This document shows positions 1 to 27,306 of a stretch of 27,306 nucleotides of DNA, in pieces. This DNA comes from a virus. The stretch's first letter is position 1. The number at the start of each line of letters is the position of its first letter. A program made the translations under genes and the position numbers. Below the pieces are notes generated by a model, which worked only from the letters and a program-made list of their open reading frames with translations, was not told the origin of the DNA and ran no database searches. The stretch is from positions 1 through 27,306 of IMG/VR virus record IMGVR_UViG_3300044612_001891. The stretch is one strand, 5' to 3'.

Positions 1-7
1 CTGCCAT
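1..7 (-). CDS. Start of a gene running off the left edge
   Basis: An ATG at 7-5 on the minus strand, followed by GCA, opens a reading frame that leaves the window after two codons. It is preceded on the minus strand by a purine-rich GAGGGAG block at Shine-Dalgarno distance and by a good promoter (-10 at 40-45, -35 at 63-68). Only Met-Ala is visible, so no function can be given. Lying downstream of a DUF6291-like gene, it could be another replication gene, but that is a guess from position only. Confidence 0.55.
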
Positions 8-39
8 AAACTCACTCCCTCGTTTAATGTTGTTGTGTA

Positions 40-68
40 TGCATAACACAAACACAAGCCACCGTCAA
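40..68 (-). promoter_or_regulatory. Promoter with dyad for the leftmost gene
   Basis: On the minus strand TTGACG (63-68), a 17-bp spacer and TATGCA (40-45) form a promoter. A perfect inverted repeat, TTGTGT-N7-ACACAA, covers the -10 (33-51). The -35 overlaps the stop codon of the gene at 65-661. It is a member of the recurring promoter-operator family of this window. Confidence 0.65.
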
Positions 69-661
69 GCATCATCTTTAGCTGCCATGTTCTGAATCTC
101 TAACCTCTTAACAACCTCTTTTTCCAAACAAGAATTGTTTTTTGTCAAAGTATTAAACAATTCCGCAATCTCGTGATACTGTGGATACCACTGCGTATTT
201 GATTCCTTGATTTGCTGATAAGCCACCAAAAGAGAAAGCGCGGAAATCTTCCCATGAAAATCCTCCGCAATCTCGTTTATCAAAATGGAAAGGGTAGCCT
301 CACCATTCGATGCGTGTTTAAAAGCCATCAGACGGCTAAGGACATCGGTCAACATCTTTTTGCTTGCCACCACCCATTGCAACCTCAAGACATCATCGTA
401 GAGGCTTCCTAGAGCCTTCTGGACGCATTCAGCATCTTGAGGCTCCTCTCGCAACAGATCAAAACTTTCCATTTTGGTTTTTGAATCGTACTTCAAACCG
501 TAAATACCCTTAGGACTCAAGGCCGAGATTACGTCTGACATTGATGATTTTACGTTCGTAGTCAGTGAGCTTGGCAGGGAATCTTTGATTCTTTTCGTGT
601 CCAAAGAAGACACCTTCACCTGATTCACCGCCGTTGTTACCATTGTTCCAATTTTCTGCAT
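65..661 (-). CDS. Hypothetical phage protein, 198 aa
   Basis: I do not recognise this protein. It has 198 residues, is soluble (no membrane segment or signal peptide), and is mostly predicted-helical with long Leu/Ala-rich stretches around residues 70-150. No P-loop or zinc motif is visible. The start at 661 is supported by a GGGAG ribosome-binding site eight bases upstream. The first 50 codons lie inside the end of the DUF6291-like gene in another frame (152-bp overlap), so the two are probably co-transcribed and translationally coupled. A later start at Met41 (541) would reduce the overlap but has no ribosome-binding site. Its position beside a replication-type gene suggests an early role; nothing firmer can be said. 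Confidence 0.7.
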   Translation of the reverse strand: MQKIGTMVTTAVNQVKVSSLDTKRIKDSLPSSLTTNVKSSMSDVISALSPKGIYGLKYDSKTKMESFDLLREEPQDAECVQKALGSLYDDVLRLQWVVASKKMLTDVLSRLMAFKHASNGEATLSILINEIAEDFHGKISALSLLVAYQQIKESNTQWYPQYHEIAELFNTLTKNNSCLEKEVVKRLEIQNMAAKDDA

Positions 662-1316
662 TGTGTTTTCTCCCGTTGGTTTTGGTTTCTTTCGTTTCGT
701 AAACTGTCTGCCATCCGCGCTCTATTGCTGCTTCCAGTAACTTCGCAGGATCGTTTCCATCGTTGTAGAGATTTATAATTTTGCTAATGAGCAATTCCTT
801 CGCCCGATGCGACATGGCCTTTTTCAAATCCTTGCGATGCTGAAAAAAATCCAAAAGCAAATCTTCAGGGATGTAACTGGGAATATCCAACGGCGTTTCA
901 GATTCCGCTTTTTTCTTTATAGATTTCTTTTTTAAAATATCAGTATCAGTATCAGTATCAGTATCAGTATCAGTATCAGGTTTTTTTGGGTTATTTTGGG
1001 TTTCTAAATTAACCGACTCTAACCCAGATAAACCCACTGGGTTATTTTGGGTTTCTTTGGGTTCCTCTGTTTTTACAGGACGACCTCCCTTTAAACCATT
1101 GATCTTGTTTCTTTCTTTCACGGACTCATATTTTTCCATGTCTCTATCAAGGTTCACTTTGATAAAACTGAATGCCATCTGCACGATGGGTTCCATTTCC
1201 ACATCATGACCCTGATTGTATAAAAAAATGGCTTTTAAAAGTTTCCCAGCCTGTTCATCCGTTAGCAACTGGATGTGCTGTTCGTAGTCCTGATACAGGA
1301 TAAAACTCTTTTTCAT
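510..1316 (-). CDS. DUF6291-like phage replication-region protein
   Basis: 268 residues. Residues 1-80 match the pattern of DUF6291 proteins of phages and prophages: a KSFILYQDYE start, a DEQAGKLLKAIFLYNQG helix, then a KERNKINGLKGGRP segment. Such proteins usually sit in replication modules next to helicase loaders; their biochemical role is not established. A low-complexity linker (about residues 80-140) contains two ETQNNP repeats and seven Asp-Thr units encoded by a TATCAG hexamer array (938-979). A basic segment and a second folded part (about 145-268) follow. The start has an AGGA ribosome-binding site. The promoter probably lies at 1411-1439. The last 50 codons overlap the next gene in a different frame. 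Family placement is fairly secure; the role in replication is inferred from context. Confidence 0.75.
   Translation of the reverse strand: MKKSFILYQDYEQHIQLLTDEQAGKLLKAIFLYNQGHDVEMEPIVQMAFSFIKVNLDRDMEKYESVKERNKINGLKGGRPVKTEEPKETQNNPVGLSGLESVNLETQNNPKKPDTDTDTDTDTDTDILKKKSIKKKAESETPLDIPSYIPEDLLLDFFQHRKDLKKAMSHRAKELLISKIINLYNDGNDPAKLLEAAIERGWQTVYETKETKTNGRKHNAENWNNGNNGGESGEGVFFGHEKNQRFPAKLTDYERKIINVRRNLGLES
938..979. repeat. (TATCAG)7 hexanucleotide tandem repeat
   Basis: Seven perfect copies of TATCAG read on the plus strand encode the Asp-Thr array of the DUF6291-like protein on the minus strand. Because the unit is six bases, slippage would change linker length by two residues and keep the frame. 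Confidence 0.95.
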
Positions 1317-1727
1317 GGGATTGTCCTCGCATCCTCGCTAAACAAATTTGGGGCAACCCGTCCTGCGAGGGAAGAGTGGGCTTTCGGCTGGCCTGCCTAG
1401 CCCCATGTTGTTGGTATATTATACAGGCAGAAAAGTCAATAAGGATAATTAAAAAAAGGAGGTGCGATGAAAAGTCAACGACAACTTTAATCACCGCACC
1501 AAGGCACCCTTAATACTGCGAACTCTGCTGGAGAGGGCCTGCCAGTTACTCGGCAGCTAGGCAGCACAAATCGGCCATTTTAGAACACATTTCCTTGTTC
1601 CTACATAAATCCCAATAGGAAATTACAATCCTACGGTGGCAACCCGTTTCTCATGTCACTAAGAAAGGGCTTTTGGAAGGAGGCTCTTCCTAGCACAATT
1701 CATTTGTATCACACACGCATACCAAGG
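1317..1727. other. Non-coding stretch with leader and inverted repeats
   Basis: No convincing gene is visible in these 411 bases; a 79-codon minus frame at 1255-1494 lacks coding character. On the minus strand TTGACT (1434-1439), 17 bp and TACCAA (1411-1416), with a TATAAT at 1418-1423, form a likely promoter giving a leader of about 90 bases before the gene at 1316. A second candidate minus promoter, TTGACC (1726-1731) with TACAAA (1703-1708), would transcribe 1695 leftward. CTGCCTAGC near 1394 and GCTAGGCAG near 1555 are complementary, and the 10-mer GGCAACCCGT occurs near 1353 and 1637, so the region may hold a structured leader or small RNA. This is inference. Confidence 0.4.
1411..1439 (-). 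promoter_or_regulatory. Candidate promoter of the DUF6291-like gene
   Basis: The minus strand shows TTGACT (1434-1439) and, 17 bp on, TACCAA followed by CAACATG. The same arrangement is seen in the minus promoter at 3207-3235. A consensus TATAAT (1418-1423) also lies here, but only 10 bp from this -35, so the exact hexamers are uncertain. Confidence 0.45.
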
Positions 1728-1934
1728 TCAATCATTTTTCTTGCGTAAGTTGGATAATTTAGCCCTTCTATTATCATGCAAAATCGCTTCCACAATGTAC
1801 TCTTTCACCAACTGAGATCGTGTCCATCCAAGTTGTTTTGCCCTCATATCAAGAGAATCCCTAATATCAAAAGGAATCCTCACGTTCAATGGAACGCTTG
1901 CGGATTCATACTTGTTTTCCGTGTCGTCTGTCAT
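1728..1934 (-). CDS. Ribbon-helix-helix DNA-binding regulator
   Basis: A 68-residue protein with the Arc/CopG/MetJ-type ribbon-helix-helix layout: a short beta strand at residues 13-20 (SVPLNVRI), helix A at about 22-35, a turn with Gly36-Trp-Thr-Arg-Ser, helix B at about 39-54, then a basic tail. Such proteins bind DNA as dimers through the strand pair and usually repress. A GAGGA ribosome-binding site precedes the start at 1934. The gene stands alone, flanked by non-coding DNA on both sides. The phased repeats at 2010-2134 upstream are the obvious place for autoregulation, and it is also a candidate for the shared operators elsewhere in the window. The fold is confident; the targets are inferred. 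Confidence 0.8.
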   Translation of the reverse strand: MTDDTENKYESASVPLNVRIPFDIRDSLDMRAKQLGWTRSQLVKEYIVEAILHDNRRAKLSNLRKKND

Positions 1935-2009
1935 AAAGTCCTCTTTGTTGCGTTCACTTGTAACACAAATGATATGTCATTAAAGGTGAAATAGCAAGAG
2001 GAAATTTTT

Positions 2010-2134
2010 GTCGATGTCAAGCGTCGATTCGTCGACGATAGGGATTATTTCGTCGACGATATTGTCGACAAATTGCGTAACTATCTGAAATTAAAACATA
2101 TACGCATATATGGATGCCGTCGACGCATATATGG
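2010..2134. repeat. GTCGAY cluster with 21-bp-phased direct repeats
   Basis: GTCGAC occurs at 2031, 2052, 2064 and 2119, and GTCGAT at 2010 and 2023. The 13-mer TTCGTCGACGATA is repeated at 2028-2040 and 2049-2061. The 12-mer ACGCATATATGG is repeated at 2102-2113 and 2123-2134. Both repeat pairs have a period of exactly 21 bp, two helical turns. Iterons or cooperative repressor sites would look like this. Confidence 0.75.
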
Positions 2135-2221
2135 CCCATAAATTCCCATGATTTCCCATCTGTGCCCACATGTTCAAAAAACGCCATTTTGTATACACGT
2201 TCTGGCGATATGCGTAAAAAG

Positions 2222-2250
2222 TTGACATATTTGAACATGTTTAGTATGTT
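2222..2250 (+). promoter_or_regulatory. Strong plus-strand promoter before hairpins
   Basis: TTGACA (2222-2227), a 17-bp spacer and TATGTT (2245-2250) form a near-consensus sigma70-type promoter. The spacer contains one arm of the ACATGTTCAAA/TTTGAACATGT inverted repeat. No plus-strand gene follows before 3242, so the product would be a non-coding or antisense RNA. Confidence 0.6.
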
Positions 2251-2252
2251 TA

Positions 2253-2370
2253 TGTTTCAGGGGTTCATCAAGGATGAACAAAACCATGGTCCCTGAAACA
2301 AGGGCACATGCTGAGAATGCTCGGTATGTGCCCTACTTGATTAGTGCTTTTAGATTGTCTCAGCATGACT
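2253..2370 (+). ncRNA. Candidate structured RNA with two hairpins
   Basis: Starting a few bases after the promoter at 2222-2250, TGTTTCAGGG (2253-2262) pairs perfectly with CCCTGAAACA (2291-2300) around an inner GTTCAT/ATGAAC stem. A second stem pairs GGGCACAT (2302-2309) with ATGTGCCC (2326-2333) and continues inward with CTGAG/CTCGG. CATGCTGAGA (2307-2316) can instead pair perfectly with TCTCAGCATG (2358-2367), so two mutually exclusive folds exist. Alternatively the hairpins are only the terminator of the minus-strand operon. The 3' end is not defined. Confidence 0.4.
2296..2333 (-). terminator. Terminator of the minus operon 2350-3172
   Basis: Read on the minus strand, GGGCACAT...ATGTGCCC (2333-2302) forms an 8-bp stem that extends inward. 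It is followed by TTGTTT and starts 17 bases after the stop of the gene at 2350. This is a plausible intrinsic terminator with a short U-tract. Confidence 0.5.
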
Positions 2371-2712
2371 AAAATCTACAATAATACGATTATTACCATC
2401 TTTTTTAACGGGAAATCTTGTTGTTTTTTCTTTGCAAATTCCCAAAAATTCCAAAAAAGTCTTTGCGTTAATAGAGGTTCCCGACACATGGTGTGTCATT
2501 TTATGTAAATGCTGTTCTTTCAGAGCGTCTTCGTCGCAAAGAAACTCTATACAAAAAAGTTTATTTTCTAAATCATGATAAAGCACGGCAAACTTGTATT
2601 TATCTAAAGAAAATTCCCTTTTTATCCCTGTGTTAAGATTGATTTTTCCTGTATTGCTTACACTGCAAATGAAAGGTTTTTTTGGGGGTTTTGTAAATTT
2701 TACAAAGTTCAT
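2350..2712 (-). CDS. Hypothetical phage protein, 120 aa
   Basis: Not recognised. I place the start at 2712 because AAGGAA lies just upstream; a longer frame to 2772 would overlap the preceding gene and has no such site. The 120-residue product is basic at its N-terminus (KFTKPPKKPF), then mixed alpha/beta with aromatic-rich strands and a HLHKMTHH histidine-rich segment near residues 74-81. It has no signal peptide or membrane segment. It follows the gene at 2726-3172 by 13 bases and is probably its operon partner. A hairpin terminator lies after its stop. Confidence 0.65.
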   Translation of the reverse strand: MNFVKFTKPPKKPFICSVSNTGKINLNTGIKREFSLDKYKFAVLYHDLENKLFCIEFLCDEDALKEQHLHKMTHHVSGTSINAKTFLEFLGICKEKTTRFPVKKDGNNRIIVDFSHAETI

Positions 2713-2725
2713 ACAATTTCCTTTT

Positions 2726-3172
2726 TTAAAGATGTTTAATTTCTTTTTGAATCTCTGCCACCAAAGATTCATGCATTGTCACGCCCTCAAGGGCGGGTAT
2801 GCAGCGTTTAAGAAGCTGCTTTGCCCGTTGTTGGGCAGTAAAAGGTTGCTGTTCAGGTGTCTTTCTTTTCTCAGGGTGCAGCACCCACGTCTTAAAGTTA
2901 ATGCCCTCTTCCTTACCTTGTATTCCGCACTGAAGGACATGCTCATAGTATGAATCCATATCTTCAAACGTGGCATTTAGCTTTAAGCACTCTTGGACAA
3001 AGTCTATGCTGTAGTATCTGTCGCAGCATTCAAAAACATTGGTGTAATCGTTTTCGTCCCACCCAACAAAATCCACCGTCTCTAAAGATTCTTCAGGGTA
3101 ATATTTCTTAAGAAACGCAATAATCGTTTTTTTACACGCATCATTATACTTTAACCACGCATCATTTTTCAT
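2726..3172 (-). CDS. Hypothetical phage protein, 148 aa
   Basis: Not recognised. The 148-residue soluble protein is acidic and aromatic-rich in its first half (several YY and WDEND-type stretches, a CC pair near residues 49-50). Its basic second half includes PEKRKTPEQQPFTAQQRAKQ, which looks like a linker leading into a C-terminal helix. It is the first gene of a two-gene leftward operon. The promoter is the minus member of the face-to-face pair at 3207-3235. The ribosome-binding site (AGAGA) is weak. Confidence 0.65.
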   Translation of the reverse strand: MKNDAWLKYNDACKKTIIAFLKKYYPEESLETVDFVGWDENDYTNVFECCDRYYSIDFVQECLKLNATFEDMDSYYEHVLQCGIQGKEEGINFKTWVLHPEKRKTPEQQPFTAQQRAKQLLKRCIPALEGVTMHESLVAEIQKEIKHL

Positions 3173-3182
3173 AACTTATCTC

Positions 3183-3211
3183 TTGATTTTGTCATTGTGT
3201 TGGTGTATGGT
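3183..3211 (+). promoter_or_regulatory. Rightward promoter of a face-to-face pair
   Basis: TTGATT (3183-3188), 17 bp and TATGGT (3206-3211) face right towards the gene at 3242. The -10 shares five bases with the -10 of the leftward promoter on the other strand. GTGTT (3197-3201) and AACAC (3218-3222) form an inverted repeat around both. Confidence 0.6.
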
Positions 3212-3235
3212 ATACATAACACAAACGAAAGTCAA
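3207..3235 (-). promoter_or_regulatory. Leftward promoter of a face-to-face pair
   Basis: On the minus strand TTGACT (3230-3235), 17 bp and TACCAT (3207-3212) face left towards the gene at 3172. Two polymerases cannot occupy this and the rightward promoter at once. Confidence 0.6.
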
Positions 3236-3241
3236 GAGATT

Positions 3242-3478
3242 ATGATTTTATCATACTACTACACAGGGATTCACAAAGATGAATTGCCGGCTTTTGAAAA
3301 GAAGGCAAAGAAACTACAGGCTGATTATAAATCGTTCGTGGTCGGCGGTATCGAAAGAACAATGCGGGTTCATTTCACGGGTGATGATTTAACCGAGTGT
3401 GAAAAAAAAGCATCTGTTTTTCGTAAGGTTTATGCAAACAAAAAGCAGATCGGTCCGTGGTCGAGAGAAGTGCGATGA
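3242..3478 (+). CDS. Hypothetical phage protein, 78 aa
   Basis: Not recognised. I choose the ATG at 3242 because AAGAGA precedes it and it lies downstream of the expected transcript start near 3218; the frame is open further upstream, but that part overlaps the promoter. The 78-residue, Lys-rich protein reads like a small alpha/beta domain: an N-terminal hydrophobic strand (ILSYYYTGIH), a helix rich in Lys (PAFEKKAKKLQADY), two strands, then a final helix. It is the first gene of a four-gene operon and overlaps the next by ATGA (3475-3478). Confidence 0.65.
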   Translation: MILSYYYTGIHKDELPAFEKKAKKLQADYKSFVVGGIERTMRVHFTGDDLTECEKKASVFRKVYANKKQIGPWSREVR

Positions 3479-3912
3479 AACACACACAAGAAACGCTAGA
3501 TACATTATTGGAAAATGGAATTAGAGATTTTTCAGGATGCGATTTATCGGGTTTGAGTTTCAAAAAGTATTCCAAAGAAAATCTGAGCATTTTTGCAGAA
3601 ATGAATTTAGATGAATCATTTTTTTGTCGAGATAACAATCTTGATTTTGAGCAATTATGTTTAGCATCCCTAAAGGGCGCTTACATGGAAGAAATGATTG
3701 TGACTTGGGGCATAACTTTTTGGTGTGAGAAAAAAAAGTATAATTATGAAGAAAAAGTTTGTTTAAAAGAAAAAATAAAATCATTCTCTATGGCTTACAA
3801 AGAAACAAATAATGGTGAGTTCTTACTAAAATCAGATATTCCCTTTATGATAAAGGGATGCTCTATGAAAAGATTTCAATACCTAAAGCCATGTTTGGAT
3901 AATTTACTATGA
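3475..3912 (+). CDS. Short paralogue of the pentapeptide-repeat protein
   Basis: The 145-residue product begins with a module nearly identical in layout to that of the next gene: M-K-x-T-Q-E-x-L-D, then GIRDFSGCDLSGLSF. In the neighbour this becomes GIKDFSGCDLSGLKF and runs on into pentapeptide repeats. Here the repeats stop after about 35 residues and the rest is a Lys/Glu-rich region with no clear family. It overlaps both neighbours by ATGA, so all three are translated from one mRNA. It looks like a tandem duplication in which only the N-terminal module was kept. A partner or modulator of the full-length protein is an inference. Confidence 0.7.
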   Translation: MKHTQETLDTLLENGIRDFSGCDLSGLSFKKYSKENLSIFAEMNLDESFFCRDNNLDFEQLCLASLKGAYMEEMIVTWGITFWCEKKKYNYEEKVCLKEKIKSFSMAYKETNNGEFLLKSDIPFMIKGCSMKRFQYLKPCLDNLL

Positions 3913-4739
3913 AAAAGTACACACAAGACGAACTAGATGATGCACTAAGTGACGGAATCAAGGATTTTTCGGGATGTGATCTATCGGGCTTAAAGTTTAT
4001 AGGATTAAGCCTTTGCGCGGCCAACTTTGTTGGGTCGGATATGATTTCAACAGAAATAGTGACTTGTGACTTTTCATGCTCTAATTTTGACGGTGCAGAT
4101 TTAACGGGTTCCTATATCACGGAATCCAAATTTAATGGCTCAACGTTTAATGGATCCAAACTGAAAAAATGCCAGATTTTGCTTTGCGATTTTAGTCCAC
4201 ATATTTATCAATACGCTGCAACTGTAGACAAAGAACGAAAAGTAAAAAAAACAGTTATTCACGGGTCAAATTTTTCAGGTTCTTGTCTTTATGGTTCAGA
4301 TTTTTGTCATATTGAGATAATGGGAACAGATTTTTCTCACGTCGTAACGTTTACAGATAATGCAAAAACGAATGAAACTATTGAAGCTCTTTTTGGTAAA
4401 AAATGGACCTTAGATACAATCAAAGGGGTAAAATTTTGCGGTGCTAATTTACTCGGATGCTGTTTTACAGAGGCAAGCCTTGCCAAGGCTAATTTTTATG
4501 GGTGTCAACTGGATGGTGTTTCTTTTAGACAGGCCACCCTAATTCATTGCGACTTCCAACACGCAAAACTTAAGGGATCAAATTTCCGACACGCATACAT
4601 TCATGCTGGTGATTTTGATTATGCAGATTTATCGGGGGCAAACTTTCAATGGGTGCCATTAAAAAACCCTGATTTTAAAGGCGTAACCCTTATCGGAACG
4701 GAAACCAATGGGGCGCGTTTGCAAGAAATAACCTATTAA
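3909..4739 (+). CDS. Pentapeptide-repeat protein, 276 aa
   Basis: Pentapeptide repeats of the A(D/N)LxG and xxFxx type occur in two blocks, about residues 18-96 (for example SNFDGADLTGSYI, SKFNGSTFNGS) and 172-270 (VKFCGANLLGC, ANFYGCQLDG, ADLSGANF). They are separated by a charged, non-repeat insert. Such repeats fold into a right-handed quadrilateral beta helix; some family members (Qnr, MfpA) mimic DNA and bind gyrase, but most are of unknown function. There is no signal peptide or membrane segment, so it is probably cytoplasmic, and unusually many Cys are present. It is the third gene of the operon from the promoter at 3183. A DNA-mimic or anti-host-defence role is possible but unproven. 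Confidence 0.85.
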   Translation: MKKYTQDELDDALSDGIKDFSGCDLSGLKFIGLSLCAANFVGSDMISTEIVTCDFSCSNFDGADLTGSYITESKFNGSTFNGSKLKKCQILLCDFSPHIYQYAATVDKERKVKKTVIHGSNFSGSCLYGSDFCHIEIMGTDFSHVVTFTDNAKTNETIEALFGKKWTLDTIKGVKFCGANLLGCCFTEASLAKANFYGCQLDGVSFRQATLIHCDFQHAKLKGSNFRHAYIHAGDFDYADLSGANFQWVPLKNPDFKGVTLIGTETNGARLQEITY

Positions 4740-4757
4740 AATTATGGAGATAACCAA

Positions 4758-5000
4758 ATGATTAAATCTACAGCAATTTTTGTTCTCATGGCTGCCCTTT
4801 CGAGTGCGGCTATGGCGCAAACGCCCTACTACAGCGTAGAATGCCTTTACGAATGGACACTTCACTGTGAACGGTTAAAAATGGAAGAAGAGCGGGCACA
4901 CAGAGAAGAGATGCTACAGGAAATGAAACGGCAAAACCGAATCCTGCAACAGCAAGCAGATCAGGAAAAAAGGGCTTTTCAATGGAGAAATCTTGATTAG
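4758..5000 (+). CDS. Small exported coiled-coil protein
   Basis: 80 residues with a classic Sec signal peptide: Lys3, a hydrophobic core at about 5-18, and a cleavage motif AMA-Q at 19-22. The mature part is about 60 residues and is a highly charged helix (EEERAHREEMLQEMKRQ) likely to form a coiled coil in the periplasm, with two Cys near its start that could form a disulphide. A GGAG ribosome-binding site precedes the ATG, and the gene follows the pentapeptide gene by 18 bases. There is no lipobox. Phage-encoded periplasmic proteins of this size often alter the envelope or block superinfection; that is context, not evidence. Confidence 0.75.
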   Translation: MIKSTAIFVLMAALSSAAMAQTPYYSVECLYEWTLHCERLKMEEERAHREEMLQEMKRQNRILQQQADQEKRAFQWRNLD

Positions 5001-5230
5001 ATTTTTGCTTTTGGGCGGCGGCCGCGTGGCTTTTTTGCTTCCAAAGAGGGTAGAATAATAATTTTATCCTCTTTATTGCCATTCTCAGCAAGGGCAACTA
5101 TTTTTCTGGCATCCTCAATGCAGCCATTGATAACGGTTTCATCAAAAAAAGATGTCATTTTATCGTATCGCTTAATCAAAAGCGCATTCAGAGCGGCTGC
5201 AAAAACTGATGAAGTATCGGTCATAATCAT
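4997..5230 (-). CDS. Small protein with AT-hook-like C-terminus
   Basis: The likely product starts at 5230 (MIMTDTSS; 5224 is the alternative) and has 77 residues. The body is helical. The C-terminus KKPRGRRPKAKI resembles an AT-hook (basic residues around Arg-Gly-Arg next to Pro), which binds the minor groove of AT-rich DNA. The gene is convergent with the exported-protein gene, overlapping its stop by four bases. A promoter TTGTGT-N17-TAGTAT (5344-5349, 5321-5326) lies back-to-back with that of the gene at 5400. The leader can fold through CACCGTG/CACGGTG. DNA binding is inferred from the tail alone. Confidence 0.6.
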   Translation of the reverse strand: MIMTDTSSVFAAALNALLIKRYDKMTSFFDETVINGCIEDARKIVALAENGNKEDKIIILPSLEAKKPRGRRPKAKI

Positions 5231-5320
5231 TACTTTTCTTAATTGTAACTTACAGAATAAAACGACACCGTGTCTGGCCAAGCCAAATCCTACAAAACGA
5301 CGTAGTCACGGTGCTTGCAT

Positions 5321-5349
5321 ATACTATACAAAAAAACCCCTTGACACAA
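5321..5349 (-). promoter_or_regulatory. Leftward promoter with hairpin leader
   Basis: On the minus strand TTGTGT (5344-5349), 17 bp and TAGTAT (5321-5326). Transcription would begin near 5314, so the first bases of the RNA (CACCGTG, 5313-5307) can pair with CACGGTG (5272-5266) to cap the leader. The -35 overlaps that of the rightward promoter. Confidence 0.45.
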
Positions 5350-5369
5350 GCCCTTTTGTTGTGTAGTGT
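5341..5369 (+). promoter_or_regulatory. Promoter with TGTTGT-N13-ACAACA operator
   Basis: TTGACA (5341-5346), 17 bp and TAGTGT (5364-5369). The inverted repeat TGTTGT (5357-5362) and ACAACA (5376-5381) encloses the -10. The 25-bp dyad is almost identical to the one at 8638-8662. Confidence 0.75.
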
Positions 5370-5399
5370 ATACAAACAACAACAAACAAGGAAACCCTT

Positions 5400-5798
5400 A
5401 TGGTATCATTAACAGATTTTAACAAGCCTTTTGAATGCACAGACGTGTACGAAAGAGAAAAATACACACTGGAACACGTAGAACTTTCTGATGATGAGGA
5501 TTTGATCGGAAAAGATGTTACTTTAATGGCGTATGTTTTTTATCCGAACAAACTTTTTAAAAGTCTATTTCGTATCCGCTCAAAAGAGCAAGAAGGCACA
5601 GTAAATTTAGGCGCGTTAGAGTTTCTTTTGACCCCTGATGAATATGAAGATTTTTTAGGTGGATTGCTGGATGTTTGCAGTGATTTTTCTGTTGAAGAGC
5701 CAAACAAATGGCGCACACACATCAAATACGTTTGGTCCACAGAGGAAATTGAAAAAACAGACGGACTTCTTTATGACCCAGAATACAGAACCCTGTAA
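5400..5798 (+). CDS. Hypothetical phage protein, 132 aa
   Basis: Not recognised. The product is acidic and soluble, with strands rich in aromatic residues and short acidic loops (SDDEDL, TPDEYEDF). There is no membrane segment, signal peptide or known catalytic motif. AAGGAA lies seven bases before the ATG and transcription should begin near 5376 from the dyad-covered promoter. It appears to be a one-gene unit followed by another promoter and a terminator. Confidence 0.7.
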   Translation: MVSLTDFNKPFECTDVYEREKYTLEHVELSDDEDLIGKDVTLMAYVFYPNKLFKSLFRIRSKEQEGTVNLGALEFLLTPDEYEDFLGGLLDVCSDFSVEEPNKWRTHIKYVWSTEEIEKTDGLLYDPEYRTL

Positions 5799-5803
5799 AC
5801 CCC

Positions 5804-5832
5804 TTGACAATGGTTGGTGTATGTGTCATAAC
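5804..5832 (+). promoter_or_regulatory. Promoter with an 8-bp-arm dyad
   Basis: TTGACA (5804-5809), 17 bp and CATAAC (5827-5832). A perfect inverted repeat GTTGGTGT (5813-5820) and ACACCAAC (5834-5841) has the same 13-bp spacing as the dyads at 5357 and 8638. The -10 is only a moderate match. Confidence 0.55.
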
Positions 5833-5835
5833 AAC

Positions 5836-5917
5836 ACCAACGCTCATAAGTGGTTTTGGTTTCTTGCCACTTAAAACTTGGCGGGGTTTCTTTGTTGATG
5901 GGAGGCCCCGTTTTTTT
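5836..5917 (+). ncRNA. Candidate small RNA or attenuated leader
   Basis: Between the promoter at 5804-5832 and a terminator at 5882-5917 there is no reading frame, only a hairpin AAGTGG (5848-5853)/CCACTT (5867-5872) and the terminator stem. A transcript of about 80 bases is expected. It may be a stand-alone small RNA, or a leader whose terminator controls the operon that starts at 5953, which has no other obvious promoter. Confidence 0.4.
5882..5917 (+). terminator. Intrinsic terminator or attenuator
   Basis: CGGGG (5882-5886) pairs with CCCCG (5906-5910), followed directly by seven T (5911-5917). The loop is long (19 bases), so strength may be moderate. Confidence 0.6.
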
Positions 5918-5952
5918 ATTGATTGAGTACCAACAAGCAAAGGAGAGTGATT

Positions 5953-6234
5953 ATGGAAAAAGTACTCTACGGCCTATGGCATATCCAGCATGGTGATCTA
6001 CTAACAGTTACAACTGAATCTAATAATAGAACCGATTGTGTGGATATTCATCACGATTTAAGTGTTGGTGATGACAATTATTGGTTAGTAAAGGATAGAA
6101 CAGTTGCCGAGAAAGCTTCTGTTCATAGCGAACCTTGGTACAATGCTAACTATGATACACCTAGTAACAGATACAAGGGTGAAACAAAAGTGGTTAAAGT
6201 AGTAGTATGTGTAGATGAAGAGGAGTCATTATGA
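5953..6234 (+). CDS. Hypothetical phage protein, 93 aa
   Basis: Not recognised. The ATG at 5953 is chosen because AGGAG lies eight bases upstream. The 93-residue product looks like an all-beta or alpha/beta small domain with a conserved-looking start (LYGLWHIQHGDLLTVTTE) and an acidic tail (DEEESL). It is first in a three-gene operon and overlaps the next gene by ATGA. No dedicated promoter is seen, so expression probably depends on read-through of the terminator at 5882-5917. Confidence 0.65.
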   Translation: MEKVLYGLWHIQHGDLLTVTTESNNRTDCVDIHHDLSVGDDNYWLVKDRTVAEKASVHSEPWYNANYDTPSNRYKGETKVVKVVVCVDEEESL

Positions 6235-6638
6235 CCAAACTATACCCTATAGGCACACAACTCATAACAAAGAGGCTGAGTCAGGCGTACCTTGCAGATG
6301 AAATTGGTTTTTTCATTGAAACACAGCTTTCAGATAAAGAATTTTGCCAAGATTTTATTCTTATGCATTGTGGCTTTGATATTGATACATGGCGCGTCAC
6401 AGTTACCAAAAAAAACCAAAAATGGTTAAGTCCTGTACCGATGGTGGGGGATTTGGTGGATGTTTATAAAGAATATTCAGTATTTACACCTATGTATTTT
6501 TCTAAGTTTGAGTTTGAATTATCAGAAAACTTTAGTGCAGTCGTTAAACGTATTATTGAACGCACTTACCCCAACGGCCAACGCGCACCGTTGATTGAAT
6601 GGGACGAAGTGATCCTGCCAAAAACTAAGGGAGAATAA
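6231..6638 (+). CDS. Hypothetical phage protein, 135 aa
   Basis: Not recognised. It is a soluble mixed alpha/beta protein that ends with an aromatic-acidic segment (IEWDEVILPK). The next gene ends with a comparable pattern (LWDAEIIKYPK), so the two may be distant relatives. A GAGGAG ribosome-binding site precedes the ATG, which overlaps the preceding stop codon. Confidence 0.65.
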   Translation: MTKLYPIGTQLITKRLSQAYLADEIGFFIETQLSDKEFCQDFILMHCGFDIDTWRVTVTKKNQKWLSPVPMVGDLVDVYKEYSVFTPMYFSKFEFELSENFSAVVKRIIERTYPNGQRAPLIEWDEVILPKTKGE

Positions 6639-6640
6639 TT

Positions 6641-7051
6641 ATGACGCCACAATACAGTCCGGATGATTTTGAAAGTATTGGAAACGATACTCATAATCAA
6701 TTTACTTTAATAAAAAAAACTACTATTGAAGAGCCTTTGATTGTGGTTTTGTCTTTGTATATTCAGTTTTTTCTGAAACCAATTGCTGACAATAAGAAGT
6801 TGGCCCAAGAATTTGTTTCTTTTTACAATGAAAAATACAAACTTTTGGATAGGGATAAAATGCCTAAGGGGTACGAATGGCGTTACGCCTCGGTAGATTT
6901 TGATAAAAAAGAGCACACAATTATCAGGTTTAAAGTGATACTTGACTGGCACATGTTGGCCCAAAATTGGATGGTGCGTTTATGGGATGCTGAAATAATA
7001 AAATATCCCAAGATTACTAATCAAACACCAGAACCCCACCCTGCTGCTTAA
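6641..7051 (+). CDS. Hypothetical phage protein, 136 aa
   Basis: Not recognised. A hydrophobic stretch at about residues 31-46 (EPLIVVLSLYIQFFLKP) could be a buried helix rather than a true membrane span. The protein ends in a short Pro/Ala tail. The start has GGGAG upstream and follows the previous stop by two bases. The last 35 bases overlap the convergent gene at 7017-7271. Confidence 0.65.
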   Translation: MTPQYSPDDFESIGNDTHNQFTLIKKTTIEEPLIVVLSLYIQFFLKPIADNKKLAQEFVSFYNEKYKLLDRDKMPKGYEWRYASVDFDKKEHTIIRFKVILDWHMLAQNWMVRLWDAEIIKYPKITNQTPEPHPAA

Positions 7052-7271
7052 CCCTATCCAGCAGATCGTCAATCTCTTGCCTGATACTCTCTAGACAATG
7101 CACAGATGCGTTGATGTTGTAATCATCCACCGTGTTGGCATGGAAACGCGCAACACGGCATAAACACTCTATCGTTTTTAAATGATTGTTTTTCAGGATT
7201 ATGTCCTGAACGTTTTTTAAAGGCTCTTGCTTTTTCTTTTTATACTCAAAAAGATCAATGACCTTCCTCAT
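7017..7271 (-). CDS. Hypothetical phage protein, 84 aa
   Basis: Not recognised. I choose the ATG at 7271 because it gives only a 17-base overlap with the HTH gene upstream. The product is helical, with a Lys-rich segment (YKKKKQEPLKN) and a C-terminal helix (CLESIRQEIDDLLDRVKQQGG). As second gene of the HTH operon it may modulate that regulator, but nothing in the sequence shows this. Confidence 0.55.
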   Translation of the reverse strand: MRKVIDLFEYKKKKQEPLKNVQDIILKNNHLKTIECLCRVARFHANTVDDYNINASVHCLESIRQEIDDLLDRVKQQGGVLVFD

Positions 7272-7533
7272 ACTGAATCTTGCCCTCAAAGTATGCTTTT
7301 TTAATCTTCTCCGGCACGATCTCAAGTTCTCTAGCCACATCATCGAAATTTAAATCCAATACTTTACAAAGGCAACGTAAAAATGCTTCGTCCTGACTTT
7401 TTGTGCGTCGGTCTTCGATAAAAAGAATTTTGTGACCCGATCCTGAAAAACCATAGTCTTTCATCAAATCAAGAACATGGCCTCTTGACCAACCCAACGA
7501 TTCCCTGCGACTTCTTAAAAGCGTTTTGTGCAT
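7255..7533 (-). CDS. XRE-like helix-turn-helix protein
   Basis: 92 residues. The first 70 fit an XRE/HTH_3-type fold with a longer loop than usual: helix 1 LRSRRESLGWS, helix 2 GHVLDLMKDYG, a recognition region about 31-45 (GSGHKILFIEDRRTKS), then DEAFLRCLCKVLDLNFDDVAREL, the typical scaffold helices 4 and 5. AAGGA lies before the start. It is divergent from the operon at 7613, whose promoter and dyad-like sequence are in between. It could therefore repress that promoter and the related ones, and is the main alternative to the ribbon-helix-helix protein as master regulator. Confidence 0.65.
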   Translation of the reverse strand: MHKTLLRSRRESLGWSRGHVLDLMKDYGFSGSGHKILFIEDRRTKSQDEAFLRCLCKVLDLNFDDVARELEIVPEKIKKAYFEGKIQYEEGH

Positions 7534-7549
7534 AACATCCTTTTTCTTC

Positions 7550-7578
7550 TTGACTTAATCTTTGTCTATTTGGTATGT
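7550..7578 (+). promoter_or_regulatory. Promoter of the VRR-NUC operon
   Basis: TTGACT (7550-7555), 17 bp and GTATGT (7573-7578), or TATGTA with an 18-bp spacer. The downstream sequence ATATCACACATCC lacks the clean ACAACA arm seen in other members of the family. Confidence 0.55.
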
Positions 7579-7612
7579 ATATCACACATCCACAAAAAAA
7601 GAAAGTGTTTTT

Positions 7613-7846
7613 ATGATTGCAAAATTAAAGTCTGAGTTCGTGTTTAAGAGCTTTCCCTTTGAGGTTGACGAAATTAGTGATGAAGAGGTAACCCAGTACC
7701 TTAACAAGGCTGCTAGTGAGGGATGGTCTTTATACAGCACGAATCTTGCTCTTGATTCTGACCGCGTTGTTCAGACGTTTGTTCACAAGAAGCGCAAAAA
7801 GGATCAAAAAGAAGACTCTTTGGTGGACACGTTTGGCACTCATTGA
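7613..7846 (+). CDS. DUF4177-like small protein
   Basis: 77 residues resembling DUF4177-type proteins: an N-terminal strand and linker ending in EVDEISDEEVTQYLNKAASEGWSL, followed by strands and a terminal VQTFVHKK segment. The leucine-(x)n-EGW core is the family hallmark; the function is unknown. The start at 7613 follows a weak purine-rich site. It is the first gene of a tightly packed operon of four (7613-8625). Confidence 0.6.
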   Translation: MIAKLKSEFVFKSFPFEVDEISDEEVTQYLNKAASEGWSLYSTNLALDSDRVVQTFVHKKRKKDQKEDSLVDTFGTH

Positions 7847-8097
7847 TGATAAGGGATGAGAATTTTTTAGACGACGCTGAAGTGGATATTGATTTTAATG
7901 TCTTTCCCACAGCCAGCTTTGTCATCACGTTCCATCCCTTCCCAGACGAATCTGATGCCCATTTTGAATGCACCCTTGTGGATTTGATTTGGGAAGCGGT
8001 ATCCCAAAGAATTGAAAACAAGGAAAACCCAAAAACAATCTCAAATTACTTGAGAATGTTGGCAAGCGAAATAGATGGAGCGTGTGATGATTCTTAA
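7846..8097 (+). CDS. Hypothetical acidic protein, 83 aa
   Basis: Not recognised. The ATG at 7846 shares its A with the TGA of the preceding gene, pointing to translational coupling; an upstream TTG at 7843 is the alternative start. The product is very acidic (DENFLDDAEVDIDF at the start) with a helical second half. No motif is visible. It overlaps the next small gene by 11 bases. Confidence 0.6.
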   Translation: MIRDENFLDDAEVDIDFNVFPTASFVITFHPFPDESDAHFECTLVDLIWEAVSQRIENKENPKTISNYLRMLASEIDGACDDS

Positions 8098-8245
8098 AGC
8101 CGCCTGTTTTGTCTTGATTGTCACGGTGCTGGCTTTGCTGTCTTTGATAGTGCTGGACGATCAAAAGGTGTGTTTTGACTATGGTCGCCTGAAGGATAAA
8201 ATGGTGTCTATGGTTGTGGATTCTGAAACGGTGCCTGTGGAGTAA
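8087..8245 (+). CDS. 52-residue single-span membrane protein
   Basis: A short gene between the acidic protein and the nuclease. ATG at 8087 has TGGAG upstream, and TAA at 8243-8245 overlaps the ATG of the nuclease gene. After MILKAA come about 19 hydrophobic residues (roughly 7-26, CFVLIVTVLALLSLIVL), then a charged 26-residue tail. This is a single membrane helix, N-in by the positive-inside rule, with its C-terminus outside. It fills the operon gap exactly, which supports its being real. The function is unknown; small phage membrane peptides often inhibit host functions. Confidence 0.65.
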   Translation: MILKAACFVLIVTVLALLSLIVLDDQKVCFDYGRLKDKMVSMVVDSETVPVE

Positions 8246-8625
8246 TGTTTAAAAGAAAAAAAGCATTTTTTAGTCCAGAGGACCTTTTGCAACGGGCCAT
8301 AATAGAGCACCTTCGGTTGGTTATGAAAAAAGGCATTGTCTACCATATTAAGAATGACGGTGAAACTGAGGCAAAACGCAAAAGAAACGCAGCTATTGGC
8401 GTTCTCTCTGGTGTTGCTGACTTGCACGTTGTATGGGCAGGGGGCCATGGGTATATTGAAGTCAAGCTACCCAAAAAAACCAGCGTTCAAAAGCCCAGCC
8501 AAATAGAATTTGAAAAAACCTGCAAGGCATTAAAAGTACCCTACGCCGTTTGTCGATCCCTTGACGATGTGACGCAGTTTGTTTTGGATAACAAAATACC
8601 CAATAGAATATCAAATAAACGTTGA
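8245..8625 (+). CDS. VRR-NUC domain nuclease
   Basis: 126 residues forming a stand-alone VRR-NUC (PD-(D/E)XK superfamily) domain: an N-terminal helix with Glu12 and Glu21, then GVADLHVV (56-63, catalytic Asp59), YIEVKLPK (70-77, Glu72-x-Lys74), and the helix with PSQIEFEK (84-91, Gln86). The stand-alone phage form is about this length. Members cleave branched DNA such as Holliday junctions or flaps. It closes the operon from 7550, beginning at the stop codon of the small membrane gene, and lies upstream of the GlyRS-like and ERF recombinase genes. A role in recombination or resolving replication intermediates is likely. Confidence 0.85.
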   Translation: MFKRKKAFFSPEDLLQRAIIEHLRLVMKKGIVYHIKNDGETEAKRKRNAAIGVLSGVADLHVVWAGGHGYIEVKLPKKTSVQKPSQIEFEKTCKALKVPYAVCRSLDDVTQFVLDNKIPNRISNKR

Positions 8626-8650
8626 CTTGGTTTGTGTTGTTGTGTATTGT
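8622..8650 (+). promoter_or_regulatory. Promoter-operator of the GlyRS-like gene
   Basis: TTGACT (8622-8627), 17 bp and TATTGT (8645-8650). The inverted repeat TGTTGT (8638-8643) and ACAACA (8657-8662) with 13-bp spacing matches that at 5357-5381 at all but one position across the dyad. The -35 overlaps the stop codon of the nuclease gene. Confidence 0.75.
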
Positions 8651-8683
8651 ATACAAACAACATTATATAGCAAAAGAGTATTT

Positions 8684-9379
8684 ATGAAACAATGTTTTAC
8701 CAATGCCACAGTAGCATGGAATGAGTTAGAAATCATCCGGCGAGAAAGTTTAATCCGTGAAATACCTATTTTGCTGAACAACGTTTGGCGAGGTCTAAAT
8801 CCTGCTGTAAGATTTGAGCGTGTAGAAACACCTATTCTAACGCCAGCATCTTATTTACAAAGCCATATAAATGCAAAATTTGAACTTATTGAGGCTGGAA
8901 AGCGTGGCTTTTTGAGGCCGGAAACAACAGCCGGAACGTTTGAAGCCATGAGCATGTTGTTTCCACAAAAAGAATCCATGAAAAAGCATTTGCCTTTGTG
9001 TCTTTGGCAAGTGGGTTTATCTTTTCGAGATGAAAAAAACCCAGACACCATGAGGGCCAGCAAACTAAGATTGGTTCAATTTTACCAAATAGAATTTCAG
9101 TTATTTTGCAGTCATGGAACAAAGGCTCCTTATTTAGAAACTGCCGCTAATGCTCTCACGGACTTTTATTGTGGGCATTTAGAAAATCCAGAGGATTTGC
9201 CACATTATAGCGAAAAAACGATTGATTGGGTTATAGATACTTTAGAAGTGGGCGGGTTGTCTAAGAGAACAGATTGGGAACACGGCGAAGTTTACGAGGT
9301 TGCCATAGGCATAGACAGGCTTGTCGCAAAACAATTACAGACTTTTTATTCAATCCAAGACGAAAGAAGGTTGACTTAG
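8684..9379 (+). CDS. Stand-alone glycyl-tRNA-synthetase-like catalytic core
   Basis: The 231-residue product follows the catalytic domain of alpha2-type (archaeal/eukaryotic-like) glycyl-tRNA synthetase, a class II enzyme. Motif 1 lies around 42-52 (VRFERVETPIL). The GlyRS signature RGFLRPETTAG (74-84) aligns with RGYLRPETAQG. Motif 2 starts with SFRDE (113-117) and continues through IEFQLF (136-141). KRTDWEHG (194-201) matches the GIANRTDYDL region, and motif 3 is YEVAIGIDR (204-212). The anticodon-binding domain and most insertions are missing, so it is about half the usual length. In motif 3 the usual EPS(F/Y)G reads EVAIG, so a serine in the glycine pocket is replaced by alanine. It is monocistronic behind a dyad promoter. 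Ligation of an amino acid to something other than tRNA is possible. Family placement is strong; the substrate is unknown. Confidence 0.85.
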   Translation: MKQCFTNATVAWNELEIIRRESLIREIPILLNNVWRGLNPAVRFERVETPILTPASYLQSHINAKFELIEAGKRGFLRPETTAGTFEAMSMLFPQKESMKKHLPLCLWQVGLSFRDEKNPDTMRASKLRLVQFYQIEFQLFCSHGTKAPYLETAANALTDFYCGHLENPEDLPHYSEKTIDWVIDTLEVGGLSKRTDWEHGEVYEVAIGIDRLVAKQLQTFYSIQDERRLT

Positions 9380-9399
9380 TATCGCACTGTGTGTATTGT
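9371..9399 (+). promoter_or_regulatory. Promoter of the ERF gene
   Basis: TTGACT (9371-9376), 17 bp and TATTGT (9394-9399), followed by TTACAAACATCAACA, which keeps the right arm of the operator but not the left. The -35 lies within the last codons of the GlyRS-like gene. Confidence 0.7.
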
Positions 9400-9427
9400 T
9401 TACAAACATCAACACAAAGGAGCCTTT

Positions 9428-10105
9428 ATGAGTATCTTGTACGAATTACAGAAAAACATTCATGCGCCAAAGGACAAAAAAAACACCTTTGGAAACTACA
9501 ATTATAGGACCGCTGAGGGCATTCTTGCGGTGGCTAAGTCTGTGATGCCTGAGGGCGTAAGCATTGTGCTTAGTGACGATGTTATCGAGATTGGGGGGCA
9601 TATTTTTGTGAAGGCAAAAGCAACCTTAAAATCAGGGAGTGACGTTATTGCTGAATCTTTTGGTTTTGCTGGGCATCCTTTGGATAAAAAGGGAATGGAT
9701 TTTTCGCAAATCACAGGGGCTTCTTCGTCTTATGCCCGTAAGTATGCTTTGCAAGGCTTGTTTGCCCTTGACGATAGTTCCGCTGACCCTGACGTTACCA
9801 ACAAGCACGAAACAGACACAAGAACGAAAACTGCCCCTGCAAAAATTTACGCGCCTTCTACGCCAGCGGCAGACCAAGGAACAGGACCAAAAGTGGCAAG
9901 TGATAAGCAAAAAGGCATGATAACTGTTCTTGGGAAAAAGCTGAATCCAGATGTAGCGGCCAAGATCAAAGCAGATTTTAAAATTATGACAAACGATCAG
10001 TGGAATTCTATGACATCATTTACGGCATCCAAACTTATTGAGGCTTTGCAAAATGCGGAAAAGTCGCCACAAGAACACGTTTTAGATGATGAAATTCCTT
10101 ATTAG
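9428..10105 (+). CDS. erf: ERF-family single-strand annealing recombinase
   Basis: 225 residues. The N-terminal 130 show the ERF superfamily pattern: start helix LYELQKNIHAPKDKK, FGNYNYRTAEGILAVAK (21-37), then VKAKATLKSGSDVI, and GASSSYARKYALQGLFALDD, which corresponds to the G-x-S-Y-(A/G)-(R/K)-(K/R)-Y-x-L hallmark. A Thr/Pro/Ala linker leads to a small helical C-domain. The last eight residues (VLDDEIPY) copy the acidic tip of SSB proteins (DDDIPF) used to recruit partners. AAGGAG precedes the ATG at 9428. The protein anneals single strands during phage recombination or circularisation, and would pair naturally with the nearby nuclease. Confidence 0.9.
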   Translation: MSILYELQKNIHAPKDKKNTFGNYNYRTAEGILAVAKSVMPEGVSIVLSDDVIEIGGHIFVKAKATLKSGSDVIAESFGFAGHPLDKKGMDFSQITGASSSYARKYALQGLFALDDSSADPDVTNKHETDTRTKTAPAKIYAPSTPAADQGTGPKVASDKQKGMITVLGKKLNPDVAAKIKADFKIMTNDQWNSMTSFTASKLIEALQNAEKSPQEHVLDDEIPY

Positions 10106-10178
10106 GGGCAAAAATGCTTTGAAATTGCAAAAAATGTCTATAAGGTGATGTAAAACCTGCCAAAGGAGAGAATGGACG

Positions 10179-10460
10179 ATGTTTTGTTTTTCATTCTTCC
10201 CAAAGTTTAAAACCCTGAAAAAAAAGGAAAATGAAATGTCCGAAGTCGATCAAACCTTAGCTGCCGTGGAGAATTTTTTTAAAAAAGCATCTATTGATGC
10301 CGCTGATCTTGCTTTTCGCGTTGTAAAAAGCCCTGAGATTGTGGACAGAATTACACTTGAGGAAGTGGGACACATTATGAACTCTGCTCTTAATGACCTT
10401 GGAAACTTCCGCAACAACATCAAAGCTACGGTTGGTGCTATCCGCCAACGGGGAAACTAA
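10179..10460 (+). CDS. Hypothetical small helical phage protein
   Basis: Not recognised. From 10179 it has 93 residues and an AAAGGAG site, although spacing is a little long. A second start at 10236 (MSEVDQTL, 74 residues) has AAGGAAAA at ideal distance and removes an odd Phe/Lys-rich leader, so the true start is uncertain. The body is helical (VDQTLAAVENFFKKAS, EEVGHIMNSALNDLGNFRNN) with no membrane span. It lies just before the lysis cassette. Confidence 0.6.
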   Translation: MFCFSFFPKFKTLKKKENEMSEVDQTLAAVENFFKKASIDAADLAFRVVKSPEIVDRITLEEVGHIMNSALNDLGNFRNNIKATVGAIRQRGN

Positions 10461-10471
10461 AGGCCCCTGTT

Positions 10472-10717
10472 GTGGATGACAGCAGCAATACAAATACCAA
10501 ATTGCTTATAACGCTTATTGGTATTGTCATCGCCACCATTGCGGGGGCTGGAACCTATTTTCTGAAAACGCAAGCGGACATGGATAAAAACCTTGCCGTA
10601 ATGGTGGCGATTATGAAAAAAGAAGATGAGCAATCCGATTTTGCCAAACTCGAAGAGCGCGTTACCAATATCGAAAACGCCATACCCACCCTTATCGCTA
10701 ACCAAGGGGCTAAATGA
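10472..10717 (+). CDS. Single-TM protein before the endolysin, holin- or spanin-like
   Basis: 81 residues starting with GTG at 10472. There is a short polar N-terminus, one membrane helix at about residues 10-30 (LLITLIGIVIATIAGAGTYFL), then a charged amphipathic tail with heptad character (FAKLEERVTNIENAIPTLI). This N-terminal-anchor-plus-coiled-coil layout fits an inner-membrane spanin fragment, a pinholin-like or XhlA-like protein. It is the first gene of a compact block (10472-12444) that includes the endolysin and a three-TM holin candidate. No Rz1-like lipoprotein is seen. The assignment to lysis is from context and topology. Confidence 0.55.
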   Translation: MDDSSNTNTKLLITLIGIVIATIAGAGTYFLKTQADMDKNLAVMVAIMKKEDEQSDFAKLEERVTNIENAIPTLIANQGAK

Positions 10718-10899
10718 TGACTGAATGGCAACCGATTGATGCTGCACCTAGGGATGGAACGGACCTACTTTGTTTTGATAAATATTGTGTTGTGATGCAT
10801 TGGCATGAACGTTGCAAAATGTGGTTTACCGATGATGGTAACACTGGAGAACCTACCCACTGGATGCCGTTACCAGAATCACCAAAAACAGAGGAATAA
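10714..10899 (+). CDS. DUF551-like small protein
   Basis: 61 residues with the DUF551 pattern found in many phages: an N-terminal WQPIDAAPRDGTDLL and a C-terminal PTHWMPLPESPK, with Trp-rich beta strands between. The function is unknown. Two ATGs in tandem (10714, 10717) overlap the preceding stop; AAGGGG lies just upstream. Confidence 0.75.
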   Translation: MMTEWQPIDAAPRDGTDLLCFDKYCVVMHWHERCKMWFTDDGNTGEPTHWMPLPESPKTEE

Positions 10900-11367
10900 A
10901 TGATGCTTTCTCTTTCTCAAGATGGAATTGACCTGATCCATGCTTTTGAAGGGTGCGTGTTAAAGATTTACAAGGATTCTGCTGGCATTGACACCATTGG
11001 GTGGGGCCACAGAGTATGGCCAGAGGAAATACCTCAATTCCAAAACGGAATCACCCAAGAACAAGCGGATGCTTTGTTTTTAAAAGATGCGGCAAAGAAA
11101 GAAAACTCTGTTTGGGATTTGATTTTTTATCCCATAAACCAAGGGCAATTTGATGCGCTTGTGTCCTTTACGTTTAACCTTGGACGCAAGAACCTTGAAC
11201 AATCCACCCTTCGTCGCATGGTGAACGAAGGCAGAATACAAGAAGCATCCGCAGAATTTAAACGATGGATTTATATCAAGGGTCAACCCTCTAACGGCCT
11301 TCGCAGACGAAGACAGGCGGAATCTTTGATGTTTTTAGGCAATGAAAAATGGAAAGAGTTACTATGA
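10900..11367 (+). CDS. Endolysin, T4-type lysozyme (GH24)
   Basis: 155 residues with the phage lysozyme (GH24) active-site segment at the N-terminus: Glu17 in AFEG, Asp26 in YKDSAG and Thr32 in DTIGWGH, the canonical E-8aa-D-5aa-T arrangement. The rest has the expected VSFTFNLG helix (about 85-92) and the terminal LRRRRQAE segment. Length matches the family. It hydrolyses the muramic acid-N-acetylglucosamine bond of peptidoglycan. No signal peptide or signal-anchor is present, so release depends on a holin, for which the genes at 10472 and 11672 are candidates. Confidence 0.93.
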   Translation: MMLSLSQDGIDLIHAFEGCVLKIYKDSAGIDTIGWGHRVWPEEIPQFQNGITQEQADALFLKDAAKKENSVWDLIFYPINQGQFDALVSFTFNLGRKNLEQSTLRRMVNEGRIQEASAEFKRWIYIKGQPSNGLRRRRQAESLMFLGNEKWKELL

Positions 11368-11675
11368 AAAGCCTAGTAGATGAGACCGTTTATCAAAATG
11401 TGTTTGAAAACCTTAAAGGCGAAACAAACGCGCACTGGTTATGCGTAGCATTGAATGACAAACTGAATGAGACGCATGATTTTTTGCTTGAGATTGCTCG
11501 TACTATGCAGAGAAACGTAGATGACGTGGATCAGGAAAAAAGGGAAAGTCTCGAAGAGATTATAGATTTTGCGAATGGTTTGGCTGAACATATCCGTATT
11601 GAACAATACAGACATATTGATAAAATGAGAGAGTTTTCAGGGTTAAGGGAATACGGGAAAGGCATGAAACTATGA
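11364..11675 (+). CDS. Hypothetical helical protein in the lysis block
   Basis: Not recognised. The 103-residue product is acidic and almost entirely helical (FLLEIARTMQRNVDDVDQEKRESLEEIID), with no membrane span. It overlaps both the endolysin gene and the holin candidate by ATGA, so it is tightly co-translated. It could be an accessory or antiholin-like soluble factor, but there is no motif to show it. Confidence 0.6.
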   Translation: MKSLVDETVYQNVFENLKGETNAHWLCVALNDKLNETHDFLLEIARTMQRNVDDVDQEKRESLEEIIDFANGLAEHIRIEQYRHIDKMREFSGLREYGKGMKL

Positions 11676-12187
11676 GTACATGGAAGGACGTAGGCGCATG
11701 GCTAAGCAGAAACGGCACGGAAGGCGCAAACCTTGTCGGTTCACTTTTAACTGGAAACCTTGGAAATGCTGTAGAGGCTGGCGTAAAGCTGGTTTCAGGG
11801 GCAACACACTATGCAACGCCTGATTTGGCACTATCTGTCCTGCAAAACGATTCACAGGCTCTAGAACGGCTTAAAAAGATGGCTAACGACAATGAAGCCT
11901 CTATTCGCTCTCACCTGCTGGAAATGGAACGCATCCAGCTACAGGATGCCCAGCTTGAGCAAAAGGAAACGCAAGACACGATTAGGGCAGGGGACAAAGC
12001 AGATGATATTTTTGTGCGCTCTACCCGCCCTGGAATGGCGTGGCTAGGACTATTAGGAAGCATCGCTTATGTTATTCTTATGCCCAGCCCCAACGAAAAA
12101 GTATTTGATGGGCTTATGATGCTGCCCTACATTTACATGGGGCTGAGAACGTTTGATAAGTTTTCATCATTAAGAGCAAAAGCATGA
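11672..12187 (+). CDS. Putative three-TM holin (GTA_holin_3TM-like)
   Basis: 171 residues. The start is an amphipathic or hydrophobic region (about 10-45, with GANLVGSLLTGNLG). A long polar helix follows (residues about 70-110, Gln/Glu-rich, ending QDTIRAGDKADD). The segment FVRSTRPGMAW (113-123) leads into hydrophobic segments around 120-140 and 146-160. The helix followed by an Arg-Pro motif and a membrane hairpin is the pattern of the GTA_holin_3TM family, common in alphaproteobacterial phages and gene transfer agents. Clustering with the endolysin supports a holin role: forming membrane lesions that release the lysozyme. The number of true spans is uncertain. Confidence 0.65.
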   Translation: MSTWKDVGAWLSRNGTEGANLVGSLLTGNLGNAVEAGVKLVSGATHYATPDLALSVLQNDSQALERLKKMANDNEASIRSHLLEMERIQLQDAQLEQKETQDTIRAGDKADDIFVRSTRPGMAWLGLLGSIAYVILMPSPNEKVFDGLMMLPYIYMGLRTFDKFSSLRAKA

Positions 12188-12444
12188 AATACAAAAGAAA
12201 ACCCGTTGAAATTGATGCCATGCAATATGATGGGACACGCGATTCCTACTATGCCATGAAGGAACATTGGGGCATAGATTTCTTTAGAATGAGTTACCAT
12301 TATGATGATCGGTGTAGAATTCATATTGAAACTCAAGAGGAACCGATGCTTGCGTCTAAAGATGATTTTATTATTAAGGACACGGAAGGTAACTTTTCCG
12401 CGTGCAAACCGAGCATTTTTCACAAAAAATATGAACTTGTATAA
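12184..12444 (+). CDS. Small phage protein of the MKYKRKPVEIDA type
   Basis: 86 residues. The start (KRKPVEIDAMQYDG) and end (DFIIKDTEGNFSACKPSIFHKKYELV) match a widespread family of short phage proteins of unknown function that begin with a KKPV-x-(I/V)-x-A strand and end with a GDY-II-x-T-x-GE-x-Y-x-CKP-x-IF motif. It overlaps the preceding stop by ATGA and is the last gene of the rightward block, just before a terminator. Confidence 0.75.
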   Translation: MKYKRKPVEIDAMQYDGTRDSYYAMKEHWGIDFFRMSYHYDDRCRIHIETQEEPMLASKDDFIIKDTEGNFSACKPSIFHKKYELV

Positions 12445-12446
12445 AA

Positions 12447-12497
12447 GCGGGTCTGGTTCAGTCTAGCCTTAGAAAGCCAACGACCCGCACTGTTTTT
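12447..12497 (+). terminator. Terminator between converging operons
   Basis: GCGGGTC (12447-12453) pairs with GACCCGC (12482-12488), then ACTGTTTTTA follows. The loop is 28 bases with a short inner TGG/CCA pairing. It lies right after the last plus-strand gene. Confidence 0.6.
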
Positions 12498-12516
12498 ATA
12501 CAGCAAAAGCGATTGA

Positions 12517-12558
12517 CTAGCAACCCTTCCCGCCGCCTTTACCTTTTTTCTTTTTCAT
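12517..12558 (-). CDS. 13-residue Lys/Gly-rich peptide
   Basis: On the minus strand an ATG at 12558 opens a 13-codon frame, MKKKKGKGGGKGC, ending with TAG at 12519-12517. An AAAGGAG ribosome-binding site five bases upstream overlaps the stop of the preceding adhesin gene. Nothing else lies downstream before the convergent terminator. Composition (5 Lys plus a further Lys pair, 5 Gly, one terminal Cys) is far from random. It is either a real basic peptide or a leftover of a longer gene. I know no function for it. Confidence 0.5.
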   Translation of the reverse strand: MKKKKGKGGGKGC

Positions 12559-12568
12559 AAAAACTCCT

Positions 12569-13492
12569 TTAATTCCAGTCTACGGTTGGGGCATTTCTAT
12601 CCCCTGTGGGAGACGTTGATGCCTGTGCAAATACGGTTGTACCATCCAGTTTATAAATTGTCACGTCACCCGTTGTTTCGTTAATATCAACTCTAGCAAG
12701 CTGCGTTCTTGTTACGCCTCTAAGCATTTGTCCCGCAGAAACAGAACCTTCTAAAATATAATTCCACACCTCTTGAGCAATCTCTTGGGCTGTGGGACAA
12801 GCTGTTGATGCACCAGAATACGTTAATGTGGCATTATTACCAGAATAAGACAACGTTCCCGTATCTGCTACTAACGTGTATGACCCTATTGTTGCATACG
12901 TTAAATTCGCATTATTCCCTAAATAACTGTATGTGGCCCCATCAGCCTCAATTCTTTTATTGTATAATAAATTAGAAGCATTGCCGGAGTATGTATAAAT
13001 CCCGCCATCAGCCGTAATGGTTCTAGGATAAATCAGGTTTGCGTTGTTTCCTAAATACGAAAACGTCCCCGTATTTGCGGATAATGTATATGAACCTGCG
13101 GTAGCATAGACAAGGTTAGCATTGTTCCCTGAGTAAGTATAAGCCCCTCCATCAGCCAAAATAACCCGAGAAGAAACAAAATTGGAATTATTGCCAGAAT
13201 AAGAAAATACCCCTCCATCTAAAAGAATCGTCCTATTAAACAAAAGATTGGCGTTGTTTCCTGAATACGAAAACGCGCCAACGTCCGCGAAAATTGTTTT
13301 ATTAAACAATAAATTAGAGTTATTCCCACTGTAAGCGTATGTGCCGCCGTCCGCAGACAACACATACGATCCAACTGTTGTATACGTTAAATTAGCATTA
13401 TTTCCTAAATAAGTGTATGTTCCACCATCCGCAACTAACGTATATGCGCCGCTTGCTGTTCCTGTGATTCTAGGGACCCGAACCCGCAACAT
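12569..13492 (-). CDS. Nine-repeat beta-structure adhesin
   Basis: 307 residues. Residues about 17-235 consist of nine imperfect repeats of 22-26 residues with the core (A)DGGxYxYSGNNANLxY; Gly-Asn-Asn is almost invariant. Regular turns of this kind suggest a beta-solenoid or a stacked beta fold, as in phage tail-tip adhesins. The C-terminal part (CPTAQEIAQEVWNYILEG, then GQMLRGVTRTQLARVDINE) resembles the trailing domain of several phage structural proteins. It is the last large gene of the leftward late operon. Exposed receptor binding is inferred. A Gly-poor N-terminus of only 15 residues precedes the repeats, and the start lies two bases from the end of the GC-rich lectin gene. Confidence 0.7.
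   Translation of the reverse strand: MLRVRVPRITGTASGAYTLVADGGTYTYLGNNANLTYTTVGSYVLSADGGTYAYSGNNSNLLFNKTIFADVGAFSYSGNNANLLFNRTILLDGGVFSYSGNNSNFVSSRVILADGGAYTYSGNNANLVYATAGSYTLSANTGTFSYLGNNANLIYPRTITADGGIYTYSGNASNLLYNKRIEADGATYSYLGNNANLTYATIGSYTLVADTGTLSYSGNNATLTYSGASTACPTAQEIAQEVWNYILEGSVSAGQMLRGVTRTQLARVDINETTGDVTIYKLDGTTVFAQASTSPTGDRNAPTVDWN
12765..13450 (-). repeat. Degenerate 66-78-bp tandem repeats in the adhesin gene
   Basis: Nine head-to-tail units encode the SGNNANL repeats. The DNA is conserved around the Gly-Asn-Asn-Ala-Asn-Leu codons (plus-strand forms of TTAGCATTATTTCC and variants recur), giving substrate for unequal recombination and changes in repeat number. Confidence 0.75.
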
Positions 13493-13494
13493 AA

Positions 13495-14328
13495 TCAGTC
13501 ACCAATCAGGGGCGGACGCCCTGCATGGGGATGCCGAGGAACCGGAACCGCCAGACGGGGCCACAACGACCACTTCCACGCCAGATAGCCCTCGACTTTG
13601 GCGCGTTGGGCCGGGCTTAGGGCAGGCGCGAAATGCAACAGTTCGCCAAGTTCCATCCCGAGGTAGCGGTTGTTGTAAGATACGCCCATGCGATATGTAC
13701 CCCCCCCGCCTTGGGGGGCTGTGGGGTTCCCGGTCGTTACTGCGGCACTCATGTTCGTCGCCACGGTATGGGACGACGTGGACGCATACTCGGCAAAAAT
13801 GATCCCCGCTTCGGGCACTGTCGATGATGTCAAATCCGCCCAGATGGTGCGGTCAAGAGTGTTGTAAAGGTAGAAGCCACCTTGCAACCGCCCGGCGGAG
13901 ACGCGCGACACCATTCCGACCCAACCAGCGCTTTCGGCCCATACCGCAGGAGCGCCGTCGCCATTGCCTACCCAACCATTCGCGTTTGTCACCCGCACCA
14001 CGGCAATCGAAGAATACCCTGTGGTCGGGGCATAATTGCTGATCGCTGCGCCGGTCATCAGGTGGCTGGTGCCATTGAAAACCACAACCGGCAGGGGTGT
14101 CCAAGACACCGCAGGCGCATTGACCGCAGCCAGCCCTGGATTGCCGGTTGCGGTCAGGTTCAAGGCCGACCTTCTGAGTTTGTCGCGCCATGCCGTGATG
14201 CCGCTGGCACCAAGCGTCAGCGTCGAAAGATCAGATGCGTCGTACCACGCAAGAGGGCGCAATTCTTCCGGCGACCACAACCGATTCTGCAATTGGGCTT
14301 CATTATAAAGATTTAAGCCCCGAGGCAT
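13495..14328 (-). CDS. GC-rich lectin-like (LamG/ConA-type) tail adhesin
   Basis: 277 residues. After an AT-richer first 15 codons come SPEELRPLAWYDASDLSTLTLGASGITAWRDK, the usual entry into a concanavalin A-like/LamG domain, and near the end GELLHFAPALSPAQRAKVEGYLAWKWSL, the usual exit (helix plus YLAWKW). The domain is a beta sandwich that commonly binds carbohydrate. The gene is strikingly GC-rich (42 of 60 bases at 13501-13560, against 26 of 60 at 12841-12900 next door), so it was probably acquired from a GC-rich source. It shares a base with the previous stop (TAATG). The likely role is receptor or capsule-sugar binding at the tail tip. Confidence 0.8.
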   Translation of the reverse strand: MPRGLNLYNEAQLQNRLWSPEELRPLAWYDASDLSTLTLGASGITAWRDKLRRSALNLTATGNPGLAAVNAPAVSWTPLPVVVFNGTSHLMTGAAISNYAPTTGYSSIAVVRVTNANGWVGNGDGAPAVWAESAGWVGMVSRVSAGRLQGGFYLYNTLDRTIWADLTSSTVPEAGIIFAEYASTSSHTVATNMSAAVTTGNPTAPQGGGGTYRMGVSYNNRYLGMELGELLHFAPALSPAQRAKVEGYLAWKWSLWPRLAVPVPRHPHAGRPPLIGD

Positions 14329-14741
14329 TACACGATGTCTTCATTAAACGGTGTGACGTAAATTTCATTGCCACTAGCGGCCAAAGAAACCCCAGAATTG
14401 TTAACCAAAGAAAACCGCAACGAAAACGGGTAAAGCCTTACCATCGAAATAATGTTGACCTTTGCGCTTGCGCCAGATGTTAAAGCTACTACGTAAAAGT
14501 CACCGCCAATTTTATCGGATACATCCGTTCCATCAGATTGCGTAATCCGCAAGCCAATTGATCCCCCAGCAGACGGCGTGATACTACCTAATTTCAAAGT
14601 CACAGCGGCATAAAGGTCTTTGTTTGTAGCGTTATCGTATGTAACGGTTGCGCTTTCCGATCCGTTGGCCAGAGAGTTAAAGGCCGTGCTGGCAAAGTTT
14701 GAAGACCGTGTACTTGGCGTAGTCCATTTAGCAACACTCAT
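14328..14741 (-). CDS. Phage structural protein, tail-associated, 137 aa
   Basis: All-beta, Ser/Thr/Gly-rich 137-residue protein (NFASTAFNSLANGSESATVTYD, then LKLGSITPSAGGSIGLRI). This composition is typical of small phage tail or baseplate-associated proteins, and similar sequences sit beside lectin-type adhesins in other phages. There is no membrane segment. It overlaps the upstream gene by ATGA and hands over to the lectin gene at TAATG, so it is co-translated with it. The precise location in the virion is unknown. Confidence 0.65.
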   Translation of the reverse strand: MSVAKWTTPSTRSSNFASTAFNSLANGSESATVTYDNATNKDLYAAVTLKLGSITPSAGGSIGLRITQSDGTDVSDKIGGDFYVVALTSGASAKVNIISMVRLYPFSLRFSLVNNSGVSLAASGNEIYVTPFNEDIV

Positions 14742-15199
14742 GCGACGGCTCCTCTCGCTAACCCTACGTCACGAGATGTGACAGGTGGTAAATTATTGGC
14801 TTCTGCCCATGACGGGCGGCGGTTGGTTAAAGCAATTAAGGCATTGTATGTGGCTTGCGTAATAACGCCTGCCCCTAAAAGGCCAGTTAAAACGGTGTTA
14901 GTTTGCGTGTAAATACCAGACAGAGACGTGCGGATTGTACTTGTCTCTTTGAAAGTGTCACGCACAACAATACACGCACCCCTCAAACTTTCAGGGGCCG
15001 ACGTATTATCAGCCGTTAAAACAATGGCCGCCCATTCACCACTGGAAAGTAAAACCTCTTTTATATCAGAAGTGGCAACATCCTGCTTAACATAAGCCAA
15101 AGTCGCATCTGGCGCATTCAAAGCCTCCGCAACCTGCGACTCCGTTAGATTGTCAAACTGTGATTCCACAACCTTGTCAATAAGGACTTGGGATACCAT
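14738..15199 (-). CDS. Phage tail-associated protein, 153 aa
   Basis: The protein begins with VSQVLIDKVVESQFDNLTESQVAEALNAP, a pattern seen in small phage proteins of adhesin clusters (a helix, then LT-x-x-Q-x-A-x-x-LN). It continues with TLAYVKQDVATSDIKEVLL and ends with a stretch containing TNRRPSWAEANNLPPVTSRDVGLARG. It is mainly helical and soluble. The family is frequent in tail regions of alphaproteobacterial phages, but its role is not known to me. It lies ten bases downstream of the gene at 15210 and overlaps the next by ATGA. Confidence 0.6.
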   Translation of the reverse strand: MVSQVLIDKVVESQFDNLTESQVAEALNAPDATLAYVKQDVATSDIKEVLLSSGEWAAIVLTADNTSAPESLRGACIVVRDTFKETSTIRTSLSGIYTQTNTVLTGLLGAGVITQATYNALIALTNRRPSWAEANNLPPVTSRDVGLARGAVA

Positions 15200-15209
15200 G
15201 ATGTTACCT

Positions 15210-15614
15210 CTAAGAAAGCGTGATTGCTGCGCCTGTAAAGTCTACCGTAAATGTCTCAGCATTTGCCATCGTAATGCTTGACCCATAGTCCCACCAACCC
15301 ACCAAAGGATCAGCAGGCGATGTGGGCGTGTCATCATATAAAACCACATAGCGAAATGGGCCAACACTACCAGAGGCCGTCAAAACCAAATCCGCTAACA
15401 CCAGCGTATACGTTCCCGATGTTTGAGACGAACTTGTGGTAGTCACGTTTCGACTCGAAAGGTTTGTGTAACTGATTTGCGTAATGTCCGTTAAAACACT
15501 GTTGGACGCTGTGGGGGTTGTGTTGGTCAAAGCAATGACAAACTGATCCGTCCCAAGATTGATAGGTTCCGTTAGAACCTCTGCAAAAGAATTGAATTTA
15601 TTAAACGTAGCCAT
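15210..15614 (-). CDS. Phage minor tail-type protein, 134 aa
   Basis: A widespread small phage protein: it begins FNKFNSFAEVLTEPINLGTDQFVIALTNTTPTAS, continues with a DITQISYTNLSSRNVTTTSS segment, and ends with a beta-rich GPFRYVVLYDDTP...LVGWWDYGSSITMANAETFTVDF region. It is all beta and has no membrane segment. Proteins with this N-terminus occur in tail-fibre clusters of many tailed phages and are taken to be minor structural components. The start at 15614 has a GAGGGTAAC ribosome-binding site on the minus strand. Confidence 0.7.
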   Translation of the reverse strand: MATFNKFNSFAEVLTEPINLGTDQFVIALTNTTPTASNSVLTDITQISYTNLSSRNVTTTSSSQTSGTYTLVLADLVLTASGSVGPFRYVVLYDDTPTSPADPLVGWWDYGSSITMANAETFTVDFTGAAITLS

Positions 15615-15632
15615 GTTACCCTCTGTTTTTAA

Positions 15633-16016
15633 TTATTGTTTACGAAAAGCACGTCTTACTCTTGGTATAACACCAAAAACAAGAAATACAAGAAAAGAAC
15701 CTATGGTTAGATTCAAAAGATCCATGTTTTTTATAAAAAAAACAATAGAAAAAATAGCACCAACACCCTGAAATATCCAGTCAATCAAAGAATCTTTGAA
15801 AGAGGAATTTTTAAACATATCAATGCTTTCTTTGATTCCAGCAAAAACCAAAGCAGGAAGAATTGCAAAATGAACAGGCAATACTTGTATGGCAATGGCG
15901 GTAATAATCACACCGATGGTAAAATGCCCCGTTTGATTTGTCGCCCACCCGTACCAATCACGTTTTTGATCGTCTGGTGTTTTCAGGCTTTTCAGGATAA
16001 CTGATAAAAATGTCAT
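15633..16016 (-). CDS. Polytopic membrane protein within the tail cluster
   Basis: 127 residues with three or four membrane segments: about 33-53 (TIGVIITAIAIQVLPVHFAI), 54-62 as continuation, about 82-97 (WIFQGVGAIFSIVFFI) and about 101-117 (LTIGSFLVFLVFGVIP), and a basic C-terminus (RVRRAFRKQ). An N-terminal DWYGWATNQTGHF segment precedes the first helix and looks conserved. It overlaps its upstream neighbour by ATGA. A membrane protein among adhesin genes is unusual. It could be a second holin, a superinfection-exclusion protein, or a membrane anchor; the sequence does not decide. Confidence 0.65.
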   Translation of the reverse strand: MTFLSVILKSLKTPDDQKRDWYGWATNQTGHFTIGVIITAIAIQVLPVHFAILPALVFAGIKESIDMFKNSSFKDSLIDWIFQGVGAIFSIVFFIKNMDLLNLTIGSFLVFLVFGVIPRVRRAFRKQ

Positions 16017-16429
16017 ACTTGCGCCGCCTGTATAAACATGCCATCAATTTGTTCACTTGTCAGAGAAAGCAAAGACCCGAATGCCGAAACAAGAGGATCG
16101 TTTCTTTCCACAATGGTCAAATTTGCCCAGCGTATCTTAATGGCCGCATTCTGAGCCGCCGTGCCACTAAGCAAAGCACTAAACGCCGTTGGGAATATCG
16201 TTCTATCCGTGGCCTCTGCTTCCGTTATAAAGCCCATAGCCTGCAAAACAATCAGCATCTGCGTGGCTGTGATGGTGGGAATGGCTGCGGGTGGGGCCAC
16301 GTAGGGACCAATGATGACATTATTCGCAATCAATTTTTGGTATTCCGCGATGGTTTCATCAACAGGAATGGACGAACCTTGGCCATCTGTGATACGGGTG
16401 TTTTGTGGGTTGGCGTAAGTGTACGTCAT
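16013..16429 (-). CDS. Tail-fibre-associated protein, 138 aa
   Basis: The N-terminal 50 residues (ANPQNTRITDGQGSSIPVDETIAEYQKLIANNVIIGPY) match the standard start of many small tail-fibre or tail-fibre-chaperone-type proteins: I-x-x-D-G-x-x-IP-x-D-x-x-N-x-x-Y-x-x-(Y/L). A Pro/Ala linker follows, then a helical Ala-rich C-terminal part with ITATQMLIVLQAMGFITEAEA. It directly follows the tail-fibre gene by two bases. Whether it is part of the fibre or helps its assembly is not visible. Confidence 0.65.
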   Translation of the reverse strand: MTYTYANPQNTRITDGQGSSIPVDETIAEYQKLIANNVIIGPYVAPPAAIPTITATQMLIVLQAMGFITEAEATDRTIFPTAFSALLSGTAAQNAAIKIRWANLTIVERNDPLVSAFGSLLSLTSEQIDGMFIQAAQV

Positions 16430-16431
16430 AA

Positions 16432-17742
16432 TTAAAGTTCCGATGATGCTAGAAAATCAAAATCAACAACAAAACTTCCTGATGTTGTCGTTGTAACGCG
16501 AGCCCCAAAAAAAGTAGAATCTACTTGTTCAACAACCAGTGAATTTGCACCTGCTCCTCCATAAGTGATGTTTGACACAATCACAGCGGGTGACGCAGTC
16601 CTTTTGCGTCTTCGAAAAGGACGATAAGCAGCCCTATAGTTTCCTGCGCTACCTGCATAGCCATAACCATAAACCCTTCCAGTTTCAAGATACCATTCAC
16701 ACAAACCAATTTCTGTAGGTATTGGTCGGTATTCAGGACGTGGCGGCGCATTATTTAACCCCAAAGGCGCATCTGGCGTGACACGAATGTCCGCCGCTGA
16801 AATGTAAACGTTTTTCCCAGCACCATTAAGTTGGGAGCCAAAATTAAGATCAAAGCCATACCCACGGCTCCCGAGACTGTTTGTAACAAACGTATAAGCA
16901 ACGGTCGCCGTTGCACCAGAGGCAATGGTTTGCAACGATGTAACACCAAGATCAGAAACGACTGATGTATAATTATCCGTTGCCGTTGGGTAATAAGTGG
17001 CTATTGTGGGCGTTATAGATGCCCCTGTTTGGTTTGAAATCACAAACTGAACCGTTACCCGTCTCCCAGAAATCTGCCCCGCCATATTGCTTTCAATACG
17101 TTGGTACATTCCGCATGCAGTCAATCCCGATGACCCCAAAAGGCCAAGTGAGGTTGTACTATACGTAGAACCACTTAAAACGGACCCAGCTTGCTGCCAA
17201 GACACGCTTCCCCCAGAAGCCGTTACAGCCCAACCGTCTAAAGTATAAGCTCCTGTGCCCGCTGTAATGGTTCCTGACGTTCCTCTTTGCGCAACCTCCA
17301 TAAATGGATTGCGAAACATGTTTTGCATTCCGCTGGGAAGATTCAAAAGGTAAGCAAACGTTTCAAAAGAAACATCCGTGGGCGTTGCACTGGAAATCAA
17401 TGCGTTTGCCTTTACCGTAGTCGCTGGCATCAAAGCCAAGTTTGAATTTTGAATGTTTGATTGAACCACACCAAACGACTGAATGTTGTCCGTACTTCTC
17501 ACCAGAACGTCACCAGACGTTTTTAGGTCAAACCGATACGTTGTCCCATACAAAAACACCGTGGCACGTCCAGCAGCGTCTAAAACGACTGGGTTGGCAT
17601 TTGCTGTTGAACCCGCCGCATCCGTGTAGGTTGCTTTTGGTGTTGTGCCACCTGCATCATAGGTGTAAAGCCGACCACCCGATAAAGGATTGCCATTATC
17701 GTCAAAGAATTGAACAAAATGCTGAGTGTATAAGACGGCCAT
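16432..17742 (-). CDS. Tail fibre protein with virion-binding N-domain
   Basis: 436 residues. Residues 1-95 contain a common N-terminal domain of short-tail fibres: FFDDNGNPLSGGRLYTYDAGGTTPKATYTDAAG, ANPVVLDAAGRATVFL, then DNIQSFG. The middle (about 135-330) is a beta-sandwich-like region (NMFRNPFMEVAQRG, DGWAVTASGGSVSWQQ), and the C-terminal part (PRPEYRPIPTEIGLCEWYLETGRVYGYG) resembles the receptor-proximal domain of several phage fibres. No hydrolase active site is obvious, so binding rather than cleavage is likely. It follows the ejection genes, where P22 carries its tailspike, and starts the adhesin cluster 12569-17742. Confidence 0.85.
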   Translation of the reverse strand: MAVLYTQHFVQFFDDNGNPLSGGRLYTYDAGGTTPKATYTDAAGSTANANPVVLDAAGRATVFLYGTTYRFDLKTSGDVLVRSTDNIQSFGVVQSNIQNSNLALMPATTVKANALISSATPTDVSFETFAYLLNLPSGMQNMFRNPFMEVAQRGTSGTITAGTGAYTLDGWAVTASGGSVSWQQAGSVLSGSTYSTTSLGLLGSSGLTACGMYQRIESNMAGQISGRRVTVQFVISNQTGASITPTIATYYPTATDNYTSVVSDLGVTSLQTIASGATATVAYTFVTNSLGSRGYGFDLNFGSQLNGAGKNVYISAADIRVTPDAPLGLNNAPPRPEYRPIPTEIGLCEWYLETGRVYGYGYAGSAGNYRAAYRPFRRRKRTASPAVIVSNITYGGAGANSLVVEQVDSTFFGARVTTTTSGSFVVDFDFLASSEL

Positions 17743-17764
17743 TTATTTTTCATCCATAGAAATG

Positions 17765-19723
17765 TTATTTTTTGGTTTTTAACGTTTCTTGTTGCAATAG
17801 AGATTCCATTGTTTTTACAGCGTTTTCTCTATTTACACCTTGCAATTTATTGATACCTTTTGATGCAAGGTTTATAGCGGTCTGTGCAAGATTTCCTCTT
17901 GCAAGGTTTGCTCCTATTTGCACAGTCTGGCCCACTTGCTCCATTTGACCTTTTAATGATGTATCTGCGGAAGATCCAAACATTTTTTCTAATTCATTAG
18001 CAAAAATAATTTGATTGGTTACATCAGCGTTAGACTTGTACCCATACGATTTTGCTGTTTTGTTTATTAAATCTAAAGCATCTATAGCATTAACGCGACC
18101 TGTTTGATTACTCAATGTTTTTCTGGTAAATGTTCCCAAAGCCTTGTCTGCATTAGGTGAATTAAAATCAATATTAGATCCAACAGATTTTTGTAAATTT
18201 GTTAAAGCCTCTATTGTTTCAGAATATTGAGTATTCATTTTTTGGTAATTTTTAGAAGATTTTCCAAGTGCTTCATTTAAGTTTCTTCTAAGATTTTTTA
18301 CAATCATCTCGGATCTTGCCGATAAAGGATTTGAAACGTTTTTTCCATAAGAGATTTGCGTATCAAGAAATCGTTTTGCGCGATGAACACCAAGACCATC
18401 TGGAACGTTTACATCATAAAGCCTTTCTAAAACACCGTTTAAAAGACTTTGAGATTGTTTATCACCTTGAATTTCAGAATTTCTTAAATTTGCCTCAAGA
18501 ATTCCTGATTTATTTGTTTTCAAAGAAACACCAATATCGTCTAATTCTTTCAAAAAAGAATCCATTGCAGGCTTAACATCAACAGTTTTTCCTTTTAATT
18601 CTTTTTTAGCAATGTCATCTATAGATATTCCGGCTTCATTTTTTAATTTTGACAAATAATTAATTTGGTTTTCTACGGTTTGCCCAATAGTATCAGAAGG
18701 CCTATTAAAGGATCTATATTTTACGTTTTTTTCACCTGTTTTAAAAACATCAAGCATTTGTTTCATTGCTATTTTGTCTTCAAGAGACGATGCTTTAATG
18801 GCAGAAACAGCACTATCTTGCCATCCTTGATTGATGGCATTGATTGCTTGATTATCCACAACAGGCTTACCATTGTATAATTTATATCGCGCTGCATCCG
18901 CAGATAATGGATCCTCTGTTAACACTTGTGCAATATCTTTTTGTTTAGACGGAGAAGCCCCTAATTTTGCCCCTCTGTAAATCTCTTTTATTGTTTTTGG
19001 TGGAACAACAGGAGAAGCGCTTGGTGTTACAGCCTCACCAATAGCCCTAACGCCACTTTTTAATAAACTTCTTGCGTTTGGAAGCAAACCGGCACCAAAG
19101 CCCGCTATGGTTTGCTGTAAAGGACTTGCTCCTTCTTCTGCGGCAAATTGAGAGGCACCACCAGCAGCACCACCACTAAAATACTGTGCTAAAGGCGATT
19201 CAGACAACACTTGCCCCACCCTTTGAGAAAGGGGATTGGCTGAGCCCGCAAGTGTTTTTCCAAGTCCTATAAATGCTTTTTGACCACTAGCACCACCAGA
19301 TGCCGCTTGAACAACGCGCTCGGTTTCTGTTTTGGGTTGTGGCGTTCCCGCACGAGTAAGTAAATTCTGAAATGAATCAGATGGACTGGGATAATTTGTT
19401 CCTAAAGCATAATTTGCAACAGGCGTTAGAACATCCGCCGCAAGTAACGCTGTGGGTGCAGCGGCAGCTCCTAAGGGACCCGCAGTAACAGCACCCAAGG
19501 TAGCCGCAGCCGCATAAGGAGCAGCACCACGACCAGCAGCCGCTAACAAACCAGATGCCGTCGTTCTGGGTTCTTTTGCAAGTTGCTGCTGTTGTGGGGC
19601 TTGCTGTTGCGTGGGTTTATAATTATTTTGAAAATACGATAATGCCTGCTCTTGAGTTGTTCCATCAGGAGCAGTTACTTCAAACTTTTTACCATCAGGA
19701 GCAGTTATTTCATATTTAGGCAT
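17765..19723 (-). CDS. DNA ejection protein, gp16-position, 652 aa
   Basis: The start at 19723 (MPKYEITAPDGKKFEVTAPDGTTQEQALSYFQ) is a recognisable opening of large internal virion proteins; the open frame upstream overlaps the preceding gene and is not coding. A Gln/Pro-rich linker (QQQAPQQQQ) and an Ala/Gly-rich hydrophobic region (about 55-115, AGRGAAPYAAAATLGAVTAGPLG) follow. The rest is long, Lys/Asn-rich helical sequence with coiled-coil tendency. P22 ejects gp7, gp20 and gp16 into the cell envelope; this gene holds the third slot and is close to gp16 in length. Direct homology to gp16 is not clear by eye, so the assignment is mainly positional. Confidence 0.65.
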   Translation of the reverse strand: MPKYEITAPDGKKFEVTAPDGTTQEQALSYFQNNYKPTQQQAPQQQQLAKEPRTTASGLLAAAGRGAAPYAAAATLGAVTAGPLGAAAAPTALLAADVLTPVANYALGTNYPSPSDSFQNLLTRAGTPQPKTETERVVQAASGGASGQKAFIGLGKTLAGSANPLSQRVGQVLSESPLAQYFSGGAAGGASQFAAEEGASPLQQTIAGFGAGLLPNARSLLKSGVRAIGEAVTPSASPVVPPKTIKEIYRGAKLGASPSKQKDIAQVLTEDPLSADAARYKLYNGKPVVDNQAINAINQGWQDSAVSAIKASSLEDKIAMKQMLDVFKTGEKNVKYRSFNRPSDTIGQTVENQINYLSKLKNEAGISIDDIAKKELKGKTVDVKPAMDSFLKELDDIGVSLKTNKSGILEANLRNSEIQGDKQSQSLLNGVLERLYDVNVPDGLGVHRAKRFLDTQISYGKNVSNPLSARSEMIVKNLRRNLNEALGKSSKNYQKMNTQYSETIEALTNLQKSVGSNIDFNSPNADKALGTFTRKTLSNQTGRVNAIDALDLINKTAKSYGYKSNADVTNQIIFANELEKMFGSSADTSLKGQMEQVGQTVQIGANLARGNLAQTAINLASKGINKLQGVNRENAVKTMESLLQQETLKTKK

Positions 19724-20964
19724 TATTTTATTTCCCGAATAGAAAATCCACCACCAGCAGCAGGCATCATAGGCTGTGCAGCATTTTGCGTGGGTTGCTG
19801 TGCATTTGCACCCGCTTCCTCGGGGTACAAAGCATAAAACTTTTTTTGTGCGATAGGCTCTATGTATTCTTTTAACGCAATCTCCCCTTGAGCGTTCCAA
19901 CTGCCATTTTGCTGCTGCCAATTCGATACAAACCTTTGTTTTTCTAATTGTATTTCTTTTAAAGCCTTGGATGCTTCAAATGTTTTTTGCATTGTTTCTT
20001 TTCTGTAAGAACGACTAGGCAAAGTCCTTGCAAAAATTTCACGTTCAAAATTTGAAATGGCTCCTTGCCCTTTATAAGGATTATTGGCTGTTTGCAATGT
20101 AGCAGATGCCGTATCAAATTGCTGTGCTTCTGGAGAAATTGCGGGTAATCTTCCACCAACAACACCTGATTCTGCATATCCTAATCTTGCATATTGATTA
20201 TTTAAATTTTCTATGTCTTGCGCTCTTCCAATCGCCGCTTGTGGTCCTGTCAATGTGTAATTTGTAAATGCATCAGCATATTCTTTGGCAATTACTTTAT
20301 CTTGTGCACTTTGCACAGACAAAGCTGATCTGTAAGCCAAATCACTATTTTTTTGATTGTAACCCCTTTTTCCCATAAACTCATATTCCCCATTACCTAA
20401 ATACTTAGGGGGAACAACTCTTGTTGTTTGCGTTGTATTTATGCCGCCATTTTGAGGTGACGGCAATGGCGCACCTGTTGGCATTGTAGGCGCGGGCACG
20501 GGAAGATTCTCTTCTCCATCAGTGGGCACAATAGGACCTTGCTGCATAGAAGGTTGCCGACGAGATGGTGCAGCAGGTTGCCGTTGAGGTGCTGGCATCG
20601 TCATGGGTTGATTTATGTTACCCACATCACCCATACCGTCCATCATCCCCATGTTTTCAAACTGAATTTGAGAATTTGGGGCTTTTGCTCTCAGATATAA
20701 GGCCTGTTCCCGAGGAGACAGCTTGCTGAGGAAATTGTATTCCTGAATAGCAGATGGCGTGTTTCCATTATAACCCTGTTCATAATTTTGCAAATCTTGC
20801 TGAAGTTTTTGCTGCGCTTGCGCTAAATCCAATTCATTCTTTTGTTGGTTATATTGACGCTTAATGGCTTCATCCTGCATCAGTTGCCGTCTTGCGGCAT
20901 TTTGCTGCATTCTTTCTGAAAAACTAACGTAAGGACGATTGCTGTATTGTTCTAAACTTGTCAT
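19723..20964 (-). CDS. DNA ejection protein, gp20-position, 413 aa
   Basis: 413 residues. The N-terminal 70 are a Gln-rich charged helix (RMQQNAARRQLMQDEAIKRQYNQQ). About 100-180 are Pro/Gln/Met-rich and disordered, and the remainder is helical with NFEREIFARTLPSRSYRKETMQKTF and a Pro/Gln/Ala-rich tail. There is no signal peptide or enzyme motif. It lies between the gp7-type and gp16-type genes and shares a TAATG with the latter. Gln-rich, helical and low in Cys, it resembles podovirus internal ejection proteins, which leave the head with the DNA. Assignment rests on order, size and composition. Confidence 0.6.
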   Translation of the reverse strand: MTSLEQYSNRPYVSFSERMQQNAARRQLMQDEAIKRQYNQQKNELDLAQAQQKLQQDLQNYEQGYNGNTPSAIQEYNFLSKLSPREQALYLRAKAPNSQIQFENMGMMDGMGDVGNINQPMTMPAPQRQPAAPSRRQPSMQQGPIVPTDGEENLPVPAPTMPTGAPLPSPQNGGINTTQTTRVVPPKYLGNGEYEFMGKRGYNQKNSDLAYRSALSVQSAQDKVIAKEYADAFTNYTLTGPQAAIGRAQDIENLNNQYARLGYAESGVVGGRLPAISPEAQQFDTASATLQTANNPYKGQGAISNFEREIFARTLPSRSYRKETMQKTFEASKALKEIQLEKQRFVSNWQQQNGSWNAQGEIALKEYIEPIAQKKFYALYPEEAGANAQQPTQNAAQPMMPAAGGGFSIREIK

Positions 20965-20967
20965 AGC

Positions 20968-21939
20968 TTACCCGATAACCTTCCAGTTACTTCCACCCAT
21001 GCCTTTACTCAAACGCATGTTCTGAGCAGAGTTTTGCCTGCCAAATCCAGTCATGGGCCTTCTTGCACCAGTCCTTAATGGCATATCTGCTGATTTTGCA
21101 AAACTTGCTCTTTCTGGTAAAAAAGCGCCACCACCCATATTATACAAAGAATTTTGTGGTTGCTGAACTTGAGCAGGTTCATTTCCAAAATTTGTTAAAT
21201 AATCCCCTATGCCACTCAAAACAGGGGCAGCGTTATCTAGCAATCCAGCACTTAAATCATTGCGCCCCTGACCTCTGCGAACACGATAATCTGCTCGATT
21301 TTTTCCCATGCCTAGCATTAACTCGCCCATACCAGTACCAGCCGTTTGACCTTGTCCTGCTAAATTTTGCAAGGCCGCGTTTTCAATGTTAAATTTATTT
21401 AAATTCCGATTGTAAACATTATTAAATTGACCCTCTGCCATGCCTTGGCCATACTGCGTAGCTTCTTTTAATGCACGGCCACTGCCAAGCAAACCAGATG
21501 CTGCTGCTTGCGTATTCAAACCGCGTTGACCTTGTTCTACTGCAAATTGATACCCTGGATCGTTATACAAATCTGCTTGATTGAAATTAAAGCCTCCCAT
21601 AAGGCGATCAGAGAGCCTCTGGTTGGCTTGCGTGCCCGTTTGGTAGTATGGGTTCAAAAGCTGAGAGGCTTGCTCTCCAGCCTTTAATTGCGCCTCTAAA
21701 ATGCCTTTATCAACTTTTTCTTGTCCGTAAAAATTATACAAACCACCAGCCATACCGCCTAAGCCAGATGCAAAATCATTGCCGCCACCACCACCACCGC
21801 CGCCGCCGCCGCCAAACAAAGAACCAGCCAATGCACCACCAGCAGGACCACCAAAATACATGCCAGCAGCACCCGCGGCAATGGGAGCCACTTTTTTGAC
21901 AACCTTGCCTATTTTTTTAGCTATTTTTTTAAAAGGCAT
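20968..21939 (-). CDS. DNA ejection protein, gp7-like, with poly-Gly tract
   Basis: 323 residues. The basic N-terminus (KKIAKKIGKVVKKV) is followed by an Ala/Gly-rich hydrophobic stretch with eleven Gly in a row (about 44-54), then NDFASGLGGMAGGLYNFYGQEKVDKGILEAQLKAGEQASQLLNPYYQTG. That segment and DPGYQFAVEQGQRGLNTQAAASGLLGSGRALKEATQYGQGMA are hallmarks of the phage DNA-transfer/injection family that contains P22 gp7. The protein would be packed in the head and ejected through the tail to help DNA cross the envelope. It is first of three consecutive ejection genes. Confidence 0.8.
   Translation of the reverse strand: MPFKKIAKKIGKVVKKVAPIAAGAAGMYFGGPAGGALAGSLFGGGGGGGGGGGNDFASGLGGMAGGLYNFYGQEKVDKGILEAQLKAGEQASQLLNPYYQTGTQANQRLSDRLMGGFNFNQADLYNDPGYQFAVEQGQRGLNTQAAASGLLGSGRALKEATQYGQGMAEGQFNNVYNRNLNKFNIENAALQNLAGQGQTAGTGMGELMLGMGKNRADYRVRRGQGRNDLSAGLLDNAAPVLSGIGDYLTNFGNEPAQVQQPQNSLYNMGGGAFLPERASFAKSADMPLRTGARRPMTGFGRQNSAQNMRLSKGMGGSNWKVIG
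21781..21813. repeat. Poly-glycine trinucleotide tract
   Basis: Eleven consecutive GCC/ACC triplets on the plus strand (GCC2, ACC4, GCC5) encode eleven Gly in the gp7-like protein on the minus strand. This is a slippage-prone microsatellite in an otherwise AT-rich genome. Confidence 0.95.
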
Positions 21940-21954
21940 TGTATGTTCTCTCTA

Positions 21955-22380
21955 TCATGTGGCTTCTAAAACACCGCTTAGCGTTATCGTTTGCGTTTCG
22001 TTTGTCCAGTGCGGCAAGATCAAACGATCCGGACTGCTTTGCGATATTCCCGTTCCAATGCTCCGATCACTAATCGCCACATTAAAGCCACTCGATGCCA
22101 AAATCCTTAATGGAAACGTAGCGTAACTTGAATGACCTGACGTTGTTGTGTGCGTGACAGGAACAATCACAATATGAAAATAGCACAAATACTGAGAAAT
22201 TCTATAGAATTTTGCTGTGACCGTCATGGGATGGCTAAAGTTTGTCCAAACAGGGGTCCATGGTGTGCCTGAGTCACCCCTCCAGTCTTTGTTAAAATAG
22301 TCCCGCCATGGTAACGAGGCATGGCCTGAGCCATCCACAAGCATTTCACGAATCGGAGGCTGAGGAACAACACCACTCAT
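21955..22380 (-). CDS. Small beta-rich virion protein in the needle slot
   Basis: 141 residues. It starts with PQPPIREMLVDGSGHASLPWRDYFNKDWRGDSGTPWTPVW, the common opening of small phage proteins (LPW-x-x-(Y/W)F then G-x-x-G-x-x-W-x-P), followed by beta strands (YRISQYLCYFHIVIVPVTHTTT, then a LPRI-like edge). It has the look of a jelly-roll fibre or decoration domain. In P22 the gene after gp10 is the tail needle gp26, followed by gp14; here this gene fills that place and overlaps gp10 by ATGA. No needle-like trimeric coiled coil is present, so any functional equivalence is inferred. Confidence 0.65.
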   Translation of the reverse strand: MSGVVPQPPIREMLVDGSGHASLPWRDYFNKDWRGDSGTPWTPVWTNFSHPMTVTAKFYRISQYLCYFHIVIVPVTHTTTSGHSSYATFPLRILASSGFNVAISDRSIGTGISQSSPDRLILPHWTNETQTITLSGVLEAT

Positions 22381-23783
22381 GCGTTAAGATACCCCCCAAT
22401 CAAACACCGCTTAACAGGGTCCGCAATTCTCACGCGAAACGTAAATGTGGATGCTGTTCCCAGCCGTCTAAATATCACACGTTTTTTGTATTCACCGACT
22501 TTTCCCATAAAGCCTTCCAAAGGACCAAACCACGTGCGGCCATCGTCTTTGCTGACATACAAAAGCATTCTTGGATTCAATCCTTGGCCCGTTTGCGTGC
22601 CTACACCCGCCTCAAAGGCAATTTCTAAACTATCCGACGAAAAGGGTTTGTTTTCTTCGTTAAGATGCCCAAAAACACGCTCCCCAATCAATTCAAACGT
22701 GTCATCCATGGTATAATTTAAAGACATTTCATAGATTTTTCCGTAGTCTTTGTGCGCCACAAGCGTTTTGTTGAATCCAGTAATTCCAAAAACCCCTAAA
22801 TGCTGCTCAAACAAGCCCGTTACAGGGCTAGAATACGCTCTTTCATGCCACTGATCCGTTGTAAGGTCATAAACAAGGCTTGTCTCTAAATCACCGCCTG
22901 TAAGCACATAAAACGTGTGTCCGTCTTCTTGATACATATACGCAGACATAAGGCTTGGATTCATCACCTTGTGAATCTGACGCTCTATAAAGGGGTTACT
23001 AATCCTTTTGGGAGAAAGATTGTTCATTTGGTAAACAATGCCATCACCTTGCGCATTCCGAGAGACAAAAATCACCCCAAAAGCACTTGAAACAGCCGTT
23101 TCTGGGGCAAAAATACCAATATCAATTTTACCACCAGATGCCCTTTGGAAAGGAAACAAAGGATCGCCCGTGTTAGACCAAACTTCCGTTGTTCTTTCCC
23201 CTAAGAGCCACAATTCCCCATTAACGGCAATCACTTTTAAAATCTTGTCTGGTGACGATTCCGCCGATGCAAAATCTAAAGCAGACCACACCGTTCCGTC
23301 ATTAACCGAACTAACAAAAAACTGAGTCGTGCCAGAAGAATTGACAATAAAATAGCTATCCAAAAACGTGACATTGTTCGCAACAGGAAAATCTAAATCT
23401 GAAATTTGAACAAACGTATTGCTAGAATACGTAAAGATGTAACCCTTTATCCCATCCACAAGCATCAACTGCGTGGGATTTTCAGCAAACGACACCAAAC
23501 CCAAAGACGATGCCAACGTTCCCAAAACCGTGGCAACACCCAAAGAAGAAATTTCATACAAAACAGACCCAGCAACATAAAAAACCCTACCATTGTATGA
23601 AGCAAACAATCCCCTGCTTTTGCTTAATCCCGTATCGCAAAAGACAGAAAGCCCAGGAGTGCCATACAAAGCTGAAATTTCTTTGCCAGATTGATTCAAT
23701 TCAGGATAAAAATTGATTGTTCTTTGGGCGTCGAAAGACAAACTTCTTTCAGAATATGACGGACCAACAAGACCCGTTTTCAT
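22377..23783 (-). CDS. Packaged-DNA stabilisation protein gp10-like
   Basis: 468 residues, close to P22 gp10 (472). The N-terminus TGLVGPSYSERSLSFDAQRTINFYPELNQSGKEISALYGTPGL and the repeated GxxxFVxxNGxxYxV-type beta strands through the middle match the gp10 family, a beta-propeller-like tail factor that plugs the portal and carries the tailspikes. I take the ATG at 23783, which overlaps the gp4-like stop by ATGA, rather than the GTG at 23792. The C-terminus (RTWFGPLEGFMGKVGEYKKRVIFRRLGTASTFTFRVRIADP) is typical. It is one of the clearest markers of the P22-like tail. Confidence 0.88.
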   Translation of the reverse strand: MKTGLVGPSYSERSLSFDAQRTINFYPELNQSGKEISALYGTPGLSVFCDTGLSKSRGLFASYNGRVFYVAGSVLYEISSLGVATVLGTLASSLGLVSFAENPTQLMLVDGIKGYIFTYSSNTFVQISDLDFPVANNVTFLDSYFIVNSSGTTQFFVSSVNDGTVWSALDFASAESSPDKILKVIAVNGELWLLGERTTEVWSNTGDPLFPFQRASGGKIDIGIFAPETAVSSAFGVIFVSRNAQGDGIVYQMNNLSPKRISNPFIERQIHKVMNPSLMSAYMYQEDGHTFYVLTGGDLETSLVYDLTTDQWHERAYSSPVTGLFEQHLGVFGITGFNKTLVAHKDYGKIYEMSLNYTMDDTFELIGERVFGHLNEENKPFSSDSLEIAFEAGVGTQTGQGLNPRMLLYVSKDDGRTWFGPLEGFMGKVGEYKKRVIFRRLGTASTFTFRVRIADPVKRCLIGGYLNA

Positions 23784-24481
23784 CGAAACCACCCAGCGTA
23801 AATATTATCCGTTTGTCTAAAATCCTCATCATCGCCAAACACAAACTTGCGATTCCGATTGATTGCCCGACGAATCCCCATTTTGGCATCATCCGCAATC
23901 TTCACAATAGCAGGGTCAACCGCTTGCTGGTACTCAGGAAACAACATCACAGCCAAATTATACGCAATGGCCAACTCCCAGCCCTCAGGGAACAAAATCA
24001 CCGTGTCTAAAGACGCAATGGACGTTAAAGCCTTCTCAGAAAGAATAAACAACTGATAATTCTGATCGGGAACAGGGTAAAACTTAATCACAGAAGAAGG
24101 ATAATCATTGTTAAAATTATAACAATATGGAACACCAACGATTGATTTCATTGATATTTCGTTAGAATAATCACGATCGCTGATTTCTTTGACGGTGTAG
24201 TCCACTGATCCAGTTCTTACATACATTGTCTGTATGGCAATAGGCTTAACCGTATTGAACGTTTGTCCTGTGCCAATCGTGTAGGACGAAACATTGCTAA
24301 CAAGAGAGAAACTTTCTAAAGTTTGAGCAAAAACGTTTAAGTTATCTGTACTCCAGCTGGACAGCATCATATTTAAAATCATTAAGGCATCGGCTGCCTC
24401 AGAAGCACTAGGATTCTCACCAGGGGCAAGAACCCTACATGCCTTTAACGCCCTTGTGATAAGGTCACGCGCCGTTGCCAT
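23780..24481 (-). CDS. Head-tail adaptor, P22 gp4-like
   Basis: 233 residues. The N-terminal TARDLITRALKACRVLAPGENPSASEAADALMILNMMLSSWSTDNLNVF is the recognised start of the P22 gp4-like family of tail accessory or head completion proteins. A beta region (TIGTGQTFNTVKPIAIQTMYVR, DRDYSNEISMKSIVGVPYCYNFNNDYPSSVIKFYPVP) and a C-terminal helix ending FRQTDNIYAGWFR follow. It binds the portal ring and receives gp10. It is longer than P22 gp4 (166) but in the range of gp4-like proteins of other podoviruses. It lies directly upstream of gp10, as in P22. Confidence 0.85.
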   Translation of the reverse strand: MATARDLITRALKACRVLAPGENPSASEAADALMILNMMLSSWSTDNLNVFAQTLESFSLVSNVSSYTIGTGQTFNTVKPIAIQTMYVRTGSVDYTVKEISDRDYSNEISMKSIVGVPYCYNFNNDYPSSVIKFYPVPDQNYQLFILSEKALTSIASLDTVILFPEGWELAIAYNLAVMLFPEYQQAVDPAIVKIADDAKMGIRRAINRNRKFVFGDDEDFRQTDNIYAGWFR

Positions 24482-24484
24482 ACA

Positions 24485-24808
24485 TTATCCTGTGGTTACA
24501 CGACCAGCCAAATTTTCAGGACGAACCACAAAAAACGTGTAATCTGCAGCAGGAGCATCAAGCGCACCCGCTGTGGTATTTCCAAAACGAATAACCACAG
24601 TGTCTACCCCAGTTGCACGTGCACCTGTGATACCCAAACCAGCGTTTAGCGTAGAAGGAGGCACCACAAACACAATGTCCCCAAGCAAAATACCGGGGAC
24701 CGTAAATGATTGTTCTGCTGTTGTGGCGGCAGCCACAGATGCTGGGTTAATGTTTACACTAACCGCACACATGGCAAAAATATTGCCTCCGATAATTCCT
24801 GAACTCAT
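24485..24808 (-). CDS. Small capsid-decoration-like protein
   Basis: 107 residues, all beta. It contains NINPASVAAATTAEQSFTVPGILLGDIVFVVPPSTLNAGLGITGARATGVDTVVIRFGNTTAGALDAPAADYTF, a pattern common to small proteins encoded right after phage coat genes. It lacks a signal or membrane segment. The position between coat and gp4-like genes, where P22 has no gene, suggests a decoration or head-stabilising protein. The gene follows the GC-rich hairpin after the coat gene and has an AGAGG ribosome-binding site. Confidence 0.65.
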   Translation of the reverse strand: MSSGIIGGNIFAMCAVSVNINPASVAAATTAEQSFTVPGILLGDIVFVVPPSTLNAGLGITGARATGVDTVVIRFGNTTAGALDAPAADYTFFVVRPENLAGRVTTG

Positions 24809-24832
24809 AAAAACCTCTCAAATGATAGGGAA

Positions 24833-24854
24833 GGGGGGCCGTCGCCAACCCCCC
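24833..24854. other. GC-rich hairpin after the coat gene
   Basis: GGGGGG (24833-24838) and CCCCCC (24849-24854) flank a ten-base loop, eight bases after the coat gene stop on the transcribed minus strand. There is no U-tract, so it is more likely a leaky terminator or 3'-end-protecting stem that lets coat mRNA exceed downstream mRNA. Confidence 0.6.
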
Positions 24855-24861
24855 AGATAAA

Positions 24862-26118
24862 CTACGCCGTAACCCGCACAGCCCACTCAGGACGAACAGG
24901 AACAAAACCACCCAAGAAATCCAATCGAAGAATGTATTGATCGGTTTTAATGTCGTGATCCGCCAAGACACGAATGGTCAAGCCATCCACAGTCTCTTGC
25001 GCCGCCTTGTCCAGACCACCTGGCAAAATCAAGGGCACAGACGCAAAACGAAACGCATCTTTACAATACGTCAAAGAGTTTTGGAAAGGCGTGGCCGCTG
25101 TTGTTTTCCCAGTTAAAAACACCACAGCCGCACCAGAACTTGGCAAAGCAGAAACGTTCTGCAATCCAACACCGGTAGAACTGTAAATGGTTGGGGAAAC
25201 AGAAAGCGTGGCCGCACCAGAAGACGCCGTTGCCGTTGTCGTTACAACAAAAGGCTGCAAAAACGGCAAGGTTGCTTTGGTAATAGGGTGAACCGCAAAC
25301 GCACCTGCCACCGTAAACACAGTACCAGCAGTGATTGTCCCAGAGCCCGTTAAACCCGTCACAGCAATGGTTGAAGCACCGTTGGTCATGTTTGCCGTTG
25401 TGGTTACAGAGCCATCCGTTTGCGTTCCCGTACCCGTTGTGTGGGTATACATCAGGTTGTTACTCAAGTAAGTAAAACCATCTGCCTGACCCATCACACC
25501 ACGTTTGTACTGCTTAGAGATTTCCTCAGAAGACTGAAACAAACCTTTTCTCGCATCTACAGCAGAGGTTTTAGCACTAGGAGACAACAAAGCAATCCAC
25601 TCGTTTTCACTACCTGTTGCCAACAACTCAGACATACGCTGGTTAGCTTGCATCATGGTCAAGGTGTTAAAGACGGTTGAACCAGCAGTACCAATAACGT
25701 TAGCCGTAGATTGACACGCCAACTGAATAAACGTTGATTCAATGCGCTGAGCCATTTGAGACACCAAAGGCTTTAAAACACGCATGGCAAACGAATCGAA
25801 CGCCATATCTGTTGCAAACTCATTCGATGTCAAAGATACAGCCGCCGTAAACGACTGATTTAACGTCATTGCAACCTTTTCTTCCGTAATGTCCTGAATT
25901 GCACTGGTAATGTCCCTGTTTGTTCCTGTCGTAAACCGTGCAGGCTTATTGATAAAAATCGTATCACCAGTTTTGTAACCACCAGCCTGCGGGGCAAAAT
26001 CTACCGAATCTTCCCGCGCAATGGTTTTTACAAACTGCATATCATCAGCAAACATGGTCGCTGCCACTTTGGCAATCCGACCAGGAGCCGATTTATTTGT
26101 GTTAATTGTATTAGGCAT
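24862..26118 (-). CDS. Major capsid protein, P22 coat (gp5)-like
   Basis: 418 residues, near P22 gp5 (430). Typical features are an N-terminal AKVAATMFADDMQFVKTIAREDSVDF helix, the phrase GDTIFINKPARFTTGTNRDITSAIQDITEEKVAMTLNQSFTAAVSLTSNEFATDM, and a long Ser/Thr/Gly/Ala beta region that ends with GGFVPVRPEWAVRVTA. The fold should be HK97-like with the inserted domain of the P22 group. It assembles on the scaffold into the procapsid. Its position after the scaffold and before the gp4-like gene follows P22 order. Confidence 0.88.
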   Translation of the reverse strand: MPNTINTNKSAPGRIAKVAATMFADDMQFVKTIAREDSVDFAPQAGGYKTGDTIFINKPARFTTGTNRDITSAIQDITEEKVAMTLNQSFTAAVSLTSNEFATDMAFDSFAMRVLKPLVSQMAQRIESTFIQLACQSTANVIGTAGSTVFNTLTMMQANQRMSELLATGSENEWIALLSPSAKTSAVDARKGLFQSSEEISKQYKRGVMGQADGFTYLSNNLMYTHTTGTGTQTDGSVTTTANMTNGASTIAVTGLTGSGTITAGTVFTVAGAFAVHPITKATLPFLQPFVVTTTATASSGAATLSVSPTIYSSTGVGLQNVSALPSSGAAVVFLTGKTTAATPFQNSLTYCKDAFRFASVPLILPGGLDKAAQETVDGLTIRVLADHDIKTDQYILRLDFLGGFVPVRPEWAVRVTA

Positions 26119-26129
26119 CAGTTTTTCCT

Positions 26130-26954
26130 TTATCTAAGGTTATATTTTTTCCTGATCTCATCAGGGGTCATGTCAGCAACGTCTTTTTTAAAAGTTCCCG
26201 TGCCTTTTACAGCCTGAATAGGCTTTGGTGCAGCAGAAACTTTTCTTGAATTCTTAATAAATTCTTGGCCTCGCACCTCAGCTTTAGCAAGAAATTTCAA
26301 GGCCTCTCGCCCGTCCATGTCCTCTAAATCCTCAATGCGACCTTCCTTCATCAAAGTGTAAAGAGCCAAAGCCCCATCCTCTGATTCCAAAATGGCCTTT
26401 TGAACATCCGCAGATAGATTAGGCAAAACGTCTTTTTCAATACGATCACCAATAACCTCAAAATCAGAAATCCTCTCAGAATGCTTGTCAACACTCGCAC
26501 CAAAGTCTTTAATTCTCTGGCTAAAGTATTCTTGCTCTTTCCGAGAAACCTCAGATTGTTTTTCTTGCGATGTTCTTTTCTCTAAAGCCGTTTTCACATT
26601 ATGTTCAACCTTAGCCTCAAGATACTGATCCCAAGTCTCATAATCATCAGGATTAGGAGCAGAGTCAGATTTTGAAACCTCAGGTTCTTTTACCTGTGAA
26701 ACCTGTTCTTTAGAGGGCACCTGCTGCAACTGAGCTTTAAGCTGCTCGTTTTCCGCACGCAGTTTTTCGATCTTCTTTTCACGCCTCGAAATAGCGTTTA
26801 CAGCCTTTTTAGGAAAGGGCGTATCATCTTCAGGCTCGGCAATTTCTTCCTGAACCTCGGGACTCTCAACCTTACTTTCTTCAATCTGGCCTTCATCTGT
26901 TGTAACATCAGAGGAAACTTCCTCTTCATTTACAACGACATTTTCTTCATTCAT
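26130..26954 (-). CDS. Scaffolding protein
   Basis: 274 residues, acidic at the N-terminus (VVVNEEEVSSDVTTDEGQIEESKVESPEVQEE) with a coiled-coil segment around 57-80 (RREKKIEKLRAENEQLKAQLQQ) and a basic C-terminal tip ending in DEIRKKYNLR, the usual coat-binding feature of scaffolds. Length is near P22 gp8 (303). It directs procapsid assembly and leaves before maturation. The start at 26954 has AAGGTG upstream. It lies immediately before the coat gene. Confidence 0.82.
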   Translation of the reverse strand: MNEENVVVNEEEVSSDVTTDEGQIEESKVESPEVQEEIAEPEDDTPFPKKAVNAISRREKKIEKLRAENEQLKAQLQQVPSKEQVSQVKEPEVSKSDSAPNPDDYETWDQYLEAKVEHNVKTALEKRTSQEKQSEVSRKEQEYFSQRIKDFGASVDKHSERISDFEVIGDRIEKDVLPNLSADVQKAILESEDGALALYTLMKEGRIEDLEDMDGREALKFLAKAEVRGQEFIKNSRKVSAAPKPIQAVKGTGTFKKDVADMTPDEIRKKYNLR

Positions 26955-26985
26955 ACAGCACCTTTTTTAAAATTTCAATACACTT

Positions 26986-27306
26986 TTACATAACGGTCAG
27001 GGATTCCATCAATCCGTTGGCATCTCTGTTGATCGTGATGTTCTTTTTGCTCTGCATCAAATTGGTTATTCCCTGAATTGCGGCACTGTTACCTTGCAAA
27101 AGAGCAAGCTCTAAATCCCTTGATCCATTATCACCTTCATCCTCTTTTTCCATCTCACCAGAATTATCTTCTTGGTTTTGGGCATTAAAGTTATTTGTCA
27201 TAATCTCAAGTTCTTTTAATTCTTTCTGCATCCGCAATTCTTCCAAACGGATCATCAATTCCTGTTCTTTAATCTCAAGTTCTTTAAACTTTATCTCAAG
27301 TTCTTG
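26986..27306 (-). CDS. C-terminal part of a probable portal protein
   Basis: The frame is open past the right edge, so only the last 106 residues are seen. The visible N-terminal part (QELEIKFKELEIKEQELM, then RLEELRMQKELKELEI) is strongly heptad-like and would form a long coiled coil. The final 55 residues are acidic and then polar (DLELALLQGNSAAIQGITNLMQSKKN). P22 portal gp1 ends in a helical barrel and precedes the scaffold gene in the same order, so this is most likely the portal C-terminus. Without the core domain that remains an inference. No start is assigned in this window. Confidence 0.55.
   Translation of the reverse strand, partial: QELEIKFKELEIKEQELMIRLEELRMQKELKELEIMTNNFNAQNQEDNSGEMEKEDEGDNGSRDLELALLQGNSAAIQGITNLMQSKKNITINRDANGLMESLTVM
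27199..27305. repeat. Degenerate coiled-coil-encoding DNA repeat
   Basis: The motif ATCTCAAGTTCTT recurs on the plus strand near 27203, 27272 and 27293. It encodes repeated KELEI-type blocks of the coiled coil in the partial portal-like gene. The array continues to the window edge. Confidence 0.7.

Follow-up and report, generated by a model that had tools for sequence, protein, structure and literature searches.

A putative two-way promoter with a shared -10 region retained among relatives of an uncultured podovirus-like phage

The locus and its genomic context

The DNA analysed comprises positions 1–27,306 of record IMGVR_UViG_3300044612_001891, which belongs to an uncultured phage; this stretch, at its full length of 27,306 nucleotides, is referred to below as the window. 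At 3173–3241 it contains a 69-bp intergenic region bounded by two divergent genes, whose ATG codons lie at 3172 (minus strand) and 3242 (plus strand), and this short region holds two predicted promoters together with both ribosome-binding sites. The leftward arm begins with a gene for a 148-aa protein (2726–3172, minus strand) matching phrog_35741, a family of unknown function, at E 4.4e-5. The end of this gene is overlapped by a second leftward ORF (2350–2772, minus strand) of 140 aa when counted from its first ATG, a later start being possible. The rightward arm consists of three plus-strand genes, encoding a 78-aa protein of unknown function (3242–3478), a 145-aa protein without Pfam match whose N-terminus resembles, by eye, that of the following gene's product (3475–3912), and a pentapeptide-repeat protein of 276 aa (3909–4739; PF00805, E 2e-35). 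The initial annotation had assigned a pentapeptide protein to one of the two operons, and it is indeed encoded by the third gene of the rightward arm. In the window, the opening gene of each arm lacks a match to known regulators, a comparison that families without a description could escape.

The window encodes a major head protein (phrog_283, E 1.1e-58), and the proteins that it matches in phage records are P22-type coat proteins. A head closure protein, a lysozyme, an Erf-like annealing protein and a replication protein with primosomal and O-like matches are encoded as well, and the phage is podovirus-like. All 31 matches of the head protein among phage records show less than 60% identity, the DNA of 2700–3500 had no match among 50,697 phage records, and two queries of the genome contig collection returned no relative. 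The recombinase search took in PF00589 and PF07508 alone; in 14 records, which may be fragments, it returned no match to PF00589 (positive controls matched in 14/14) and none to PF07508 (positive controls matched in 3/14 only). The search for a T7-type RNA polymerase (PF00940) is uninformative, as no positive control matched.

Two predicted overlapping divergent promoters

The rightward promoter is composed of a -35 element TTGATT (3183–3188, plus strand), whose TTGA is kept in 13/13 records covering the place, and a -10 element TATGGT (3206–3211, plus strand). The leftward promoter has TTGACT as its -35 element (3230–3235, minus strand) and TACCAT as its -10 element (3207–3212, minus strand). 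Each has a spacer of 17 nt in the window, and the two -10 hexamers, offset by one base on opposite strands, overlap by the five bases 3207–3211. Hexamer positions, spacers and overlap are all as the initial annotation had given them. Its label "face-to-face" is misleading: the genes diverge and the predicted starts, at 3200 on the minus strand and 3218 on the plus strand, lead apart, so that the arrangement is one of overlapping divergent promoters.

The predicted rightward start is an A, 7 nt past the -10 element, and the predicted leftward start is likewise an A, at a distance of 18 bp from its counterpart; T occupies both -18 positions. The -7T and -11A positions are reciprocally paired, with A3207 and T3211 of the rightward promoter opposite T3207 and A3211 of the leftward one. 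The match to consensus is 4/6 in each -10 hexamer, 4/6 in the rightward -35 and 5/6 in the leftward -35.

In published descriptions of bacterial bidirectional promoters, starts lie 7–25 bp apart, 18 bp being the commonest distance, and the class is characterised by reciprocal -7T/-11A and +1A/-18T pairs (PMC12825309, PMC10268837). With the promoters of this class (Warman et al.; PMC12825309, PMC10268837) the present site shares a -10 region used on opposite strands, a separation of 18 bp, which is predicted here, both reciprocal relations and divergent genes on either side. It differs from the bacterial and plasmid cases in that their starts are mapped, whereas here they are predicted, in an uncultured phage and with TTGA on both sides.

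Chance expectation and the phage's own promoter family

Generic scans for promoters did not distinguish the pair from chance and were abandoned as evidence for it. A sigma-70 scan of positions 1–8000 gave 22 sites against 19.8 (sd 3.9) in shuffled sequence; at a cut-off of 9/12 the scan listed the leftward site (9/12), missed the rightward one (8/12) and listed another leftward promoter-like site, scoring 10/12, at 3172–3143 inside the leftward gene. A loose definition of a pair with a five-base overlap likewise performed at chance level, with seven pairs in the window and a mean of 5.85 in 60 shuffles. Under a strict definition (TTGA on both sides, 17/17 spacers and TA...T on both strands) the window contains one pair, that at 3206, while none occurred in 100 shuffled windows or in 20,000 shuffles of the intergenic stretch; a slightly wider definition, with spacers of 16–18, again picked out a single pair in the window, where 200 shuffled windows averaged 0.05. 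Both definitions were drawn up post hoc, with the site already seen.

Better evidence comes from within the phage, from its own promoter family. The plus-strand promoters at 5341–5376, 8622–8657 and 9371–9406, which lie ahead of the genes at 5400 and 8684 and of the Erf-like gene (ATG at 9428), respectively, have in common TTGAC, a spacer of exactly 17 nt and a TAtnGTaTACAaACA core. A promoter matrix was built from five hand-picked phage promoters with the tested site left out of training; among 54,524 positions, where four training sites were ranked too, the rightward promoter came 6th and the leftward promoter 12th. The one-direction pattern TTGA-N2-N16-18-TANNNTA-N5-A, itself composed post hoc after the sites had been seen, has four matches in the window, two of which are this pair, against one for the reversed control, and over 14 records it has 63 matches against 13. 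Judged by their sequence, both hexamer pairs are members of the phage's own promoter family.

Retention in related phages

Relatives were represented by 11 IMG/VR contigs that encode relatives of the leftward gene and by a twelfth, L035, reached via the helix-turn-helix (HTH) protein described below. The geometry, that is, an 18-bp separation of predicted starts, +1A, -18T and spacers of 16–18, is found in all 13 records covering the place, the leftward spacer measuring 16 nt in three, 17 in nine and 18 in one (L035). These records hold seven distinct site sequences; the DNA alignment of the site took in 12 of the 13 records, leaving out L008, whose site reads like that of L007. Only L035 is moderately diverged: it shows 52% identity in the HTH protein and 64% in two others, and its -10 elements, TATGAT and TATCAT, keep the five-base overlap with altered spacers. 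Twelve of the 13 site copies differ very little from one another and 11 of the 12 relatives were reached via a gene beside the site, so that the retention amounts to about two independent observations. The proposal that overlapping promoters share a -10 region at this place is supported by a strict pair that is unique in the window and by retention in 13/13 records.

Between the window and L035 the hexamers were not clearly more conserved than the spacers (16/19 vs 21/34, Fisher p 0.08), and sliding the conservation mask by -2 or -3 produced scores of 18, above the observed 16; a focused conservation footprint, being not significant, was dropped. Among 19 Erf-based loci, several of which end before the place, no third clear case was found: the layout occurs in the two known phages and in two records with one identical sequence (0.4 expected), and these two records have no gene on both sides of it. 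There is no site in L024/L051, a single contig that stops 279 bases short of the MILSYYY-type gene, or in the short contigs L028, L050, L053 and L054, which may not cover the place.

The element remains in position while the genes around it change. Across the 13 records the first rightward gene is of the ML[HY]RL type in nine, the MILSYYY type in two and the M[NS]EW type in two, and the first leftward gene is MKND-like in nine, of the MIQPF type in three and encodes a pentapeptide protein in one; ORFs start 17–38 nt from the core on each side in 13/13. The MILSYYY gene lies directly behind the promoter in the window, but is separated from it by one to three genes in the 11 near relatives. A pentapeptide gene is third on the right arm in the window, whereas the left arm of L035 opens with one; its product (PF00805, E 6.8e-10) and the start of the window's pentapeptide protein are 42% identical over 72 residues. 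Given these changes of gene type and the pentapeptide gene's change of side, a fixed opposition of two programmes is not conserved. By the criteria applied to its bases and layout, the site is a retained bidirectional phage promoter.

The inverted repeat and a candidate regulator

An inverted repeat straddles the centre of the site, as the initial annotation had noted. Its outer arms (3178–3190 and 3228–3240) pair at 92%, and each fuses one gene's Shine-Dalgarno-like (SD) sequence to the opposite promoter's -35: the left arm contains the leftward AAGAGA and the rightward -35, the right arm the rightward AAGAGA and the leftward -35. The inner arms, TTGTGTT at 3195–3201 and AACACAA at 3218–3224, form an exact 7-bp repeat that puts AACACAA at or beside the predicted start of each transcript, and the core palindrome pairs at 76%. 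The total dyad was reached in 30 of 5000 full shuffles, in 203 of 5000 with promoter bases fixed and in 2090 of 5000 with promoter and SD bases fixed. The repeat follows largely from the inverted placement of the two promoters and of the two ribosome-binding sites; with most of the dyad explained by promoter and SD bases, the whole repeat was dropped as a separate element, and its outer part, which overlaps the SD sequences and the -35 elements, needs no function of its own. When both promoter and SD bases were kept in place, only 84 of 5000 shuffles reached the inner 7-bp arms, which are a possible operator.

A candidate to act at such an operator is an XRE/CI-like HTH protein of 92 aa (7255–7533, minus strand). 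Its model has a lambda-repressor-like HTH (pLDDT 72) and aligns to the N-terminal domain of TP901-1 CI (VIA Z 8.9, 1.9 Å, 65 residues); Foldseek found no match for the model at E <= 0.001 (best E 0.17), and searches of Pfam, PHROGs and NCBIfam gave the protein no match to an HTH family.

It is conceivable, if rather doubtful, that the promoters are real and that the dyad is chiefly an operator, where a dimeric XRE-like phage protein would bind the core and repress both arms. The rarity of the inner arms and the alignment to TP901-1 CI are consistent with such a role, as is the 16-base core pattern, which with up to three mismatches has five matches at four places in the window, where 100 shuffles averaged 0.48. 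The total dyad, however, is unremarkable in shuffles that keep promoter and SD bases in place, the model's pLDDT is only 72 and its best Foldseek E 0.17, and with 12-base arms the two-way site pairs at 8/12 where other window sites pair at 7–8/12. L035, whose HTH protein is 52% identical, speaks for an operator in having a recurring TACATATACC and, at a promoter other than the two-way site, a 12/12 palindrome, but its copy of the two-way site is without that recurring motif; since this motif, a different one, occurs at other promoters only, a common operator at the two-way site is unproven. A search of the window's promoters did not find a strong palindromic operator at every one of them.

A probable two-way promoter and its alternatives

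Because the adjoining genes diverge, the site is best read as a bidirectional promoter. We consider it probable, at roughly 0.72, that it acts as a compact two-way promoter with joint expression of its two arms. The -11A of each promoter would be base-paired with the other's -7T, setting the starts 18 bp apart, and polymerase holoenzyme would bind in either orientation, leading to transcription of the leftward accessory operon or of the rightward operon with the pentapeptide gene in third place. At modest promoter strength both arms would be made in one cell by successive initiations, and the outcome would be co-expression from one compact site rather than exclusion. We infer that both promoters are active, early and used by a host sigma-70-type holoenzyme. 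A shared regulator may act on both of them, and the XRE-like protein (7255–7533) perhaps regulates the two-way promoter in this manner.

Polymerase would hold one orientation at a time, as the initial annotation had stated for this site and as PMC12825309 states for promoters with a shared -10. According to the same paper, basal activity at five of five E. coli bidirectional promoters was too low for competition, weakening one -35 barely affected the opposite RNA in all five, and competition appeared once one -35 was improved or an activator acted. The imperfect hexamers suggest that the phage site, too, may work in a low-competition regime. It is a more speculative and, in our estimate, unlikely extension that the symmetric promoter serves as a fixed two-way hub, with accessory genes exchanged on both sides, gating by the XRE-like protein and competition only if one arm is strengthened.

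There is little reason to expect that only one promoter works, the other arising by accident as an echo of -10 symmetry. Near-symmetric -10 elements do give reverse matches elsewhere, as at the 8622 promoter, whose reverse match, with a -35 of 4/6 at a spacing of 16 nt, has nothing before it but an ORF antisense to 8245–8625, but at the present site TTGA on both sides and ORF starts close to the core on both sides recur in 13/13 records, and the strict two-sided layout is found nowhere else in the window.

A mutually exclusive switch, as initially proposed, in which polymerase on one promoter shuts the other and cells express one operon or the other, is improbable: the overlap forbids simultaneous binding, E. 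coli promoters compete when one direction is strongly raised (PMC12825309) and pLS20 has a genuine switch with overlapping divergent promoters (PMC4207663), but the same E. coli work reports little competition at basal activity in 5/5 promoters, both promoters here are imperfect consensus matches, the first genes of both arms change and a pentapeptide gene swaps side, neither adjoining window gene matches a known regulator, and a PF00589 or PF07508 recombinase is found in 0/14 records, possibly fragments. On this analysis the proposed exclusion appears unsupported; a bidirectional layout alone does not evidence an either/or switch, and co-expression is rated well above exclusion.

Lambdoid cI/cro regions are transcribed divergently, as is this site, and as in those phages the genome also codes for an XRE-like protein. 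Unlike the lambdoid arrangement, the XRE-like gene here lies 4 kb away in a divergent region of its own, and the 14 records are without a PF00589 or PF07508 match. Plasmid pLS20, with its Pr and Pc promoters (PMC4207663), offers another case of overlapping divergent promoters in a mobile element; there, one arm makes the regulator and DNA looping controls the pair, whereas here neither first gene matches a known regulator.

The bidirectional promoter class and its rules are already in print, and the arrangement is known in bacteria; in literature titles and abstract openings, none of the matches listed concerned a shared -10 bidirectional promoter in a phage. The site described here adds a retained example of the class from a phage lineage, in which the element stays and the driven genes change, and provides a compact natural template for asking when shared -10 promoters compete.

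Further features of the window and its relatives

The predicted leftward transcript would carry an 8-codon upstream ORF (3169–3195, minus strand), its stop and the leftward gene's start codon overlapping as ATGA; this ORF is present in 11 of the 13 records and absent from L002 and L035. A second divergent region, at 7534–7612, separates the XRE-like gene from a rightward gene and contains weaker matches to the promoter family on both strands. In L035, a perfect 12/12 palindrome, TGGTATATGTAT-T-ATACATATACCA, lies over a promoter's -10 at about 6550–6575 of the reverse strand.

Elsewhere in the window, the plus-strand ORF at 8684–9379, which sits behind one of the promoters of the phage family, matches the class II tRNA synthetase core (PF00587) at E 2.3e-5, below the family cut-off, and a small minus-strand ORF at 1728–1934 matches the BrnA antitoxin at E 1.3e-5, also below the cut-off. 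Direct and inverted repeats containing GTCGAC are clustered at 2015–2070, in a stretch with only a doubtful ORF, and are possibly a replication or partition site. Close to the tail genes, the minus strand at 12569–13492 encodes a protein of repeated YSGNNANL-type units.

Follow-up and report, generated by a model that had tools for sequence, protein, structure and literature searches.

Aminoacyl-tRNA synthetase cores that exist as free-standing proteins have repeatedly been found to perform unexpected chemistry. Among the class II cores, the carrier protein ligases are related to SerRS and EpmA is related to LysRS, and the single-domain (N-terminal-lacking) PylRS is a catalytic core of ~270 aa that charges tRNA without recognizing the anticodon. 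Both the amino acid:[carrier protein] ligases, some of which use glycine, and EpmA/PoxA are class II cores devoid of the tRNA-binding domains (PMC9437257). Another example is Glu-Q-RS (YadB), a free-standing GluRS core without an anticodon domain, which glutamylates queuosine (PMC9437257). Huge phages, in turn, encode full-length tRNA synthetases that are distinct from, but related to, the enzymes of their hosts (PMC7162821). The free-standing cores are a known kind of protein, and the GlyRS-like family described here appears to be new among them: a search of the open-access literature returned no description of this family.

A GlyRS-type catalytic core without accessory domains

The gene in question was recognized in a stretch of viral DNA of 27,306 nucleotides (IMG/VR record IMGVR_UViG_3300044612_001891, hereafter the window), where it occupies positions 8684–9379 on the plus strand, from an ATG at 8684 to a TAG ending at 9379, and encodes a product of 231 aa, exactly as initially annotated. 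A longer open reading frame starting with a TTG at 8579 is unsupported, as the relatives start at the same place as the 231-aa protein (MKNCF, MKTCY, MQKCF). Profile matches identify the alpha2 GlyRS as the closest sequence relative. The single window sequence matches the NCBIfam models PRK04173 (E = 1.5e-14) and TIGR00389 (E = 2.9e-9), the former at 53.7 bits, far below its curated cut-off of 312, and the latter likewise under its cut-off; PRK04173 is matched by all of the 67 family members, and a profile of the core family matches GlyRS structures at 2.7e-18. The Pfam class II core model PF00587 matches the protein at E = 2.3e-5, under its cut-off, and PHROGs contains no family for it. The protein stops shortly after motif 3, leaving no room for an anticodon domain, the short stretch between motif 1 and the RPET signature could not accommodate the GlyRS insertion, and an HGTP_anticodon domain is absent from the 231 residues according to both a Pfam search and a structure model. 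This confirms that the gene encodes the catalytic core of a GlyRS-type enzyme, with neither the insertion nor the anticodon domain. The reading of the initial annotation, of a GlyRS-like core with class II motifs and no anticodon domain, is borne out by the PRK04173 match, the motifs and the compact model, and GlyRS models are the best matches in the profile search against class II synthetases that it had proposed.

The active site was mapped through a family-profile alignment to the Thermus thermophilus GlyRS (1ATI/1B76), with conservation counted over 60 diverse family members. The RPETTAG signature (residues 78–84, 8915–8935, plus strand, as all of the following) contains E80, equivalent to E188 of the glycine pocket in Thermus. 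Motif 2, FRDE (residues 114–117, 9023–9034), contains R115 and E117, equivalent to R220 and E222, and is followed by R129 (Thermus R231), by a second glycine-pocket residue, E137 (Thermus E239; 9092–9094), and by R195 (Thermus R311; 9266–9268). Motif 3, EVAIGIDR (residues 205–212, 9296–9319), provides E205 and R212, which align with the Glu and Arg of the GlyRS motif E-P-S-x-G-x-D-R. Each of these residues is found in 60/60 members, except R129 (59/60), and the one mapped position that departs from GlyRS is A207, replacing the motif 3 Ser (Thermus Ser361), with Ala in 59/60 members. The invariant R115, E117 and R212, along with the fold match, place the family in class II, and the glycine pocket typical of the alpha2 GlyRS (E188, E239, the motif 3 Glu and R311) is present and invariant. 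Thus, apart from the Ser-to-Ala change, all of the mapped residues, which we take to bind ATP and to form the negatively charged glycine pocket, are essentially invariant. As this pocket is complete, the enzyme quite likely activates glycine, and its substrate would be glycine or some other amino acid of very small size. An ATP and amino-acid pocket, whose absence would have undermined the original interpretation, is therefore present.

A structure model of the window protein, built on an alignment of 60 family members, is a confident one (mean pLDDT 94.7, pTM 0.90) and shows a compact core of 231 residues. The best Foldseek matches in the PDB are the single-domain PylRS (3.7e-11) and GlyRS (7.8e-11), so the structural comparison suggested at the outset does place GlyRS among the closest folds, and the closest viral structure model is a 222-residue phage protein, 74% identical, whose name derives solely from a class II profile. 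While PylRS is the top structural match, its sequence match is far weaker (about 1e-6 to 2e-6, versus 2e-18 for GlyRS), the pocket is of the GlyRS kind, and the tRNAs with a CUA anticodon that are found near some of the loci differ in their acceptor stems, so the core does not group with PylRS. With the alpha2 GlyRS (PRK04173/TIGR00389) it shares the RPET signature, motifs 2 and 3 and the acidic residues of the glycine pocket, but it is half as long, lacks insertion 1 and the anticodon domain, has Ala in place of Ser361, and forms a separate clade.

Distribution and evolution of the family

The window gene is not an isolated case: it represents one branch of an extensive phage family of free-standing cores of 220–275 aa. 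They are encoded by jumbo phages of Caulobacter, Brevundimonas, Sinorhizobium and Xanthomonas, by dozens of jumbo viral contigs, by a clade of smaller phages that includes the window, and by chromosomes of Rhizobium, Devosia, Phenylobacterium and Paraburkholderia. Among annotated phages, tblastn recovered relatives in Caulobacter jumbo phages (39% identity), Brevundimonas phages (34%), Sinorhizobium phage Phosso (31%) and Xanthomonas phage XbC2 (29%), along with two metagenomic phages of >600 kb; some of the phage relatives are annotated as hypothetical and others as aminoacyl- or serine-tRNA synthetases. A profile scan identified 108 loci in viral contigs and 83 in bacterial genomes, the latter mainly of Rhizobium, but also of Devosia, Mesorhizobium, Shinella, Phenylobacterium and Paraburkholderia. 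The match in one locus (L073; G013:C1:364549-365439) is in two pieces, with an in-frame insertion of ~60 aa near profile position 75–80. The isoelectric points of the family (medians 5.5–6.2) are uninformative as a sign of RNA binding.

A tree was built from 75 cores together with 5 true GlyRS, and in it a very long branch separates all of the cores from the GlyRS. The window gene belongs to a 13-member clade with other small-phage contigs and one phage of 372 kb. The copies from Rhizobium, Devosia and Phenylobacterium make up one clade (97*) nested within the jumbo-phage sequences, and the Paraburkholderia copies nest elsewhere, the simplest reading being that bacteria captured phage core genes at least twice, a number that is approximate as the tree was built by a quick method and leaves many forks open. 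Purifying selection on the family is strong, with dN/dS of 0.02–0.12 in most of the unsaturated pairs and up to 0.39 in two. The phage-derived cores at chromosomal and plasmid loci (L091-L160, L162-L165, L167-L170), retained in Rhizobium, Devosia, Phenylobacterium and Paraburkholderia, stand alone among housekeeping neighbours and are likewise under purifying selection.

The initial annotation had pointed out that, in a host using the unrelated GlyQS enzyme, such a core would not be a simple copy of the host gene. This holds for the proteobacterial chromosomal carriers tested, 5/5 of which possess GlyQ and no alpha2 GlyRS. Like the synthetases of huge phages, the cores are phage-encoded and occur in tRNA-rich genomes, but they lack an anticodon domain and have no comparable enzyme in the tested bacterial carriers. 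Only 2 of 289 evenly sampled alphaproteobacterial genomes contain the core, and 28 others were matched via a full-length GlyRS. These 28 are small genomes (0.8–2.5 Mb; G105, G106, G178 and G199, for example) encoding a full-length GlyRS of the alpha2 type within a class where GlyQS is the prevalent enzyme. One alphaproteobacterial MAG of 1.0 Mb (L166/G030) contains the core and matches neither GlyQ nor alpha2 GlyRS; it could be incomplete, or the core could lie on a binned phage contig.

Linkage to phage tRNA genes

Linkage to tRNA genes was assessed over 50 independent jumbo-type loci, <80% identical to each other, with expected rates taken from positions drawn at random in five of the genomes. 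A tRNA gene is found within 1 kb of the core in 21/50 loci, versus 8.7% expected (largest 12.1%), and within 6 kb in 26/50, versus 16.9% (largest 25.0%), with binomial p values, depending on the rate used, of 3e-10 to 1e-7 and 2e-8 to 4e-5, respectively. The jumbo records searched as a whole carry 6 to 69 tRNAs each, and 3/4 smaller records carry none. However, translation genes cluster in jumbo phages anyway, and so the linkage is indirect evidence; about half of the jumbo loci, all of the chromosomal copies examined and the window phage have no tRNA nearby.

As to which tRNAs are involved, in five fully read phage genomes 9/11 tRNA-Gly genes, versus 63/176 other tRNA genes, are within 6 kb of the core (Fisher p = 0.003), an excess that is only suggestive, as tRNA genes close to the core were the reason for choosing these genomes and tRNA genes tend to be arranged by codon family. 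The idea of tRNA-Gly as the sole linked tRNA was dropped, as over the 50 loci Gly and Ser tie at 10, with Glu at 9. An unusual discriminator base was also considered and rejected: phage tRNA-Gly genes are nearly all U73, the host type, which would allow the host GlyRS to charge them. In 5/26 loci, four of these five from related phages, the tRNA closest to the core has a CUA anticodon. In these four the tRNA gene is 0.4–1.9 kb upstream of the core (L005:7483-7558, L077:4984-5059, L079:5515-5590, L086:4032-4105), and several of them also have CysRS, RNA ligase and R2K ATP-grasp genes nearby. Full recoding of TAG was rejected for Phosso, since TAG is the stop codon of 2/25 genes at the locus.

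Genes for Pth2, T4-type RNA ligase, CysRS and R2K ATP-grasp proteins are found nearby in subsets of the loci. In a survey of jumbo phages, the genes for RNA ligases, TROVE proteins and Pth2 are discussed in terms of tRNA repair and ribosome rescue, and searching its text by terms gave no hit for the core family (PMC7824862). A protein, a nucleotide or a DNA base had originally been proposed as the acceptor, and the tRNA-array context speaks for RNA no less than for any of these.

Function and alternative explanations

Our main reading, with a probability of roughly 0.4, is an active enzyme that adenylates glycine and most likely passes it to tRNA or another RNA, with the anticodon unread. Like class II cores in general, the small protein would probably dimerize; it would bind ATP along with glycine (or a different amino acid of very small size) and presumably form glycyl-AMP. 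Since the anticodon and insertion domains are missing, the acceptor would be recognized by some other feature, most likely at the end of a tRNA or a tRNA-like RNA. An RNA acceptor is favoured by the linkage to tRNA arrays, by the precedent of the single-domain PylRS and by the ability of GlyRS to charge acceptor minihelices (PMC9908026). Speaking against it are the copies with no tRNA nearby and the loss of the acceptor-stem-binding insertion. In the human GlyRS an insertion contacts the acceptor stem, and its counterpart is among the parts missing from the core. In jumbo phages the core would support phage tRNAs during infection, and the small phage of the window and some of the bacteria may have later acquired the core gene alone. 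A more specific version, in which the family represents the smallest natural GlyRS, anticodon-blind and glycinating phage tRNAs (perhaps including the nearby CUA-anticodon ones), moved to small phages and captured by chromosomes at least twice, appears unlikely.

A missing tRNA-binding half does not appear to be supplied by a second gene, an option that would have weakened the initial interpretation: HGTP is absent from 12/17 phages carrying the core, and in the other 5/17 it sits inside ORFs of 395–665 aa, and a separately encoded anticodon half is thus rejected. The transfer of glycine to an acceptor other than tRNA, such as a host protein, a carrier protein, a metabolite or a DNA base, in the manner of EpmA, the carrier protein ligases or AsnA, would fit well with the loss of both tRNA-recognition regions from a protein with a fully kept pocket, as well as with the persistence of chromosomal copies, with no linked tRNA genes, in GlyQ-bearing bacteria, and it has known precedents (PMC9437257). 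We nevertheless find it less likely than an RNA acceptor: all-against-all clustering of neighbours at about 170 loci revealed no partner or acceptor gene common across groups, no modification pathway is seen at the locus, and the linkage to tRNA arrays in phages is strong. The resemblance to carrier protein ligases and EpmA is in the class II core and the lost tRNA-binding domains, but the core loci encode neither a carrier protein nor EF-P. The carrier protein domain PF00550 is absent from 14/17 phages carrying the core, and in the other 3 none is near the core gene; a carrier protein as a general companion is thus rejected, and a host carrier protein would be possible.

If glycine were instead added to a nucleoside inside a tRNA, both the architecture shared with Glu-Q-RS, a free-standing core with no anticodon domain, and the tRNA-array linkage would be accounted for; but Glu-Q-RS is a class I enzyme of another fold, acting with glutamate, so the parallel is an analogy only, and the core has no link to queuosine here and no recurring tRNA-modification gene beside it in the neighbour clustering, making this scenario improbable. 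A slim chance remains for glycyl-AMP itself, or a dinucleotide such as Ap4A, being the product, with an action on signalling or on NAD/ATP pools, as the catalytic residues are kept and NAD-metabolism genes are nearby in CcrSC and XbC2, but not in most loci. A non-catalytic regulatory subunit, similar to HisZ or to the accessory subunit of the mitochondrial DNA polymerase, is suggested by weak HisZ-model matches of some members; such relatives of synthetases normally lose catalytic residues, and with all of the mapped ones invariant and no conserved partner, this role seems very improbable. Finally, the short length might suggest a host GlyRS fragment in decay, but lengths and ends are similar across the 75 tree members, a long branch sets them apart from GlyRS, dN/dS is far below 1 and the gene has its own promoter, so that the chance is negligible and a degraded host enzyme is ruled out by the tree and by selection.

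The family is widespread, strongly selected, retains its glycine pocket, and has apparently passed from jumbo phages to bacterial chromosomes. Should the core charge tRNA with no anticodon domain of its own, it would provide a natural test of a minimal synthetase, with a bearing on the origins of synthetases and on orthogonal translation tools; if the acceptor is other than tRNA, a novel modification would be in use by phages and rhizobia.

Surroundings of the gene in the window

The window represents a P22-like, short-tailed phage, as judged by the genes for head, scaffold, head-closure and DNA-ejection proteins, and no tRNA genes are found in it. The placement of the core between a nuclease and an ERF recombinase, as originally described, is confirmed: upstream is a gene for a small VRR-NUC-like or Holliday-junction-resolvase-like nuclease (8245–8625, plus strand), recognized by sub-threshold Pfam and PHROG matches, and downstream is a gene for an ERF-type single-strand annealing protein (9389–10105, plus strand; E = 1e-27), with a likely ATG at 9428. 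A promoter of its own had also been proposed for the core gene, of a repressor type; the promoter is indeed there, as TTGACT-N17-TATTGTATAC at 8622–8654 on the plus strand with 0 mismatches, and the repressor part is a supposition from the partly palindromic form of the motif. Near-copies on the plus strand are found at 3183–3215, 5341–5373 and 9371–9403 (0.21 matches expected), the last of these ahead of the ERF gene and overlapping the end of the core gene. The presence of the motif before the core, before ERF and in two other places suggests that the core gene may belong to a shared early regulon. The early region of the phage also encodes, at 3909–4739, a pentapeptide-repeat protein of 276 aa (Pfam 2e-35), such repeats being known from DNA mimics.
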